This document shows positions 1 to 64,000 of a stretch of DNA of 64,000 bases, piece after piece. The notes beneath the pieces are model-generated. The model searched no databases and was not told the DNA's origin. It saw only the letters and a list, made by a program, of their open reading frames with translations. The DNA is from Flavobacteriaceae bacterium (GTDB lineage Bacteria; Bacteroidota; Bacteroidia; Flavobacteriales; Flavobacteriaceae). The stretch covers positions 2,760,321 through 2,824,320 of the forward strand of contig CP031964.1 in assembly GCA_003443635.1 (NCBI GenBank), written 5' to 3'. A program made the position numbers and the translations under genes. Each line of letters begins with the position of its first letter. Position 1 is the stretch's first letter.

Positions 1-40
1 TCTCTAGAAATCAACGATTCTTATCGAACAATAATTGTTG

Positions 41-48
41 TACTTTTG
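41..48 (+). promoter_or_regulatory. candidate -7 promoter box
   Basis: TACTTTTG matches the Bacteroidota -7 consensus TAnnTTTG and lies 20 bases before the ATG at 68. No convincing -33 TTTG is seen upstream, so this is a half-supported promoter for the HAD-map-methyltransferase run. Confidence 0.4.
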
Positions 49-67
49 TGGGCATATTTCATAGTTT

Positions 68-475
68 ATGAATTTTAGTGACAGATTTATTATAGCCATA
101 GATTTTGATGGTACCATTGTAGAAGATGCTTACCCTAATATAGGTAAGCCAAAGATCTTTGCTTTTGAAACATTAAAAAAATTACAGAATGATGGTCATA
201 GGCTTATCCTATGGACCTATCGTTGTGGAAAAAAACTAGAAGAAGCTGTTTTATTTTGTAAAGAAAATGGTATTGAATTTTATGCTATAAATAAAAGTTT
301 CCCTGAAGAACAATACACAAATGATGTAAGCAGGAAAATTAATGCAGATTTATTTATAGACGATCGTAATATAGGAGGGTTTAAAGGTTGGGGAGAAATC
401 TATCAAATGCTAACAAATACTAAATTAAATATACCACAAAAAAAGAAAGGTATTTTTTCCTTTTTAAAACGTTAA
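68..475 (+). CDS. small HAD-superfamily hydrolase
   Basis: This 135-residue protein belongs to the haloacid dehalogenase superfamily, whose members are mostly phosphatases. Motif I is DFDGT, with D12 and D14 as the nucleophile and acid/base pair. A motif II-like ILWTYR segment and a late DLFIDDRN segment supply the second acidic cluster. No large cap domain is present, so it resembles the compact HAD proteins common in Bacteroidota. The stop lies directly before the ATG of map, with one base between them, so the two are probably co-transcribed. The substrate cannot be read from the sequence. The family call is firm and the exact reaction is unknown. Confidence 0.8.
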   Translation: MNFSDRFIIAIDFDGTIVEDAYPNIGKPKIFAFETLKKLQNDGHRLILWTYRCGKKLEEAVLFCKENGIEFYAINKSFPEEQYTNDVSRKINADLFIDDRNIGGFKGWGEIYQMLTNTKLNIPQKKKGIFSFLKR

Positions 476-476
476 G

Positions 477-1301
477 ATGATTATAGTAAAAACCAAAGAA
501 GAAATAGAGTTAATGCGTGAAAGCGCACTAATTGTATCAAGAACTTTAGGCATTATTGCTAAAGAGGTAAAACCTGGTGTTACAACATTGCAGTTAGATA
601 AAATGGCTGAAGAGTATATTCGTGATCAAGGTGCAGTTCCGGGTTTTCTGGGGTTATACGATTTCCCAAATACTTTATGTATGAGTCCTAACTCACAAGT
701 AGTACATGGTATTCCAAATAATACACCTTTAGAAGAAGGAGATATTATTTCTATTGATTGTGGTGCTATTAAAAATGGTTTTTACGGGGATCATGCTTAC
801 ACGTTTGCAGTTGGTGAGATTGCTTCTGAAACTAAAAAATTACTTCAAGTTACCAAAGAATCTTTATATAAAGGAATTCGTGAGTTTAAAATAGGGAATC
901 GTGTAGGTGATGTTGGTTATGCCATACAGCAGTATACCGAAAGTTTTGGTTACGGTGTGGTTCGAGAATTAGTAGGTCACGGGCTTGGTAAGACCATGCA
1001 TGAAGATCCAGAAATGCCAAACTATGGACGTCGTGGTCGTGGGAAAAAATTTGTAGAAGGGATGGTTGTTGCTATTGAGCCTATGATTAATTTAGGAACT
1101 CAACGCATTAAACAGCATCGAGATGGTTGGACAATTACTGCTCTAGATGGAAAACCGAGTGCGCATTTCGAACACGATGTTGCCATTGTAAATGGTAAAC
1201 CAGAACTACTTTCAACATTTGCTTATATTTATGATGCTTTAGGTATCAAGAGTGATGAAGAGGATGAGTTTCGGCAAAAAAAGTTAACCTTTAGCAGTTA
1301 A
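477..1301 (+). CDS. map: type I methionine aminopeptidase
   Basis: This cytoplasmic metalloprotease removes the initiator methionine from new proteins. The 274-residue length fits type I enzymes. All five metal ligands can be placed: the two aspartates in IDCGA and FYGDHAYTF, the histidine in GHGLGKTMHEDP, the glutamate in IEPMINLG, and the last glutamate in FEHDVAI. There is no N-terminal zinc-finger extension. The gene sits between a HAD protein (one base upstream) and a methyltransferase (10 bases downstream) on the same strand, which suggests one transcript. Unlike the arrangement in many bacteria, no ribosomal-protein genes or infA are next to it. The assignment is very secure. Confidence 0.95.
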   Translation: MIIVKTKEEIELMRESALIVSRTLGIIAKEVKPGVTTLQLDKMAEEYIRDQGAVPGFLGLYDFPNTLCMSPNSQVVHGIPNNTPLEEGDIISIDCGAIKNGFYGDHAYTFAVGEIASETKKLLQVTKESLYKGIREFKIGNRVGDVGYAIQQYTESFGYGVVRELVGHGLGKTMHEDPEMPNYGRRGRGKKFVEGMVVAIEPMINLGTQRIKQHRDGWTITALDGKPSAHFEHDVAIVNGKPELLSTFAYIYDALGIKSDEEDEFRQKKLTFSS

Positions 1302-1311
1302 CAATATTCTG

Positions 1312-2076
1312 TTGAAAAAAGTTTTTAAAATAATTCTCAATATAGTTCCTAGGCCTTTATTAATTAGGTTAAGCTATATAGTGCGCCCTATTTTGGCCTT
1401 AATCTTAAAAGGAAATAAATATATAGACCCTATAGATGGTAGAGGGTTCAAGATATTTTTACCTTATGGTTATGGCAATCAACGTAATAACGTTTTATCT
1501 CCTTCTACGTTATCATTAGAACGTCACAGGTTATTATGGTTGTATTTAAAAAATGAAACGGATTTCTTTTTTGCTAAAAAGAAAGTATTGCATTTTGCGC
1601 CAGAACAAGCGTTTTATAAACGATTTAAAAAAATGAAACATCTGGAATACACAACTACAGATTTGTATTCTCCTTTAGCAGATGTAAAAGCTGATATTTG
1701 TAACCTTCCATTTAAAAACAATAGTTATGATATTATACTCTGCAATCATGTATTAGAACATATTCCTGATGATACAAAGGCTATGCAAGAATTATATCGT
1801 GTATTAAAACCTGGTGGAATAGGAATCTTTCAAATCCCTCAAGATTTATCTAGAGCAATTACTTTTGAAGACGATAGTATTACCGATAAAAAAGAGCGTG
1901 CAAAGGTCTTTGGGCAATATGATCATGTTCGTGTGTATGGCCGTGATTATTTTGATAAGTTGAGAAGTATCGGTTTTAAAGTAAAAGAAATAGATTATAC
2001 CACTACATTTACAGAAGAAGAAGTTTCTAAATATTGCCTAGCAAAAGGAGAAATTATCCCTGTAGTTTCTAAATAA
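1312..2076 (+). CDS. class I SAM-dependent methyltransferase
   Basis: This 254-residue protein is a Rossmann-fold methyltransferase of the Methyltransf_11 type. The degenerate glycine-rich motif is VLHFAPEQ. DICNLPFKNNSYDIILCNHVLEHI covers motifs II-III and RVLKPGGIGIFQIP covers the post-motif region. The first 35 residues are hydrophobic and basic and could associate with the membrane. The start is a TTG 10 bases after the map stop; no ATG follows for a long stretch in frame, so TTG is the best choice. The acceptor is unknown. It converges with apbE, leaving one base between the two stops. Confidence 0.8.
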   Translation: MKKVFKIILNIVPRPLLIRLSYIVRPILALILKGNKYIDPIDGRGFKIFLPYGYGNQRNNVLSPSTLSLERHRLLWLYLKNETDFFFAKKKVLHFAPEQAFYKRFKKMKHLEYTTTDLYSPLADVKADICNLPFKNNSYDIILCNHVLEHIPDDTKAMQELYRVLKPGGIGIFQIPQDLSRAITFEDDSITDKKERAKVFGQYDHVRVYGRDYFDKLRSIGFKVKEIDYTTTFTEEEVSKYCLAKGEIIPVVSK

Positions 2077-2077
2077 A

Positions 2078-3055
2078 TTAATCTTCTGGAAAATTATTTA
2101 ATGCTAACGTTTCCAATTCTTTAGATTCATTTTCAAAAATTAAAAACACTTTAAGTTCAGGATGAGTATTTAAAAACTCTGTTATTTGCTCAATTCTCAT
2201 GGCCTGAAACGCTGTAGCATAAGCATCAGCTATCATACAATTATCGGCAATAACAGAAACACTTAACACATTAGTTTTACTAGGATATCCTGTTTTTGTA
2301 TTTATAATATGGGCGTAACGATTTCCATTGTCATCTATTTTAAATTTTCGATACGTCCCTGAAGTCGCCATAGATCTGTTGAGATCTATAGTTTTTAAAA
2401 TAGCTTGTTTTCCGTCAAAACGTGGTTGTTCAACGCCAACTTTCCATGATTGTTGTTTGTCAGTATTTCTACCCTTTACACGTAACTCTCCTCCTATTTC
2501 TACTAGATAATTTTCGATATTTTGACTATTCAAAAATTCAGCAATCATATCTACTCCATAACCTTTTGCAATAGCATTAAAATCTAGAAATGTATTTTCT
2601 AGTTTTAATATTTGATCATCTATCCGATTTACTTTATCAAACCCAACAAAAGTCATTAAGCTATCAATTTTCACACTATCTAGTTTTACAATATTATTTT
2701 CAGGGCCAAAATCCCAAGCGTTAACTACTGCTCCAATAGTAGGGTCAAAAACTCCATTTGTTTGTTCATAGATTTCTTTAGAAGTTTCGTATACTTTAAT
2801 AAAATGATCGTCTACAGTAACAGGTTCATTTCTATTTAATTTAGAGATATTTGAATTTACCTGATACGTAGACATCGATTTATTGATCTCATAAAATATA
2901 CTATCAAATTGTGTCTCAAAATCTGTCTTCGACTCGTATACTATAGAATAAGAAGTTCCAAAAACTGGACCTGAAATCATTTTGTTTTTTGGTACTTGTT
3001 TACAAGAAAAACATATTATTATAAAAAAATGAATTATGATTCTTTTCATAATCAA
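2078..3055 (-). CDS. apbE: FAD:protein FMN transferase lipoprotein (ApbE)
   Basis: ApbE transfers FMN from FAD onto threonine residues of target proteins, classically NqrB and NqrC. The 325-residue protein starts with a signal peptide ending in a lipobox (IICFSCK), so it is probably an exported lipoprotein facing the periplasm, where the NQR flavins are attached. Family segments present are DFNAIAKGYGVDMIAEF, VEIGGELRVKG, HIINTKTGYPS and DAYATAFQAM. The genome context fits: the nqr operon starts 3 kb away on the same strand and a small NQR-associated protein lies immediately upstream (six-base gap). The two NqrB/NqrC sites identified here are its likely substrates. Confidence 0.93.
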   Translation of the reverse strand: MIMKRIIIHFFIIICFSCKQVPKNKMISGPVFGTSYSIVYESKTDFETQFDSIFYEINKSMSTYQVNSNISKLNRNEPVTVDDHFIKVYETSKEIYEQTNGVFDPTIGAVVNAWDFGPENNIVKLDSVKIDSLMTFVGFDKVNRIDDQILKLENTFLDFNAIAKGYGVDMIAEFLNSQNIENYLVEIGGELRVKGRNTDKQQSWKVGVEQPRFDGKQAILKTIDLNRSMATSGTYRKFKIDDNGNRYAHIINTKTGYPSKTNVLSVSVIADNCMIADAYATAFQAMRIEQITEFLNTHPELKVFLIFENESKELETLALNNFPED

Positions 3056-3061
3056 TCTCTT

Positions 3062-3439
3062 TTAATTTAAGTTAGTTTCCAATACTTGAATACCATTATA
3101 CTCTATCAAATACTCTTTATTCAAGTAAATAGGCAATTCTTCTCCATCAGGATTTCCTAAGCCAACGCCTGCATACAGTACTTTTGCATCTTTTTCTCTA
3201 GCATGTTTTTTAAAGGTTTCCATCCATACTACATCATAATTATTGGGATTATCGGGAAGCATTACTGCTTTTACAATCACAAAAAAATATTGATTGTTTT
3301 TATCAATACAGACAAATTGTGGGTGTTTTTTTAGCTTACTATTAATGGCCACAAATTCGAAGCCTCGTTGTTCGAGATCTTTACCTACATGATTCATGGC
3401 TAGATTATGTAATTCTTGTTCGGTAAGAGGTGTATTCAT
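3062..3439 (-). CDS. small NQR-associated conserved protein
   Basis: This 125-residue soluble protein has no iron-sulfur, FAD or NAD motifs. It resembles small flavobacterial proteins that databases often label 'NADH-quinone reductase subunit F', apparently because they sit beside nqrF and apbE. It is not NqrF: the true NqrF is encoded at 5985-7292. The central stretch (FVIVKAVMLP, VVWMETFKKHA) suggests a small alpha/beta fold, possibly nuclease-like, but I see no diagnostic catalytic motif. It overlaps the DUF4846 gene by one base (TAATG) and lies six bases before apbE, so the three are translationally coupled. A role in NQR assembly is guilt by association only. Confidence 0.6.
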   Translation of the reverse strand: MNTPLTEQELHNLAMNHVGKDLEQRGFEFVAINSKLKKHPQFVCIDKNNQYFFVIVKAVMLPDNPNNYDVVWMETFKKHAREKDAKVLYAGVGLGNPDGEELPIYLNKEYLIEYNGIQVLETNLN

Positions 3440-4299
3440 TATTTAAATCGTACAAACTTTGAGCTTGCAAAGGTATAGCCTGGAATATTGATTTCCGAAT
3501 TTAATTCCAGTTTATGCCAAGGAGATATAGAAGGTTCTTCTAAATTTTTAAGCAAATGTACACTTTGAGCAGGTGTATTACCTTGAAATAGTAAAAAACG
3601 CCGCTCACCATTATCATTCACAATTACATCTGCGATCATAACAACGTGACCTGGTGAACCGCTAACAATCAACATATCTCCTATTTGCAACTCATCTATT
3701 GAATTTATTTTGTCTAATTCTTGAAATAACGATATTGTACCAGAATAAGTGAATATTAAATTTAAATACTTATAAAAATTAGTTTTAGAATGATTTTTAT
3801 AAGCCGTTTTATGAAAACTAACTTTATTGCCATTAATCTTAGGGCGATAACCTTCAGCATATTTTTGCCAAGAACAGTAATGTCCACTTGTAAAATTAAA
3901 TCCTATTTCGTCTTTTCGGTTATTATCCCATAAATACTCACTACGAATTCTAATTAGTGCATCTGCACATTGTTGTAATCCATTTTCAGGCACTGGAATA
4001 TCTAACACTCCATAATGTCCTATCTGATTAAAGTATAAACTCCCATCGTAATTAATAACTTTGGCTCCATAAGGTTTTAATTTATAATCTAAAATGTACT
4101 TTTGAAAAGATATATCTTGTAATAAATCTCTTTTAAACCCTTCTGGTAAAATTACTCTATCTTTTATTGTAAGTCCTTCTTTATTTATATAAGTAGCTTT
4201 GGTAACAACTGCAATGGCCATTTGTTTTACAGGTTTAAACTGAAATATTATAGTTACAATTGTTACAAGAATTAAAAGAATAATTACAATTTTCCTCAT
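3439..4299 (-). CDS. DUF4846 domain protein, predicted exported
   Basis: This 286-residue protein has an N-terminal hydrophobic segment (residues 4-20) that acts as a signal or anchor, followed by a soluble domain matching DUF4846. Features include DALIRIRSEYLWDN, the SGHYCSWQ segment and a late GDMLIVSGSPGHVVMIADV segment that resembles an NlpC/P60-like or CHAP-like His-containing core (C142 region plus GHVVMI). That resemblance would suggest a papain-like hydrolase acting in the envelope, but it is inferred from motif shape only. It is the first gene of the DUF4846-small protein-apbE run. The activity is undetermined. Confidence 0.65.
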   Translation of the reverse strand: MRKIVIILLILVTIVTIIFQFKPVKQMAIAVVTKATYINKEGLTIKDRVILPEGFKRDLLQDISFQKYILDYKLKPYGAKVINYDGSLYFNQIGHYGVLDIPVPENGLQQCADALIRIRSEYLWDNNRKDEIGFNFTSGHYCSWQKYAEGYRPKINGNKVSFHKTAYKNHSKTNFYKYLNLIFTYSGTISLFQELDKINSIDELQIGDMLIVSGSPGHVVMIADVIVNDNGERRFLLFQGNTPAQSVHLLKNLEEPSISPWHKLELNSEINIPGYTFASSKFVRFK

Positions 4300-4325
4300 A
4301 TATTATGTAAAACGTCACTAGGTAG

Positions 4326-4333
4326 TAATTTTG
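4326..4333 (+). promoter_or_regulatory. possible -7 promoter box
   Basis: TAATTTTG fits the TAnnTTTG consensus in the 163-base divergent gap between the DUF4846 and DUF6090 genes. It would leave a long leader of about 120 bases before the ATG at 4463, which weakens the call. Just before that ATG, CTTGT at 4445-4449 and ACAAG at 4455-4459 form a short inverted repeat that could fold over the start region. Confidence 0.25.
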
Positions 4334-4462
4334 TATATAACAAATAAAATTTGTAAGGTTATTATCTTAATAACATATAACATTTTTATATCTTTAACTA
4401 CTGATAATTAATCTTTATCAACCCAAAACCATTAACATCGTCTGCTTGTAATTAACAAGTCA

Positions 4463-5251
4463 ATGATTCAACTCTTCCGAAAGATTCGGCAAAATCTACT
4501 ATCTCAAAATAAATTTTCAAGATACCTTTTTTATGCCATTGGTGAGATTATTTTGGTTGTGATTGGTATTTTAATAGCCATACAGATTAATAATTTAAAT
4601 GAAAGTAGAAAAATTAGAACTGTAGAAAATGGATATTTGAAACAGCTTGTAATTGACCTCAAAGAGAATGAAATACTTTGGAAAGAAACATTGGATCGTA
4701 AACAGAAACAATTAGAAGCTTCACATGCTTTCTTAAACATGCGATTTAGTAAGAATCAAGATACGATTATGAAGATCATGCCTCATTTTTCTAATCTAGG
4801 AACTTGGGAAGACATTAATATCAACCAAGTTACTTTTAGTGAAATGGTAAGTAGTGGAAACTTAAATATCATTAGCAATGACTCTATAAAAATTAAATTA
4901 CTAAGCCTAGATAAGTTATACAAAGCAATTTTAAATCGTCAAGATGTTATAGAAGCAGAATATCGAGCTCGCATCCTTGAACCTATTATGGCTATCTTAA
5001 ACACTACTAATATATTACCACAAAATAATAAACAAAGTAAGATTATAAAACGTTTCTTGTCTCAAAATGAAATGTCTTTTTATGCCGATGAATTTAAAAA
5101 AGATATGATTTCTTTACTCAACGATAAAGTATTTATGAACGGAGTAATTGGAATTGATTTTAATGCTGACACTCAATTTAAAGAATTTATACAAGCCAAA
5201 GAGAAGGTAAATAATCTTATTACTTTAATTGAAAAAGAATTAGAGCAATAA
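4463..5251 (+). CDS. DUF6090 family membrane protein
   Basis: This 262-residue protein has the hallmark N-terminus of DUF6090 proteins: a basic amphipathic segment, one transmembrane helix (about residues 24-42, ending VVIGILIAIQIN) and the NLNESRK motif. A long helical soluble domain with coiled-coil character follows. These proteins are abundant and often multicopy in Flavobacteriia and their function is unknown. The topology predicts a cytoplasmic N-terminus and a periplasmic helical domain, or the reverse. It is followed after nine bases by a secreted 171-residue protein, and the pair interrupts the minus-strand run between nqrF and the apbE group. Confidence 0.75.
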   Translation: MIQLFRKIRQNLLSQNKFSRYLFYAIGEIILVVIGILIAIQINNLNESRKIRTVENGYLKQLVIDLKENEILWKETLDRKQKQLEASHAFLNMRFSKNQDTIMKIMPHFSNLGTWEDININQVTFSEMVSSGNLNIISNDSIKIKLLSLDKLYKAILNRQDVIEAEYRARILEPIMAILNTTNILPQNNKQSKIIKRFLSQNEMSFYADEFKKDMISLLNDKVFMNGVIGIDFNADTQFKEFIQAKEKVNNLITLIEKELEQ

Positions 5252-5260
5252 TATAAAGCT

Positions 5261-5776
5261 ATGCAAAAAAAACATTTTATCATTACAACTTTCATTACCT
5301 GTTTATTTTTAAGTTCATCCATTTCTTTTGCACAAAGTGCAGAACAAAAGGCCATGAAAAAACTTTCATTTATGATTGGAGATTGGAAAGGTTCCGGAAC
5401 TAGTTATCCAAAAGAAAAAAATACACCTTATAATGTCATGAGTACAGTGCAGTATGATTTGGATGGAGAATTGATTGTTTTGCGACATCGCTCTATACGC
5501 AATAACAAAACTATTTTAGCTTTGCATACTTTAATCTATTACAACAAAGAAGATGGCTTTTACTATTACAATGCGTATAGAAGAAGTGGTGCACGACCTT
5601 TTAAATGCAAACTAAACGATGAAAAATTGATTTGTGAAATCAATGGAAACTATCGGCTTACGTTTCAACAAACCAAAAAAGGAGAATTTAATGAATTTGG
5701 ACAACGTTTAACTGATGGAAAATGGATCAAGAATTTTGAAGATATTTTACAACCCGCTTCAGAAGTTAAATTTTAA
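5261..5776 (+). CDS. secreted DUF1579-like beta-barrel protein
   Basis: The 171-residue product has a clear signal peptide, with a hydrophobic core from about residue 5 to 20 and a cut after SFAQ. The mature part opens with KKLSFMIGDWKGSGTS, the typical start of DUF1579/lipocalin-like proteins in which a 'GxWxG' strand begins a small barrel. Alternating polar and hydrophobic residues continue to the C-terminus, which fits beta structure. No catalytic motif is visible. It is probably periplasmic or outer-membrane associated and co-transcribed with the DUF6090 gene. The ligand is unknown. Confidence 0.6.
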   Translation: MQKKHFIITTFITCLFLSSSISFAQSAEQKAMKKLSFMIGDWKGSGTSYPKEKNTPYNVMSTVQYDLDGELIVLRHRSIRNNKTILALHTLIYYNKEDGFYYYNAYRRSGARPFKCKLNDEKLICEINGNYRLTFQQTKKGEFNEFGQRLTDGKWIKNFEDILQPASEVKF

Positions 5777-5780
5777 TTTG

Positions 5781-5865
5781 TTATTGTGAGAGTGCAGTAT
5801 GGCAATCTTTTTGAAATTGAATAAATAATAAACAGATTACTGTATCGCTTCACTCTTAGTAATAA
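5781..5865. repeat. REP-like imperfect inverted repeat
   Basis: Arms at 5781-5808 and 5834-5865 are imperfect reverse complements of about 30 bases separated by 25 bases. They share the cores GAGAGTGCAGTATGGCAATCT and AGATTACTGTATCGCTTCACTCTTA, read in opposite senses. This resembles the palindromic 'ATTGCGAG...GAAGC...GGCAATCT' repeats scattered between genes in many Bacteroidota. It follows the + strand 171-residue gene and may also stop or stabilise that transcript. Only one copy is recognised in the window. Confidence 0.5.
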
Positions 5866-5884
5866 TAAAATAGTACTATTTTTT

Positions 5885-5918
5885 AAAATAAAAAACCCAA
5901 CACATCATTCGTATTGGG
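5885..5918 (-). terminator. rho-independent terminator of the nqr operon
   Basis: On the minus strand, CCCAATAC (5918-5911) pairs with GTGTTGGG (5903-5896) across a seven-base loop, with one G-U pair. A run of T residues (5895-5885, broken by A) follows. It lies 67 bases after the nqrF stop, as expected for the operon end. The arms pair equally well on the + strand but the tail there is poorer. Confidence 0.7.
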
Positions 5919-5984
5919 CTTTATCTTTATTTAGATTCTGCATCAAGTGCAAAATAATAACTCTTGTTATATGACACTTAGCGT

Positions 5985-7292
5985 TTATCCACCAAAATCA
6001 TCAAATCGGATATGCTCATCTGGAATACCAAAATCTTCTCCCATTTTCTGTACCGCTTGATTCATTAGTGGAGGTCCACAGAAGTATAATTCAATATCTT
6101 CTGGAGACTCATGATGATTTAAATAATTATCAATTACACAATTATGTATAAACCCAACAAATCCATCTCCCGGCGCATCAATATTCTCTTTTACTTTCCA
6201 ATTATCTTCTTCCATTGGTTCAGATAATGCTAAGTAAAATTTAAAATTAGGAAACTCTCTTTCTAATTCGTTAAAGTGCTCTAAATAAAATAATTCACGT
6301 TTAGAGCGACCTCCATACCAATACGTTACTTTACGTCCAGTTTTTAAAGTTTTGAATAAGTGATATAAGTGGGAACGCATTGGTGCCATACCTGCTCCAC
6401 CACCAACATAAAGCATTTCAGATTCTGATTCATTAATAAAGAACTCTCCATAAGGTCCTGAGATAATTACTTTATCTCCTGGTTTTTGGTTAAATATATA
6501 TGATGATGCAATACCTGGATTTACATCCATCCATCCGTTTTTAGCACGATCAAATGGAGGTGTTGCTATACGTACATTTAGCATAATTTCGCGTCCTTCT
6601 GCCGGGAATGATGCCATAGAGTAAGCACGTTCAACAGTTTCTGTATTTTTCATTACCAATGGCCAAAGTTTAAACTTATCCCATTCTGCTTGAAATTTAT
6701 CAGGAGTTTCATGTTCTTCAGGATGTGCTGTAATGTCCATATCTGAAAACTTTACTTCACATTCAGGAATTTCAATTTGAATATATCCACCTGCTTTATA
6801 CCCCATATCTTCAGGGATTTCGACTACAAACTCTTTTATAAATGATGCTACGTTATAATTACGAACTACTGTAGCTTCCCATTTTTTAATACCAAATACT
6901 TCTTCAGGAATGGTAATTTCCATATCCTGTTTCACTTTTACTTGACATGATAAACGTGCTCCATGTGCCAATTCTTTACGGCTAAAATGAGGAGTCTCTG
7001 TTGGAAGTGCTTCTCCTCCTCCAGATAATACATGACATTCACATTGAATACATGTACCACCACCACCACATGCAGATGGTAAAAATATTTTATTCCCTCC
7101 TAAAGTAGATAATAGTGTTCCTCCAGATGCAACTTCTATTTCACGTTCTCCGTTAATAGTTATTTTTACTGGCCCAGAAGGCGATAATTTTTGTTTTACA
7201 AATAATAGTAATCCTATTAATATTAGGGATACCAGTAAAAATGCTGCTACCGTTGCTACTATTGTTCCTAGTGTACCTGCGGCTAAAATCAT
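5985..7292 (-). CDS. nqrF: Na+-translocating NADH:quinone reductase subunit F
   Basis: NqrF is the electron-entry subunit: it oxidises NADH and passes electrons through FAD and a 2Fe-2S centre to the membrane subunits. The 435-residue protein shows one N-terminal transmembrane helix (residues 5-33). The ferredoxin domain has ligands C75, C81, C84 and C116. The FAD site is RAYS at 222-225, the NAD-binding stretch is GGGAGMAPMRSH, and the C-terminal motif is LYFCGPP. Length and order match known NqrF proteins. It is the last gene of the operon, two bases after nqrE. Confidence 0.97.
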   Translation of the reverse strand: MILAAGTLGTIVATVAAFLLVSLILIGLLLFVKQKLSPSGPVKITINGEREIEVASGGTLLSTLGGNKIFLPSACGGGGTCIQCECHVLSGGGEALPTETPHFSRKELAHGARLSCQVKVKQDMEITIPEEVFGIKKWEATVVRNYNVASFIKEFVVEIPEDMGYKAGGYIQIEIPECEVKFSDMDITAHPEEHETPDKFQAEWDKFKLWPLVMKNTETVERAYSMASFPAEGREIMLNVRIATPPFDRAKNGWMDVNPGIASSYIFNQKPGDKVIISGPYGEFFINESESEMLYVGGGAGMAPMRSHLYHLFKTLKTGRKVTYWYGGRSKRELFYLEHFNELEREFPNFKFYLALSEPMEEDNWKVKENIDAPGDGFVGFIHNCVIDNYLNHHESPEDIELYFCGPPLMNQAVQKMGEDFGIPDEHIRFDDFGG

Positions 7293-7293
7293 G

Positions 7294-8019
7294 TTATTCG
7301 GCTACTTTTATATTATTAGCTAAGTCTTTTTTGTCGTCTTTCTCTTCTTCTTCAACATCTATTATTGTTGCTGCTTTTTCTTCTTTAACTGGTGCTTCAT
7401 CTCCTCCTGTTAACATTCCTCCAAAACTCATAAACCCTATTGCCATTAATCCAGTAATGATAAACGTAATTCCTAAACCTCTTAAAGGTGCTGGGACATT
7501 AGAGTATCTAATTTTTTCACGAATTGCAGCAATAGCAAGTATCGCTAAAAACCATCCAATTCCAGATCCTATACCATAAGTTGTTGCTAATCCTAAGGTT
7601 GGAATTTCACGTGATTGCATAAATAACGACCCTCCTAATATTGCACAGTTTACTGCAATTAAGGGTAAGAAAATCCCAAGTGAATTATATAATGAAGGTG
7701 AAAATTTCTCTACTACAATTTCTACTAATTGCACCATGGTTGCAATGGTAGCAATAAACATAATAAAAGATAAGAAACTTAAATCATAATCTGCATACTC
7801 AGGACCTAACCAAGTTAATGCTCCTGGTTGTAGTAAATATTGATCTAATAACCAGTTTAATGGTACAGTAATCGCTAGTACAAATATTACAGCAGCTCCT
7901 AAACCAACAGCTGTAGATACTTTTTTAGATACAGCAAGATATGAACACATCCCTAAGAATGTTGCAAATACCATATTGTCTATAAATATTGATTTAAAAA
8001 ATAATTCTAAATGTTCCAT
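7294..8019 (-). CDS. nqrE: Na+-translocating NADH:quinone reductase subunit E
   Basis: NqrE is an inner-membrane subunit with six helices that helps form the sodium path and an intramembrane iron centre. The N-terminal 200 residues match the family ([44 protein letters not shown]), with the conserved cysteines C25 and C126 in the two pseudo-symmetric helices. At 241 residues it is about 40 longer than the usual 198. The extra C-terminus is a charged tail rich in E, K and D that should sit outside the membrane. It precedes nqrF by two bases; the 73-base gap to nqrD is the largest in the operon. Confidence 0.95.
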
Positions 8020-8092
8020 ATTTCAAGGTTTTGGGTTTTGGATTCTTGGCAAAAGATCTAAGATCTAATACCTATACCAAACACCTGTCTTT

Positions 8093-8737
8093 TTAATCTT
8101 CTATTAATGCTTTATTTTTATTACGTTGTACCCAAATAATGATTCCTACAACAATTAATGCCATTGGTGATAGTAGCATAAAACCATTATCCTCATACCC
8201 TATGGCATATAATCCTGTTTTATTGATAGGGTCTCCTAATATTTTAAATCCTAATAAAGTTCCAGAACCTAATAATTCTCTAAAGAATCCTACAATAACT
8301 AATATAATGCCATAACCTAACGCATTACCTATACCATCTAAAAATGAACGCCATGCTCCATTACCTAAAGCAAAAGCTTCAAAACGTCCCATAATGATAC
8401 AGTTGGTAATAATTAAACCTACGAATACCGATAAGGTTTTACTTAGCTCATAAGCAAAAGCTTTTAATACTAAATCTACAATAATTACCAAAGCTGCAAC
8501 AACTGTTAGTTGTACAATAATTCTAATTTTAGAAGGAATAATATTCCGTATTAATGAGATCACTACATTACCTACTCCTAATACAAACAATACTGAAATA
8601 GCCATCACTATAGAGGCTTCAAGTTCTGCTGTAATTGCCAAAGCCGAACAAATTCCTAATACTTGAATTGTAATTGGATTATTATCTGCTAATGGATCTA
8701 ATATTAATTTGCTGTCTTTTTTTGAAAGTAAACCCAT
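8093..8737 (-). CDS. nqrD: Na+-translocating NADH:quinone reductase subunit D
   Basis: NqrD is the membrane partner of NqrE and a paralogue with inverted topology. The 214-residue protein contains the segments ITIQVLGICSALAIT and GLIITNCIIMGR, which carry the paired cysteines expected to hold the NqrD/NqrE iron centre. It also has RSFLDGIGNALGYG and five or six hydrophobic helices. It lies one base after nqrC and is followed by a 73-base gap before nqrE. Confidence 0.95.
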   Translation of the reverse strand: MGLLSKKDSKLILDPLADNNPITIQVLGICSALAITAELEASIVMAISVLFVLGVGNVVISLIRNIIPSKIRIIVQLTVVAALVIIVDLVLKAFAYELSKTLSVFVGLIITNCIIMGRFEAFALGNGAWRSFLDGIGNALGYGIILVIVGFFRELLGSGTLLGFKILGDPINKTGLYAIGYEDNGFMLLSPMALIVVGIIIWVQRNKNKALIED

Positions 8738-8738
8738 A

Positions 8739-9488
8739 TTAATTATTTTTTAATTGTTGAAAATAAGGCACATAAAGTTTTAAATCGCCTTTAATCATTG
8801 CTGTTACACCGTCACCCGTAATAGTTGCTCCTGCAATAGCATCTACTTCATTATCTGTTTTATCTTTATTTACAGGGTCTGCATTACCTTTAGCTACTGT
8901 AATACCTTTAAAGGTTCCATTAGACAATAAATGCTCTCCAATAAAATCGTCCATAAAAAAGCGTTGTTTAATATTAGCTCCTAATCCTGGGGTTTCTCCT
9001 TTATGGTCAAAATAAGCGCCTTGCACAACCATCTCTTCATTCATTGCTACAAACCCCCAAATAGCATCCCAAAGTCCTTTACCTCTAATTGGTGCTATAT
9101 AAAATGTTTTTCCATCTTTTTCTCCAATAAATAATGGTAAACGCCTGCTATATCCATCTTCTTTTGCCAAAGACTTTTCTTTTTTAACATCAATTAAATA
9201 AGCTTCGTTATCTTCAGTAGTTTTACCATTTTGTATTACCAATTGCTTAGTAATATATTTATCAAATTCTCCTGCTACTTTATCGGCAGAAATAAATGTT
9301 GCACTACTCTCATCATTCTCATTTACACCCATAGCATACAAAATGTTCTGTTGCTTTTCTAGGCGTCTATTTTCTGAAATCCTATCATTTAATGATGATG
9401 CTGTAAAAGCTAATAATGAGCCTACAACTATTACCATTCCTATGGCAAAAAATAGTGTATATGTATTTTTATCTGTTCTCTTTTCCAT
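8739..9488 (-). CDS. nqrC: Na+-translocating NADH:quinone reductase subunit C
   Basis: NqrC carries a covalent FMN on a periplasmic domain anchored by one helix (residues 11-32). The 249-residue length is typical. The flavinylation motif is DAIAGATITGDG, with the modified threonine predicted at T222; the usual serine in SGAT is alanine here (AGAT). GLWDAIWGFVA and GETPGLGANI are further family signatures. ApbE encoded at 2078-3055 should attach the flavin. The gene sits two bases after nqrB. Confidence 0.96.
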   Translation of the reverse strand: MEKRTDKNTYTLFFAIGMVIVVGSLLAFTASSLNDRISENRRLEKQQNILYAMGVNENDESSATFISADKVAGEFDKYITKQLVIQNGKTTEDNEAYLIDVKKEKSLAKEDGYSRRLPLFIGEKDGKTFYIAPIRGKGLWDAIWGFVAMNEEMVVQGAYFDHKGETPGLGANIKQRFFMDDFIGEHLLSNGTFKGITVAKGNADPVNKDKTDNEVDAIAGATITGDGVTAMIKGDLKLYVPYFQQLKNN

Positions 9489-9490
9489 CG

Positions 9491-10717
9491 TTATGCAACT
9501 TTAGATTTTAAACGTTTCATTCTTCTCTTTACATTACCTTGTACTACGTAATGGTCAATGGTTGGAGCAAACACATTCATTAACAAAATAGCCAACATTA
9601 CTCCTTCTGGGTATGCTGGATTAAATACACGAATCATGATAGAGATAAATCCTATTAAAAACCCGTAAATCCATTTTCCTTTATTGGTTTGTGATGCTGT
9701 TACTGGATCGGTAGCCATAAACACTGTACCAAAAGCAAACCCTCCAATTAATAAATGATGCCAAAATGGTGTATTCATCAATCCGTAAAACTTGCTTGTT
9801 TCTGAAATTATTCCTGCATCAGCCACTGCATTAAAAATTAATCCCATTGCTAAGGCCCCTAATACAGAAGATAACATAATTCTCCAGCTCCCTATTTTTG
9901 AAAAGATTAAAAACAGCCCTCCTAATAAAATAAGTAGTGTTGACGTTTCTCCTACTGAGCCAGGTATAATTCCATAGAACATATCTAACCAATCATGCCC
10001 TAATGCTCCTTTATTCTGTGCTAAGCTTCCTAATATTGTTTCTCCAGAAATTGCATCTAAATTTGCTCCAGCTGCAATTTCGTTCGTTCGCTCAACTGCG
10101 CCTTCTACCCATACTTTATCTCCCGACATCCAAGTTGGATATGCAAAGAATAAAAAGGCACGTATAGTTAGTGCAGGATTTAAGATATTCATTCCTGTAC
10201 CTCCAAATACCTCTTTACCAATGACAACTCCAAAAATAACTGCTACAGAAAGCATCCATAATGGAATATCTATTGGTACAATAAGTGGTACTAACATTCC
10301 TGTAACTAAGTATCCCTCTTCTACTTCATGACCTTTAATCATTGCGAATACAAACTCTACAGCTAGACCAACTCCATAAGATACGATTACTAACGGTAAG
10401 ATTTTCCATAAACCAACAACAAGGTTATCTATTGTCCAGAATGATGCTCCAAAAAACCCACTAGCATTTTGAATTTCTCCTAAAGCAAGGTAATGTTGGT
10501 ATCCTGCATTAAACATTCCAAAAATCAAACAAGGAATCATCGCCATAATTACAATGTTCATTGTTCTTTTTAAATCATCCGCTGCTTTTATATGAGTTCC
10601 ATTATGGGTTGTCTCATTTGGCATATATAAAAAAGTATGAATCGCATTAAACGCAGGGGCCATTTTAGTTCCCTTATACTTTTCTTTTAAGTTATGTAAA
10701 TTACTTTTTAAACCCAT
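9491..10717 (-). CDS. nqrB: Na+-translocating NADH:quinone reductase subunit B
   Basis: NqrB is the large membrane subunit of the sodium pump, binding covalent FMN and riboflavin. The 408-residue protein has about ten hydrophobic helices. Family segments are HIKAADDLKRTM, GKEVFGGTGMNILNPAL and FMATDPVTASQTNKGKWIYGF. The covalent FMN site is predicted at T227 in DAISGET, where glutamate replaces the alanine of the usual SGAT. The start overlaps the stop of nqrA by one base. Confidence 0.96.
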   Translation of the reverse strand: MGLKSNLHNLKEKYKGTKMAPAFNAIHTFLYMPNETTHNGTHIKAADDLKRTMNIVIMAMIPCLIFGMFNAGYQHYLALGEIQNASGFFGASFWTIDNLVVGLWKILPLVIVSYGVGLAVEFVFAMIKGHEVEEGYLVTGMLVPLIVPIDIPLWMLSVAVIFGVVIGKEVFGGTGMNILNPALTIRAFLFFAYPTWMSGDKVWVEGAVERTNEIAAGANLDAISGETILGSLAQNKGALGHDWLDMFYGIIPGSVGETSTLLILLGGLFLIFSKIGSWRIMLSSVLGALAMGLIFNAVADAGIISETSKFYGLMNTPFWHHLLIGGFAFGTVFMATDPVTASQTNKGKWIYGFLIGFISIMIRVFNPAYPEGVMLAILLMNVFAPTIDHYVVQGNVKRRMKRLKSKVA

Positions 10718-12072
10718 TATCCTATCTCTTTAAGCATTAAGTCTAATCCTTCTCTTATAATTTTTTGATGTGGTTGTTTAGATACACATACAAATTCTGT
10801 TAAAGCAAAATCTTCTGGTCCTACTTCGTACATTCCTAAAGCTTCCATTTCATCCAAATCTTTATACATACATGCCTTTAAGATTTGCATTGGAAAAATA
10901 TCTAACGGAAATACCTCTTCATAAGTACCTGTAGTTACAAAAGCACGATGTTCTCCATTAGTATTTGTATTTAAGTCGTAAGATTTTTTAGGTGATAACC
11001 AAGAAAACGTTAATGCTCTAGATATTGATATTTTATTAAACACAGGTTTATTCCATCCAAAAAACTCATAATCATCTCCTTCAGGAATTACAGTAATAAC
11101 ATTACTATAATAATCTAAACTTCCATCTGGTTGTATTTGCTTTCCGCTAAGTACATTTCCAGAAATAATACGATCATTCCCATCTTTTTCAACTCCCTTA
11201 TCGTAAATCATCGTAGCTACCTCAGCACCTATTTTAGTTCTAAAATATCTTGGTTCTTTTACAGACGATCCAACTAATGCGATAATACGTTCAGCATTAA
11301 ACTTTCCTGTAAGTAACAATTCTCCAATAATGACAAGGTCTTGTGGGTTTATAGTCCACACTACTTCTCCTTTATTTACTGGGTCGATTTTATTAATCTG
11401 TGTTCCTACATTTCCAGAAGGATGAGGTCCAGAAACTTTATGTAATGTAATGCCTGATAATTCAGATAGTGGAGAATTTCCGTCTTTACCAACAGAAACA
11501 TGTACTTTACCATCTGTTAATTTTCCTAGAGCAGTAACAGCAGCTTGTAATTCTGCTTTTTTACCTTGTAGTGTATGATCGTAATCTGCTGCTAAAGGCG
11601 CACTCGCATATCCTGAAATAAATATTGCTTTTGGGGTTGCTTCTGGATTAGCAATAACGTCATAAGGGCGTTGTTTTATAAAAGCCCAACAGCCTGATGT
11701 TTGCAAATGTTGCTTTAAATCATCTACTTTTCCATCATTTAAATTAAAGATACCCGCATCTTGGTATACTTGTTCTTTATCTGCTTGAATTTTAACAGCT
11801 AAAATTTTACGTTTTTCTCCACGTGTAATTTCCATCACTTCTCCAGAAACTGGAGAAACAAATTTTATGTTTTCGTTAGATTTATCAAAAAACACAGGTT
11901 CTCCTGCTTTTACTTTTGATCCAACTTTAACAATCATTTTAGGAATAATGCTGTGGAAATCTTCAGGTCTTAAAGTATAAAAGTTGCTTAAGATAGCATT
12001 TTCAGTAGTCTTTTTCGCTACACCTTTAAGTTTAATGTCTAGACCTTTTTTAATACGAATGTCGTTTGACAT
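10717..12072 (-). CDS. nqrA: Na+-translocating NADH:quinone reductase subunit A
   Basis: NqrA is the cytoplasmic quinone-associated subunit, related to RnfC but without its iron-sulfur domain. The 451-residue length fits. Recognisable parts are the N-terminal KKGLDIKLKGVA, VSPVSGEVMEITRGEKRK, the central SGPHPSGNVGTQINKI and the late FPMQILKACMYKDLDEMEALGMYEVGPEDFAL. It heads the operon, and two -7-like promoter boxes sit 37-53 bases upstream. Confidence 0.96.
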   Translation of the reverse strand: MSNDIRIKKGLDIKLKGVAKKTTENAILSNFYTLRPEDFHSIIPKMIVKVGSKVKAGEPVFFDKSNENIKFVSPVSGEVMEITRGEKRKILAVKIQADKEQVYQDAGIFNLNDGKVDDLKQHLQTSGCWAFIKQRPYDVIANPEATPKAIFISGYASAPLAADYDHTLQGKKAELQAAVTALGKLTDGKVHVSVGKDGNSPLSELSGITLHKVSGPHPSGNVGTQINKIDPVNKGEVVWTINPQDLVIIGELLLTGKFNAERIIALVGSSVKEPRYFRTKIGAEVATMIYDKGVEKDGNDRIISGNVLSGKQIQPDGSLDYYSNVITVIPEGDDYEFFGWNKPVFNKISISRALTFSWLSPKKSYDLNTNTNGEHRAFVTTGTYEEVFPLDIFPMQILKACMYKDLDEMEALGMYEVGPEDFALTEFVCVSKQPHQKIIREGLDLMLKEIG

Positions 12073-12109
12073 ATTTTTATTATTGAGATTAATTGTCCAA
12101 AAATCGGTG

Positions 12110-12125
12110 CAAATTTACAAATTTA
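12110..12125 (-). promoter_or_regulatory. tandem -7 boxes upstream of nqrA
   Basis: Read on the minus strand, TAAATTTG occurs twice in a row (12125-12118 and 12117-12110), both fitting TAnnTTTG. They precede the nqrA start by 37-53 bases, a suitable leader length. No clear -33 TTTG is seen at the right spacing. The divergent plug gene starts at 12231. Confidence 0.45.
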
Positions 12126-12230
12126 TAATACAGCTTTCATAATAAAAACTCATAAATTTAAACGATGCCTTAGCACATAATTTTTAGGTATAAAATTTGT
12201 TTATATTTACAATCAAAACTAAAGTATTAA

Positions 12231-13478
12231 ATGGCATTTAACCTTAAAATTATCTTATTTTTTTTAATATGTTCACCTTTTATTTATGGGCAAATAAATG
12301 AGGTAAATCCACCTGATTTTATCAAAACAATTACTTTTAAAAGTAACACTAATGAAAGTCAACTTCCTATTCTAAAATTAGGAGAACGTTTAAACCTAGA
12401 GTTTGATGCTTTAAATGGAGATGAAGATGATTATTATTATGTAATTGAACATTTTAATTTTGATTGGACACCTTCAATTTTAATGAAACAGGAATATATA
12501 GATGGCTTTGATAATTTGCGTATTAGAGATTATGAAAATTCCTTTAACACTTATCAAATTTTTTCACATTATCAATTGCAAATACCTAACCCTCAAACAC
12601 GCTTAAGAGTTACAGGAAATTATCTTATTAAGATTTTTAATAGTGATGATGAACTTATGTTTAGTAGAAAATTTATGGTGTTTGAGGAAAAAACATCTGT
12701 AGCTATAACTATAAGACGTTCCAGGGATGTTAGTTCTATCAATCAAAAACAAGTTGTAGATTTTAGAGTCAATTCTCCTATTAAAGCATTGGTTAATCCA
12801 ATGCAGACGGTTAAAACTGTAGTGATCCAAAATAACAATTTAAGAAATGTAGTTAATACTTTAAAACCTAAATACACTATTGGTAATGACCTCATTTATC
12901 AACAGAATAATGCATCTAGTTTTTGGGGAGGTAACGAATATCTTTTCTTTGAGAACAAAGATATTAGAGGTGCTACTTCTGCTATCCAATATATAGATTT
13001 AAAAGATTTATATCATAATTACTTATATGACGATCAGGTTAGAGCAAATCGTCCTTACACTTTTAATCCTGATATAAATGGTAATTTTTTAATTACTGCT
13101 TTAAATACAGATAATCTCGCTCTAGAAGCCGATTATGCAGTTATTCATTTTTCTTTATTACAATCTGAATTACCAGATGGAAAGGAAATTTATGTTTATG
13201 GTAATTTTAATAATTATGGATTGGACGATTCTAATAAAATGATTTATAACAATCGTACAAAAAAGTATGAAGCAGCATTACTTTTTAAACAAGGGTTTTA
13301 CAATTACAAATATGTTGTAGTAGATAAAAATGGAGATCTAGATGAAGGTGCTATAAGTGGTAACTTTGACGAAACAGAAAACAATTATAAGGTTTTGGTT
13401 TATTATAGAGCATTAGGAGAGCGTTACGATCGTATTATTGGTTTTGGAGAAGCTAATTCTGTTAATATCACTAATTAA
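12231..13478 (+). CDS. type IX secretion plug protein (DUF5103)
   Basis: This 415-residue secreted protein (signal peptide to about residue 20, cut after FIYG) matches DUF5103. That family includes the Flavobacterium plug protein found closing the periplasmic side of the giant SprA translocon. The N-terminal half has the QINEVNPPDFIKTITF and FNFDWTPSILMKQEYIDGF segments of the plug domain. The C-terminal part (about 300-385: ANRPYTFNPDINGNF, YVYGNFNNYG) resembles a beta-sandwich seen in related proteins. The gene is divergent from nqrA and single. It implies a type IX secretion system; its core genes are not in this window. Confidence 0.85.
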   Translation: MAFNLKIILFFLICSPFIYGQINEVNPPDFIKTITFKSNTNESQLPILKLGERLNLEFDALNGDEDDYYYVIEHFNFDWTPSILMKQEYIDGFDNLRIRDYENSFNTYQIFSHYQLQIPNPQTRLRVTGNYLIKIFNSDDELMFSRKFMVFEEKTSVAITIRRSRDVSSINQKQVVDFRVNSPIKALVNPMQTVKTVVIQNNNLRNVVNTLKPKYTIGNDLIYQQNNASSFWGGNEYLFFENKDIRGATSAIQYIDLKDLYHNYLYDDQVRANRPYTFNPDINGNFLITALNTDNLALEADYAVIHFSLLQSELPDGKEIYVYGNFNNYGLDDSNKMIYNNRTKKYEAALLFKQGFYNYKYVVVDKNGDLDEGAISGNFDETENNYKVLVYYRALGERYDRIIGFGEANSVNITN

Positions 13479-13555
13479 ATGAAATAAAGTTTCATTTTTT
13501 TCGTCAAAGCTAAATATATAATGATTTCATACTAATATTTTATTATATTAGACCA

Positions 13556-13942
13556 ATGGTAGAGCAAGTTACAAGAGGGATCAAAATTTCTGTAGAGACA
13601 AGTTTTGAAGGCACATTTTATAAAAATTATAAAGTGCTATACTCTTTTGGTTATAAAGTAACAATTGAAAATCAGAGTAGTTATTCTGTACAACTAGATT
13701 CTAGGCATTGGGAAATTTATGATGCTTTAAACAATATTGAAATAGTTGATGGCGAAGGTGTTATTGGTCAGAAACCCATATTAGAGCCTCGAGAATCCCA
13801 CACGTATACTTCTGGATGTTTGTTATCATCTCCTTTTGGAGCTATGGATGGATATTATAAAATGATTAGTCTTTCTTCTGGGGAACAGTTTAGAGTTATG
13901 ATTCCTAGTTTTAAATTGAACGCTCCAGTGGCGCTAAACTAA
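13556..13942 (+). CDS. apaG: ApaG domain protein
   Basis: The 128-residue product is a single ApaG (DUF525) domain with a fibronectin-like beta fold, known from Co2+/Mg2+ efflux-linked proteins and from the C-terminus of an F-box protein. Diagnostic segments are YTIENQSS-like VTIENQSSYSVQL, the WEIYD region, GVIGQKP and the closing LSSPFGAMDGYYKM. Length is normal. It converges with the DUF6695 gene and overlaps it by 32 bases at the 3' ends. The biological role in this organism is uncertain. Confidence 0.92.
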   Translation: MVEQVTRGIKISVETSFEGTFYKNYKVLYSFGYKVTIENQSSYSVQLDSRHWEIYDALNNIEIVDGEGVIGQKPILEPRESHTYTSGCLLSSPFGAMDGYYKMISLSSGEQFRVMIPSFKLNAPVALN

Positions 13943-14933
13943 ACCTTTTCACAAAACTAAATTTATACAAATTCCCATTTTGTCTTATATGACATATGTT
14001 ACAATTTGAATAATGGTCAAATTGATATTCACTATCATAATCAAAAGTTTCATCTTCTACTTTAAAAATAGCATCAACATCTACACCTATAGCAGAAATA
14101 CGTCGGTAACGGTATTCGTTTTTAATATCTGTTCTGTGTAATTCAAACCAAGCGCCAGCACCTATACCTCCTAACCATTGTGCATTTTTACAAAGTCCTT
14201 CGACTGGTTTTGGTTCTAAATTACCTTTATAATTTGGAGAATGCTCTTTTAAAGGGTCTCTAAAATATTTTAAGTTTTCTCCTTTAATAGTTGATTTAAA
14301 TTCTGAAAAACTTCCTTCTGGGGATACTTCATAAACCATTCCTTTAGTATCTGCTAAAATTGGATTAGCTACAGTACTAGGAGTAAATCTATTTGTGATC
14401 GTTAATCTTTTTTTGATCTTTTTATTAGTTGTAGAAGCAATAATTGTATCTGTTACAAATCGTGAGCAATTTGTTGCGCTTTTGAGGAAAGCACCATAGC
14501 GAATAAAATAAGCTTCTTTTAATTCTGAAATAAACGCTTTAGCCTTGCTATAATCAATTTCATCACAAACTGATGCTACTAATTTTCCTTCTCCATGTGT
14601 TAATTTAGGATTAGTTGCTAAAAAATGAAGTACTTCTTTTAGATTTCTTATTTCTCCATTAACCATTTTTATTTTTAGAGAAAAATCTAATTCATAATCG
14701 GTATCTTTAGAACGTACACGACCATTAGGCCATGTTGTAATATAACGTCCAAAATCATGATAATCATAAGCTCCAGTCTTCTTATTGATAAGTAATAAAG
14801 CTGCATGACCAGCTCTAATATACCCTTTTTTACCTAAACCTATAAATCTTAATAATGGTGAATACCACTCTGTTGCGAGCTTTACGATCGTTTCCGGGTA
14901 AGCCAACGATAAAATAATTCCAGAATTATTCAT
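13911..14933 (-). CDS. DUF6695 family protein
   Basis: This 340-residue protein has no signal peptide or membrane helix. The N-terminal half contains GYIRAGHAALLLINKKTG and FLKSATNCSRFVTDTI. The paired H (about 42) and C (about 160) with an asparagine beside it resemble the His/Cys layout of NlpC/P60-type or LRAT-like papain-fold proteins. That resemblance is an inference; the family label DUF6695 is from memory of flavobacterial annotations. It overlaps the NRDE gene by eight bases, so both are probably translated from one message. Confidence 0.6.
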   Translation of the reverse strand: MNNSGIILSLAYPETIVKLATEWYSPLLRFIGLGKKGYIRAGHAALLLINKKTGAYDYHDFGRYITTWPNGRVRSKDTDYELDFSLKIKMVNGEIRNLKEVLHFLATNPKLTHGEGKLVASVCDEIDYSKAKAFISELKEAYFIRYGAFLKSATNCSRFVTDTIIASTTNKKIKKRLTITNRFTPSTVANPILADTKGMVYEVSPEGSFSEFKSTIKGENLKYFRDPLKEHSPNYKGNLEPKPVEGLCKNAQWLGGIGAGAWFELHRTDIKNEYRYRRISAIGVDVDAIFKVEDETFDYDSEYQFDHYSNCNICHIRQNGNLYKFSFVKRFSLAPLERSI

Positions 14934-15651
14934 TTACAGTTACTAACGTTTTAAACGATTTAGATGTTGTTGTATTATTTTTAAGACTAAGGTAATCCAT
15001 TTTTACAATACCATCTGTTTTTTCAACTTGGGTAACACTAGTAGTCTTAACGTCACCTCTATCCATAATAACACCATATTCTTTATTTTCGAGACCAGCA
15101 GTTTTATGAAACTCCAATATAGATTCTGCATTTAAATCATTATTTTCTTTATAAGCATTAAACCAAGACAAACGATCTTGTTTCATTTCATTTGAATATA
15201 ATGTTGAAGATGACCATATTTTTGGTTCTATAGGTAACTTATTAAAATATTTTTGAGCGCCATCCCAAACAAGTTCAAAAAAACGAAGTTTATTATTCCA
15301 ATCTGCAATAACCAATGTAAATGGCTCTACATTATCAAGATCATATTCTTCAATTGCTAGTACAATATCATCTGTAGCTAGCAAGTCTTTTACTACAACA
15401 CCTCTACTAACTCTGTATGTAGATTCTTTAACATGACATATAAAACCACCATTAAGCAAACAAATTAATCTATTTTTTTCACTTAATCCAATCCAAGTTC
15501 CTCCTCCTTTTTCATCTTTAGGAAATAACATTTTCACGTTATTTATACTATAAAAATCGGGCGTAAGTGGGATTCTATCTGGTGCTTCATCTCTATTAGA
15601 GGTTAACACAAAATCATCTCCACCTTTAGGAATAATTGTTACTGTACACAT
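14926..15651 (-). CDS. NRDE (TANGO2-like) family protein
   Basis: This 241-residue protein begins with MCTVTI and then carries the family signature NRDE (FVLTSNRDE), with C2 at the position used as an N-terminal nucleophile in Ntn-type hydrolases. GGGTWIGL and ICLLNGG further support the NRDE/TANGO2 call. Family members are found in bacteria and in eukaryotic secretory pathway studies; the reaction is not settled. The start at MCTV is certain because C2 must follow the initiator. It is the first gene of a two-gene operon with the DUF6695 gene. Confidence 0.85.
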   Translation of the reverse strand: MCTVTIIPKGGDDFVLTSNRDEAPDRIPLTPDFYSINNVKMLFPKDEKGGGTWIGLSEKNRLICLLNGGFICHVKESTYRVSRGVVVKDLLATDDIVLAIEEYDLDNVEPFTLVIADWNNKLRFFELVWDGAQKYFNKLPIEPKIWSSSTLYSNEMKQDRLSWFNAYKENNDLNAESILEFHKTAGLENKEYGVIMDRGDVKTTSVTQVEKTDGIVKMDYLSLKNNTTTSKSFKTLVTVNE

Positions 15652-15754
15652 ACAATTTACTAGTCTAAAATACGGGCGGCAACTTACAAAAAATAACTAA
15701 GATTTTAACGCTGTTTTAGCAATACTATAAATTAAAATGTCATCAAAAAAATTG

Positions 15755-15762
15755 TAACTTTG
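15755..15762 (+). promoter_or_regulatory. -7 promoter box of pruA
   Basis: TAACTTTG matches TAnnTTTG and lies 38 bases before the pruA ATG. No strong -33 element is visible. The leader between them is A-rich, as is common for Bacteroidota genes without a Shine-Dalgarno site. Confidence 0.5.
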
Positions 15763-15800
15763 CGATTCATTTTTTTACAAATCACAAACAAAAAATAATT

Positions 15801-17429
15801 ATGGGAAAAGGCTTTTTTAATGTACCAATTGCAGTAAATGAACCTGTTAAGGGTTATGCTCCTGGGTCTCCAGAACGTGCTGCTGTATTAGAAGCATATA
15901 ACGAGATGTTTAATAATACTGTTGATGTACCTTTATATATAAATGGTAAAGGCGTTAAAACTGGTAATACAAGAACAATGTCTCCACCTCATGATCACAA
16001 ACATAATGTTGGACAATATCATCTTGCTGAAAAATCTCATGTTGAGGATGCTATTGCTACAGCATTAGAAGCAAGAAAAACTTGGTCTCAATTACCTTGG
16101 GAGCAACGTGCTGGTATCTTTTTAAAAGCTGCAGAATTGATTGCTGGACCTTATCGTGCAAAAATAAATGCAGCAACCATGATTGCACAATCTAAAACAG
16201 TACATCAAGCCGAAATAGATGCTGCTTGTGAGTTTATAGATTTCTTACGTTTTAACGTACAGTTCATGACTGAAATCTACAATGATCAACCAGCAAGTAC
16301 TAGTGATGCTTGGAATCGCTTAGAGTACAGACCTCTTGAAGGTTTTACATATGCTGTCACTCCTTTTAACTTTACAGCTATCGCAGGAAACTTGCCATCA
16401 TGTATGGCTTTAATGGGTAATGTGGTGGTTTGGAAACCTAGTGATAGCCAAGTATTTTCTGCAAAAGTTATTATGGATGTCTTTAAAGAAGCAGGTGTAC
16501 CGGATGGTGTTATTAATGTAGTTTTTGGTGATCCAGTAATGATTACAGAGACTGTATTAGCAAGTCCAGATTTTTCAGGATTACACTTTACAGGCTCTAC
16601 TTTTATTTTTAAAGAATTATGGAAACAAATAGGAAATAACATTCATAATTATAAAACATATCCTAGAATTGTTGGAGAAACGGGTGGTAAAGATTTTATT
16701 GTTGCACATAAATCTGCTAATGCAAAACAAGTAGCTACAGCTATTGTAAGAGGTGCTTTTGAGTTTCAGGGGCAAAAATGTAGTGCAGCCTCCAGAGCTT
16801 ATATTCCAAAAAGTATGTGGAATGAGGTTAAAAATTATATTATAGAAGATGTTAATTCTTTTAAAATGGGGTCTCCTGGAGATCTAAGCAATTTTATTAC
16901 TGCAGTGATCCATGAAGGATCTTTTGATAAATTAGCTAAATATTTAGATCAGGCGAAGGCAGATGAAGGTGCAGAAATTATTGTTGGTGGTGGTTATGAC
17001 AAAAGCAAAGGTTACTTTATAGAACCTACAGTTATTGTAGCTGATGATCCAAAATACACAACAATGTGTGATGAGTTATTTGGTCCAGTTATTACAATTT
17101 ATGTATATGAAGATGATGCTTATGCTGAAACATTGGAATTAGTAGATCAAACGAGTGAGTATGCCTTAACTGGCGCTATACTTTCGACAGATCGTTATGC
17201 TGTAGAACAAGCCACAAAAGCATTACAAAACTGTGCTGGAAACTTTTATATAAATGACAAGCCAACTGGTGCAGTTGTTGGACAACAACCGTTTGGTGGT
17301 GCCAGAGCTTCTGGAACTAATGATAAAGCTGGTAGTGCTCAAAACTTATTACGTTGGGTATCTCCACGAATGATAAAAGAAACTTTTGTGACTCCTGTAG
17401 ATTACAGATATCCATTTTTAGGAGAATAA
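15801..17429 (+). CDS. pruA: L-glutamate gamma-semialdehyde dehydrogenase
   Basis: This enzyme (1-pyrroline-5-carboxylate dehydrogenase) oxidises glutamate semialdehyde to glutamate with NAD, the second step of proline breakdown. The 542-residue protein is the stand-alone type, without a proline dehydrogenase domain. The catalytic cysteine is C327 in FQGQKCSAASRA and the general base is E293 in VGETGGKDF. FTGSTFIF and GQQPFGGARASGTNDKAG are further family marks. It has its own promoter box and a perfect-palindrome terminator, so it is a single-gene unit. No putA is in the window. Confidence 0.96.
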   Translation: MGKGFFNVPIAVNEPVKGYAPGSPERAAVLEAYNEMFNNTVDVPLYINGKGVKTGNTRTMSPPHDHKHNVGQYHLAEKSHVEDAIATALEARKTWSQLPWEQRAGIFLKAAELIAGPYRAKINAATMIAQSKTVHQAEIDAACEFIDFLRFNVQFMTEIYNDQPASTSDAWNRLEYRPLEGFTYAVTPFNFTAIAGNLPSCMALMGNVVVWKPSDSQVFSAKVIMDVFKEAGVPDGVINVVFGDPVMITETVLASPDFSGLHFTGSTFIFKELWKQIGNNIHNYKTYPRIVGETGGKDFIVAHKSANAKQVATAIVRGAFEFQGQKCSAASRAYIPKSMWNEVKNYIIEDVNSFKMGSPGDLSNFITAVIHEGSFDKLAKYLDQAKADEGAEIIVGGGYDKSKGYFIEPTVIVADDPKYTTMCDELFGPVITIYVYEDDAYAETLELVDQTSEYALTGAILSTDRYAVEQATKALQNCAGNFYINDKPTGAVVGQQPFGGARASGTNDKAGSAQNLLRWVSPRMIKETFVTPVDYRYPFLGE

Positions 17430-17451
17430 ACAATATTTTTTTACAATTTTT

Positions 17452-17485
17452 AAAAATCCTATTATCTATAGATAATAGGATTTTT
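17452..17485 (+). terminator. perfect-palindrome terminator after pruA
   Basis: Bases 17452-17468 and 17469-17485 are exact reverse complements: AAAAATCCTATTATCTA followed by its mirror. This gives a 34-base palindrome ending in a T run. It starts 22 bases after the pruA stop. The long stem and flanking A and T runs let it work in both directions. Confidence 0.9.
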
Positions 17486-17534
17486 TATATATTATAGTTT
17501 CATTCTAATGAATGTAGAAACAATACAATAAAAG

Positions 17535-17993
17535 ATGACATTTGCACCAAAAAATATAAATTATAAAAATAAGGTTAAAGATAGTTTTGATCGCCAAAAA
17601 TTCATGCAATTGATAAATGCTAAATTAATAGATGTAAAACCTGGTTATTGTGAAATTCAAATTCCTTATGATATAAATTTAACCCAACAGCACGGTTTTT
17701 TTCATGCAGGTATTATTAGTACAATTGCAGACAATGCCGCTGGATATGCAAGTTTTTCTTTAATGGATGAAAACTCATCTATTTTAACTGTAGAATTTAA
17801 ACTTAATTTAATAGCTCCAGGGAAAGGAGACATGTTGATTGGAAAGGCAAATGTTTTAAAAAATGGTAAAACATTAACAATATGTAGATCAGAAGTTTAT
17901 ATTGTTAAAAATGGGATTGAAAAATTATGCGCTGCTGCACAATCAACTCTAATAGAGCTAAAAAATAAATCAGACAATATAAAGTTGAAATAA
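17535..17993 (+). CDS. PaaI-family hotdog thioesterase
   Basis: This 152-residue protein has the hotdog fold of PaaI-like acyl-CoA thioesterases. The signature QQHGFFHAGIISTIADNAAGYA places the active-site loop (HG.FHGG-like) and the start of the long central helix, with D/N residues at the catalytic position. SILTVEFKLNLIAPGKGD forms the usual second half. Homotetramers or dimers are expected. The natural acyl-CoA is unknown, and no phenylacetate genes are nearby. A GNAT gene follows after 27 bases. Confidence 0.85.
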   Translation: MTFAPKNINYKNKVKDSFDRQKFMQLINAKLIDVKPGYCEIQIPYDINLTQQHGFFHAGIISTIADNAAGYASFSLMDENSSILTVEFKLNLIAPGKGDMLIGKANVLKNGKTLTICRSEVYIVKNGIEKLCAAAQSTLIELKNKSDNIKLK

Positions 17994-18020
17994 AACCAGT
18001 TACTAACAGCTATAAGATCG

Positions 18021-18569
18021 ATGCAAACTTTAACTACCAAAAGATTAATAATAAAGAAAGCAGAGTTAACAGATTCTGAATTCTTTTTAAAATTATTAAA
18101 CAGTCCGAATTGGATTGAATTTATAGGAGATAGAGGAGTTAAAACCGTAAAAGGCGCTACCAAATATATTCAGGATAGCTTGATTAGTTCATATCATAAA
18201 AATGGTTATGGTTTATATAAGGTTTGTCTAAAAGATAATGGAACGCCAATTGGCATTTGTGGATTTGTTAAACGAGATTACTTAGAGGATGTTGATATTG
18301 GATTCGCAATGTTATCTGAATACGAAGGTAAAGGGTTTGCATATGAAGCAGCCAAAGCGACAATAGAATATGGGAATTCTCAATTAAATTTGACTACAAT
18401 TTTAGCTATCACAACTCGCAAAAACAATAAATCTCGCAAACTTTTATCTAAAGTCGGGTTTTTAGAAATAGGAATAATTAAACCTGATAAAAGTTCAGTA
18501 GAATTTTTATTATTCTCAAATAAAAATGAAAAACCAAATGGCAATATTATGTACTTAAAACAGAATTAG
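18021..18569 (+). CDS. GNAT family N-acetyltransferase (RimJ-like)
   Basis: This 182-residue protein matches the Acetyltransf_3 type of GNAT enzymes. It starts with the typical LTTKRLIIKKAELTDSEFF and has the acetyl-CoA-binding loop LSEYEGKGFAYEAA (Q/RxxGxG/A-like) followed by TRKNNKSRKLLSKVGF. Such proteins acetylate protein N-termini or small molecules; the target is not readable. It probably shares a transcript with the upstream thioesterase. Confidence 0.85.
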   Translation: MQTLTTKRLIIKKAELTDSEFFLKLLNSPNWIEFIGDRGVKTVKGATKYIQDSLISSYHKNGYGLYKVCLKDNGTPIGICGFVKRDYLEDVDIGFAMLSEYEGKGFAYEAAKATIEYGNSQLNLTTILAITTRKNNKSRKLLSKVGFLEIGIIKPDKSSVEFLLFSNKNEKPNGNIMYLKQN

Positions 18570-18635
18570 AAATTATATTATTTTCAGCATTTTATTAACT
18601 TAGTACACAACTACTATCAAATAAATTGTGAAAAG

Positions 18636-19412
18636 ATGAAAAGAATACATTTATTTGAATTTGAAGATCAAAAATGGTTTCCTTCTTTTTTGAGAAACTA
18701 TGGTACAGATTTTTTACAATTTTTATCTAACAAAACAAAGTTGTACAAACCTATAGTTCCAATCATTAAAAAAGGGCTTCAAGAAAGTAATACTAATCAA
18801 ATTATTGATCTTGGATCTGGCGGTGGTGGCGGATTAATTTGGTTAAACTCTGAATTAAAGATTGACCACCCAAATTTAAAAATAATCTTAACAGATTATT
18901 ACCCAAATATTCCTGCATTTAAATACACAAAGAAACAAGCAGATAATTTTGAATTTATTATAAATCCTGTAGATGCTAGAGATGTGCCTATAGAGTTAAA
19001 AGGATTTCGAACACAGTTTTTATCTTTACACCATTTTACTCCTATAGACGCAAAACAAATTTTACAAAATGCTATAGATTCTAATAATTCTATTGGTATT
19101 TTTGAAGCACAAGAAAGAAGTATTACAAGCATATTAGCAATGTTATTTTCTCCATTAAGTGTAATTTTCACGACCCCTTTTATTCGTCCATTTAAAATTG
19201 GAAGAATTGTTTTTACTTATTTAATTCCTATAGTTCCCCTATTTGTATTATGGGACGGAATTGTTTCGTCGTTACGAACATATTCTGTGAAAGAAATGAA
19301 TGAGTTAGTAAAAGATTTAAATGAAAGCGAAAAATTTAATTGGGATATTGGGAAAATAAAATCAGGACCAAGCGTTGTACTATATCTATTAGGAACCAAA
19401 AAAGAATTATAA
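18636..19412 (+). CDS. membrane-associated class I SAM methyltransferase-like protein
   Basis: The 258-residue protein has a Rossmann-type motif I with an unusual run of glycines (IIDLGSGGGGGLIWL), followed by the strand IILTDYYPN. Those features identify a SAM-binding fold. The region at about 165-215 is strongly hydrophobic (LAMLFSPLSVIFTTPF and FTYLIPIVPLFVLWDG), suggesting one or two membrane-embedded helices within the C-terminal half. No acceptor motif is seen. A lipid or quinone substrate would fit the topology but this is speculative. Confidence 0.65.
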   Translation: MKRIHLFEFEDQKWFPSFLRNYGTDFLQFLSNKTKLYKPIVPIIKKGLQESNTNQIIDLGSGGGGGLIWLNSELKIDHPNLKIILTDYYPNIPAFKYTKKQADNFEFIINPVDARDVPIELKGFRTQFLSLHHFTPIDAKQILQNAIDSNNSIGIFEAQERSITSILAMLFSPLSVIFTTPFIRPFKIGRIVFTYLIPIVPLFVLWDGIVSSLRTYSVKEMNELVKDLNESEKFNWDIGKIKSGPSVVLYLLGTKKEL

Positions 19413-19451
19413 ATATAAGATTATATTAAAATGCATAACTAATTTTAAAAA

Positions 19452-20120
19452 ATGAAGAGTAAACAACACCTATATATTTTTATTCTTTTAGTAAGTTTCT
19501 TTTATAATTTTACTAGTTGTGAACATAAAAATAATATTTCAAAGCTATCTCAGGAAGTTACTTATGATTCTATTTTATCTTCAAAATTACTTAATAGTGA
19601 AAGAATTAAATTAAAATATGGAAGCTATGCAATTAAAGTTCTCAATAATGACTCTAAACTAAGAATATCTAATTTATACAGTTCTCATGATGATACAAAA
19701 ACGACACGAACTTTTGCTATTGTAAATTATCCAGAAACTGTAGATAGTATCTTTTTAAAAGAGCATAAAAAAATTATAGAAGGTGGATCCATCGGGCGTA
19801 CTTTTAAAGATTATGGTTGGGGAATAGAAAAGAAAAGTATCTATTTTGGCGAAATCTTACCTTCAAATGACTTTACGAGTATATATAAACTCATGGGTAA
19901 TATTGCTCCTTCCAAGTTAGCAATTTATGTATATGAATTCTATATTAAAAAAAATAACTTAGAATTTAAATATGTAACAATTGCAGAAATATATCACCCT
20001 GATTATCTTACTTTAAATACTTTAAAAAGCATTCATGAAGACACAAATAATTACTTAGAAATAAAACCTATAATCAACCAAATGCTAGAACAAATTCCTA
20101 TTAAAATGAAATTAGAATAA
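19452..20120 (+). CDS. hypothetical lipoprotein
   Basis: I do not recognise a family for this 222-residue protein. The first 24 residues form a signal peptide with a hydrophobic core (YIFILLVSFFYNF) and a lipobox FTSC, so the mature protein starts at the lipidated C24. The rest is soluble and mixed alpha/beta, with no catalytic motif. It lies 39 bases after the methyltransferase-like gene and before a 223-base gap, so it could be the last gene of the 17.5-20.1 kb run. Confidence 0.55.
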   Translation: MKSKQHLYIFILLVSFFYNFTSCEHKNNISKLSQEVTYDSILSSKLLNSERIKLKYGSYAIKVLNNDSKLRISNLYSSHDDTKTTRTFAIVNYPETVDSIFLKEHKKIIEGGSIGRTFKDYGWGIEKKSIYFGEILPSNDFTSIYKLMGNIAPSKLAIYVYEFYIKKNNLEFKYVTIAEIYHPDYLTLNTLKSIHEDTNNYLEIKPIINQMLEQIPIKMKLE

Positions 20121-20271
20121 TAATTTCATTAAAAAATACGAGTTGCACTCATATATTCCTAATACATTTTTACATCCTTTGTAGTTAACATAAAAATTTA
20201 AAATACTGCTTTTTCCACACATCTAAACTATCGCTTAGTTATAATTTAAATTTTATTTTTTTGACAATCAA

Positions 20272-20302
20272 TTGGTTGAGTTGAATAATATTTATATATT
20301 TG
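20272..20302 (+). promoter_or_regulatory. promoter of the PadR-type regulator
   Basis: A perfect -7 box TATATTTG lies at 20295-20302. A TTG at 20272-20274 is 20 bases upstream of it, within the 17-23 range reported for Flavobacterium promoters; a second TTG lies at 20276-20278. The -7 box ends where the palindromic operator begins, 42 bases before the ATG. Confidence 0.65.
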
Positions 20303-20324
20303 TATTATACCATTTGTATAATAC
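20302..20324 (+). promoter_or_regulatory. palindromic operator for the PadR-type regulator
   Basis: GTATTATAC (20302-20310) and GTATAATAC (20316-20324) are exact reverse complements separated by five bases. The palindrome covers the predicted transcription start just downstream of the -7 box. PadR regulators bind dyads of this size, commonly at their own promoters, so autorepression is the simplest reading. A third partial copy, ATAATAC, follows near 20332. Confidence 0.65.
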
Positions 20325-20343
20325 TATTAGATAATACAAAAAA

Positions 20344-20727
20344 ATGAATCAATCTGAAGCATACAAAACAAAACTTCTTTCAAGCTGGGAAGAAACTTAT
20401 AAAAAAGGGCAGCTTACATTTTGGCTACTATTATCATTAAAAAATGATTCGCTATATATAAACGAAATACAAGATTTTATAAAATCTATAACTAAAGGAA
20501 CTATTTCTTGTGAAGATCAGAGTATCTATCGTTCTCTAAGAAAATATTATGATCTAGAGATTGTAGATTATGAATTAAAAGAAGGCTATAAAGGACCAAA
20601 TAGGAAATATTATTTTTTAACCAAAATTGGTAAAGAGTTACTACATACATTTATTCAAAGAAACATTAGTTTATTTTATGATAAAGAGGTAACAGATTTG
20701 CTAAATAACAAACCCACTGTATTATGA
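20344..20727 (+). CDS. PadR-like winged-helix transcriptional regulator
   Basis: This 127-residue protein fits a PadR-type regulator: a winged-helix domain with ISCEDQSIYRSLRKYYDLEIVDY as the recognition helix and the start of the wing, and the characteristic PNRKYYFLTKIGKELL at the wing end. It is somewhat longer than the minimal 110-residue PadR-s2 form and has a short C-terminal helix for dimerisation. The palindrome at 20302-20324 is its probable own operator. The stop overlaps the start of a membrane-protein gene (ATGA), the arrangement typical of PadR regulator-transporter or regulator-membrane protein pairs. Confidence 0.8.
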   Translation: MNQSEAYKTKLLSSWEETYKKGQLTFWLLLSLKNDSLYINEIQDFIKSITKGTISCEDQSIYRSLRKYYDLEIVDYELKEGYKGPNRKYYFLTKIGKELLHTFIQRNISLFYDKEVTDLLNNKPTVL

Positions 20728-21131
20728 AAACAATGACAAATAATTTAAAATATTTTAGTGGATTAACTTTAATTTTCTCCATTATTTTCTTTTACTATTT
20801 ATATTCAGATATAACTATTCAATCTTATAATAAGATCTGGATATATGCAATTTTATACGGAATGACTTTATTCATTTCCGGATTAATTTTAGGGTATAAA
20901 GATCCTGTGCGTAATAGCATATATGACCTTGGATTTCAATACCATTTAACAACATTTATTATTGTTAACTGTATTGGTTTTATAGCATCATTAATTGCAA
21001 TGGGAATTAATTTAAAAACTTTATTAACTAGTATTATGCCAATTATTTTTTGGGGACTAGGGCTTTTAATACATTATTATTTTAGTTTAAAATCAATTAA
21101 AGGAATTAATAAAAAAGAAATTTTTGATTAA
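20724..21131 (+). CDS. small four-helix membrane protein
   Basis: I do not recognise a named family. The 135-residue protein has four predicted transmembrane helices: about 11-28 (FSGLTLIFSIIFFYYLY), 39-57 (WIYAILYGMTLFISGLILG), 77-97 and 103-120. The C-terminal tail is basic and cytoplasmic. Its start overlaps the PadR-type gene by four bases, so expression is coupled to the regulator. It could be a sensor partner or an effector controlled by the regulator, by analogy with other PadR pairs. Confidence 0.6.
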   Translation: MKTMTNNLKYFSGLTLIFSIIFFYYLYSDITIQSYNKIWIYAILYGMTLFISGLILGYKDPVRNSIYDLGFQYHLTTFIIVNCIGFIASLIAMGINLKTLLTSIMPIIFWGLGLLIHYYFSLKSIKGINKKEIFD

Positions 21132-21154
21132 TCTACAAAAAAATCATAAGCATC

Positions 21155-21700
21155 TTATTTCCAACCGTTTTTTTGTAAGGCTTTTTCAATATGCGCATAA
21201 TGATGCTGACTATGCCAAGCGTAATTTGCTACATTTTGTTTTAAAGAAACAGTTACATTTCCTTCTGGATGTATAAAACTCTTATTAAAATCGTCTATTG
21301 ACATCGTTTTTAGAAAATACACTAGTTTAAAATGTAACGCTCTCAAATAGTTAAGTGACATTTCTATTGGCGCTGTTTTGGCATCAATTAATTCAGCCCA
21401 AAGTTGTTCGTCATAAGCTTTTATAACTGGGGTATTTTCAGTTGACGCCCATTTAAAGCGCGTATAACTATGATGATGACTATCTGCTAAATGATGAATA
21501 ACTTGCCTAATTGTCCACCCTTCTGGTCGATATGGTGTATCTAATTGCTCATCTGTTAAATTCTCAACAAGATGCTCTATATGATCAGGAAAATGTTCTA
21601 ATATAGAGATCCAGTTTGCGATATGATCTTTAGTAATTTCTGAAGGTAATTCTAACTTACCAATAGGGTATTTTAACTGTTCTAATTCTGTATTTGTCAT
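21155..21700 (-). CDS. DinB-superfamily bacillithiol transferase-like protein (YfiT/BstA)
   Basis: This 181-residue protein is a DinB four-helix bundle of the YfiT/BstA type. It begins with the typical LKYPIGKLELPSEI. The metal site is formed by H67 in WTIRQVIHHLADSHHH and the closing WHSQHHYAHIEKAL pair. Bacillus BstA moves bacillithiol onto electrophiles, and related Bacteroidota proteins are annotated the same way. Whether this organism makes bacillithiol cannot be seen here. The gene is separated from the PPIase gene by a terminator. Confidence 0.85.
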   Translation of the reverse strand: MTNTELEQLKYPIGKLELPSEITKDHIANWISILEHFPDHIEHLVENLTDEQLDTPYRPEGWTIRQVIHHLADSHHHSYTRFKWASTENTPVIKAYDEQLWAELIDAKTAPIEMSLNYLRALHFKLVYFLKTMSIDDFNKSFIHPEGNVTVSLKQNVANYAWHSQHHYAHIEKALQKNGWK

Positions 21701-21714
21701 CTTTAAATATAGTA

Positions 21715-21746
21715 AAAAAGAAAAGCACCTCTAAAGAAGTGCTTTT
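21715..21746 (-). terminator. rho-independent terminator after the PPIase gene
   Basis: On the minus strand AAAAGCAC (21746-21739) pairs with GTGCTTTT (21728-21721), with an inner TCT/AGA extension. The strand continues into CTTTTTT. It starts 24 bases after the stop of the PPIase fusion gene and separates it from the DinB gene. Confidence 0.75.
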
Positions 21747-21769
21747 ATACTATTTATAAATCAATTGAT

Positions 21770-22702
21770 TTATTTAACATTCATTAACTCTACATCAAAA
21801 ATTAAAGTAGCGTTAGGTGGGATAACTCCTCCTGCACCTCTTGCTCCATAAGCTAGATCACTAGGGATTACAAAACGTGCTTTATCTCCTATTTTTAACA
21901 GACCTACACCTTCATCCCATCCTGGTATAACTTGCCCAACTCCTAAAGCAAAATCGATAGGCTCATTACGTTTATATGACGAATCGAACACAGTACCATC
22001 TAATAATTGTCCTTTATAATGTACAGAAACTGTTTTACCTTTTTCAGCTTTTACTCCATTTCCTTCCTGAATAATCTGGTAACGCAATCCGCTATCTGTT
22101 TTATTGAATCCAGCTGCAATTTTTTCTAATTCTGCTTCCTTAATTGCTTTCTCTTCTGCTAAACGTTTTTCACGAGACCCTTCAAATGTTCTAAAAGATT
22201 CTACAGCGTTAAATGCTTCAGCTTCAGAACCGACTCTAACGATCTCTAAAGTAGTAATTTCATCTCCCTGTGCAATTGTATTAACGATATCTTGTCCTTC
22301 TTGTACTTTTCCAAAAACTGTATGATTATTATCTAACCAAGGTGTTTCTACATGAGTAATAAAAAACTGACTTCCATTTGTTCCCGGCCCTGAATTTGCC
22401 ATAGACAATACACCTGGTCCATCATGCTTTAACTCTGAATGAAACTCATCATCAAATTGATAACCTGGATTTCCAGTTCCTGTTCCTTGAGGGCATCCGC
22501 CCTGAATCATGAAATCTGAAATGACACGATGAAATTTTAATCCATCGTAATATGGTTGTCCTTGAGGTTTTACTGAGTTTTCTAAATTTCCTTCAGCTAA
22601 AGCTACAAAGTTACCTACTGTTCCTGGTGTTTTCTGAAATTCTAAAGCAACAAGAATTGCCCCTTTAGTTGTATTAAATTTTGCGTATAAACCGTCTTGC
22701 AT
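21770..22702 (-). CDS. cyclophilin-FKBP fusion peptidyl-prolyl isomerase
   Basis: This 310-residue protein joins two unrelated proline isomerases. Residues about 5-160 are a cyclophilin (FHRVISDFMIQGGCPQGTGTG, GTNGSQFFITH, HTVFGKV). Residues about 215-310 are an FKBP domain (KTVSVHYKGQLLDGTVFDSS, QVIPGWDEGVGLLKIG, GVIPPNATLIFDVELM). A charged helix at about 170-200 links them. No signal peptide is present, so it should act in the cytoplasm on folding proteins. The terminator at 21715-21746 and the -7 box at 22725-22732 make it a single-gene unit. The fusion is known in Bacteroidota. Confidence 0.92.
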   Translation of the reverse strand: MQDGLYAKFNTTKGAILVALEFQKTPGTVGNFVALAEGNLENSVKPQGQPYYDGLKFHRVISDFMIQGGCPQGTGTGNPGYQFDDEFHSELKHDGPGVLSMANSGPGTNGSQFFITHVETPWLDNNHTVFGKVQEGQDIVNTIAQGDEITTLEIVRVGSEAEAFNAVESFRTFEGSREKRLAEEKAIKEAELEKIAAGFNKTDSGLRYQIIQEGNGVKAEKGKTVSVHYKGQLLDGTVFDSSYKRNEPIDFALGVGQVIPGWDEGVGLLKIGDKARFVIPSDLAYGARGAGGVIPPNATLIFDVELMNVK

Positions 22703-22724
22703 CTTTTTAATTTTTAAGAATGTG

Positions 22725-22732
22725 CAAAGATA
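22725..22732 (-). promoter_or_regulatory. -7 promoter box of the PPIase gene
   Basis: On the minus strand this reads TATCTTTG, an exact TAnnTTTG match, 22 bases before the ATG. No good -33 box is visible in the low-complexity region behind it. Confidence 0.5.
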
Positions 22733-22790
22733 CTTAGGATTTACGAATTAGGATTTAAGATTTTAGAATTTTTAGGGATTTACATCTTTA
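22733..22790. repeat. A+T-rich imperfect direct repeats
   Basis: Short units such as TTAGGATTTACGAATTAGGATTTAAGATTTTAGAATTTTTAGGGATTTA repeat GATTTA/TTAGGATTT with small changes between ppi and recQ. A similar but shorter pattern (AGATCTAAGATCTAATACC) occurs in the nqrD-nqrE gap near 8055. They look like slippage products and no function is claimed. Confidence 0.35.
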
Positions 22791-22799
22791 AAAGTAAAA

Positions 22800-25001
22800 T
22801 TAATTTGCTACCTCACTAATAAACTTTATACGATATAAACGAAGTTCCTCATCATCGTAATCTCCATCAAATTCTTCGATTGCTGCATCTATTTCATCAG
22901 TTTCAGATTCCATGAAATAATCATGAATCTCTTCTTGTTGATCTTCATCTAAAACCTCATCTATCCAATAATTGATATTAAGTTTAGTTCCAGAAAATAC
23001 AATTACTTCCATTTCTTTTATAAAATCCACCATCTCCATTCCTTTGGCAGATGCTATATCGTCTAGAGGTAATTTCCTATCTATATTTTGAATAATATAT
23101 AATTTTAAAGCAGAATTACTTCCAGTAGATTTTACAATCATATCTTCTGGTCTAACAATATCATTTTCTTCTACATATTTAGCAATAAGTGCAACAAAAT
23201 CTTTACCATATTTTTTTGCTTTGCCCTCACCCACACCATGTACATTTGCTAATTCTTCTAAAGAAATTGGATATTTAAGTGCCATATCCTCTAAAGAGGG
23301 GTCCTGAAAAATCACAAATGGAGGAACACCTAATTTTTTAGCATTCTGTTTACGTAAATCTTTAAGCATTCGCATTAAAGCTTCATCTGCTACACCTCCA
23401 CTTCCTTTAGAGTTCGTAATAATACTATCATCATTAGTATCATCAAAAATATGATCTTCGGTCATCATAAATGATACTGGATTATTAATAAAATCTTTAC
23501 CTGTATCTGTCCCTTTTAATACTCCATAGGTTTCAATATCTTTTCGCAACAATCCAGCTACTAAAACCTGACGAATTAATGCCATCCAAAATTTATCTTC
23601 TTTAGCTTTACCAACACCAAAAAACACTTGTTCATCTGTACGGTGAGATTTTATTAAAGCATTTTCCTTACCTATAATAACATTTACTAGGTCTTTACTT
23701 TTATAGGTTTCATTTGTTTTGGACACTACATCTAATAAGGTAACTACTTCATTTTTAGCTTCAACTTGTTTTTTTGGATTACGTACATTATCATCTAAAT
23801 CACCACCTTCTCCTGTTTCATTATCAAACTCTTCTCCAAAATAATGAAGTATAAATTTTCTTCTAGAAATAGAAGTTTCAGCAAAAGCTACAATTTCCTG
23901 TAATAAAGCATGTCCTATTTCCTGTTCTGCAACAGGTTTTCCAGACATGAATTTTTCGAGTTTCTCTATATCTTTATAAGCATAATATGCTAAACAATGC
24001 CCTTCTCCTCCATCACGTCCAGCACGTCCAGTTTCTTGATAATAACTTTCAATACTTTTCGGGATATCATGATGAATTACAAAACGAACATCGGGCTTAT
24101 CTATACCCATACCAAACGCTATTGTGGCCACCACTACATCTACATCTTCCATTAAAAACATGTCTTGATGTCGTGCTCTTGTTTTTGCATCTAACCCTGC
24201 ATGGTATGGTACAGCTTTAAGTCCATTAACCTGTAATACTTGTGCTAATTCTTCAACACGCTTACGGCTTAAACAATATACAATACCCGATTTTCCTTCA
24301 TTTTGTTTTATAAAACGAATAATATCTGCATCTACATTTTTTGTTTTTGGACGTATCTCATAAAATAAATTAGGACGATTAAACGATGCTTTAAAGGTCT
24401 TAGCATCTGAAATTCCTAAGTTTTTAAGTATATCTTCTTGTACTTTAGGTGTAGCGGTAGCTGTAAGTCCTATAATAGGAATATTATCACCTATCCGCTT
24501 AATTATATGTCTTAAATTTCTGTATTCTGGCCTAAAGTCATGTCCCCATTCACTTATACAATGAGCTTCGTCTATAGCCAAGAATGAAATGGTTTCACCT
24601 CTTAAAAATTCAACATTTTCTTCTTTCGTCAGTGATTCTGGAGCTACATAAAGTAATTTAGTGATTCCATTAGAAATATCAGATTTCACCTGTTTTACTT
24701 CTGTTTTATTTAAAGAAGAATTTAATACATGTGCAACACCATCTTCATTTGAGACTCCTCGAATAGCATCCACTTGATTTTTCATTAAAGCAATTAAAGG
24801 AGATACTACTATTGCCGTACCTTCTTTCATTAAAGCTGGTAACTGATAACAAAGAGATTTTCCTCCACCAGTTGGCATTATTACAAACGTATTATTTCCA
24901 GAGACTATATTTTCTATAACCTCTTCTTGTAATCCCTTAAAATTACTAAAGCCAAAATATTTTTTTAGAGCTTGTTGTAATTTATCTTTTTCCATATTCA
25001 T
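22800..25001 (-). CDS. recQ: ATP-dependent DNA helicase RecQ
   Basis: RecQ is a 3'-5' DNA helicase that acts in recombination and fork repair. Walker A is MPTGGGKSLCYQLP, motif II is DEAH (IDEAHCISEWGHDFRPEYR), and motif VI is YYQETGRAGRDG. An RQC winged-helix region follows, then an HRDC domain (LEELANVHGVGEGKAKKYG) near the end and an acidic C-terminal tail. The usual zinc-binding cysteines of RecQ are not obvious in the region after motif VI. The ATG at 25001 (MNMEKDK) is preferred: an in-frame TTG lies 12 bases earlier, but GGGAGAG just before this ATG can serve as a ribosome site. The protein is then 733 residues. Confidence 0.94.
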   Translation of the reverse strand: MNMEKDKLQQALKKYFGFSNFKGLQEEVIENIVSGNNTFVIMPTGGGKSLCYQLPALMKEGTAIVVSPLIALMKNQVDAIRGVSNEDGVAHVLNSSLNKTEVKQVKSDISNGITKLLYVAPESLTKEENVEFLRGETISFLAIDEAHCISEWGHDFRPEYRNLRHIIKRIGDNIPIIGLTATATPKVQEDILKNLGISDAKTFKASFNRPNLFYEIRPKTKNVDADIIRFIKQNEGKSGIVYCLSRKRVEELAQVLQVNGLKAVPYHAGLDAKTRARHQDMFLMEDVDVVVATIAFGMGIDKPDVRFVIHHDIPKSIESYYQETGRAGRDGGEGHCLAYYAYKDIEKLEKFMSGKPVAEQEIGHALLQEIVAFAETSISRRKFILHYFGEEFDNETGEGGDLDDNVRNPKKQVEAKNEVVTLLDVVSKTNETYKSKDLVNVIIGKENALIKSHRTDEQVFFGVGKAKEDKFWMALIRQVLVAGLLRKDIETYGVLKGTDTGKDFINNPVSFMMTEDHIFDDTNDDSIITNSKGSGGVADEALMRMLKDLRKQNAKKLGVPPFVIFQDPSLEDMALKYPISLEELANVHGVGEGKAKKYGKDFVALIAKYVEENDIVRPEDMIVKSTGSNSALKLYIIQNIDRKLPLDDIASAKGMEMVDFIKEMEVIVFSGTKLNINYWIDEVLDEDQQEEIHDYFMESETDEIDAAIEEFDGDYDDEELRLYRIKFISEVAN

Positions 25002-25042
25002 TAACTCTCCCAATTAGTACATTATAAGTTTAAATTTCTCTT

Positions 25043-25090
25043 ATTAGGAGTAAATTCTAATCTATTTAGAAAGTTCTCCTAATTTTTTTT
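25043..25090 (+). terminator. nested hairpin with T tail in the recQ-kdsD gap
   Basis: ATTAGGAG (25043-25050) pairs with CTCCTAAT (25076-25083), and inside it TTCTAA (25055-25060) pairs with TTAGAA (25066-25071) around a five-base loop. Eight T residues follow at 25083-25090. Shape and tail fit a + strand terminator, yet no + strand gene lies upstream. It may act as an attenuator in the kdsD leader or be a relic. Confidence 0.45.
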
Positions 25091-25191
25091 CGTTTTTTTG
25101 TATTAATTTTTTAATAACATTAGCGCAATCTGTCTGAGAGACCTATAAAGATACTAATTTCTTTAATTAATTAACCCTAAAATAATAAATT

Positions 25192-26163
25192 TTGAATACA
25201 AAAAAATCTATTCTAGATATTGCTAAAGAAACCATAGAAATGGAGTGCGATGCTATTGCAAATTTATCTAAATTATTAGATGATAACTTTACTGAAGCAA
25301 TACAATTAATTTTAAATTCTAAAGGGCGTGTTATCATTACTGGAATTGGAAAAAGTGCAATCATTGCCAGTAAAATAGTAGCTACTTTAAATTCTACTGG
25401 TACACCTTCAGTATTCATGCATGCTGCAGATGCTATCCACGGTGATCTCGGGTTAATTTTAAAAGATGATGTTGTAATTTGTATTTCTAAAAGTGGAAAT
25501 ACTCCTGAAATAAAAGTTTTAGTTCCTCTTATTAAAAATGGTCCTAATAAAATGATTGCCATTACAGGTAATACAGATTCCTTTTTAGGAAAAAATGCAG
25601 ATTATGTATTAAACACTTATGTTGAAAAAGAAGCATGCCCTAATAATCTAGCGCCAACAACTAGTACAACCGCACAATTAGTTATTGGAGACGCTATTGC
25701 TGTATCTTTATTAAAACTAAGAGGTTTTTCTAGTAAAGATTTTGCTAAATATCATCCAGGCGGAGCATTAGGCAAAAAGCTATATTTAAGAGTTAACGAT
25801 TTATCGTCTGCAAATCAAAAACCATCAGTAGCTCCAAACACAAGTATTAAAGATGTAATTGTTGAAATCTCCAATAAAATGTTAGGGGTTACTGCTGTTG
25901 TAGAAAACAACAACATTATTGGTATTATAACTGATGGTGATTTGAGGCGAATGTTAAGTAATACTGATGATGATTTTATGACTCTTACTGCTAAAGATAT
26001 TATGAGCTCGAATCCTAAACGTATCAATAGTGATGCTATGGCAGTTGATGCTATGGAACTTATGGAGGCAAACGGAATCTCACAATTACTTGTTGAAAAT
26101 GAAATTGGCGCATATGAAGGTATTGTACACATACATGATCTTATAAAAGAAGGTATTATATAA
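25192..26163 (+). CDS. kdsD: arabinose-5-phosphate isomerase, SIS plus CBS domains
   Basis: KdsD/KpsF interconverts ribulose 5-phosphate and arabinose 5-phosphate, the first step toward KDO for lipid A core. The N-terminal SIS domain (about 30-180) includes VIITGIGKSAIIASK, HAADAIHGDLG and CISKSGNTPEI. Two CBS domains (about 200-323) follow, with GIITDGDLRRML and the closing YEGIVHIHDLIKEGII. Length matches the family (about 320-328). The start is a TTG; the next in-frame ATG is 16 codons in and would cut the first helix. It overlaps tatC by one base. Confidence 0.93.
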   Translation: MNTKKSILDIAKETIEMECDAIANLSKLLDDNFTEAIQLILNSKGRVIITGIGKSAIIASKIVATLNSTGTPSVFMHAADAIHGDLGLILKDDVVICISKSGNTPEIKVLVPLIKNGPNKMIAITGNTDSFLGKNADYVLNTYVEKEACPNNLAPTTSTTAQLVIGDAIAVSLLKLRGFSSKDFAKYHPGGALGKKLYLRVNDLSSANQKPSVAPNTSIKDVIVEISNKMLGVTAVVENNNIIGIITDGDLRRMLSNTDDDFMTLTAKDIMSSNPKRINSDAMAVDAMELMEANGISQLLVENEIGAYEGIVHIHDLIKEGII

Positions 26164-26984
26164 TGGCTAAAAAAAAGAATATTAATGAGATGTCTTTTTT
26201 AGATCATCTCGAAGATTTACGATGGCATTTAATTAGAATCACATTAGCTGTAATAAGTGGAGGCACTATTGCTTTTATATTTAGCAGGCGTGTATTTAAT
26301 GATATCATTTTTGCCCCTAAAGGAATGGATTTTATTACCTACAGATTACTTTGTCAATCAGCTAATTTTATTGGAATAGAAGAAACTACTTTTTGTGCAG
26401 AAGAATTACCTATAATTATACAGAATAGAACTATGGCTGGGCAATTTTCTGCAGATATTTGGACATCTATTACTGTAGGTTTTATTATTGCTTTTCCATA
26501 TATATTATATCAATTGTGGAAATTTATTAGTCCAGCTTTGCATGATAATGAAAGAAAGCATTCTAGAGGATTCATTATAATTTCATCGTTTTTATTCTTT
26601 ATTGGTGTTCTTTTTGGATACTATATTATTACACCATTGTCAATAAATTTCTTAGCAAATTATAATATTTCTAATCAGATCGATAATCAAATAGACTTAA
26701 GTTCATTTATAGCTATAGTAAAATCTTCTGCATTAGCTTCAGGAATTATTTTTGAACTACCAATAGTTATTTATTTTTTAACTAAAATAGGATTAGTAAC
26801 TCCACAAATTTTAAAAAAATATAGAAAATATGCTCTTGTTATTGTATTAATACTTTCTGCTATTATTACACCTCCGGATCTGGCAAGTCAGATTATTGTA
26901 GCCATTCCTATTTTAATATTATATCAAGTAAGTATTTATATTTCTAAAATTGTAATTAGAAATCAAGAACGTAAAACAACATAA
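26163..26984 (+). CDS. tatC: Sec-independent protein translocase TatC
   Basis: TatC is the signal-recognition subunit of the twin-arginine translocase in the inner membrane. The 273-residue protein shows the N-terminal MSFLDHLEDLRWHLIRI motif with the conserved EDLR, and six hydrophobic helices. PALHDNERK is present, as is the late ILSAIITPPDLASQII. A longer periplasmic loop (CQSANFIGIEETTFCAEE) between helices 1 and 2 is common in Bacteroidota. It lies between kdsD and a carboxymuconolactone decarboxylase-like gene in a tight + strand operon. Confidence 0.96.
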   Translation: MAKKKNINEMSFLDHLEDLRWHLIRITLAVISGGTIAFIFSRRVFNDIIFAPKGMDFITYRLLCQSANFIGIEETTFCAEELPIIIQNRTMAGQFSADIWTSITVGFIIAFPYILYQLWKFISPALHDNERKHSRGFIIISSFLFFIGVLFGYYIITPLSINFLANYNISNQIDNQIDLSSFIAIVKSSALASGIIFELPIVIYFLTKIGLVTPQILKKYRKYALVIVLILSAIITPPDLASQIIVAIPILILYQVSIYISKIVIRNQERKTT

Positions 26985-26986
26985 TC

Positions 26987-27340
26987 ATGTCAGACATAGT
27001 AACAGAATTTAATGACTATCGCCAAAAAATGAATGATAAAATCCTTGGTGATAATAACAAAATAATAAAGCGAATTTTTAATTTAGATACCAATGCCTAT
27101 CAAGCAGGTGCTTTAGACGTAAAAACCAAAGAGCTTCTTGGTTTAGTTGCATCAACAGTATTGCGTTGTGATGATTGTATTCGTTATCATATGGAAACTT
27201 GCTATAAAGAAGGTATTTCTAAAGAAGAGGTTGTAGAATCTTTAGGGATCGCAACTTTAGTTGGTGGTACAATTGTTATTCCGCATTTACGTCGTGCATA
27301 CGAATTTTGGGATGCTTTAGAAACAAAAAATCAGGGTTAA
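26987..27340 (+). CDS. carboxymuconolactone decarboxylase family protein
   Basis: The 117-residue protein has the AhpD/CMD fold. The redox motif is CDDCIRYHMETC, with C61 and C64 as the CxxC pair and H68 as the proton relay, which points to an AhpD-like alkylhydroperoxidase rather than a true decarboxylase. A hexameric or trimeric all-helical bundle is expected. It starts two bases after tatC, so all three genes here share a message. The physiological substrate is unknown. Confidence 0.88.
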   Translation: MSDIVTEFNDYRQKMNDKILGDNNKIIKRIFNLDTNAYQAGALDVKTKELLGLVASTVLRCDDCIRYHMETCYKEGISKEEVVESLGIATLVGGTIVIPHLRRAYEFWDALETKNQG

Positions 27341-27365
27341 TAAATATATAAATTGAATGTGTTTT

Positions 27366-27395
27366 AATAGTAATCTATATGATTTTACTATTTTT
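27366..27395 (+). terminator. weak terminator-like hairpin before lptB
   Basis: AATAGTAA at 27366-27373 can pair with TTACTATT further on at 27384-27391, followed by TTT. The stem is all A/T except two G-C pairs, so it is weak. It lies in the 75-base gap between the CMD gene and lptB and could partly separate them. Confidence 0.3.
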
Positions 27396-27415
27396 AGCGT
27401 TGATTTGAAGAACAT

Positions 27416-28156
27416 ATGGTTTTAAGAGCTGATAATTTAATGAAGTCCTATAGTGGGCGAAAAGTTGTAAAAGGTATTTCTGTTGAAGTAAATCAAGGAG
27501 AGATTGTTGGACTTCTTGGTCCTAACGGTGCTGGAAAAACAACATCTTTTTATATGATTGTTGGCTTAATAAAACCAAATGGAGGTAGTATTCATTTAGA
27601 TAATACAGAAATTACAAAATACCCAATGTACAAACGTGCTCAAAACGGTATTGGATATCTTGCTCAAGAAGCTTCTGTATTTAGAAAGTTAAGTATTGAG
27701 GATAACATTTTAAGTGTTTTACAAATGACTAAGCTTTCTAAAAAACAGCAGCATGAAAAAATGGAGTCTCTTATTGATGAATTTAGTTTAGGCCATATCC
27801 GAAAAAATAGAGGTGATTTATTATCTGGTGGTGAGCGACGTCGTACCGAAATTGCACGAGCTTTAGCTACTGATCCAAGTTTTATTTTGTTAGATGAGCC
27901 TTTTGCAGGAGTAGATCCTGTTGCTGTTGAAGATATACAACGTATTATTGCACAACTCACTAAGAAAAATATTGGAATTTTAATTACAGATCATAATGTA
28001 CAAGAAACACTTGCCATTACAGATAGAACTTACTTAATGTTTGAAGGAAGTATTCTTAAGGCTGGAAAACCTGAAGAGCTAGCTGCAGACGAAATGGTGC
28101 GTAAAGTGTACTTGGGCCAAAACTTTGAACTCCGCAAAAAGAAATTAGAGTTTTAA
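27416..28156 (+). CDS. lptB: LPS export ABC transporter ATPase LptB
   Basis: LptB powers extraction of lipopolysaccharide from the inner membrane with LptF and LptG. The 246-residue protein has Walker [10 protein letters not shown] at 35-43, the Q-loop ([15 protein letters not shown]) and the ABC signature [16 protein letters not shown]. Walker B is [13 protein letters not shown] and the H-loop is LITDHN. The AQEASVF segment and the closing [13 protein letters not shown] are typical of LptB. LptF/G and LptC/A are not in the window. It converges with the TerC gene with no bases between the stops. Confidence 0.95.
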
Positions 28157-28975
28157 TTAATTTTCTTCATTTTTAGCATTCTTAGCTGCTTCTTTTATTA
28201 GTTTTTTCTGATACCTTCCTTGTACAATATCTGTTATTACTAAAATTGTAATCACAAAATAAAAAGTTGTTTTGCTCATTGGTACAATTTCATTACCAAA
28301 AATCTTTAGATGTGCTAAATGACCACCTTCTGTTACTAACATAATACCTACAATAAATAAGATAAAAAGCCCCAGAACTTCGTACATCCTATTTTTTGCT
28401 AAAAATGCAGAAATTTTGTCCGCCAACAAAAGCATTAATAATCCACTAGCAACTATGGCAACAGCCATAATAATAAATGCTGTAGTTGAATTTTCTATAT
28501 CACTAGTTAATCCAATTGCAGCCAAAATGGAATCAAAAGAAAACACTAAATTCATTAAAACAATACTTGCAACAACTGCATTTGAAGACTTGCTTCGCTT
28601 TGTATTTCCTTCAACATCATGACTTAAATCATGAGTAGAGATCATATGCCATATTTCTTTAATAGCCGTATAAATAATAAAAGCGCCTCCAGCTAATACA
28701 ATTAAGCTATGTCCGTTAAAAGCAAACTTGAAAACATTTTCTATTTCTCCAGTTAAAAAAGAAAATGGGTCTTGAAAAAAATCAATAATTGATACCAAAA
28801 CAAACAATAAGACTATTCTTAAAATTATAGCAATTAATATCCCTACTTTCCTAACTCTTTTTTGATCATTTTTCGGTGCCTTTTTTGATTCTAAAGAGAT
28901 ATATAAAAGGTTATCGAAACCAAGAACTGCTTGCAACATTACAAGCATTAATAATGTAAAAATAATCTCTGCCAT
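28157..28975 (-). CDS. TerC family integral membrane protein
   Basis: This 272-residue protein belongs to the TerC/Alx family. The first helices contain LQAVLGFDNLLYISL, and a second similar acidic helix, VLMNLVFSFDSILAAIGL, provides the paired aspartates expected to bind metal. Seven to eight transmembrane helices are visible. The C-terminus is basic and charged (KKLIKEAAKNAKNEEN). Related proteins handle manganese efflux or metal loading of exported enzymes; tellurite resistance in the name is historical. Its start is 8 bases downstream of the pssA stop. Confidence 0.85.
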   Translation of the reverse strand: MAEIIFTLLMLVMLQAVLGFDNLLYISLESKKAPKNDQKRVRKVGILIAIILRIVLLFVLVSIIDFFQDPFSFLTGEIENVFKFAFNGHSLIVLAGGAFIIYTAIKEIWHMISTHDLSHDVEGNTKRSKSSNAVVASIVLMNLVFSFDSILAAIGLTSDIENSTTAFIIMAVAIVASGLLMLLLADKISAFLAKNRMYEVLGLFILFIVGIMLVTEGGHLAHLKIFGNEIVPMSKTTFYFVITILVITDIVQGRYQKKLIKEAAKNAKNEEN

Positions 28976-28983
28976 AGTTCGTA

Positions 28984-29760
28984 TTATTTATTCAATAAAG
29001 AAATGATTATATATAATAAAATAATTAAAGGTATTGCTGCAAATTGAAATATTGCTAACAAGATAATCGATAATAAAATCAGCATGTATCTTGATATATT
29101 ATCTTTAAATGCCCATGTTTTAAATTTTAGAGCAATGAGTTTAATTTTTGCATTTAATAAATAGCAACTTAATAAAGTCAATCCAATTAAAACCCATTGA
29201 TTGTTTATGATTAAAGCAATAGTATGATTGTTTTGAAATTCTAAAATTAAAGGCAATGATAAAATTAATATCGTATTTGCTGGAGTTGGCAAACCTATAA
29301 ATGAATCCGTTTGATTTTCATCTATATTAAATTTTGCAAGCCTGTAGGCAGAAGCCAATGTAATCAGTAAACCTATTAATGGTAAAAGTTTTACTTTAAA
29401 ACCAATCCAATGCATTGTTTCTGTCCATTGGTTAGAGTCTTCAATTAAACTAAAATCATTAATAGTTAAACTTAATAAATGAAACATTACAAGTCCAGGA
29501 ACTAAACCACTAGTTATCATATCTGCTAATGAATCTAACTGCAGCCCTAATTCACTTTGTACTTTTAATTTTCGAGCTAATAAACCATCAAAAAAATCAA
29601 AAAATATCCCTAAAAACACAAATAATGCTGTTGCTATCATATTTCCATTTACAGCAAATAAAACAGCTATGCTTCCACAAAATAAATTTAATAACGTTAT
29701 AAAGTTTGGAATGTGCTTAATCAAGCTTTTTGATATTAGTTTAAGTAAAAATAATAACAT
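28984..29760 (-). CDS. pssA: CDP-diacylglycerol-serine O-phosphatidyltransferase
   Basis: PssA makes phosphatidylserine, the precursor of phosphatidylethanolamine, in the inner membrane. The CDP-alcohol phosphatidyltransferase motif is complete: DGLLARKLKVQSELGLQLDSLAD, giving DG..AR........G...D...D. The sequence HIPNFITLLNLFCGSIA is the usual first helix of the family and about seven helices follow. I chose the ATG at 29760 (MLLFLLKL); an in-frame upstream start at 29787 would add nine residues unlike the family. The TerC gene follows eight bases downstream. Confidence 0.9.
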   Translation of the reverse strand: MLLFLLKLISKSLIKHIPNFITLLNLFCGSIAVLFAVNGNMIATALFVFLGIFFDFFDGLLARKLKVQSELGLQLDSLADMITSGLVPGLVMFHLLSLTINDFSLIEDSNQWTETMHWIGFKVKLLPLIGLLITLASAYRLAKFNIDENQTDSFIGLPTPANTILILSLPLILEFQNNHTIALIINNQWVLIGLTLLSCYLLNAKIKLIALKFKTWAFKDNISRYMLILLSIILLAIFQFAAIPLIILLYIIISLLNK

Positions 29761-29852
29761 TTTTTGTCTATGGCAAAGAAAGGACAATATCTATTAATTT
29801 TTAGAGTTTAATAGGTTAAAAAAATATCTCATCTTTGTGAAAATATTTGCTT

Positions 29853-30920
29853 TTGAAGAAACCTTTACTTCTATTTTTACTGCTTAGTGCTTCATCTATT
29901 TTCGCACAATCTAGAAAATATTCTAATGAATTTTTGAATATTGGAGTTGATGCTGCAGCTCTAGGAACAAGTAATGCAGTAGTAGCTAGAACAGGAGATG
30001 TGAATTCTGGATACTGGAATCCTGCTGGTTTAGTTAACTTAGAAGATAACCAAGTTGCCCTATTACATTCTAGTTATTTTGCTAACATTGCTAATTACAA
30101 TTATGCTGCATTTGCTAAACCTTTAGATGATAGAAGCGCTATTGCAATTTCTGTTATTAGGTTTGCTGTTGATGACATTTTAGATACCACACAATTAATA
30201 GATGATCAAGGTCAAATTAATTTTGATAGGATTAACCTATTTTCTGCTGCCGATTATGCTGTTACCTTTTCTTATGCAAGAAAACTTCCTCTTTTAGGGT
30301 TTAACTATGGAGTTAATGCTAAAGTTATACGTCGTATTATTGGAGATTTTGCATCATCTTGGGGGTTTGGTTTAGATGCAGGAATTCAATTTAAAACTAA
30401 AAACGATTGGCAATTTGGAATTACTGCACGAGATATAACTACTTCTTTTAATGCCTGGACTTTTGATGATGATAGATTAGCTGACATACAGAATGCTGTT
30501 GAAGGTCAAAATCAAGAAATCCCTGAATCTACAGAAATTACAATTCCTAGATTACAAATAGGTATTGCAAAACAATTTGAATTTAATCGTGATTATACAC
30601 TTCATACTGAAGTTGATTTAAATATTAGGTTTGAAGAAAATAATGATATTATTTCTTCATCTATTGCTAGTATTAATCCAGCTATTGGTTTCGAATTTGG
30701 GTATACAGATCTTGTTTTTTTACGTGCAGGTTTAGGAAATTTTCAAAATGAGCTTGAAATAGATAATACAGAACGATTAACATTTCAACCCAATTTTGGA
30801 GTAGGCTTTCATTATAGAGGTATTTATATAGACTATGCTTTTACAGACATTGGTGACCAAAGTGCTGCTTTATACTCGAACGTATTTTCAGTAAAACTAG
30901 ATTTTAGTATTTTTAGATAA
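29853..30920 (+). CDS. PorV/PorQ-family outer-membrane beta-barrel protein
   Basis: The protein has a signal peptide (KKPLLLFLLLSASSIFAQ) and then a barrel with alternating strands that matches the PorV/PorQ group. Typical parts are NIGVDAAALGTSNAVVARTGDVNSGYWNPAGL near the start, and the closing FQPNFGVGFHYRGIYIDYAFTDIG. PorV shuttles cargo in type IX secretion, but this family also contains other porin-like proteins, so the exact role is open. The TTG at 29853 gives a clean signal peptide; a further TTG at 29847 would add two residues. It is divergent from pssA, and the DUF4105 gene follows by seven bases. Confidence 0.8.
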   Translation: MKKPLLLFLLLSASSIFAQSRKYSNEFLNIGVDAAALGTSNAVVARTGDVNSGYWNPAGLVNLEDNQVALLHSSYFANIANYNYAAFAKPLDDRSAIAISVIRFAVDDILDTTQLIDDQGQINFDRINLFSAADYAVTFSYARKLPLLGFNYGVNAKVIRRIIGDFASSWGFGLDAGIQFKTKNDWQFGITARDITTSFNAWTFDDDRLADIQNAVEGQNQEIPESTEITIPRLQIGIAKQFEFNRDYTLHTEVDLNIRFEENNDIISSSIASINPAIGFEFGYTDLVFLRAGLGNFQNELEIDNTERLTFQPNFGVGFHYRGIYIDYAFTDIGDQSAALYSNVFSVKLDFSIFR

Positions 30921-30927
30921 TTAACAT

Positions 30928-32097
30928 ATGAAAACAAAGTTACTAGTACTATTATTTTTTATCACTCTTAATATAACTGCTCAAGCTAGACAATTATCTC
31001 AACAAGCAGAAATTAGTGTTCTTACCATTGGTCCTGGTAACGGGTTTGTAGATTCTTTTGGGCATAGCGGATTTAGGGTAAAAGATCGTAATATAGATAT
31101 TGTATTTGATTATGGTCGTTATGACTTTGATGCGCCTAACTTTATTTTAAAATTTGCTAGAGGTAAGTTAAATTATAAATTAGGACTTGGTTATTTTTCA
31201 GATTTTTATAATTCTTATGTGCGTCAAAATCGCACGATTCAATCTCAGGTTTTAAATTTAACTCAATCTCAAAAACAGCAATTATTTAATTTTTTAGTTG
31301 AAAATGAAAAACCTGAAAATCGCTATTATCTTTACGATTTTTTTTATGACAACTGTGCTTCTATTATAAGAGATGTAATTACTGAAGAAGTTGACAATCC
31401 TATAGTTTTTAATATTCCTAATGATTTTAAACAACAAACATTTAGAGAATTAATTCGTAGTCATCTTAACCAAAATTCATGGGGGAGTCTTGGTATTGAT
31501 ATTGCATTAGGTTCTGTAATAGATAAAACTGCAACTCTTGAAGAACATATGTTTTTACCTAATTATATTCATGTTTTTTTTGAGAATGCAACTTATAAGA
31601 ATTCTGGAGAACCACTTGTAAGAACAAATACTGTTTTATTTAAATCGATTGACAAACCTACAGAAAGTACTTTTATTACTAGTCCATTGATGATATTCGG
31701 AATTCTAAGTTTGATTATTTTATGGATTACCTACAGAGATCATAAAACACAAAAACGAACCAGAATTCTAGATGTTATTTTATTTATCACTACAGGTCTT
31801 ATAGGTATTTTTATATTATTACTCTGGTTTGCTACAGACCATACCGCTACAGCACAAAATTATAATTTACTATGGGCATTTGCTTTAAATATATTTATCC
31901 TTAAACAAGTATGGAGTAAACACCCTAAAAATTGGTTTATTAAATATTTAAAATTTTTAGTAATTGCATTTTCCTTATTAGTGTTACATTGGATTATTGG
32001 TATACAAGCATTTGCTATTGGGTTAATCCCATTTTTAATCGCTTTGTTTATAAGATATATTTACCTTATTAAACATTTTTCTATAAACAATAATTAA
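30928..32097 (+). CDS. DUF4105 (Lnb N-terminal-like) membrane protein
   Basis: This 389-residue protein has a signal peptide cut after TAQA, then a periplasmic DUF4105 domain (residues 20-245) and a C-terminal membrane part of about five helices (residues 250-385). Domain markers are VLTIGPGNGFVDSFGHSGFRVKD and the late FFYDNCASIIRDVI. The H and C in these two segments suggest a papain-like His/Cys hydrolase. Annotation names this region after the N-terminal domain of the lipoprotein N-acyltransferase Lnb, which would fit an envelope acyl-transfer reaction. That is inference from family naming. Confidence 0.75.
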   Translation: MKTKLLVLLFFITLNITAQARQLSQQAEISVLTIGPGNGFVDSFGHSGFRVKDRNIDIVFDYGRYDFDAPNFILKFARGKLNYKLGLGYFSDFYNSYVRQNRTIQSQVLNLTQSQKQQLFNFLVENEKPENRYYLYDFFYDNCASIIRDVITEEVDNPIVFNIPNDFKQQTFRELIRSHLNQNSWGSLGIDIALGSVIDKTATLEEHMFLPNYIHVFFENATYKNSGEPLVRTNTVLFKSIDKPTESTFITSPLMIFGILSLIILWITYRDHKTQKRTRILDVILFITTGLIGIFILLLWFATDHTATAQNYNLLWAFALNIFILKQVWSKHPKNWFIKYLKFLVIAFSLLVLHWIIGIQAFAIGLIPFLIALFIRYIYLIKHFSINNN

Positions 32098-32118
32098 CTT
32101 TAATAGTGATAATAATAT

Positions 32119-33513
32119 TTATTGACCTCTATAATGAATTACGGTACTTAGCGTTTTTACTATAATATTAAGATCTAAAAAGAAGCTTCGATGCTTAATA
32201 TAGTATAAATCATATTGTAGTTTTGTTAAACTATCTTCTACAGTTGATCCATAATTTGTATTCACTTGAGCCCATCCAGATAATCCTGGTTTTATACTAT
32301 GCCTAGTTTCATAAAATGGAATAATTTGAGATAATTCCTTTACAAAAAATGGTCTTTCCGGTCTTGGACCAATAATACTCATATCACCAAGTAGTACATT
32401 TACAAATTGTGGAATTTCATCTAATCTAGATTTTCTTAAAAAACGACCAAAAGAAGTTACACGCGAATCATTTTTATCTGCCCATTTGGCCCCAGAAGAT
32501 TCTGCATTAGGAATCATCGTTCTATATTTATAAACTGTAAATGGTTCTCCATCTTTACCTATTCGAACTTGAGTATATATAAGTGCACCTTTGTTTCCAA
32601 TTAAATTTCCTATAAAAATAAAAGGAAGAAGAATTATTCCTAAAACAATTCCGATTAAAGAAACTATAATATCCATAAATCTATGGTATATCATATATAA
32701 TTTATTTTGATTACTCCTACTAAACGGGAAGTATCTATAAAAATCTTTGCCTACAAATTGTACAGGCACTCGCTTGGTTATTTCTTCAAATACTTGAGTA
32801 TATTCTCTAATTTTAAAACCTTTTTCGAGTAAAGTAGTTAATTCATTATAGATTTCTGGAGTAATATTCTCCGAATTGTAAATTGCTACTACTATTTCAT
32901 TTATATTCTCTTTTTGTATAGCTTCAACTAGCTTTCCAGGCCAATATTCCTTAATTCCGTTAAACCTAATCGCATATTGATGTGGCGGTTCACTATTTAC
33001 AAAGCCTACAATTTTATAATTAGGATCCGATTCGTTTATCGTTTTTATAATTGCATCAATATTAGATATTTCTCCAATAACTACAACTCTTTTATAAAAT
33101 CGAGGTGATACAATAAACGTAACATATAAAAATCTCCATATAAAAATTGAAGCGATTATTGTTAAGTAAAAATAAAATATTTCTATTCGCTTTTCAGGCA
33201 ATGAAGGTGTTAATATAGGGGTTAAAAAATAAAATAGAGTGGTAACTGATATTGTAAGTGTGATGGTTTTAAAAGCAGAATCTAATTTACTAGATTTCTG
33301 TAAATCATATAATTCAAAAATAGTCCCAAAAACAGTTATATATAGTATTAGAATAAATGTCCAAGTCCAATTTTCAATTGAAATAGAAAAATAGTTAAAC
33401 GAAAATGTATAACAGATAAACTGTAATCCTCCTAAACTAAAAAGGATGTCGAAAAGGCGTAAGAGTATTTTACGTTCAGAAATTTCGAAATGGATTCCTT
33501 TTGTAGAAGACAT
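32119..33513 (-). CDS. undecaprenyl-phosphate sugar-1-phosphate transferase
   Basis: This is the initiating phosphoglycosyltransferase of the cluster, moving a sugar-1-phosphate (often glucose or galactose) onto undecaprenyl phosphate. The 464-residue protein has four N-terminal transmembrane helices and a Rossmann-like CoA-binding region (about 145-260, VVVIGEISNIDAII). The bacterial sugar transferase domain is C-terminal: MIYHRFMDIIVS, YKYRTMIPNAE, LRKSRLDEIPQFVNVLLGDMSIIGPRPE, KPGLSGWAQVN. It belongs to the WbaP/WcaJ type. It is the last gene of the minus-strand cluster and converges with the DUF4105 gene, leaving 21 bases. Confidence 0.93.
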   Translation of the reverse strand: MSSTKGIHFEISERKILLRLFDILFSLGGLQFICYTFSFNYFSISIENWTWTFILILYITVFGTIFELYDLQKSSKLDSAFKTITLTISVTTLFYFLTPILTPSLPEKRIEIFYFYLTIIASIFIWRFLYVTFIVSPRFYKRVVVIGEISNIDAIIKTINESDPNYKIVGFVNSEPPHQYAIRFNGIKEYWPGKLVEAIQKENINEIVVAIYNSENITPEIYNELTTLLEKGFKIREYTQVFEEITKRVPVQFVGKDFYRYFPFSRSNQNKLYMIYHRFMDIIVSLIGIVLGIILLPFIFIGNLIGNKGALIYTQVRIGKDGEPFTVYKYRTMIPNAESSGAKWADKNDSRVTSFGRFLRKSRLDEIPQFVNVLLGDMSIIGPRPERPFFVKELSQIIPFYETRHSIKPGLSGWAQVNTNYGSTVEDSLTKLQYDLYYIKHRSFFLDLNIIVKTLSTVIHYRGQ

Positions 33514-33571
33514 TAATTAGGGAATTGTCATGTGTAAATATAACAAGTAAATCTGAGTAATTCCTACCTTT

Positions 33572-34585
33572 TTATTTTAATAACTCATTCCACAACAACT
33601 TAGCTTTATTCCAATCAAATTGCTCAACTCTTGCTCTTGCTTTTTTTGTTATATTTTTAGTAACCCTTTTATTATTCTTTAACTTTAAAATTGCATTCGC
33701 CATCTCTGTAACATTATTCTTATTTACTAATATTCCATTGATTTCATTTGAAATTAAATACGGAATTCCGCCAACATTTGTTGTTACTACAGGTAACCCT
33801 AGTGCCATAGCTTCAATTACACTAACAGGCATATTATCGAAGTTTGTTGTATTTATAAACACATTATATTGTTTAGATTTCTCAATCCACTCCTTTTTAG
33901 TTAAACCTCCTGTAAACTCAACATCGACATCAAGTTTTCTAGCTAAATTTATAGTTTTTGTAAGTGAGCCATCATTATCAGGGCCTATCATGCATAAACT
34001 TACTTTTTCTCCTAATACTTTTAAACGCTCTACAACTTTTATTGCTAATATCGGATTATAAATATCTGAAAACGAGCGCACCCAGAGTAATTTAATAGGT
34101 TGAATTTCTCTCTCTATAAATTTATAATTATCAATCTCAATTGTATTTGGAATAGATTTTACATTAACATATCCTTTTTTTTCAAATATCGATTTTGTGT
34201 ATAATGAAGGAGCTACGTTAATATGTGCATTTTTAAAAATTAAATCAGAAAGTTTTCTATTATTCTTTAAACGATTAGGTAAATTACCTCCATGTAGTAT
34301 TGGAATATATTTAAGGTTTAGTTTTTTACATAATAAACTACATAATACTGCGTAATAAAAATTTTGTGTGCTATAAGTATCAATTAACACATAATCTACA
34401 ATTTTACGATGTTTAAAGATTGTAAATAACATATCCAGTAATCTTAGTATTTTGTTAGATTTATTAGATACTGTGGTAATTATATAATCATCCTTCTCTA
34501 AAAGTTCACTTAAAACTTCTATAGTTGTAATGGTTTTTCCTTTACTTACTAATTTGTTTCCTATGTAAAGGAGATTTTTTTTCAT
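33572..34585 (-). CDS. glycosyltransferase family 4-type
   Basis: This 337-residue protein is a GT-B glycosyltransferase with a Glycos_transf_1 domain. The C-terminal half holds EIDNYKFIEREIQPIKLLWVRSF and VFINTTNFDNMPVSVIEAMALGLPVVTTNVGGIPYLI, the latter with the E-x7-E donor-binding pattern. The N-terminal acceptor domain (about 1-165) is divergent. It overlaps the polymerase/ligase gene by 44 bases, and 58 bases separate it from the initiating transferase. Donor and acceptor are unknown. Confidence 0.88.
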   Translation of the reverse strand: MKKNLLYIGNKLVSKGKTITTIEVLSELLEKDDYIITTVSNKSNKILRLLDMLFTIFKHRKIVDYVLIDTYSTQNFYYAVLCSLLCKKLNLKYIPILHGGNLPNRLKNNRKLSDLIFKNAHINVAPSLYTKSIFEKKGYVNVKSIPNTIEIDNYKFIEREIQPIKLLWVRSFSDIYNPILAIKVVERLKVLGEKVSLCMIGPDNDGSLTKTINLARKLDVDVEFTGGLTKKEWIEKSKQYNVFINTTNFDNMPVSVIEAMALGLPVVTTNVGGIPYLISNEINGILVNKNNVTEMANAILKLKNNKRVTKNITKKARARVEQFDWNKAKLLWNELLK

Positions 34586-35909
34586 AATATATATTTAATA
34601 AGCATAATCCATAAATAAATGCTGGAGCTGCTATACGCATTGATGAATGATTTATTGTAAGGAACCAAAAAAAATAAAAAGAATAAAAATAAATATTTTG
34701 CTTCTTTTTAAACCTGAATATTAACGGAGTAAATAATAAAATACTAAATGCTATAACTCCAAATATACCATGCTCTCCTATAATTCTACTCATTTCGTTA
34801 TGAGTAGCTGCTTCAATACCTTCTCTTTGTAATCTTAGCTCTTTAAGCTTTCCTACACCTACTCCCAAAATAGGGTTTTCAAAAAACTCATTTAACTCAT
34901 AAGTAAATAATTCTGCTCTACCTGTAGATGCGTCTTCTTTAATTCTACCCGTAGCATCTTGATTATTATAACGTTTATCTATTAACCCTAAAGTATTAAC
35001 AGAGCTCATAAACCAAGTCAAAATAATTGCACCGCCTAGAAATATTACATAACCAATAGTTTTAATTTTAAATTTTTTAGAGCTATTTATATAAAACATA
35101 ATCACTAAAGCTAAAATCATCACTATAGACACAATAACACCACCTCTGCTAAAGGTAACAATTGCTCGATAGCCCATTGCTATTACTAGAATGATATTTA
35201 ATATTTTATAAAATAAGGTTTTGGATTGTATGAAAAATTTACCTGCTAATAGAAAAACACCTAACCCTAAAACAGTTGCGACTTGATTAGGACCAAATCC
35301 TCCTGAAGCTGCAAAATTAGATCCTGTTCCAGATAATATACTTTTAATACTTGGTGAGTATAAAAATAAATATGTTGTCATCGCTATAATTGGTAATAAC
35401 ATAGCTTGAACTATTTTTTGTAAGTCTCTAGGAGTTACTTTTTTTCCGTAACAATATAATGCCGAAATACCTAAACAAAATGGTCCACTTAAATTAAATG
35501 TGATTGCAGTTCTAACATTAGTTCCATAATCTAAAGTAGATAACGCAACAAAAACACCAGGTACTAGTAATAGTAAATAAATAATATATGGATATGCTTT
35601 TTTATTTACTTGACCTCCTAAAACAACACCAATTATCAAAAATAAAATTACAGTATATTTTGAAATTTCATATAAAAAATTACCCCCTGTCATTCTTAAA
35701 AGCACCTCAGATCCAGCTATATAAGCACAAGCCATTAATACATATATATGTTTCTTTTTCGGTTTAGAATTAAAAATGTTCATTATTCCTAATACTAAAA
35801 TTGCCAAGAAATATATTTTAGATAATGAATCAACCAAATAAATACCTAAACCTATACATATATGTATACCTATAAGTACTAAGTAATTATATGATTTAAA
35901 AATATTCAT
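34542..35909 (-). CDS. O-antigen polymerase/ligase family membrane protein (Wzy_C)
   Basis: The 455-residue protein has about ten to twelve hydrophobic helices with the Wzy_C periplasmic region (about 320-390). That region includes TGRAELFTYELNEFFENPILGVGVG and THNEMSRIIGEHGIFGV, where R and H are expected in catalysis. VTFSRGGVIVSI is another typical segment. Such proteins polymerise repeat units (Wzy) or ligate them to lipid A core (WaaL) and sequence alone does not settle which. As the only one in the cluster, a Wzy role is likely. Its start overlaps the upstream GT4 stop by four bases (ATGA). Confidence 0.85.
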   Translation of the reverse strand: MNIFKSYNYLVLIGIHICIGLGIYLVDSLSKIYFLAILVLGIMNIFNSKPKKKHIYVLMACAYIAGSEVLLRMTGGNFLYEISKYTVILFLIIGVVLGGQVNKKAYPYIIYLLLLVPGVFVALSTLDYGTNVRTAITFNLSGPFCLGISALYCYGKKVTPRDLQKIVQAMLLPIIAMTTYLFLYSPSIKSILSGTGSNFAASGGFGPNQVATVLGLGVFLLAGKFFIQSKTLFYKILNIILVIAMGYRAIVTFSRGGVIVSIVMILALVIMFYINSSKKFKIKTIGYVIFLGGAIILTWFMSSVNTLGLIDKRYNNQDATGRIKEDASTGRAELFTYELNEFFENPILGVGVGKLKELRLQREGIEAATHNEMSRIIGEHGIFGVIAFSILLFTPLIFRFKKKQNIYFYSFYFFWFLTINHSSMRIAAPAFIYGLCLLNIYYEKKSPLHRKQISK

Positions 35910-36979
35910 TGTTTATAGTTAGCTATTAATAGATTTATTATCGATTCACTACTAAACTCATTTATGATTTTATGATATAAGTTCTTTCCTAATTTTTCTC
36001 GTTCTGAAAAATTATCAATTAGCCTCAATATTGCTATTGATAAATCATTAGTGTTTTCTGAATCGATTAAGATTCCTTCAAGTGAATTACTTATAACTTT
36101 ATCACACTCTCCCACCTTAGTTGAAATTACCGGTAACTCCCCTAATCCATATTCTAAAAGTGTTAATGGTAATCCTTCAGAATTCGATGACAAAACTCCT
36201 ATTTGGCCTTGAGATAGTATATGAGGTATATCGAATTTACTTCCATATAAGTATACATGTTTTTCTAGATGTAATTCTTTTATTATAGTTTTAATCTTTT
36301 TTGAATATATATCATTAAAATCTTTTCCTACACAATGTAATGTCCAATCTGGTCGTTTCTTAATTACTTTATTAAATGCTTTAATTAAGGTTGAATGATC
36401 TTTTTGAGGCCTTAAGTTTGCTAAATGTATAATGCGTTTTTCAGAAGCGCCTAATAATGTCGTTTCTTTTTTGTCATTTCCTTTAACTACAAAGTTTGAT
36501 AGATAAGATACTTTTGGAGCTTTTAAACGTTTTCTCGCCCATACTTCTAATTTGGAGTTAACACTAAAAATATGAGAAAAATACTTTGAACAAAATTTTA
36601 AGACATATGTTTTTCTTTGTTCTAAAAACTCACTATTACCATAATGATCATGCCATATTAGTTTTACATTCTTATTCATTATTTTTATTATAGTTGCCAA
36701 AAAAAATGATGTGGAATGCGCATGAATTATTTCAATAGATTCTTTTTTTATAAACTTATTAAACTGTAAAATAGCTTTAATATCTATAGTAGTTTTCTTA
36801 TTTAAGAAAAGATAATTTACACTTTTATTAATATCACGTTTTAATAAACCTTCTTCTCTAGTAACACATAAATAGGATGCTTCAACATCAGAAAACATTG
36901 ATAATTCATTAGCTATATTTACTGCCATACGTTCAGTCCCCCCAGCTTGTAAAGAATCTATTAGTTGTAATACTCGCAT
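35906..36979 (-). CDS. glycosyltransferase family 4-type
   Basis: This 357-residue GT-B enzyme starts with MRVLQLIDSLQAGGTERMAVNIANEL, the acceptor-side signature of GT4 enzymes with the GG loop. The C-terminal donor site includes IHLANLRPQKDHSTLIKAF and LSSNSEGLPLTLLEYGLGELPVISTKVGE. The gene overlaps its neighbours by one and four bases, so translation is coupled. The sugar specificity cannot be deduced. Confidence 0.9.
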   Translation of the reverse strand: MRVLQLIDSLQAGGTERMAVNIANELSMFSDVEASYLCVTREEGLLKRDINKSVNYLFLNKKTTIDIKAILQFNKFIKKESIEIIHAHSTSFFLATIIKIMNKNVKLIWHDHYGNSEFLEQRKTYVLKFCSKYFSHIFSVNSKLEVWARKRLKAPKVSYLSNFVVKGNDKKETTLLGASEKRIIHLANLRPQKDHSTLIKAFNKVIKKRPDWTLHCVGKDFNDIYSKKIKTIIKELHLEKHVYLYGSKFDIPHILSQGQIGVLSSNSEGLPLTLLEYGLGELPVISTKVGECDKVISNSLEGILIDSENTNDLSIAILRLIDNFSEREKLGKNLYHKIINEFSSESIINLLIANYKQ

Positions 36980-38094
36980 TATTTTTTTAGTAAAACTTTT
37001 ATTTCGTCCTCAAAAACATCTAATGTGTACCTTTGTGACCATTTAGAAGCATTAAAAGATATTTGTTTTAAATCACTTTTAGAAATTACTTCGTCAATTT
37101 TCTCAACTGCTAAATTTAAATCAGGTTCTATAAAAACTCCTCTATTTTCATTATCTAACATATAAGGTACACAAGAGATTTTAGTTGCAATTGGAATTAC
37201 TCCAAAAAACATAGCCTCCGCAATAGCTTTTGGCCAGCCTTCAGATCTTGAAGGCAAAATTAAAAAATGAGCTTTTTTTAAAGTTTCCTTAATTGTATCT
37301 TTCTCTTGGTTCCCATATAATGTAATGTATTTATTTAAATTATTATTAATAATATAGTCATGTAATTCTGTTTTTAAAACTCCGTCTCCAAATAAATTTA
37401 AACGTACTTTTTTTCCTTGTTTAACTAACTCTTCTATTATTTTGATGGCTAGCAATGGTCGTTTTCCTTCTACTAAACTTCCAACAAAAACAAATTGTAA
37501 CGTATTAGTATAATCTCTTTCTATTAATTTTTCAATTTCAGTTTTAGTGAATGTTGCAGTAAAAAATGATTTTATATTTCTCGTTTGATTTTTCCAATCT
37601 CCATAAACCAATACTTGCATATTTTTTGTTAAGACAGTATTTCTCAACAACCATTTTTGCAACCTATAACTTTTTGGTTGCTTTGCTCTTGGATCCCAAT
37701 TTCCTGCATATTTTGCTGTTTTGATTTTTTTTGGAAATAATATCTGTACAAAACAACCTATAAGTCCTATATTTCCGGGGCAGCGTAAATGAATATGCTC
37801 TGCTTGCTTACACGCTTTAAAAATAGTAAATGCAATTATTGGCAATTGAAACATAGACCTAAAAACATGCTTTATAGAAGTAAATTGAATCGAAGGTATT
37901 TTATTTAATTTAATATCTTTATGCTTATAATTCATTTCTATTGCTGATGGCTTTCCCATTATTTCTGGAGCTACAATAGTAATAGTATCTACATATTTAA
38001 ACCACAAATTCATTTCTCGCACATAAGGTGCATAAGCAGCATATGTGCTTCCGTTAAACTTGTGTTTTACATGTGATATGATTAAGAAATTCAT
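36979..38094 (-). CDS. glycosyltransferase family 4-type
   Basis: This GT-B enzyme (371 residues from the chosen start) has LQFVFVGSLVEGKRPLLAIKIIEEL and HFLILPSRSEGWPKAIAEAMFFGVIPIAT as the donor-binding region. An in-frame start 13 codons upstream exists, but the ATG at 38094 forms an ATGA overlap with the stop of the upstream GT2 gene and gives MNFLIISHVKH, a normal first strand. The AEHIHLRCPGNIGLIG segment in the N-terminal domain fits the acceptor side. Specificity is unknown. Confidence 0.9.
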   Translation of the reverse strand: MNFLIISHVKHKFNGSTYAAYAPYVREMNLWFKYVDTITIVAPEIMGKPSAIEMNYKHKDIKLNKIPSIQFTSIKHVFRSMFQLPIIAFTIFKACKQAEHIHLRCPGNIGLIGCFVQILFPKKIKTAKYAGNWDPRAKQPKSYRLQKWLLRNTVLTKNMQVLVYGDWKNQTRNIKSFFTATFTKTEIEKLIERDYTNTLQFVFVGSLVEGKRPLLAIKIIEELVKQGKKVRLNLFGDGVLKTELHDYIINNNLNKYITLYGNQEKDTIKETLKKAHFLILPSRSEGWPKAIAEAMFFGVIPIATKISCVPYMLDNENRGVFIEPDLNLAVEKIDEVISKSDLKQISFNASKWSQRYTLDVFEDEIKVLLKK

Positions 38095-39092
38095 CGTTCT
38101 ATTTTTGGTGCATTTAACAGTATAGACCACCAACCTATTGTTCTCCCTAAACTCTCTGTTAATGCTGCTAATTTAGACTTAGAGGTTATTACATTCGTAT
38201 AACGAATTGCTGTTAATAAAAATGCTGTTGCATTCCATTTTAATCGTGCTTTTAAAGTTGGCTTAGGATATCTCATACGCCATATATACCATCCGTTTCT
38301 CAATACCATTTTTCCATATTTATATTGATTTGGCCTTCCTAACGTACTATGATGATGTGCTAATTGAGCGTTAGTATTAATATAAATAGCCCCTTTTTCT
38401 GCTACTCGTAATGAAAAATCTGCATCTTCATATAATCCATAACCCTCAAAATATGTTGAAAATGATAAAGTTTTAAATATCTCTTTTTTAAAAGATGACA
38501 CACCTCCCATTAATTGTTCTACTTTATATATTTTGCCTGTGGGTGGTAAAAAACTTATAGATCTTCCATGAGAAAATGTTGGTAAAAACCCTGGCGCTTT
38601 ATCTGGTAATAAGCCAAACTTTCGTCTTAACTGAAAACGTGATGGTTCACTACGCATCCAATTGTCATAATAAAAATGGGTTTTCTTCCTATCTATTGAA
38701 GCTATTTTCCATTCTACTTCATTTGTAATATATCCTCCAACAGCTAAAGCATCATTATGTGTATTATAGGTTTCTAACAATGTTTTAAAGTACATGGGAG
38801 TTAATACAACATCATCATCCAAAAAACAAATAATCTCTGAGAGTTCTGTTACTAAATTGATTCCATAATTTCTTTGTTTAGTTAATCCTCTATTAATTTC
38901 ATTTACTTTAAAATACCTTAAGTTTTTAAATTGATTTTTTATCAACACTTGCTCAGTTTCATCATTTATTGAACCATCAATAATTAGGATCTCATTAGGA
39001 TATAGTGTTTGTTTACATACCGATTGCAACAACTCCAACAATGATTTCGGTCGCATATAAGTACATATAATAAGTGCAAACGTTTTAGTCAT
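38091..39092 (-). CDS. glycosyltransferase family 2-type
   Basis: This 333-residue GT-A enzyme has FALIICTYMRPKSLLELLQSV as the first nucleotide-binding strand and the metal-binding ICFLDDDVVL (DDD) near residue 94. GYGLYEDADFSLRVAEKG is the ED-acceptor motif. The C-terminal part is hydrophobic and basic, suggesting a loose membrane contact. It shares eight bases with the exostosin-like gene upstream. Confidence 0.9.
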   Translation of the reverse strand: MTKTFALIICTYMRPKSLLELLQSVCKQTLYPNEILIIDGSINDETEQVLIKNQFKNLRYFKVNEINRGLTKQRNYGINLVTELSEIICFLDDDVVLTPMYFKTLLETYNTHNDALAVGGYITNEVEWKIASIDRKKTHFYYDNWMRSEPSRFQLRRKFGLLPDKAPGFLPTFSHGRSISFLPPTGKIYKVEQLMGGVSSFKKEIFKTLSFSTYFEGYGLYEDADFSLRVAEKGAIYINTNAQLAHHHSTLGRPNQYKYGKMVLRNGWYIWRMRYPKPTLKARLKWNATAFLLTAIRYTNVITSKSKLAALTESLGRTIGWWSILLNAPKIER

Positions 39093-40113
39093 TTTGTTTT
39101 AATATATCATGAACCTTAATAAAGTAAGCGTGTCTTACTAAATAATTTTCCCAAAGCTGTCTATTATTATTTTGAATTGTATTAAAGGTTTCTTCTGTAT
39201 TTGAGTTATGAAATTCTAAAATTTGAGATTCTATAGACTTTTCTTTTGTTTCTTCTAAAATTACACAATGTTGAGACCATTTTATAATGTTGGACAATGG
39301 CAATTTGCAATCTGTATTTAATAAAATAGGAATACGACCTACTGCTAATGTTTCGTATAATCTAATTGAAAAGTTACCTACTCCTCTCATACAAAATGTA
39401 TATGCATTGTTAAATACGTTGTCATAAAATTCTTTTGTTGTTTTATATTTATCAGTTTCTGTTAATATTCCGGCTCTATAATTCTCTCTTAAAATAAAAT
39501 TAGTATTTAAGTTTTTATTTAAATTAAGTTTTTTTAAATAATATGCTCGTTTTATACTCGATGGATAAAATGATTGTGAATCAGCTACTAACTTATTAGT
39601 TTTTCTTTTTATTTGATATTTAAGATGGTTTAATAATTCTTTAAAATATTTAAGTATTCCAGATTGTGCGTGCCCTACAAATCCTATATCTGGCTTTTCT
39701 TCTTTTTGTTTTGTAGAAAACCTTTGTGATAATTGAGTTTTATACGGGTCATTTATAAATGATGGCATTATAAAAGTCGAATCGTTTAATTTACTTTTAT
39801 AGCCTCCTAATCTAAATGTATAACTATTTTTAATGTAATTAGTAAACCCATAATCTCCTGCAGAATATATCCAGATGGGTTTATTGTATTTTTTTGCTAA
39901 TTCTTGAAGTGTTAAAAAATCTGTTTTAAATTTCAAAAATGCTACATAATCTATAGGGAATACAATAAAATCACACTCAGAAACAACATTTACTATTTTA
40001 TAATATTCAAATAATATTTCATTTTTCAAATAATATAAATCAAACAACAGCGGAAACACTTTTTTACGATGTTCTTCGGTTAAAAAACTAGTATTTGTAT
40101 ATAATTTAAGCAT
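39085..40113 (-). CDS. exostosin-like (GT47-type) glycosyltransferase
   Basis: This 342-residue protein resembles the exostosin domain of GT47 enzymes. The best signature is CMRGVGNFSIRLYETLAVGRIPILLNTDCKLPLSNIIKW, where the RLYE and GRIP pairs match the donor-binding region. The N-terminal half includes ECDFIVFPIDYV and IWIYSAGDYG. In eukaryotes this family makes heparan and plant wall polymers; bacterial members are found in glycan clusters. It is tightly packed between two GT2-type genes. Substrates are not predictable. Confidence 0.7.
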   Translation of the reverse strand: MLKLYTNTSFLTEEHRKKVFPLLFDLYYLKNEILFEYYKIVNVVSECDFIVFPIDYVAFLKFKTDFLTLQELAKKYNKPIWIYSAGDYGFTNYIKNSYTFRLGGYKSKLNDSTFIMPSFINDPYKTQLSQRFSTKQKEEKPDIGFVGHAQSGILKYFKELLNHLKYQIKRKTNKLVADSQSFYPSSIKRAYYLKKLNLNKNLNTNFILRENYRAGILTETDKYKTTKEFYDNVFNNAYTFCMRGVGNFSIRLYETLAVGRIPILLNTDCKLPLSNIIKWSQHCVILEETKEKSIESQILEFHNSNTEETFNTIQNNNRQLWENYLVRHAYFIKVHDILKQND

Positions 40114-41662
40114 TTTGCTGTTGTTTTAAAATTGTACTCCAATACATACTTTTATTCCATCTTTTTTTAGCGTACTTGATATATTTGAATGGATTTTTAA
40201 TAGATTGAGAACTATAATTTTTAATAAACAGTAGCAGCTTATACCCTTTTAATTGTTGTTCTGTAAAGTAAGTCATATTTAACAACATTATAGTTGGCGA
40301 TGGTTTTGGTTGTATAGCATCGCTATCCCAAAGTTGTTTCACTTTTGTTCTATAACCTCCTATTGGAGCTTTTAAATGTGTAATTTTGATATCAGAAAAA
40401 TAAACAACATCTTGACCTAAATAACGTAATTGCATACCAAATTCTGTGTCTTCTCCATAATTAAATTCATATCTAGTATTGAATGCAACTGATGTTAATA
40501 AGTTAGATTTTAAAATTGTATTTCCAGCTCCAAAAATTGTGGTTTGTGCACTTTTTAAATAAACTTGTCTTTCAGAAGGCTGTAAATAAACAGTAGTTGC
40601 AACATTTACACCATACTGTTCTATTCCTTTAAACAACTTTTCGATTAAATCTGCATCAAATCTATTATCATCATCTCCTAACAAAACCCATTCACTTTCT
40701 ACTTTTGTTAGTGCTAAATTCCTTGCATTACAAACTCCAGCTTGATGTGTAAATTGGTGCTTAATTATAAATGGCCATGTTTCAGTAGTTAAATAATCTA
40801 ATTCAGTAACAGAATCTTTATTTGAATTTTGTTCAACTATAATAACATTTTTAGGCAATATTGTTTGTACAGATAAATCTTTTAATACATCATATAAATA
40901 TTTTTTTCTTCCTATGGTTGGTATAATAACATCTACATTCTTATTATTTACTACTTTACGTGAAGTTTGTATAACTATATTTTCTAACTTAAAATTAGTA
41001 TTTCTTTGGAAATAAAATAATGATTTTAAAAATGACCAAATGCTACTTATTTTCTTCTCATATATGACAAAACACAAACTTAAAATACATCCCCAAACCC
41101 ACTTGTAATGTTGCTTCACAAATTTAAATAACTCATATGTAGTTGCTTGTTTAATTTCTGTTTTAACAACTTTATAATTTTTAAGCAATTTAGGTTCTGA
41201 ATAACAAAATAGACCTTCTATCATAGCCCTTTTTCCTAATGAATTTAGGAAATAATCAAAGTTATCTTTACTATTCAATTCTCCTTTAAGATTACGCAAT
41301 ACATCCGTATAGATACCGCCAACTAAACTACTTGTTTGCCAAGTAGGATAAGTTACTTCTTTTTTTATTTTTAAATAATACGAGCGCTCTATAAAACCTA
41401 TTTGTTTAGGTAAATATTCTAACATACTTGGATTATATGAGGCCAATATTCGTTTATGATGAAATATAATTGGTAGTATTTCTATATCTAGTTCTTGTTC
41501 ATAAATTGAATCACACCAAACTATTAAAGTATCAGGATAAATATTTGCTATTTGTAAAAGTATTTTTGTCACAGATTGTCCAATTTGCATATTTGCAATT
41601 GACTGTTTCTTGGCATCCAAAACTTTTAAAACTTTATTATTTTGATGTACGACTAAAATCAT
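40106..41662 (-). CDS. two-domain glycosyltransferase, GT2 at the C-terminus
   Basis: At 518 residues this protein is about twice the length of a GT2 enzyme. The C-terminal domain (about 240-500) is a canonical GT2: VDVIIPTIGRKKYLYDVLKDL, the metal site WVLLGDDDNRF and YGEDTEFGMQLRYLG. The N-terminal domain (1-235) resembles a degenerate GT-A fold (TLIVWCDSIYE, SSLVGGIYTDVL) but lacks the nucleotide-binding start and a clean DxD. A hydrophobic stretch at about 190-205 (WVWGCILSLCFVIYE) may anchor it. The first domain could bind acceptor or scaffold. Confidence 0.8.
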   Translation of the reverse strand: MILVVHQNNKVLKVLDAKKQSIANMQIGQSVTKILLQIANIYPDTLIVWCDSIYEQELDIEILPIIFHHKRILASYNPSMLEYLPKQIGFIERSYYLKIKKEVTYPTWQTSSLVGGIYTDVLRNLKGELNSKDNFDYFLNSLGKRAMIEGLFCYSEPKLLKNYKVVKTEIKQATTYELFKFVKQHYKWVWGCILSLCFVIYEKKISSIWSFLKSLFYFQRNTNFKLENIVIQTSRKVVNNKNVDVIIPTIGRKKYLYDVLKDLSVQTILPKNVIIVEQNSNKDSVTELDYLTTETWPFIIKHQFTHQAGVCNARNLALTKVESEWVLLGDDDNRFDADLIEKLFKGIEQYGVNVATTVYLQPSERQVYLKSAQTTIFGAGNTILKSNLLTSVAFNTRYEFNYGEDTEFGMQLRYLGQDVVYFSDIKITHLKAPIGGYRTKVKQLWDSDAIQPKPSPTIMLLNMTYFTEQQLKGYKLLLFIKNYSSQSIKNPFKYIKYAKKRWNKSMYWSTILKQQQNA

Positions 41663-41665
41663 ACG

Positions 41666-42625
41666 TTACTTGTTAATCATTTTAAAAGGTTTATCTCCAA
41701 CGATAGCTGCATATTTAGAAAAACTACTGTGATACATTGGTTCTATTTTTAAAAAGTAAACGATCTCACTATTTGCTATCATAAAAAAATCTATCATTGT
41801 TTTTAAATGCCCTTCTATGGTAGAGTTTCCTTTATAATTATCCATATGAAATGGATTTCCTTCCACTAAATGTACTGCTTCTTTTTCTTCTATGTAATCT
41901 AGAAAACGTACACTATCTGAAAATCCATAACATTTATATACTGTTGTTTTCACAATACTTTTTACTTCTGTTTGTAATTGAGTTAATAGTTTTTGTTTTT
42001 GTTCTTCAGAAATTGTTTTTGTTGAAGAATCTACAAAATCTCCCATTAAACTTGTAAAACGGGTATGGAAAGCTATATATTTTTCTTGTTCAATGTTATT
42101 CAATTTATCGTTGAGTTGGCTTGTTTTCTTAAATAATTCATTAAAATTAATTCTCCATTTATTCTCTAAAGCTTTTGCATCTGCTAATGGGTGAAATGAA
42201 TTTAAATAGTCAATATTTGCATAAACAATAAATGTATCTGCTTTCGATTTTTTAATAAGTTCTAAAGGTTTTACATTAAAATTATTAACTACATAAATTA
42301 GTTTTGTTTTAGTTGGATGCCATTTTATATCTTTTTTCTTTATTAACCAATTTACTGTATTAGGTTCTAAAAAGATATTTAAGTTAAATGGATTATCAAA
42401 ATGAATATAAAACTCGTAGTTTAATAGCTTTGAAATTTCATAAAAAGAAATCATTCCTTTTAATCTATCGACCAATCCTCCATGAGGAAAAAGGCCATCG
42501 AAACAAATTATAATTCGCTTTTTATTAGTATTTGTTTTAAAACTTAAATGTCTAGAATAGTGTAAAAAAAACATAATCTTTTTTACAGTTTTACTAAGCT
42601 TTTTTTTAAGCGTTTTTATAAACAT
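41666..42625 (-). CDS. putative fucosyltransferase-like protein
   Basis: This 319-residue protein is not a classical GT4 or GT2. It shows DGLFPHGGLVDRLKGMISFYEISKLL near residue 43-66, similar to the GG-(L)-DRL-G segment of GT23/NodZ/O-fucosyltransferase-type folds. IAFHTRFTSLMGDF (187-196) parallels the HxRxGD-type donor loop. The closing SSFSKYAAIVGDKP fits the S-x-F-S-x-x-A end motif of the same fold. Because GDP-colitose is predicted nearby, a GDP-deoxysugar transferase is an attractive role, but this is inference. Confidence 0.5.
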   Translation of the reverse strand: MFIKTLKKKLSKTVKKIMFFLHYSRHLSFKTNTNKKRIIICFDGLFPHGGLVDRLKGMISFYEISKLLNYEFYIHFDNPFNLNIFLEPNTVNWLIKKKDIKWHPTKTKLIYVVNNFNVKPLELIKKSKADTFIVYANIDYLNSFHPLADAKALENKWRINFNELFKKTSQLNDKLNNIEQEKYIAFHTRFTSLMGDFVDSSTKTISEEQKQKLLTQLQTEVKSIVKTTVYKCYGFSDSVRFLDYIEEKEAVHLVEGNPFHMDNYKGNSTIEGHLKTMIDFFMIANSEIVYFLKIEPMYHSSFSKYAAIVGDKPFKMINK

Positions 42626-42630
42626 AAAAA

Positions 42631-43782
42631 TTAATACTCCTTAATTATTGAATTATAGTATTGTATGTTTTGATCTGCAATAGTCTCAATATTAAAAGTA
42701 GCTTCTACTTTTTGTCTAGCTGCCTTACCTATCTCTAAACACAGTTTTTCATCCCTTAAAAGTTTTAAAATACATTCAGCATATTCATCTACATGAGATG
42801 GATGGATTAAATATCCATTCTTACCATCATCAATTAATTCTTGCGCCCAACCTATACTTGTGTTTATAACAGGCTTTTGTAATGCCATAGACTCTATAGT
42901 AACCATTCCTAAGGTTTCTGCAAAAGAAGGAAAAGTGCATACATGTGCATTTTTAATATACTCTTTTACTTCTGAGTACGGGATTTTGCCTAAATAATCA
43001 CATTGTTCTTTAGCTTTTTCTGAGAATATTTTTTCCATTAATACATAAGTAGACGCATTTCCTGTTTTAATATCTGGTGCATCTCCTCCTATTAAAATTA
43101 ATTTAGTTTTTGGATTTTTTTTGACTACTTTATTAAATATTTGTGCCAACTCTATAACTCCTTTTTTTCTAATTATAGTTCCTATATATAGTATTGTATT
43201 TCTATTAAAATCATCTGGAGTTTCATTTATAAAGTGCTTTAATTGTAAACCGTAGTGTATAGTTCTTATCTTATTTTTATTAAGCCCGAATATTTTTTGA
43301 GTTTCTATTCCTGCATAAGTAGTTGGAGTAATATAAGCCACAGCTCCTTTTAGAGCTCTTTTTTCAAATATAAAATTCTTAAACTTCTGCTGACGTTCAT
43401 CTAATTTACAGAAATAAGCATCACTACCATGAAAACGAATAACTAATGGTATTGTAAATTGCATAAATGCAGTAATCCCTGTCCAATCTGGTGCTTCTAA
43501 TATATCTATATTTCTTTCTTTTACTATAACATTTATATAGTTTTGGATATGTTTACGATAACGGTACCAAGTAAAATATTTGTATGATTTATTTTGTATT
43601 AAGTGAACCTCTACATTTTCATCTATAAATATTTCACTTGTTTCTTGATGGTATACAAAAACTGTAACATCTACTCCTCTTTTCGCTAAAGTAATTGCCA
43701 AATTTTTTATACTTGTAGCTATACCTGCGGCATGCTTTACTTTTGAATGTGGATATTCTGATGTTATAAAACCAACCCTCAT
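42631..43782 (-). CDS. glycosyltransferase family 4-type
   Basis: This 383-residue GT-B enzyme has a complete N-terminal acceptor domain (MRVGFITSEYPHSKVKHAAGIATSIKNLA) and a Glycos_transf_1 domain. The latter includes ILYIGTIIRKKGVIELAQIF and VCTFPSFAETLGMVTIESMALQKPVINTSIG, with the E-x7-E donor pattern. The sequence is typical of sugar nucleotide transferases for lipid-linked glycans. It follows the 465-residue gene by 11 bases. Specificity is unknown. Confidence 0.92.
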   Translation of the reverse strand: MRVGFITSEYPHSKVKHAAGIATSIKNLAITLAKRGVDVTVFVYHQETSEIFIDENVEVHLIQNKSYKYFTWYRYRKHIQNYINVIVKERNIDILEAPDWTGITAFMQFTIPLVIRFHGSDAYFCKLDERQQKFKNFIFEKRALKGAVAYITPTTYAGIETQKIFGLNKNKIRTIHYGLQLKHFINETPDDFNRNTILYIGTIIRKKGVIELAQIFNKVVKKNPKTKLILIGGDAPDIKTGNASTYVLMEKIFSEKAKEQCDYLGKIPYSEVKEYIKNAHVCTFPSFAETLGMVTIESMALQKPVINTSIGWAQELIDDGKNGYLIHPSHVDEYAECILKLLRDEKLCLEIGKAARQKVEATFNIETIADQNIQYYNSIIKEY

Positions 43783-43793
43783 ATTAAACCATT

Positions 43794-45191
43794 TTATTTA
43801 GTCAATAAGCTATCAATTACTTCCCATATTGTTTCAGATGCTTTTGCTGGTGCATCTCCTGCTACTATTTTAAACCATTTTGAGCCTTCTACTACGTTGG
43901 ATGTTTTCTTCTTTAAAGTGTTATCTACGATACTCTCTAAATCCTTTTTATCGGTACAGAAAATTACAGCTTCCTGACTTGGCATAGATCTAAAGTGTAC
44001 ATATTTATAATTCTGTCCTATATCTCTAATGCCTTTTTTAAGTTGTGGTTGTTCATAATTATAATAAACACAAGGTTTATTATGCACTACAAAATCAAAT
44101 ACTGTAGAGGAACACACATTGGTCACAAATTCACTGTGTTCACAAATGTTATATAACATTTTAAAATCTTCTTTTGCAGGTAAAACCTGATTCCATTGTC
44201 CTCCTATTTGCTTCCAAATTGGATCTATAACTTTAATAATATCATTATTTGATTCTATTACAGCATCATACCTCGATGTAAAATCTACAGGGCATTTTCT
44301 GTATATAATACCTAAATTTTCGCCTTCCTCATTGAGGTTTCTTACTACGTTTGCTAAGTCTTCTAAATAGTATTGATCTAATGGTGAAGTAGTTTCATCA
44401 TCTCCTGAATAGCAGATATATTTTTTGTCTTCGTCTAAATTATGTTCTTTAAAAAATTCTGATTTAGATTGTAATAAATTAGTATTATAATGAGGTTCAA
44501 ACTGTGGAGTTCCAGTAACAAAAACTTGTGATTCTTTTATAAAAGGGTAATATTTTAATACCTCACTCTTCATTAAATCACTCCATACAAAATAATAATC
44601 TGTTTCTACTACTTGCATAGCTTTAGGAACATTATCCCAAGAATATACAAAAGCTACTGTTAGAATACCTAAGTCTTTAGCTGCTAACAAAGCGCTTATA
44701 GATTGTGTAGCTCTTTGTGTCGTACAAAACACTATATCTGGTTTATGAATTTCTAATTGCGCTTTACAATATTTGTATTTTGAAGTAGAACGTTCTAAAG
44801 CATTAATTTTTTTACGAAGGTATATAACTCCTTTTTCTGAAGAATATAATCCTATTAATATCTTTGTATATATACTTTTAAAAATATTTTTTAAGCCTTT
44901 ATAATTAAATGGAAATTTATATGTGGTATATACGAAATCGTTAAACTTATCTCTAGACACATTTAATTCTGCACGCTTCCTGGCTCTAGTATAGATCGGT
45001 AATAATTTATGAGTTGTGTGATTCTCTATTTTTACTTCGTTAAAGCCTAAATCATCTTTTAATGAAAAAATGGTATTATTCCAATACTGAATATCAAACC
45101 CCATTCTCTCTCCTATGTTTTTAAAATCTGTGAATGCAAAATTTCTTAAGCCAACACCGTCAGGAAAAAAAACAAATATTTTTTTCTTCAT
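43794..45191 (-). CDS. putative GT-B-like transferase next to the nonulosonate genes
   Basis: I do not recognise a firm family. The 465-residue protein has two-domain GT-B character. The C-terminal ITNVCSSTVFDFVVHNKPCVYYNYEQP-like region (about 350-380) resembles the [ST]-[ST]-x-x-D donor loop of CDP-glycerol/poly-sialyl-type transferases. DIVFCTTQRATQSISALLAA and VFVTGTPQFEPHY look like the acceptor and inter-domain strands. It lies 20 bases after the NeuB-like gene on the same transcript, so transfer of the CMP-nonulosonic acid is the simplest hypothesis. It is not a match to known sialyltransferase families that I can confirm. Confidence 0.4.
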   Translation of the reverse strand: MKKKIFVFFPDGVGLRNFAFTDFKNIGERMGFDIQYWNNTIFSLKDDLGFNEVKIENHTTHKLLPIYTRARKRAELNVSRDKFNDFVYTTYKFPFNYKGLKNIFKSIYTKILIGLYSSEKGVIYLRKKINALERSTSKYKYCKAQLEIHKPDIVFCTTQRATQSISALLAAKDLGILTVAFVYSWDNVPKAMQVVETDYYFVWSDLMKSEVLKYYPFIKESQVFVTGTPQFEPHYNTNLLQSKSEFFKEHNLDEDKKYICYSGDDETTSPLDQYYLEDLANVVRNLNEEGENLGIIYRKCPVDFTSRYDAVIESNNDIIKVIDPIWKQIGGQWNQVLPAKEDFKMLYNICEHSEFVTNVCSSTVFDFVVHNKPCVYYNYEQPQLKKGIRDIGQNYKYVHFRSMPSQEAVIFCTDKKDLESIVDNTLKKKTSNVVEGSKWFKIVAGDAPAKASETIWEVIDSLLTK

Positions 45192-45211
45192 TCTAAATTT
45201 TAATAAATTAT

Positions 45212-46087
45212 CTATCCTTTTTGGTTTTTTAATTTATCACGCTGTACTTGTTCTATTGGTAAAACATCTGAAGATTTAAACGATAAAGCTTTATATACTG
45301 CAGTTAAATCTCTAGATAATTTACGCAAGCCCATTGGTTCTAAAGATGCTGCATGATCAGTACCTTTCCAAGTACGGTCTATTGTATAATGTCTTTCTAC
45401 AATATTTGCTCCTAAAGTATAGGCAGCTACATCTACAGCTATACCTAAATGATGTCCAGAAAAACCTATATGCTTTACATCATCTTCATATTTATCAATT
45501 AATAAATTAATATCTAAAAGACATACATCATCAAAAGGTACTGGATAGCCCGATGTGCAATTATAAAGTACTAAGTCCTTATTTCTTTTATGTTTTTTAA
45601 ATAATTGCACCAAATTATCTATTTCGGTTTTGGTGGTCATTCCAGTGGAAATATGGAGTTCTCCTTTATAATTTTTGCATAACCATTCTAACATTCTTGT
45701 ATTATTGTTACATGCCGATGGTATTTTAATAAACTCTGGCTCTAAAGATGTAATTTCTTTAGCTGATGTTACATCCCAAACCGATGTAGCATATGTAATT
45801 CCTATCTCTTCACAATAACCTTTTAGTTCTTTATGCTGTTCTAAATTAAATTCCAAAAATTCTCTATGCGCTCCATATGTATTTCCATATGAGTTTATAG
45901 GGTTTGGGTGTGGTTGATTATATTGTTCTTCTGTTAAGAGTTCTTTATTATGTCGTTTTTGAAATTTAACAGCATCAACGTTACAAAATATTTTAGCTAC
46001 TTTAATTAATTCTTTAGCTATTGTTATTTCTCCTTTATGATTACAGCCTATTTCGGCAATGATGTAGGGTTTTTTATATGTATTCAT
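45212..46087 (-). CDS. neuB: NeuB-type nonulosonic acid synthase, short form
   Basis: The enzyme condenses phosphoenolpyruvate with a six-carbon sugar (ManNAc or a mannose phosphate) to give a nine-carbon acid. The 291-residue protein has AEIGCNHKG at 11-19, KFQKR at 41-45, SGHHLG at 210-215 and ERH at 231-233. H212 and H233 have the spacing of the metal-binding histidines of known NeuB. KGTDHAASLEP follows at 241-251. It ends at residue 291, whereas classical NeuB (about 345) carries an additional C-terminal SAF/antifreeze-like domain that lends an arginine to the neighbour's site. That domain is absent. Stop and start lie close to the fused cytidylyltransferase gene (five bases). Confidence 0.85.
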   Translation of the reverse strand: MNTYKKPYIIAEIGCNHKGEITIAKELIKVAKIFCNVDAVKFQKRHNKELLTEEQYNQPHPNPINSYGNTYGAHREFLEFNLEQHKELKGYCEEIGITYATSVWDVTSAKEITSLEPEFIKIPSACNNNTRMLEWLCKNYKGELHISTGMTTKTEIDNLVQLFKKHKRNKDLVLYNCTSGYPVPFDDVCLLDINLLIDKYEDDVKHIGFSGHHLGIAVDVAAYTLGANIVERHYTIDRTWKGTDHAASLEPMGLRKLSRDLTAVYKALSFKSSDVLPIEQVQRDKLKNQKG

Positions 46088-46092
46088 AAAAT

Positions 46093-47247
46093 CTAAAATC
46101 GTTTATTATAATTACTGATAAATTGACATGCTTCTCGAATAGCTCCAGCGCCAGAATTTTTTGATAATACTACATCTGCATTTTGTTTTACAATACTTGT
46201 TGCATTATTTGGTGCAAACGACCATCCTACACTACATATGTTAGTTAAGTCATTAACATCATCTCCAACATAAGCAACACTAGCTACTGATAAACTATTT
46301 TTTTCTGAAATATAATTTAATAATGTGTATTTATCTTTTACACCCAGATATACATTTTGAATGTTGAGTTTTTTCATACGTTTTGCAACTAACTCTGATT
46401 GTTCTGAGGTCATTACAATTACTTCAATATTAAACTGCCTTAAAATTTCAAGCCCCATGCCATCTCGCATATCAAACGTTTTAGACAACTCTCCTTCTTT
46501 ACTATAAGTCACAGTACCATCAGTAAATACACCATCTACATCTAATACTAAGTGTGTGATTTTTTTTGTTTCTTTTAATCGTTTTTGACGCTCAATTAAA
46601 AGATTTTCAACAATAATCCAGTCATTTTCAGAATCTATCTCATATAAAGATTCTTCTGGCATTTTTACAATAGCAATTTTACTTCCTAATCGATTTCCTG
46701 TACGCTTTAAAGATGCTTTGGTACTTGTATAAACAGCCCCATTTTCTATTAATAAACCATCAAAATTTTGACGCCTTGGTCTTTCTAATAAATTATAGTT
46801 TATTGGAGTACCATTTTCATTCCATAAAAAACGATGTGTTTTAACAACAGTTAGTACTGAATCGTAATCTTCTTTTAATTTTTCCAAGCAAGCATTGATA
46901 TGTTCGCGTTTGGTAAATGGTGATGTTGCTTGTAATAAGCAAAAGACATCAAAATTATAATCTATTTTTTTACAAAATTCTAATATCGCCATTTCTGTTG
47001 AAGCACTATCTGAAGCACTTTCTGCACTTCTCAATAACGCTTTAACTTTTGAGGTCCAATGATATTCTTTTCCTATAAAATCAATAATAGTTTGATCATC
47101 TGTATAAACGTAAATCTCATCTAAATTAGAAAAAATAGCTTCTCCTAAAACCCAAGTATATAATGGTCTACCAACCATTTTACGTTTATTTTTATTAAGC
47201 ACACCTTTAGAGCCTTTTCGCAATGGAATAAATCCTACTGTTTTCAT
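46093..47247 (-). CDS. neuA: CMP-nonulosonate synthetase fused to KdsC-type phosphatase
   Basis: The 384-residue protein fuses two enzymes. Residues 1-220 are a cytidylyltransferase activating a nonulosonic acid with CTP: LRKGSKGVLNKN at 9-20, LLQATSP at 104-110 and ENGAVY at 168-173. Residues 231-384 are a cap-less HAD phosphatase of the KdsC type: LDVDGVFTDGTVT with D236 and D238, then GDDVND at 328-333. This order matches animal CMAS proteins and some bacterial CMP-sialate synthetases. In a KDN-like route, the phosphatase half would remove the phosphate left by a NeuB acting on mannose 6-phosphate. The gene lies 90 bases after colD. Confidence 0.88.
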   Translation of the reverse strand: MKTVGFIPLRKGSKGVLNKNKRKMVGRPLYTWVLGEAIFSNLDEIYVYTDDQTIIDFIGKEYHWTSKVKALLRSAESASDSASTEMAILEFCKKIDYNFDVFCLLQATSPFTKREHINACLEKLKEDYDSVLTVVKTHRFLWNENGTPINYNLLERPRRQNFDGLLIENGAVYTSTKASLKRTGNRLGSKIAIVKMPEESLYEIDSENDWIIVENLLIERQKRLKETKKITHLVLDVDGVFTDGTVTYSKEGELSKTFDMRDGMGLEILRQFNIEVIVMTSEQSELVAKRMKKLNIQNVYLGVKDKYTLLNYISEKNSLSVASVAYVGDDVNDLTNICSVGWSFAPNNATSIVKQNADVVLSKNSGAGAIREACQFISNYNKRF

Positions 47248-47337
47248 TCTAATTATTTAATTCATATCATTTATGCTAAAATACATTTTTTATCGACGAA
47301 ATACCAAATAATAGGATAAAATGCAACAAATCTCATT

Positions 47338-48504
47338 TTATAATTCAGACAAAACTGTATATAGGTGTTTTATTTCTTCTTTTATAGGTGTTTGATGATT
47401 CCCGACAAATAAGCCGTTTTCATCTAAATATTTTGCGTTCTTCATTTCTCCAAAAATTTCGTAATCAAAATATTTCAAAACTTCATTTTTCGTAAAATCC
47501 CCAGTAACTATAGGTCTACAATCTATATTATTTTGTGTTAATTTTTCAACAACATCTTTACGTTTTAACTTAGATTCAGGTTTTATTATCAAACTAAAAC
47601 CAAACCAACTACTATGATCTATATTTGTCTGTGTATAGAAATCTTTATGATTTTTAAATAGAGTTTGAAACTGTATTGCATTTTTTCGTCTGTGCTTTAA
47701 AAAGTTTGGCAATTTCTTTAATTGTTGTTCACCTATTGCTCCACACATTTCTACAGGCCTTAGATTGTAGCCTGGTAAAACAAATCTAAAGGATTCTGTA
47801 AACCAATCATCAGATTTATTTATCACTTTATTTTCCTTTGGCAAATGTCTTGTCCAACCGTGTGCTCTTAAGCTAATTAGCACATGGTACAACTCTTCAT
47901 CATCTGTAACAATTAAACCACCTTCCATTGTTGCCATATGGTGAGAGAAAAATGTAGAAAATGTCCCCATTACTCCAAAAGTTCCTGTTTGCTTTTCTTT
48001 ATATTCTGCACCCATAGATTCACAATTATCTTCCAATAATAGAATATTACGCGTTCCAATAATATTTTGTATTGTATCAAAATCGTTAGGGTTTCCTAAC
48101 AGATTAACTGCAAATATCATTTTGGTATCTTTGGTAACAGCTTTTTCAAGTTGCTCTAAATCAAAATTTAAAGTTTGTAAATCAATATCTACAAATTTTA
48201 ATTTTAATCCGTATTGATATAGAGGGTAATATGTAGTAGACCAAGATACTGCTGGCACAATAACTTCATCTCCTTTTTTTAATTTTGGTTTTTTTGTGTA
48301 AAATAATGCTGCTATTGCCAGTAGGTTCGCTGAAGAACCCGAATTTACCATCACACAATGTTTAGAATCTACAAATGATGCAAACTCCGTTTCAAATTGT
48401 TTAACGTGTTTACCCATTGTATACATATCACTAGCTATAACTGCTTTAATAGCTTCTATCTCTTTATCATCCCAAGTAGATGTTGCTAGCGGATACTTTA
48501 TCAT
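47338..48504 (-). CDS. colD: GDP-4-keto-6-deoxy-D-mannose 3-dehydratase (ColD-type)
   Basis: ColD is a PLP-dependent enzyme that removes the 3-hydroxyl of GDP-4-keto-6-deoxy-mannose on the way to GDP-L-colitose. The 388-residue protein has the fold of DegT/DnrJ aminotransferases, but the usual PLP lysine is replaced by histidine in FFSHHMATMEGG; H188 is at the position of the catalytic base of E. coli ColD. PLATSTWDDKE, PAVSWSTTYYPL and LRAHGWTRHLPKE all fit ColD as I recall it. The neighbouring genes (ColC/Fcl type and gmd) are the matching pathway. The start overlaps the upstream stop (ATGA). Confidence 0.9.
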   Translation of the reverse strand: MIKYPLATSTWDDKEIEAIKAVIASDMYTMGKHVKQFETEFASFVDSKHCVMVNSGSSANLLAIAALFYTKKPKLKKGDEVIVPAVSWSTTYYPLYQYGLKLKFVDIDLQTLNFDLEQLEKAVTKDTKMIFAVNLLGNPNDFDTIQNIIGTRNILLLEDNCESMGAEYKEKQTGTFGVMGTFSTFFSHHMATMEGGLIVTDDEELYHVLISLRAHGWTRHLPKENKVINKSDDWFTESFRFVLPGYNLRPVEMCGAIGEQQLKKLPNFLKHRRKNAIQFQTLFKNHKDFYTQTNIDHSSWFGFSLIIKPESKLKRKDVVEKLTQNNIDCRPIVTGDFTKNEVLKYFDYEIFGEMKNAKYLDENGLFVGNHQTPIKEEIKHLYTVLSEL

Positions 48505-49424
48505 TCAATTACTTCTTTATAGTATTCATAAGTTTTTTTCAAACCTTCTTGTAATGTTGTTTTTGCTTTCCAACCAAAAATAGTTAATCTAGTATCATCT
48601 ATTAATTTTTGCGTCATACCAACTGGTTTACTTATATCATGTTTAAATGTACCTGTATAACCAATAACATTTGCTATTTCTTTATAATAGTCATTTATTG
48701 TGTAGTCATGACCTAATCCTACATTTATGTTTTGTGGCATTTTATGAAAATGTTCTATTGCATAAAAAATAAAATCCGCAAAATCTTCTGCATACATAAA
48801 TTCACGCCTTGCTTCTCCTGTTCCCCAAATAGTCACACTTTTTTCCGACTTAGTTTTAGCTTCATCAATTTTCCTGATTACTGCTGGTACCATATGTGAA
48901 TGTTCAAATGAAAATTTATCATATTTGCCATACAAATTACATGGTATTACTGTTTTATATTGGTAATAATTATTTTCTTTATTAATATACTCACATAATC
49001 TTGTCGATATAATTTTAGCAAGCGCATACCCTTCATTTGTTGGTTCTAGTTCGCCCTTCAAAATAAGATTCTCATTTAATGGATTAGTAGCTTCTCGAGG
49101 ATACATACAAGAACTAGATAAATTTATAAAATATTTTATTTTATTTTCTTTTGCAGCTAAAATCAAATTTCTACCCATATCCAAATTTTTAACTAAAAAA
49201 TTTACTGGGTTAGCTATATTATCTTGAATACCTCCCACTAATCCTGCTGCATGAATAATATAATCTGGGTGATGTAGTTTAATATATTTATTTACTTCCT
49301 TATAGTTCTCTAAATCTAATTGATTTCGAGATGGTGCTACTATATTATATTGTTTTGAATTGGCATTGAATTCGAGAATATTCTTCCCAACCATGCCACT
49401 CCCTCCTGTTAGTAAAATCTTCAT
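48501..49424 (-). CDS. colC: GDP-sugar epimerase-reductase (ColC/Fcl family)
   Basis: This 307-residue short-chain dehydrogenase belongs to the GDP-fucose synthase family. The nucleotide motif is MKILLTGGSGMVGKN and the catalytic site is SSSCMYP with YALAK as the Y-x3-K pair. The NVGLGHDYTINDYYKEIA segment is usual for the family. In E. coli O55 the equivalent ColC epimerises C5 and reduces C4 of the ColD product to GDP-L-colitose. Between colD and gmd that role is preferred over GDP-fucose synthesis. An upstream in-frame ATG (49436) would overlap gmd by 11 bases; the ATG at 49424 gives the normal MKILLTGG start. Confidence 0.85.
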   Translation of the reverse strand: MKILLTGGSGMVGKNILEFNANSKQYNIVAPSRNQLDLENYKEVNKYIKLHHPDYIIHAAGLVGGIQDNIANPVNFLVKNLDMGRNLILAAKENKIKYFINLSSSCMYPREATNPLNENLILKGELEPTNEGYALAKIISTRLCEYINKENNYYQYKTVIPCNLYGKYDKFSFEHSHMVPAVIRKIDEAKTKSEKSVTIWGTGEARREFMYAEDFADFIFYAIEHFHKMPQNINVGLGHDYTINDYYKEIANVIGYTGTFKHDISKPVGMTQKLIDDTRLTIFGWKAKTTLQEGLKKTYEYYKEVIE

Positions 49425-49425
49425 T

Positions 49426-50496
49426 TTATATAACATTCGATTTATATTTCACAACATAATCCAGGTCATGCTTCATCATCATTTTCACTAATCTTTCAAA
49501 TGATGTTTTATTTGGGTTCCAACCTAAATTCTTTTTTGCTTTAGATGGATCGCCTAAAAGTGTGTCAACTTCTGCTAACCTATAATAGTTAGAGTCAATT
49601 TCTATTAATACTTTTCCTGTTTTGCTACAAACTCCACATTCATTCTCATTTTCTCCTTCCCATTTCAATATTATATTTGCTTCAGCAAATGCTAGCTCAC
49701 AAAAATATCTTACTGTATGTTGTATTCCTGTACTTATAACATAATCTTCAGGAACGTCTTGCTGTAACATTAACCACATACATTCAACAAAATCTTTGGC
49801 ATACCCCCAATCCCTCTTAGCATTTAAGTTTCCTAAATATAATTTATCTTGAATACCGTGTACAATCCTAGCTGCTGCCAAGGTAATTTTACGTGTTACA
49901 AATGTTTCTCCTCTACGTTCAGATTCATGATTAAATAAAATACCATTTACAGCAAATATGTTATAGGATTCTCTATAATTTTTGGTAATCCAATAGGCAT
50001 ATAATTTTGCTACTCCATATGGAGATCGTGGATAAAAAGGAGTTGTTTCTGTTTGCGGAGTTTCTTGAACTTTACCATATAATTCTGAAGTTGACGCTTG
50101 ATAAATTTTAGTTTTCTTTTCTAAACCACAAATTCTAATTGCTTCCAAAAGTCGTAATGTTCCCATACCATCAGTTTCTGCTGTATACTCTGGCATATCA
50201 AAAGATACTTTTACATGAGATTGTGCTGCTAAATTATAAATTTCGTCCGGCTGAATTTGCTGTACCAATCTAATAAGATTTGTAGCATCTGTCATATCTC
50301 CGTAATGTAACTTAATACTCTGCTTTTGATGCAAATCTTTTAAAAGTGTGTCTATATATAAATGCTCAATACGCTCTGTATTAAATGTAGAGCTTCGTCT
50401 TATTACTCCATGAACTTTATAACTCTTACTTATTAACAACTCTGCTAAGTATGAACCATCTTGGCCATTTATTCCTGTAATTAAAGCTGTTTTCAT
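49426..50496 (-). CDS. gmd: GDP-mannose 4,6-dehydratase
   Basis: Gmd converts GDP-mannose to GDP-4-keto-6-deoxy-mannose, the shared precursor of GDP-fucose, GDP-rhamnose and GDP-colitose. The 356-residue protein has the nucleotide motif [33 protein letters not shown]-like [21 protein letters not shown], the catalytic Y-x3-K in [10 protein letters not shown] and [17 protein letters not shown]. Length and motifs are standard. It heads a three-gene module with colC and colD. GDP-mannose supply genes (manB/manC) are not in the window. Confidence 0.96.
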
Positions 50497-50539
50497 ATAT
50501 AAGTACTTAAAATGTAAATATAATTAACTTCATATTATT

Positions 50540-51442
50540 TTAATTACTGTTATTAATAAAAGTACTTACTTCTGAAGTAAATATTTCAGCGCCGTTTTTC
50601 ATTAAATGAGATACATCTCTATAGTAAGATTCATTTTTATATACAGGATTCAAAGTATCGTATATCATTATTTTATTTTCCTGTTGAACTAATTCATTAA
50701 ATCGATTTAAAAAACTAGTATTAAATATTCTATAATTAGGTGGAAAAATGAATATTAATTCAATTTGATTGGATTTGCATAATTCTTGAATTCTTGAAAA
50801 AGCATGCAGTTTTTCTTTTTGTTCAAATTCTGTAGAATACTTTTCAAAAGTACTCTTATAAGTCATTTTAGAGTTTCCTTTTGACAAAATAACTTTAGAA
50901 CCAAACGCTGTCATTTTATTTATTGGTAAAACATTATTTTTTTTCAAATTAAAATCTTTTCGATTTACTCTCGATAAACAAAAGATTTTAGACAATACAT
51001 TTTTATTTCCTCTTCTAATAAGTTCATTATTAATGTAATTATATTTTTTTAATGGAGATAATCTATCGATTCTAAACTTTAATGTTGGCTCATAATTAAA
51101 CTCATAAATATCGTCAATAATGAGTATAACTTTTTTAGGTTTTGTATTAAACTTTAATAGGGTTTTTAATAAAAACTCTTGAAACACTATATCTGCTCCT
51201 CTATAAGATAAATTATACGATGTTAAGCCTGTCTCATTTTGTAACTGTTCTGCAATAATATTATTAGCGCCGCGAGATGAACCTAAAACAATAAGGTTTT
51301 TATTCATTTCTCCTTTTAATATATATTCTAATCGTTTATCGTATTCTTTATTTGGCGCATTAGCAATAAAAAAATAAATACTCTTTTCAACAATAAAAAA
51401 AAGGGCACTAAAAACTACAATATTTAAAAGAAATTTTTTCAT
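50540..51442 (-). CDS. SGNH-like accessory protein paired with MBOAT
   Basis: This 300-residue protein has an N-terminal membrane anchor (residues 5-28) and then a domain with SGNH-hydrolase shape. LIVLGSSRGANNI provides the GSS block, LIFIFPPNYRIF is the middle strand and YYRDVSHLMKNGAEI gives the D-x-x-H pair. In alginate, DltD and similar systems, proteins of this kind work beside an MBOAT acyltransferase to place acyl groups on glycans outside the membrane. It starts two bases after the MBOAT gene. The serine hydrolase activity is inferred. Confidence 0.7.
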   Translation of the reverse strand: MKKFLLNIVVFSALFFIVEKSIYFFIANAPNKEYDKRLEYILKGEMNKNLIVLGSSRGANNIIAEQLQNETGLTSYNLSYRGADIVFQEFLLKTLLKFNTKPKKVILIIDDIYEFNYEPTLKFRIDRLSPLKKYNYINNELIRRGNKNVLSKIFCLSRVNRKDFNLKKNNVLPINKMTAFGSKVILSKGNSKMTYKSTFEKYSTEFEQKEKLHAFSRIQELCKSNQIELIFIFPPNYRIFNTSFLNRFNELVQQENKIMIYDTLNPVYKNESYYRDVSHLMKNGAEIFTSEVSTFINNSN

Positions 51443-51444
51443 TC

Positions 51445-52884
51445 TTAAAATTGAAAGTAAATAAACTCTTGTTCAACATTACTGCTATAAATAAAAATAC
51501 AAGCAATTAATATCATATAAAATGTCCATCTAAAAAATTTATGCCTGGCTAAAAACATATTACTTATTGCATATTTTTGATCTCTACCAAACCATTCTAT
51601 TATCATAAAAACCATAATTAAAACCATTACATCCAAAGGTCTGATTTCTGGAATTCTAAAAAATGATGATGTAAAGATTTCTTTTATAAAACTAAAAGCA
51701 TGGGTAATCGATTCTGCTCTAAAAAAAATCCATGCAAACACTGTTAAACTAAACGTTATACCTATAGAAATAACTTCTCTAAAGCTCGGTAATAAAGTTT
51801 TCTGAGCAACGTTATCAAGGTATTTTCTGTTTTTTTTAGCAAGTAATAATGGTAAAAAATAAAGCGCATTTAAAAACCCCCAAGCAATAAACGTCCAATT
51901 TGCTCCATGCCAAAATCCACTTACTAAAAATATAATAAATGTATTTCTAATTTTCATCCAAATACTTCCTTGACTCCCTCCTAATGGAATATATAAATAA
52001 TCTCTAAACCATGTAGATAACGAAATATGCCAACGTCTCCAAAACTCTGCTATATTTCTAGAAAAATACGGAAAAGCAAAGTTTTGTTTTAAATCAAAAC
52101 CAAACAATCTAGAAGTACCAATAGCTATATCTGAATAACCTGAAAAATCACCGTAAATTTGAAATGCAAAAAATAAAGCTCCAAAAAATAAAGTACTTCC
52201 TGAATAGTCTTCTGAGTTATTAAAAATTATATTAGCATATTTCGCACAATTATCTGCTATAACTATTTTTTTAAATAATCCCCACAAAATCTGACGCAAA
52301 CCATCAATAGCTTTAGAATAATGAAACTCTCTTTTATCATAAAATTGGGGTAATAAATTTGTAGCTCGTTCTATTGGACCTGCAACTAATTGTGGAAAGA
52401 AACTAACAAATGCTAAAAATGAGGCTATATCTCTTGTAGGTTCTAACTTTCGTTTATAAACATCTATAGTATAGCTTAATGTTTGAAATGTATAAAAACT
52501 AATCCCTACAGGAAGAATTATATTTAGCGTATTTGGAGATATTTTACTTCCAAAAAATGAAAAAGCCTCGACAAAATTATCTATAAAGAAATTGTAATAT
52601 TTAAAAAATCCTAAAAATCCTAAATTCACACAAATACTTATCCATAGTAATTGTTTTCGTTTATTAGGATTATTTTCTTTAGATAAACTTAATCCAATAA
52701 CATAATCTAATAATGAGCTAAAAATAATTAGAGATAAAAAACGCCAATCCCACCAGCCATAAAACACATAACTTGCAATTATTAAAAGTATGTTTTGAAA
52801 CCTTAGATTGGATTTGAAAACAAACCAATACAATACAAATATTATTGGCAAAAAAACAGCAAAGTCTAAAGAGTTAAATAACAT
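51445..52884 (-). CDS. MBOAT family O-acyltransferase (AlgI-like)
   Basis: This 479-residue polytopic protein is an MBOAT enzyme that moves acyl groups (commonly acetyl) across or at the membrane for glycan O-acylation. Markers are SYVFYGWWDWRFLSLI, FFPQLVAGPIERATNLLPQF, EFWRRWHISLSTWFRDYLYIPLGGS and the catalytic histidine in SGFWHGANWTFIAWG. About ten to eleven helices can be seen. The adjacent SGNH-like gene makes it an AlgI/AlgJ-type pair. The acylated residue is unknown. Confidence 0.93.
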   Translation of the reverse strand: MLFNSLDFAVFLPIIFVLYWFVFKSNLRFQNILLIIASYVFYGWWDWRFLSLIIFSSLLDYVIGLSLSKENNPNKRKQLLWISICVNLGFLGFFKYYNFFIDNFVEAFSFFGSKISPNTLNIILPVGISFYTFQTLSYTIDVYKRKLEPTRDIASFLAFVSFFPQLVAGPIERATNLLPQFYDKREFHYSKAIDGLRQILWGLFKKIVIADNCAKYANIIFNNSEDYSGSTLFFGALFFAFQIYGDFSGYSDIAIGTSRLFGFDLKQNFAFPYFSRNIAEFWRRWHISLSTWFRDYLYIPLGGSQGSIWMKIRNTFIIFLVSGFWHGANWTFIAWGFLNALYFLPLLLAKKNRKYLDNVAQKTLLPSFREVISIGITFSLTVFAWIFFRAESITHAFSFIKEIFTSSFFRIPEIRPLDVMVLIMVFMIIEWFGRDQKYAISNMFLARHKFFRWTFYMILIACIFIYSSNVEQEFIYFQF

Positions 52885-52893
52885 TAATTTGTT

Positions 52894-53772
52894 TTAATAT
52901 TTTAAACTTTTTAAATTCAATTTATTTTCTATCGTAATTTTCTTCACTGGCCTTCTAAATTTTAAAATATTAAACAATTGAAATACAGTCAAATAACATA
53001 TTTTAATAAACGATTTAAAATAATTAATATCTGTAAGTCCATATTTTTTAAAATTATGCATTAACAATTTCAAAATTTTAAAAGTAGGTTTAGGGTAATA
53101 CACTAAATAATAACGTAATTCATTTCTTAATTGCTTTTCAAATCTAAAATAGTTTCTCCCTTGTTGTTTTCGTTTTTCAGTATCGATTCTATGATTTATT
53201 ACAATTGAAGGTTGATACAAAATTTGAAATCCTAAATCTAATACTTCTATTGCTACAGCGGATTCTTCTCCATAAATATCCATCCAAACTGGAAATCCGT
53301 TTATGGCATCATAAACTTCTTTTTTAATAGCAAATCCACACCCTATAAAATCGTTAGTTAAGTATGATTCTCCCATATTCACTTTCTTTAAGGCATCATC
53401 ATCAGTATTAAATAATCCCTTTATTTCTTGAAAAGCAATAATCCCTAAATTATTATTTTGCTGAAACTCATTTTCCACTTGACTTATAAAATTATCACTA
53501 ATAGGATGAGCATCATCATCTAAACCTATAAAAATTTTCCCTTTTGCTTTTTTATATAAAACACTCCTTGCTGGAGAAGCACTCATACTTTTTGAATTAA
53601 TTGTCCAATTAACCCAATTAAATTCAGGTACAATCGCTTCAGTTTTAGAACAACCATCTATACATACCAAAACCTCATGAATAGATAAATTCATAAGTAT
53701 TTTAAGCTTACTTAAAGTCAAAGCTAAATCTATAGGTCGGTTTTTTGTAACAATTAAAAAGGATAATTGCAT
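52894..53772 (-). CDS. glycosyltransferase family 2-type
   Basis: This 292-residue GT-A enzyme begins with MQLSFLIVTKNRPIDLALTLSKL and has the metal motif IFIGLDDDAHPI (DDD) near residue 97. MDIYGEESAVAIEVLDLG is the acceptor-side ED-like motif. The end is basic and could rest on the membrane. It lies nine bases after the GT2-GT4 neighbours in the same transcript order. Confidence 0.9.
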   Translation of the reverse strand: MQLSFLIVTKNRPIDLALTLSKLKILMNLSIHEVLVCIDGCSKTEAIVPEFNWVNWTINSKSMSASPARSVLYKKAKGKIFIGLDDDAHPISDNFISQVENEFQQNNNLGIIAFQEIKGLFNTDDDALKKVNMGESYLTNDFIGCGFAIKKEVYDAINGFPVWMDIYGEESAVAIEVLDLGFQILYQPSIVINHRIDTEKRKQQGRNYFRFEKQLRNELRYYLVYYPKPTFKILKLLMHNFKKYGLTDINYFKSFIKICYLTVFQLFNILKFRRPVKKITIENKLNLKSLKY

Positions 53773-53777
53773 AGTTT

Positions 53778-54926
53778 TTAATCTATTGTATTTACAGTTT
53801 CATAAAGCTTTAAAATTTTAGATTGTAATATAGTGCGATTATAGTTTTTCTGGATAAATTTTACATTATAATCTTTCGCTTTCTTTCTTAAATCATCATT
53901 TAGAATTGCTTGTTCTATTAACTCTTTTATATGATTTACATCTAAAGCGTTTTCAATTAAAAATCCATTTTTTTTATTGATAATTACTTCTTCAGTAACA
54001 CCTCCAGGGTTTGATTGTATTGGAAATGCTCCCATACTCATCGCTTCCAAAAGTGCATTTGGCATCCCATCAGAAATGCTATTAGCAATATGCAAACAAC
54101 TTTTACCCATTAGTTCTAATAAATCTGTATTCTGGATAAAACTATACCTAGAATATATTGTTATTTTTAATGTTGAAAGTAATTTAGAGTTTTTAATTAT
54201 ATTTTTAAGAGAATGATCTGCACTATAAATGATTATTTTTTTATCATTAATCAAATCTTCAGACACTAACTCTAATGCTTTTAATACAATTGATGCTTTA
54301 CCTATACCATCATCGTATCCTTTTATCAAGATCGTATTTCTGTCAACCATCGGTTGAATTTTATTGATATCTACAGTTAACCCTCCATTGCCAGGGAAAA
54401 CTCCTAAAAATTTAGATTCATAACCATTATTTAATATAATATTATAATCCCTTTTACAGTCAGTAATTAAATAATCTGTTCGATCATAAAAATCTTGGGC
54501 TTGTTGTTTAGTTACCCCCATTTTTTCAAAATAAAACACATCGCTTCCCCAAGAAGAATATATAAATGGAATAGCATTTTGCTTCATTATATCTAATATT
54601 GGTAATCCAGACAATTGCATTTCAAAACAATGCACAATATCTGGTTGAATTTCATTTATTAATTCCTCAAAAACTTCTGAAACTTTATATTCATTCCTTT
54701 TTTGAATAAATGTATATAATTTAGGTAATCTCTTCTTTATACGAAATCTAAATGGGTAATCTTTTTTTAATTTCCAACCTTTTATTTGCTTAACCCAATC
54801 TATACGTTTTGATTCTGGCCCTCCATCTGTTATATCAAACCAAAAAACCTCATGCCCTGAGTTTTTCAATTGATCAACCCATTGAAAAAAATGATGATTT
54901 GGTATAGCAACCATTAAGATTTTCAT
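53778..54926 (-). CDS. glycosyltransferase family 4-type
   Basis: This GT-B enzyme (382 residues) begins MKILMVAIPNHHFFQWVDQLK. The donor domain holds ILIKGYDDGIGKASIVLKALEL and LLELMGKSCLHIANSISDGMPNALLEAMSMGAFPIQSN, with the E-x7-E-like pattern. An earlier in-frame start at 54965 would overlap the upstream GT2 gene by 38 bases and add 13 unlikely residues, so the ATG at 54926 is preferred. It is a single-domain GT4 with no membrane segment. Confidence 0.88.
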   Translation of the reverse strand: MKILMVAIPNHHFFQWVDQLKNSGHEVFWFDITDGGPESKRIDWVKQIKGWKLKKDYPFRFRIKKRLPKLYTFIQKRNEYKVSEVFEELINEIQPDIVHCFEMQLSGLPILDIMKQNAIPFIYSSWGSDVFYFEKMGVTKQQAQDFYDRTDYLITDCKRDYNIILNNGYESKFLGVFPGNGGLTVDINKIQPMVDRNTILIKGYDDGIGKASIVLKALELVSEDLINDKKIIIYSADHSLKNIIKNSKLLSTLKITIYSRYSFIQNTDLLELMGKSCLHIANSISDGMPNALLEAMSMGAFPIQSNPGGVTEEVIINKKNGFLIENALDVNHIKELIEQAILNDDLRKKAKDYNVKFIQKNYNRTILQSKILKLYETVNTID

Positions 54927-54927
54927 A

Positions 54928-55875
54928 TTAAATTTTAAATAATGATTTAAATTGAGTGTCCCCACGTTTTAACACTTTAAAAATAATATAGAAGAAATGA
55001 ATTCTTGTACACTTCAACTTCAAATTAAGATTATAACACAAATTCTCTGATTTAATAAAATCTAAACAATATGTCGCAGATTTAAAATCACGTTGCGCTA
55101 ATCCCATTCTAAAAAACCCTAAAGTCATTTTTAAAATTGCATATTTTACTCTTTTTGAATCAGTTAATTTAAGTACTGTTTTTTTTGCTTTAAAATAGGA
55201 CTCTAATCCATAATTTATATTTTTATAAAAACTATTAGTAGAGGAAAATGCACCAACACGATAATAAATAAGTGGTTCATTAATTATTTTATATTCCTTT
55301 TTATTAAAAAGTGCTCTTGCAAATAGTTCATGATCTTCTAATATATGTAAATCTTCACGAATAGGCATATAATTTTTTAACACACTTTTTTTCCATAATG
55401 GAGCTACCATCATCATTGGAAAAACACCAGAAACAAAATCTTCAAATACATTTTCTGAATATTCTATATCTGGAGTTTTATCTTTTAAGAATAAATTAGA
55501 ATTAAATTCATTATCAAATTCTTGTAATTTACAAACTACAAAATCGGCTGTATCAATTGCATTTCGTTTCTTTAACAAATGCTCTGGGTGCATTACGTCG
55601 TCACTATCAAAAAACTGAATATAATCTCCTAAAGCTTTACTAAATGCGAAATTTCTGCACGAGCTTGGTCCTTTTTTTAAATGGCTTGGTCTGCTAAATA
55701 TTTGAAATCGTGAATCATCACTTGTATAATCGTTACATATATCTATAGTATTATCCGTACTCCCATCATCTACAATAATACATTCCCAATTCTCATAAAT
55801 TTGTTTTTTAATAGATTGTAACGTTTCAATTATTAAATGTGACCTATTGTATATTGGAATAAGTATAGATATCAT
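54928..55875 (-). CDS. glycosyltransferase family 2-type
   Basis: The 315-residue GT-A enzyme has MISILIPIYNRSHLIIETLQSI as its start and WECIIVDDGSTDNTIDIC. The metal site is DYIQFFDSDDVMHPEHL. LEDHELFARALF carries the acceptor-side motif. It is closely similar in layout to the GT2 at 56808-57770 (both have the NWECII-DDGSTD, SRF and PxHLxxGxxSCRN segments), suggesting an internal duplication in the cluster. Confidence 0.92.
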   Translation of the reverse strand: MISILIPIYNRSHLIIETLQSIKKQIYENWECIIVDDGSTDNTIDICNDYTSDDSRFQIFSRPSHLKKGPSSCRNFAFSKALGDYIQFFDSDDVMHPEHLLKKRNAIDTADFVVCKLQEFDNEFNSNLFLKDKTPDIEYSENVFEDFVSGVFPMMMVAPLWKKSVLKNYMPIREDLHILEDHELFARALFNKKEYKIINEPLIYYRVGAFSSTNSFYKNINYGLESYFKAKKTVLKLTDSKRVKYAILKMTLGFFRMGLAQRDFKSATYCLDFIKSENLCYNLNLKLKCTRIHFFYIIFKVLKRGDTQFKSLFKI

Positions 55876-55879
55876 ATTA

Positions 55880-56800
55880 TCACTTTTTTATAAGCCATAA
55901 GTTCCCGCCATGATTATTATACATTAATGGTAGTTTTTTAAAAGCATTTTTATGATGTTTATGTAAATAGTGAGAGAAAAATAATATTTCAAATTCTTTA
56001 TTATACATTAAAAAAGCTTTAACTATATAATCTTCATTCCAATTTCTGCCTTGAAATACCCATTTTTTAGGATACTCAAAAGGATAAAAGATATCATGAA
56101 AATGAATTAAAACGCCACTTTTTAATCGCGGTAGTATTTCAAATAAAATAAAATTGACATCACTACCTGTTTTAGATACATGAGTACTATCTATAAAAAG
56201 AATATCTCCAGATTCAAGAGATTCAAATATATTAATTGGTACATTTTGAATAAACGATTCAATTATAGTAGTAGATATTTTATCTTTCTCTAAAATCAAA
56301 TCATACAATCGCTCTGGGTAAGGCTCTATGAATGTTAAATCAATTTGATTTTGAAAAAAACAAGCATTTACATCCAACATCAATGCAGAGCTATAACCTG
56401 ATCCAGCTTCTATTATCTTCTTTGGTTTATAGTTTCTAATCATTCCATATAATGAAATTGCATCTGAATAAGAATAAAATCCGTTTTTAAAAAAATACCT
56501 TAATCCTTCTTTTTTAGTGTCCTCAAAAGGTATTTCATCATAGTATTCTTCAAAGGATTGAATAGTTTGTAGCTGTTTACCTATATTCAAGTCAACTCCT
56601 AAAACCTCATTTACAGTTTCATTTTTCCATATTTCATTTTCTCTCTTTCTTACTTCATCTATAGAAATTATAGTTGAATAATAATGTCCTGCAGGATATA
56701 TTGTATTCGATTTAAAATTTTGATTCTCTTTATATAATGTTTTTATATAAGGAAGTTTATTTAAGAAAGATTTGATTTGTTTTTTTAGTTTGCCGAACAT
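55880..56800 (-). CDS. class I SAM methyltransferase (Methyltransf_24-like)
   Basis: This protein (306 residues from the chosen ATG) has IIEAGSGYSSALMLDVN as SAM motif I, FIEPYPERLYDLI as the acidic strand, and ILFIDSTHVSKTGSDVNFIL and LIHFHDIFYPFEYP as later metal-site-like acidic stretches. It should methylate a hydroxyl of a sugar in the glycan. An upstream in-frame ATG at 56863 overlaps the next gene by 56 bases; the ATG at 56800 has AGGAAA about 12 bases before it and gives MFGKLKKQ. It is one of three methyltransferases in the cluster. Confidence 0.85.
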   Translation of the reverse strand: MFGKLKKQIKSFLNKLPYIKTLYKENQNFKSNTIYPAGHYYSTIISIDEVRKRENEIWKNETVNEVLGVDLNIGKQLQTIQSFEEYYDEIPFEDTKKEGLRYFFKNGFYSYSDAISLYGMIRNYKPKKIIEAGSGYSSALMLDVNACFFQNQIDLTFIEPYPERLYDLILEKDKISTTIIESFIQNVPINIFESLESGDILFIDSTHVSKTGSDVNFILFEILPRLKSGVLIHFHDIFYPFEYPKKWVFQGRNWNEDYIVKAFLMYNKEFEILFFSHYLHKHHKNAFKKLPLMYNNHGGNLWLIKK

Positions 56801-56807
56801 AATTACT

Positions 56808-57770
56808 TTATTTCCTAAAAAAGATAATTTTAAGTATGTATATATTAGATTTAAATATATCAAAACTACTTATTTCATTATTTGAATATACAAACCTTAA
56901 TTTCTTATAATATTTAAACACATCTGTTAAACGTTTCAATAATTTGCTTTCAAATCTTAACCCTGCATAAAAAGCCCATATTGCTTTCTTTGCAATGACT
57001 TTATTAAAATGCGTATCTACATTTAAATCTTTATTAGATGCTAATTTTAAACACTGATATCTATAATAAAAAATATCATATAATTTTTTCTTAGTTATAT
57101 TAGTTTTAGAGCTAATTTGACTCTTATCTCCATCTCCGCTTCTAATAGTTGCTAAAACTATATCTAAAACTTTTATGTTAGGCTTTAAAGCTAGCATTCT
57201 TATATGAAATTCATTATCTTGATAACGTTGAATCGTTTCATCAAAAAGAAGTTTACCTTCTAGGAAAGAGCGTTTCCATAAAAACCCACAGGTTTGAATT
57301 TCTATAGCTTCCATAGCATAATTGTAGAATAAATTTCTCTCATTATTGTAATCAAATTTACTAGTTCTATATTCAGTAATTTGATAATTTGCATAGTTAT
57401 TTCTATGCAGAACTGCATCTGTATTAGTTTGAAAAGCTTTTACTTTTTCTTCTAAGAAATTAGGTTGCATAATATCATCACTATCAAACCAATTGATATA
57501 ATCGCCTTTAGCTAATGTAAATCCATAATTTCGACAACTATTGGCTCCTCTTACTAGATGATTTGGTCTATCAAAATATTTAAATCTAGAATCTGTTTGT
57601 AAATACGTCTCCATTGTTTGTTTAGTATGATCTGTACTACCATCATCAATTATAATACACTCCCAATTAGTATAAGTTTGTGCAACGATTGTATCTAATG
57701 TTTTTTTTACAATGCTTTCACGATTAAATATCGGAATAATTATAGAGATTAGTGGAGAAGATAAAGTCAT
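56808..57770 (-). CDS. glycosyltransferase family 2-type
   Basis: This 320-residue GT-A enzyme has MTLSSPLISIIIPIFNRESIV, the UDP-binding IIIDDGSTDHTKQT, and the metal motif DYINWFDSDDIMQPNFL. QRYQDNEFHIRMLAL carries the acceptor-side DNE motif. It parallels the GT2 at 54928-55875 over most of its length. The gap behind it (57771-57851) holds no clear signal. Confidence 0.92.
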   Translation of the reverse strand: MTLSSPLISIIIPIFNRESIVKKTLDTIVAQTYTNWECIIIDDGSTDHTKQTMETYLQTDSRFKYFDRPNHLVRGANSCRNYGFTLAKGDYINWFDSDDIMQPNFLEEKVKAFQTNTDAVLHRNNYANYQITEYRTSKFDYNNERNLFYNYAMEAIEIQTCGFLWKRSFLEGKLLFDETIQRYQDNEFHIRMLALKPNIKVLDIVLATIRSGDGDKSQISSKTNITKKKLYDIFYYRYQCLKLASNKDLNVDTHFNKVIAKKAIWAFYAGLRFESKLLKRLTDVFKYYKKLRFVYSNNEISSFDIFKSNIYILKIIFFRK

Positions 57771-57851
57771 TACATTATACTACATATTTACATTAAGAAA
57801 AATCATCAAAGTTTTTATTTTATAAAAAAAAGGTATAACTCTATTCAATAT

Positions 57852-58892
57852 TTAATTATAATCATTATCAAGGTAGTTATAAATTTGTTCTTTATTTAAC
57901 CCTTTCATTCTATAAATGTATTTTTTAAAATGCTTTGAATAAAAAAGTTTCTTAAACATTTTCTCTGACAAAAAATAATTTATAGTATTCTTTTTAAGAA
58001 GTTTAAGTTGTTTAAAGTCATTATAAACCTTGTTTTCATCATTTAGTCTAGTAAACTCTTCTTCCATCCAAGGTTCTAAACTATTTCCAAGATGATATGC
58101 ATAATTGTCATAGGTTGCCAATCTATACCCTCCATACTTCAATACAGGTTTATCTAAATACAAAGATTCACTATTACCCCCAAGTTTAAATTTGCTATTA
58201 AATTTAGGAAGCTTATTAAATACTTCTCGTTTATAAGTTCCAACAAAATGTGAATTGCCAATAACTGCTAAAACATCATTTTTTGCTTTTAAAGTCGCCA
58301 CAACATCTTTTAATTTTTCGCTTAATCCTGGCCAGCTTATACTTTTAGCAAATCGTGTTAATGCTTCAGGATTCTTCACTGGTGAAAATTTTAAACGTTT
58401 GGAAAACAAATAGCGTTTCCAAATATTACTTGTTAACCTTAATTGTGTACGATACATAGGTACTGGACTTATCATCCCAGCTTTAGGAAAAGATTCAAAA
58501 GCAATAATAATTTCTTTCTCCCAATTATTTAAAAATAAAACATCAGCATCAGTAATTGTAATTAACCGTTCTTCAGCAGTACGCAATGCTTTTAAAATAC
58601 TATTAATTTTTCCAATATTCTCTTTCTCTACAATGAGTTCATCTATATGATTCTCATTTTGTAAGTTCATTAATTTTATATTGACAGAATCATTACTTCC
58701 ATTGCTTATAACAGATATTTTTATTGGAGATAATGCTGTTTTTCTTATCGAAAACAAGCACAATTCAAAAATTCGAAATGCATCAGTGTAATACCCTTCT
58801 TCATTTGGAATGTATAGAGGAATAATAACTCTATGAGAACACATACTAAGCTTTATTTTTTCATTCCTTATAACGTTCTTACCTTTTCTCAT
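57852..58892 (-). CDS. divergent GT2-like glycosyltransferase
   Basis: This 346-residue protein has a GT-A core without the canonical first motif. Typical parts are RVIIPLYIPNEEGYYTDAFRIFELCLFSI, IKISVISNGSNDSV and LITITDADVLFLNNWE (DxD at the metal site). GNSHFVGTYKREVFNKLPKF marks the acceptor side. Its ATG forms a four-base overlap with the upstream stop, which fixes the start. A long N-terminal basic stretch precedes the first strand. The sugar is unknown. Confidence 0.75.
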   Translation of the reverse strand: MRKGKNVIRNEKIKLSMCSHRVIIPLYIPNEEGYYTDAFRIFELCLFSIRKTALSPIKISVISNGSNDSVNIKLMNLQNENHIDELIVEKENIGKINSILKALRTAEERLITITDADVLFLNNWEKEIIIAFESFPKAGMISPVPMYRTQLRLTSNIWKRYLFSKRLKFSPVKNPEALTRFAKSISWPGLSEKLKDVVATLKAKNDVLAVIGNSHFVGTYKREVFNKLPKFNSKFKLGGNSESLYLDKPVLKYGGYRLATYDNYAYHLGNSLEPWMEEEFTRLNDENKVYNDFKQLKLLKKNTINYFLSEKMFKKLFYSKHFKKYIYRMKGLNKEQIYNYLDNDYN

Positions 58893-59704
58893 TTTACAAA
58901 AGGGCAGCTTTTTAAAAGATCTTTTTTTCTCAACTCTAAAACATCTTCTTCTTGCAATAAAACTGTTTTATTCTCGTCAAGTAAGTCTTCTATTTTTTTA
59001 ATACTCAAACTATTAGGGTTAACAAATATTTCTTTTTTCAAATAAATATTCATCGATTCAAAATAATCATAAAACTTTATATCATCACCAGATAATTTAT
59101 TCGAAAATTTTACCCAAAGAGATGGTATTCTATATGATTGACCCACTATAACTCCATGTAAAGAAGACGATATTATATTTTCGCATTCTAAAATTTCATC
59201 AGTTGTTTTTTCAACATCTTTAGTAAGCAAATTAATTACTTTTATTGTATTGTTATGATCAAACTTATTATTTACAATTTCATAATCAACAAAATGTGGT
59301 ATAATGCCTATTTTATATTTTTTTGAAGTATTATTTTCATAAAACATTGGAAGCAGTATTGCTGGATCTCCATAAACTTCAGGAACTGTATAATTCAACT
59401 CTAATAAACGTTTACGTGTTCTAGGCCCTCTAACCGCCAAAAAGGTAGCATTATTCACTTTTTCATCTTTTCTCATAATACCTCCTCCCCAGACAACAGT
59501 ATTTTTGTTAGCTGCAAAAAGTACACTTCCAATACAGATATAATATGTTTTAATTAATCTATTTAAAATTTTCTTTAAAAAGTGGTTTTTAGAAATTACA
59601 ATTTTTTTTGATAGCTTTCTAGTGAGATACAAAGACATTAAATCTCCATAGTTTTGTAAACTATCTTTTCTTTTTTCTTGCCACCAATACAATCTAATTA
59701 TCAT
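58889..59704 (-). CDS. polysaccharide pyruvyl transferase family protein
   Basis: This 271-residue protein matches the PS_pyruv_trans domain. DSLQNYGDLMSLYLTRKLS at the start and IISSSLHGVIVGQSYRIPSLWV in the second half are the two family signatures; the S-S-x-H-G loop holds the donor phosphoenolpyruvate. VRGPRTRKRLLELN is a further family segment. It should add a pyruvyl ketal to a sugar, but some family members act as glycosyltransferases. No signal peptide is present. Confidence 0.85.
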   Translation of the reverse strand: MIIRLYWWQEKRKDSLQNYGDLMSLYLTRKLSKKIVISKNHFLKKILNRLIKTYYICIGSVLFAANKNTVVWGGGIMRKDEKVNNATFLAVRGPRTRKRLLELNYTVPEVYGDPAILLPMFYENNTSKKYKIGIIPHFVDYEIVNNKFDHNNTIKVINLLTKDVEKTTDEILECENIISSSLHGVIVGQSYRIPSLWVKFSNKLSGDDIKFYDYFESMNIYLKKEIFVNPNSLSIKKIEDLLDENKTVLLQEEDVLELRKKDLLKSCPFVK

Positions 59705-59747
59705 CTATTTTTTATAAAGATTATAAAATAATGCAATCTATTATAGT

Positions 59748-60593
59748 TCATTTATTCAGAAGAACATATCTATTAAAATATCCTAAACCAAATTTCGATA
59801 AAAACTCAACAATTAAAAGTTTTAATTTAATTACTTTTCTACTACCCCATTTATTATGAAATTGTATTAACCCCTCTATCATCTGTTCATTTTCTAATAC
59901 CCAAGTCCAATTTTCTTTTACAACATATTTTGGTATTTTACTATTTAACTCAATAGGTTTTTTCTTTTGTTTTAATTCTTTAACACTAATTCCTTCTAAA
60001 TGGCTTACAAATGCTTTTGTCACCAATGCATGCTTAATATTAAACTTTCTTAACATCATTGCATAATCATTATCGGCATAATAAAAATTAAACCTTTCAT
60101 CCAATTGCTTAATATCATCAAATACTTTTTTATGTATTACTAGGCACCATCCTGTAATATGTTTTTGAATATCATAACCAACAATATAATCATTATTTTT
60201 TGTCGCTTGCTTTGAAAGTTTATTTGCATTAGCATCAAAAGGTGAAAAAGATAAAATATTTTTGTTACCCTGACTTACTTTAAGGATTTCTAACAACCAA
60301 TTTTTATCAAAAACAACATCATTATTGCTTAATATATAGAAAGTTCCTTCTGCATTATCAACGCCAATATTTAAAAATTTATGAAAGTTAAATTTTCCTT
60401 TCGGCATTATCACCTTTAAATGCTCCAAATCATAATTCCAATTATTAGTCTTATTACTTTCTATTAATATAATTTCATATTTAATCTCTGATGCTTTTGC
60501 ACTTTCAATAAAAGTAGTGAAGCAATCTAAGTTCATTTCAAAAATAGATTGATTTATAGTATTTGAGAGTACAATTAATGAAAACTTAAGCAA
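59748..60593 (-). CDS. glycosyltransferase family 2-type
   Basis: This 281-residue protein has the GT-A core with LKFSLIVLSNTINQSIFEMNL as the first strand and the metal site FYILSNNDVVFDKNWL (NND in place of the more common DDD). FNFYYADNDYAMMLRKFNI is the acceptor motif. It lies seven bases from the upstream GT2 gene on the same message. Specificity is unknown. Confidence 0.87.
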   Translation of the reverse strand: MLKFSLIVLSNTINQSIFEMNLDCFTTFIESAKASEIKYEIILIESNKTNNWNYDLEHLKVIMPKGKFNFHKFLNIGVDNAEGTFYILSNNDVVFDKNWLLEILKVSQGNKNILSFSPFDANANKLSKQATKNNDYIVGYDIQKHITGWCLVIHKKVFDDIKQLDERFNFYYADNDYAMMLRKFNIKHALVTKAFVSHLEGISVKELKQKKKPIELNSKIPKYVVKENWTWVLENEQMIEGLIQFHNKWGSRKVIKLKLLIVEFLSKFGLGYFNRYVLLNK

Positions 60594-60599
60594 AGTATA

Positions 60600-61433
60600 T
60601 TATTTTTTAATGTTCGAAATTTTATTTAAAAATCGTTTTTTTAATTTTTTATATTCAATTTTATTAAATATTCTAAAACCCAAAAAACTTGTGTGATATT
60701 TTGGAAGTAACCACCAAAACCAAGATTTATAAAATATTTTATTATTAGTAACTATATTATCTATATCATTTTGTTTTCCAAAATCTCCATAGTTATTGAT
60801 TTGTATATTAACTTTTTCAATCCATTTTTTTTTAGGAATTTGATTAAATAATACATTAATAAATCTAAAATCTGCTCCTTTCCATTCATCCCATTTTGCT
60901 AAATCTTTATATTTTGAGTGAAAAAGAATATTTGAAGTTCCAATATGATTAAGCTCTATTTTTTTTTGCTTAAAATGCTTTTTTAAGGGTAAAGTTTTTC
61001 CATTAGGGTATCTTATTTGCCAAACAATCATTGTATCATTATCCATTTTTTTAATAAGTTTTACTGCTTCTTCTAAAACTTTATGATGTAATAAACTATC
61101 GTCATCATCTAAAAATAAAATCCATCCATTTTTAACCTCTTTTAATAATTCATTACAATATAAGTTATAGGGTGCATAAATAAAGCTTTGCTTTATTTCA
61201 GGATCACTGGTTACTTTATTTACTTTTATTTTTTTTAAATCAAAAGCATTAATATAATTCAAATCATTATCATTATCATATGATATAATATGATTAAAAT
61301 TTTTATATGATTGTTGGATTATAGATTGATGGCAATTTAAAAAACCTATTGGCCTATTAGATGTTCTTGTTAGGATATTTATTAAAACATCTTCTTTTGA
61401 ATTAGATTTCATGTTGTTAATTAATTGATCCAT
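60600..61433 (-). CDS. glycosyltransferase family 2-type
   Basis: The 277-residue GT-A enzyme carries DVLINILTRTSNRPIGF as the first strand and WILFLDDDDSLLHH as the metal site with four aspartates. The C-terminal region is very lysine-rich (KKLKKRFLNKISNIKK), suggesting contact with acidic lipids. A second in-frame ATG is at residue 8. It is 23 bases from the GT4 upstream. Confidence 0.88.
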   Translation of the reverse strand: MDQLINNMKSNSKEDVLINILTRTSNRPIGFLNCHQSIIQQSYKNFNHIISYDNDNDLNYINAFDLKKIKVNKVTSDPEIKQSFIYAPYNLYCNELLKEVKNGWILFLDDDDSLLHHKVLEEAVKLIKKMDNDTMIVWQIRYPNGKTLPLKKHFKQKKIELNHIGTSNILFHSKYKDLAKWDEWKGADFRFINVLFNQIPKKKWIEKVNIQINNYGDFGKQNDIDNIVTNNKIFYKSWFWWLLPKYHTSFLGFRIFNKIEYKKLKKRFLNKISNIKK

Positions 61434-61456
61434 TTTATGAGAAAACTGAGAAGTTA

Positions 61457-62578
61457 TTAAAAGTGATGCACCGCATTTTCTATCTCTTGATCTAAAACAC
61501 CAATATGCCTTTTAATATTATAATTTGCTTTTATATTTTCTTTTCCTCTTTTACCTAATCTTTTTGATAAATTTAAATCATTCAGCAATTGAAGCATATT
61601 TTCTGTCATAGCCTCAACATCATGTTCTTCTGATAGAAGACCTGTTTCTTTGTCAATAATAACATCTGGTATTCCTGCATGTTTTGTTGAAATAACTGGT
61701 AATCCTGCAACACTAGCTTCTAAAATTGTTAGCGGAGTACCTTCCATATTTCCTGAAGCAGCTGTTATAGAATGCTGTACAAAAGCTAAAGATTTTTTAA
61801 TATGAGATCTATAGTCTTCAGGGGTAATAACACCAAGAAATATGATACTCTTTTCTAGTTTATAATACTTTACCAAGTTTTTACATACATTTAAAAGCTC
61901 TCCATTTCCTGCCATAAGTAAAAGAGCATCCGAGTGAGTTTTTAATACTTCCTTAAATGCTAAAATGGTATAATAAGGAGCTTTTTTTTCTGTAAACCTT
62001 CCTATAGCTATAAATTGTTTCTTTTTGAATTCTGGCTCAACTGTTTCAAATTCTGGTTGAGGACCATAAACATTATATAAAAGCTTCGCTGAAGGGCAAC
62101 CTAATTTTAAAAGCATATCTTCCATTTTTTTGGAAACGGCGATGATTTTGGTTGCTAATTGAAAAATTTCTTTATAATTGTTACAGTTTTTTACAATATT
62201 TGTTACACTTGCATCATAGCCATGAAAATGAACTATAATTGGCAAACCACAATCTTTTAATACTTGTTTTAAATAATAAGCATGTGTTCCATATTCAACT
62301 AAAATTACATCTATTTTATTATTTTTAATACTTTTTAAAACACTTTTATTTAAAACATATTTAGATGATTTATTAGTCAACCTTGCATATATTTTAAGGA
62401 TTATTTTAAAAAAATAAGGAACTAAATCTCCTTTGTTTTCCAGTTTTATATGATTCTCTTTCCCATAATAGTAAAATATATTCCCTTTTAAATATTTTTT
62501 ATGTGCCTGAATAAAAGTTTCAGAATATGGGTTTTGATTAGGAGTGAATAATGCTATATTTAAATTTGTTTTTTTCAT
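61457..62578 (-). CDS. glycosyltransferase family 4-type
   Basis: The 373-residue GT-B enzyme has IALFTPNQNPYSETFIQAHKKYL at the start, a Glycos_transf_4-like N-terminal domain and a Glycos_transf_1 domain with FIAIGRFTEKKAPYYTILAF. The segment GTPLTILEASVAGLPVISTKHAGIPDVI carries the E-x7 donor-binding region. The N-terminal SETFI motif is common in enzymes of colanic or exopolysaccharide clusters. The ATG overlaps the upstream methyltransferase stop by four bases. Confidence 0.92.
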   Translation of the reverse strand: MKKTNLNIALFTPNQNPYSETFIQAHKKYLKGNIFYYYGKENHIKLENKGDLVPYFFKIILKIYARLTNKSSKYVLNKSVLKSIKNNKIDVILVEYGTHAYYLKQVLKDCGLPIIVHFHGYDASVTNIVKNCNNYKEIFQLATKIIAVSKKMEDMLLKLGCPSAKLLYNVYGPQPEFETVEPEFKKKQFIAIGRFTEKKAPYYTILAFKEVLKTHSDALLLMAGNGELLNVCKNLVKYYKLEKSIIFLGVITPEDYRSHIKKSLAFVQHSITAASGNMEGTPLTILEASVAGLPVISTKHAGIPDVIIDKETGLLSEEHDVEAMTENMLQLLNDLNLSKRLGKRGKENIKANYNIKRHIGVLDQEIENAVHHF

Positions 62579-63282
62579 TTTGTAACTATACCATATAAGC
62601 CAGTAATCATTTGACCTTCTGTAAACATAATTGTTTCAGGCTTGTCTAATTTCATTAAATAATTTATTATGGGTTTTAATAATCTTGAGAAAAAATTTCT
62701 TTTAAAACCAGACATAGGGCTTCTTAAAGCCCAAAGCCCTAACATCTGAGCCATAGATGCATGCCATCCCCCTGTTGCATTTATTTTAATATTTTTAAAT
62801 TTTGCATTTTTAAAATGTCTCTCTAAAGAAAAAGGAGTGTATCGATACTCATCATTGGGAGTTTCGTGTAAGTTCCATAAAAAAGGAACTGTAAAAAAAA
62901 ATATCCCATTAGGTTTTAAAACTCTATAAACTTCATTCAACACAACTTCTATGTCTGGGCAATGCTCTAGCACTTCTGTTCCTATCGCACAATCGAAAGT
63001 ATTATCTTTAAAAGGCATCGTAATACCATCCCAGGTAAAATCTGGTTTTATATTATCATCATACTCTAAAGCGTTATCAATGTCTAATCCATTGTATGTT
63101 TTTACTGCACTATTATCTAAAATATATTGTTTATAGGGCATTTTACCACATCCTATATCTAAAAGGTCTCCTTTAAATAATGAAAGCTTTTGAGTTAAAG
63201 CATCTAATATAGCTTTTCGAATAGTGTACCTATCTAAATTATTTTTATTTAATGAAATTTCAGTAAACTCATTCATTATCAA
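62575..63282 (-). CDS. class I SAM methyltransferase (Methyltransf_11-type)
   Basis: The 235-residue enzyme has motif I LLDIGCGKMPYKQYI, the acidic strand GLDIDNALEYDDNI and FDCAIGTEVLEHCPDIEVVLNEVYRVLKPNGIFFFTVPF as motifs II-III. The family methylates sugars or small glycan parts. A second in-frame ATG is at residue 3. It lies between the GT4 at 61457 and the TylF-type methyltransferase, so two methyl transfers may be coordinated. Confidence 0.88.
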   Translation of the reverse strand: MIMNEFTEISLNKNNLDRYTIRKAILDALTQKLSLFKGDLLDIGCGKMPYKQYILDNSAVKTYNGLDIDNALEYDDNIKPDFTWDGITMPFKDNTFDCAIGTEVLEHCPDIEVVLNEVYRVLKPNGIFFFTVPFLWNLHETPNDEYRYTPFSLERHFKNAKFKNIKINATGGWHASMAQMLGLWALRSPMSGFKRNFFSRLLKPIINYLMKLDKPETIMFTEGQMITGLYGIVTK

Positions 63283-63286
63283 TATT

Positions 63287-64000
63287 TTATATTTTTACCC
63301 CCATTCTACATGTATAATCAATTCTATGTAAAAACAATTCTATATTATTCTTACTTAAGTATTCATCAATGGCTTTCTTACAACCTTGCCAGTGCCCATA
63401 ATCATCAATTATAATGATACCTCCTTTTACTAATCTTGGAAATAAATGTTCCATTTCATGCAATGTCGATTCATACCAATCTGTATCTAATCTAAGAATT
63501 GCAATTTCCGTAGGAATTCCAGACTCTGGTATTGTATCCTCTACTTTTCCTTTAATAAAATGAATATTATTAGATGGGTAATCAATTTTATAGATATTAC
63601 TTTTTACCTCATCCAAAGCAGACAAGCATTCAATCTGATTCCAAAATTTATCTTTATTCTGATATGCATCAGAAGCTGATTCTCCTTTAAAAGACTTATC
63701 CATTTCAGTAGGTTCACTCATCCCTTCAAAAGTGTCGTATAAATATACATTACGATCAAAACTTTTTAAATTATTTAGAGTTTTTAATGCAGCCATCATA
63801 CTCCCTCCTTTCCATACACCACATTCAACTATATCTCCTTTAATATTATTTGCCTCTATATGCTCTATAGAGCGTATTAAACTTATTATTCTTTCTGGGT
63901 TTGTTAATGTAAAGCGTTTGACTTCTTCAATAATTTTTTTTTCTTTAGGTTTAATATCTGAATACCTATTAGGCTCATAAACATGATATTCTGAAAAAAA
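63287..64000 (-). CDS. TylF/MycF-family macrocin O-methyltransferase-like protein, partial
   Basis: The gene runs off the right edge, so its N-terminus is missing. The visible 237 residues continue upstream of the M at 63799 without a stop and include GDIVECGVWKGGSMMAAL, the SAM motif of TylF-type O-methyltransferases. YDTFEGMSEPTEMDKSF and LRLDTDWYESTLHEMEHLFPRLVKGGIIIIDDYG, whose D residues bind Mg2+, are downstream. In macrolide and glycan clusters these enzymes methylate a sugar hydroxyl. The ATG codons at 63794-63799 are internal. The start lies beyond base 64000. Confidence 0.9.
   Translation of the reverse strand, partial: FFSEYHVYEPNRYSDIKPKEKKIIEEVKRFTLTNPERIISLIRSIEHIEANNIKGDIVECGVWKGGSMMAALKTLNNLKSFDRNVYLYDTFEGMSEPTEMDKSFKGESASDAYQNKDKFWNQIECLSALDEVKSNIYKIDYPSNNIHFIKGKVEDTIPESGIPTEIAILRLDTDWYESTLHEMEHLFPRLVKGGIIIIDDYGHWQGCKKAIDEYLSKNNIELFLHRIDYTCRMGVKI

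Follow-up and report, generated by a model that had tools for sequence, protein, structure and literature searches.

A SAF-less NeuB-type synthase and a cytidylyltransferase-phosphatase fusion as a predicted Kdn module in a Flavobacteriaceae surface-polysaccharide locus

The locus described here raises the question of which nonulosonic acid could be made by a NeuB-type synthase that ends without the C-terminal SAF domain and is encoded beside a cytidylyltransferase fused to a KdsC-type phosphatase. Both genes lie on the minus strand of the window (the whole 64,000-nucleotide stretch of a Flavobacteriaceae genome that was analysed), the fusion gene upstream of neuB with 5 bases between them, and are surrounded by a run of minus-strand open reading frames, most of the scanned ones being glycosyltransferase or sugar genes. 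Judged from the sequences, they quite probably form a two-gene Kdn module within a surface-polysaccharide locus. The features concerned are as follows.

43794..45191, minus strand: GT-B glycosyltransferase of 465 aa (labelled GT43 here), the gene after neuB, candidate CMP-Kdn transferase
45212..46087, minus strand: SAF-less NeuB-type synthase of 291 aa, predicted Kdn-9-phosphate synthase (mannose 6-phosphate + PEP)
46093..47247, minus strand: fusion protein of 384 aa with CTP_transf_3 and KdsC-type domains, predicted CMP-Kdn synthetase and Kdn-9-phosphate phosphatase
46582..47247, minus strand: cytidylyltransferase domain of the fusion (residues 1-222), top solved relative 9t4z ('PpNeuA', E = 3.1e-40)
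46108..46566, minus strand: phosphatase domain of the fusion (residues about 228-380), TIGR01670, with the motifs DVDGVFTDG and GDD and with Glu/Lys at 3e81 positions 56/67

In the proposed pathway, the SAF-less NeuB would produce Kdn-9-phosphate by condensing PEP and mannose 6-phosphate. The fusion would then act twice: its C-terminal phosphatase domain would take off the 9-phosphate, and its N-terminal domain would convert Kdn and CTP into CMP-Kdn. A glycosyltransferase, most likely that encoded at 43794-45191, would attach Kdn to the polysaccharide.

The synthase matches the Pfam NeuB domain (PF03102) over residues 27-269 (224.8 bits against a cut-off of 22.1) and stops right after the NeuB barrel with no SAF match in the Pfam scan, in agreement with the first-pass annotation, which had described a NeuB-like protein of 291 residues lacking the C-terminal SAF domain. 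A truncated or split neuB gene is ruled out because the orthologs stop at the same place and the genome contains no SAF gene. Among the best 80 named orthologs, 53 are exactly 291 aa long and 78 measure 289-297 aa, the remaining two having 300 and 319 aa. The genome itself, one contig of 3.35 Mb that is 99.99% complete, encodes a single NeuB, and the SAF search, which was positive in 8 of 14 control genomes, returned no match anywhere in it; the separately encoded SAF domain for which the first-pass annotation had allowed was thus not found. Fourteen active-site positions were compared with Neisseria meningitidis NeuB, including Lys53, His236, and Asp247, which we take to be active-site positions of that enzyme. 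The window synthase is identical at 11 of them and changed at three (Thr110 to Ser102, Phe112 to Trp104, and Asn184 to Ser179, N. meningitidis numbering first), and on this comparison its barrel looks catalytically competent, the sole missing active-site residue being Arg314, which SAF supplies. Apart from the three positions named above, the residue set was drawn from the available portion of PMC6795526. The AlphaFold2 model of the synthase (pLDDT 87.5) has 1xuu and 6ncs as its top PDB matches. The protein fails the N-acetylneuraminate synthase NeuB/NnaB equivalog TIGR03569 (196.6 bits against a cut-off of 399.65), on which the NeuC-linked synthase of locus L134 scores 513.8, and the SAF domain with Arg314 that belongs to the TIGR03569 type is absent from the window synthase and from its genome.

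The combination of SAF-less NeuB and fusion is a conserved design. Orthologs of the synthase at 62-100% identity occur in 34 of 199 family genomes (its own included), and since the next best family matches reach at most 43% identity, most of them in longer frames, this occurrence exceeds chance; in the phylum, 11 of 395 genomes, again including its own, carry an ortholog at 62% identity or above. A tree of about 46 synthases separates the clade on a long branch with a support of 1.00, and most pairings of the clade synthase with a Bacteroidota synthase from elsewhere give only 32-39% identity. The fusion lies within 1.1 kb of neuB in 30 of the 33 orthologous family loci that were fetched, the exceptions being L061 and L069 with a cytidylyltransferase alone and L067 with a separate phosphatase 3.4 kb away. 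It is likewise present in 79 of the best 80 named loci (contig scan) and, when all loci are pooled and duplicates removed, in 105 of 110 distinct ones; an unfused or split phosphatase takes its place in three loci (L067, L152, and L202). Non-pathogenic species that carry the module include Algibacter lectus and Olleya marilimosa CAM030.

Several other arrangements were observed. The genome of L061 (G087) has a second fusion elsewhere, away from its NeuB (L239:1483-2610), where the neighbours resemble Sua5 and CCA genes and one weakly matches a Kdo kinase. In Flavobacterium covae AL-02-36 (L202), the single exception among the 80 named loci, the fusion is divided into two open reading frames and the gene that follows is reduced to a fragment, so that the locus is either broken or misassembled. 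A group of eight loci (L062, L063, L064, L223, L229-L231, and L233) carries the module amid housekeeping genes, beside a GT2 gene and a polyST/GT52-type gene, with dapD-like, Sua5, and CCA-type nucleotidyltransferase genes in L064, and this arrangement is possibly an LPS-core setting. A second group of SAF-less synthases (L088-L100 and similar), about 36-39% identical to that of the window, occurs in other Bacteroidota and nearly always has a phosphatase adjacent. Other fusions include cytidylyltransferase-NeuB-SAF proteins (L070:7869-9614, 581 aa; L085:1288-3081, 597 aa) and a phosphatase-NeuB protein of 475 aa without SAF (L092:1393-2820).

The domain composition of the fusion was assigned correctly in the first-pass annotation as a CMP-synthetase carrying a KdsC-type phosphatase: CTP_transf_3 covers residues 6-224 in the Pfam scan, and TIGR01670 covers residues 232-380 with 138.2 bits, above the cut-off of 106.95. 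The catalytic motifs of KdsC-type phosphatases are intact in the window fusion, where Asp236 is the predicted nucleophile, and, by pattern search, in 106 of 107 distinct fusions, the remaining one missing the first phosphatase motif. With regard to specificity, 3e81 is presumably the Kdn-9-phosphate phosphatase of Bacteroides thetaiotaomicron, and Lu in 2009 and Daughtry in 2013 are said to have addressed the role of Glu56 and Lys67 in this enzyme; in entry 4hgq this chain carries Ala at position 56, and in entry 4hgr at both 56 and 67. The fused phosphatase of the window has the Glu/Lys pair, and so do all 107 distinct fusions, both unfused phosphatases of the clade, and all 31 phosphatases linked to other NeuBs (13 SAF-bearing and 18 SAF-less as split by open reading frame length, some of the NeuB frames being cut by locus ends). 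The pair occurs in none of 26 family KdsC proteins without NeuB, the genome's own KdsC included, all of which have Gly at position 56; a 27th row, L247, was left out of this set because it belongs to the clade locus L067, whose NeuB lies 3.4 kb away from this phosphatase. The pair is not exclusive to NeuB-linked phosphatases, because it is also carried by 8 of 16 Bacteroidota phosphatases without NeuB in a 3.4-kb locus, which had been chosen as high scorers on NF058599 and whose pair carriers include a clade locus (L111). On NF058599, the equivalog for Kdn-9-phosphate phosphatase, the window domain fails with 129 bits against a cut-off of 180; the fused domains of relatives in G283 (192.7) and G264 (182) and the unfused relative in G379 (185.2) pass, and those in G403 (177) and G365 (176.2) fall just below.

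These data also bear on the possibility that a different phosphorylated aldose is used and that the product is another 3-deoxy-2-ulosonic acid, either a nonulosonate other than Kdn and Neu5Ac or an octulosonate. Such a product would fit a clade so clearly set apart (at least 62% identity inside and at most 43% outside, on a long and fully supported branch), whose phosphatase domains have diverged from the Bacteroides type, but the Glu56/Lys67 pair and the relatives' scores near the NF058599 cut-off favour Kdn-9-phosphate, and this alternative is considered rather improbable.

The gene content of the genome also bears on the choice of substrate. NeuC is absent from it at E ≤ 1e-40, and the two Epimerase_2 genes that it contains both score above the WecB cut-off and below the NeuC cut-off, so that the earlier remark that no NeuC is near holds for the genome as a whole. 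NanE was not found in this genome either, and a separate KdsC, for Kdo, is kept apart from the fusion. Across the family, NeuC over its cut-off is present in 2 of 34 genomes with a clade synthase versus 13 of 18 with only other, SAF-bearing NeuBs, the figure for genomes lacking NeuB being 46 of 147 (Fisher P = 1e-6 for the first comparison and 4e-4 against all other genomes, kinship being ignored in both). The two clade-synthase genomes with NeuC are G031 and G010, the latter having it next to an additional NeuB that bears SAF.

The synthases themselves point in the same direction. In the available portion of PMC6795526, Arg314 is described as the sole residue that SAF contributes to the active site of NeuB, where it contacts ManNAc, and the R314A variant of NeuB as inactive (PMC6795526). 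At the corresponding position, with the alignment register checked against 1xuu, 4ipi, and 4ipj, Arg is found in all nine NeuC-linked synthases and in three other SAF synthases, and Ser in all 11 phosphatase-linked SAF-bearing synthases, in both cytidylyltransferase-NeuB-SAF fusions, and in L101; no residue could be read in other_L139, which has 631 aa and a different C-terminus. In the window clade, SAF is gone entirely and Arg314 with it. From the aligned sequences, we infer that a substrate without an acetamido group, namely mannose 6-phosphate, may underlie both the Ser at this position and the loss of SAF, since Arg314 would grip the N-acetyl group of ManNAc, which is absent from mannose. 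A second sequence feature, the motif G.[TS]YG.H[RK]..LE, is shared by 15 of 15 clade members and by all 11 SAF-bearing synthases that adjoin a phosphatase, and it is found in none of the nine NeuC-linked synthases and none of three others; of the eight SAF-less synthases of the Bacteroidales type, all have a looser form and none the strict one. The absence of SAF is in itself not a signature of Kdn, because the synthases adjoining phosphatases above the NF058599 cut-off (L105, L106, and L107), which are of the Bacteroides type, bear SAF.

An animal-style route from ManNAc-6-phosphate through Neu5Ac-9-phosphate to CMP-Neu5Ac is judged unlikely in the light of these observations. The loss of Arg314 alone is no bar to ManNAc-6-phosphate, as the human enzyme, apparently without Arg at this position, produces Neu5Ac-9-phosphate, and the phosphatase and the YG.H motif would be compatible with any 9-phosphate. 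The order of enzymes is also that of the human route as given in the available text of PMC6200933, but the genome has neither NeuC nor NanE as a source of ManNAc or ManNAc-6-phosphate, Arg314 was lost along with SAF, and the synthase lies far below the cut-off of the N-acetylneuraminate synthase model. That the fused phosphatase domain is a mere structural platform and the synthase uses free sugars, as might be supposed from vertebrate CMP-sialic acid synthetases, which share the domain order and in which phosphatase activity was not found according to the available text of PMC8636478, is highly improbable in view of the intact catalytic motifs in nearly all fusions and the unfused or split phosphatase that replaces the fusion in three loci.

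The phosphorylated Kdn route is therefore favoured on the grounds of the Glu/Lys pair, the loss of Arg314, the shared synthase motif, the absence of SAF, NeuC, and NanE, and the separate KdsC, while the score of the window phosphatase below the NF058599 cut-off counts on the other side. The path from mannose 6-phosphate through Kdn-9-phosphate and Kdn to CMP-Kdn, as put forward in the first-pass annotation, remains the best reading and is probably right, whereas the missing SAF domain can no longer serve as its marker.

The protein encoded at 43794-45191 is a candidate CMP-Kdn transferase. Its model has a GT-B fold (pLDDT 87.8), and it bears a weak signature of CDP-glycerol glycerophosphotransferases (PF04464), which is its only Pfam match and is found in 14 of 18 relatives; in that family CMP is the leaving group, as in sialyl transfer. 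Pfam gave no match in this protein to the known CMP-sialyltransferase families GT52 and polyST, and sialyltransferase chains were absent from its best 50 fold matches, which excludes nothing. Homologs are present in 25 of 33 family loci and 90 of 110 pooled distinct loci; a polysialyltransferase/GT52-type gene is adjacent instead in 8 of the 110, both genes occur together in none, and both are missing from 12, of which two are cut by contig ends. When the replacement genes were scanned in three loci, PF07388 was over its cut-off in all three and PF07922 in one, the rest being homologs at 68% identity or above. This swap is suggestive rather than statistical, since it could reflect one or two events.

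The possibility of a hidden NeuC was considered for the same protein because its top fold matches are UDP-GlcNAc 2-epimerases (5xvs_A, Z 24.8, rmsd 3.2, 322 aligned). WecB/NeuC epimerases have acidic catalytic residues, and the profile alignment (probability 77) places Gln159, Val182, and Lys190 where acids are expected, so that an epimerase function was rejected. On the BFO_1060 glycosyltransferase model NF046086, the protein scores 45.8 bits, below the cut-off of 200, and this family was discarded as a marker for nonulosonate transferases in general, as a NeuB homolog lay within the fetched stretch in only 1 of 12 over-cut-off loci (L275). In that locus (L275:1-3635), a curated pseudaminic acid synthase (PseI) is followed by the BFO_1060-family gene and then, two genes after the synthase, by a distant homolog of the candidate transferase (23%, E = 4e-27). 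A polysaccharide pyruvyl transferase gene lies between NeuB and the candidate transferase in 13 of 33 loci (e.g., L037:8297-9118).

Upstream of the module, the following genes were identified.

47338..48504, minus strand: ColD-type GDP-4-keto-6-deoxymannose 3-dehydratase (PDB ColD/WbdK entries, E about 1e-168), a variable neighbour
48501..49436, minus strand: Fcl/ColC-type epimerase-reductase (NF047922, 306 bits, under the cut-off of 500), a variable neighbour
49426..50496, minus strand: Gmd, GDP-mannose 4,6-dehydratase (TIGR01472, 575 bits, over the cut-off of 415)
51445-52884: MBOAT O-acyltransferase, about 4 kb upstream of the module

The three genes at 47338-50496, directly upstream, constitute a predicted GDP-colitose pathway, and two of the 33 orthologous loci, L048 and L052, have the same trio upstream. 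The presence of gmd implies a pool of GDP-mannose and, by inference, of mannose 6-phosphate. The MBOAT gene and a partner gene occupy 50540-52884. Several of the other loci likewise have homologs close to the module, so O-acylation of the polysaccharide is possible. The first-pass statement that no acetyltransferase is near is accordingly correct for NeuD-type N-acetyltransferases, which are absent among the ten neighbours scanned, and does not extend to this O-acyltransferase.

Comparable systems are known from other organisms. The Kdn pathway of B. thetaiotaomicron, reportedly described by Wang in 2008, is said to consist of a Kdn-9-phosphate synthase, a Kdn-9-phosphate phosphatase, and a CMP-Kdn synthetase. 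The same three activities are predicted here, with a phosphatase of the same family and the same Glu/Lys pair, but the B. thetaiotaomicron phosphatase is a separate chain of 164 residues (3e81), the comparison concerns the phosphatase and not the synthase sequence, and the phosphatases found closest to this type adjoin SAF-bearing synthases, unlike that of the window. The Leptospira borgpetersenii N-acetylneuraminic acid synthetase 6ncs is similarly a NeuB barrel in a 290-residue chain and tops the PDB sequence search (E = 1.7e-25), although it is only about 28% identical to the window synthase over the fold match. The alga Prymnesium parvum, presumably the source of the PpNeuA structure 9t4z that the cytidylyltransferase domain matches best, also has a phosphorylated Kdn route with a Kdn-9-phosphate synthase and a CMP-Kdn synthetase; according to the available text, however, a phosphatase homolog was not found and a C-terminal transmembrane domain replaces the phosphatase domain (PMC6200933). 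Vertebrate CMP-sialic acid synthetases likewise have a cytidylyltransferase followed by a KdsC-like HAD domain, which is reported in the available text to be without phosphatase activity (PMC8636478), whereas the bacterial domain retains its catalytic motifs. In the Serratia marcescens KL1/KL2 capsule, Kdn in a bacterial polysaccharide also requires genes of a neuB-containing locus, but Kdn and Neu5Ac occur at about 20:1 and the text found mentions no phosphatase (PMC9000132).

The Kdn pathway and, elsewhere, the fusion architecture are thus already known, and what is new is the SAF-free synthase with a synthetase-phosphatase fusion that is catalytically intact by its motifs, the breadth of the module in the Flavobacteriaceae, and the candidate transferase. 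None of the literature matches listed names Kdn in this family, which is no proof of its absence. If the reading is true, an adjacent or fused phosphatase, the absence of Arg314, and the lack of NeuC would provide a sequence rule that distinguishes makers of Kdn from those of Neu5Ac, Leg, and Pse, and it would be explained why some NeuB enzymes dispense with SAF. In addition, the fusion would offer a one-protein route from Kdn-9-phosphate to CMP-Kdn of use in glycochemistry and a working relative for the unexplained C-domain of vertebrate CMP-sialic acid synthetase, and a new family of nonulosonate transferases would be nominated. Taken as a whole, and held only tentatively, the joint proposal is that SAF became dispensable after the loss of Arg in phosphatase-linked lineages, that the bacterial fusion represents the catalytic state from which the silent vertebrate C-domain could derive, that the adjoining GT-B proteins represent a novel type of CMP-Kdn (CMP-nonulosonate) transferase, and that a distinct clade of SAF-free Kdn-9-phosphate synthases, together with a bifunctional CMP-Kdn synthetase/Kdn-9-phosphate phosphatase, would make Kdn a common surface sugar of the Flavobacteriaceae.
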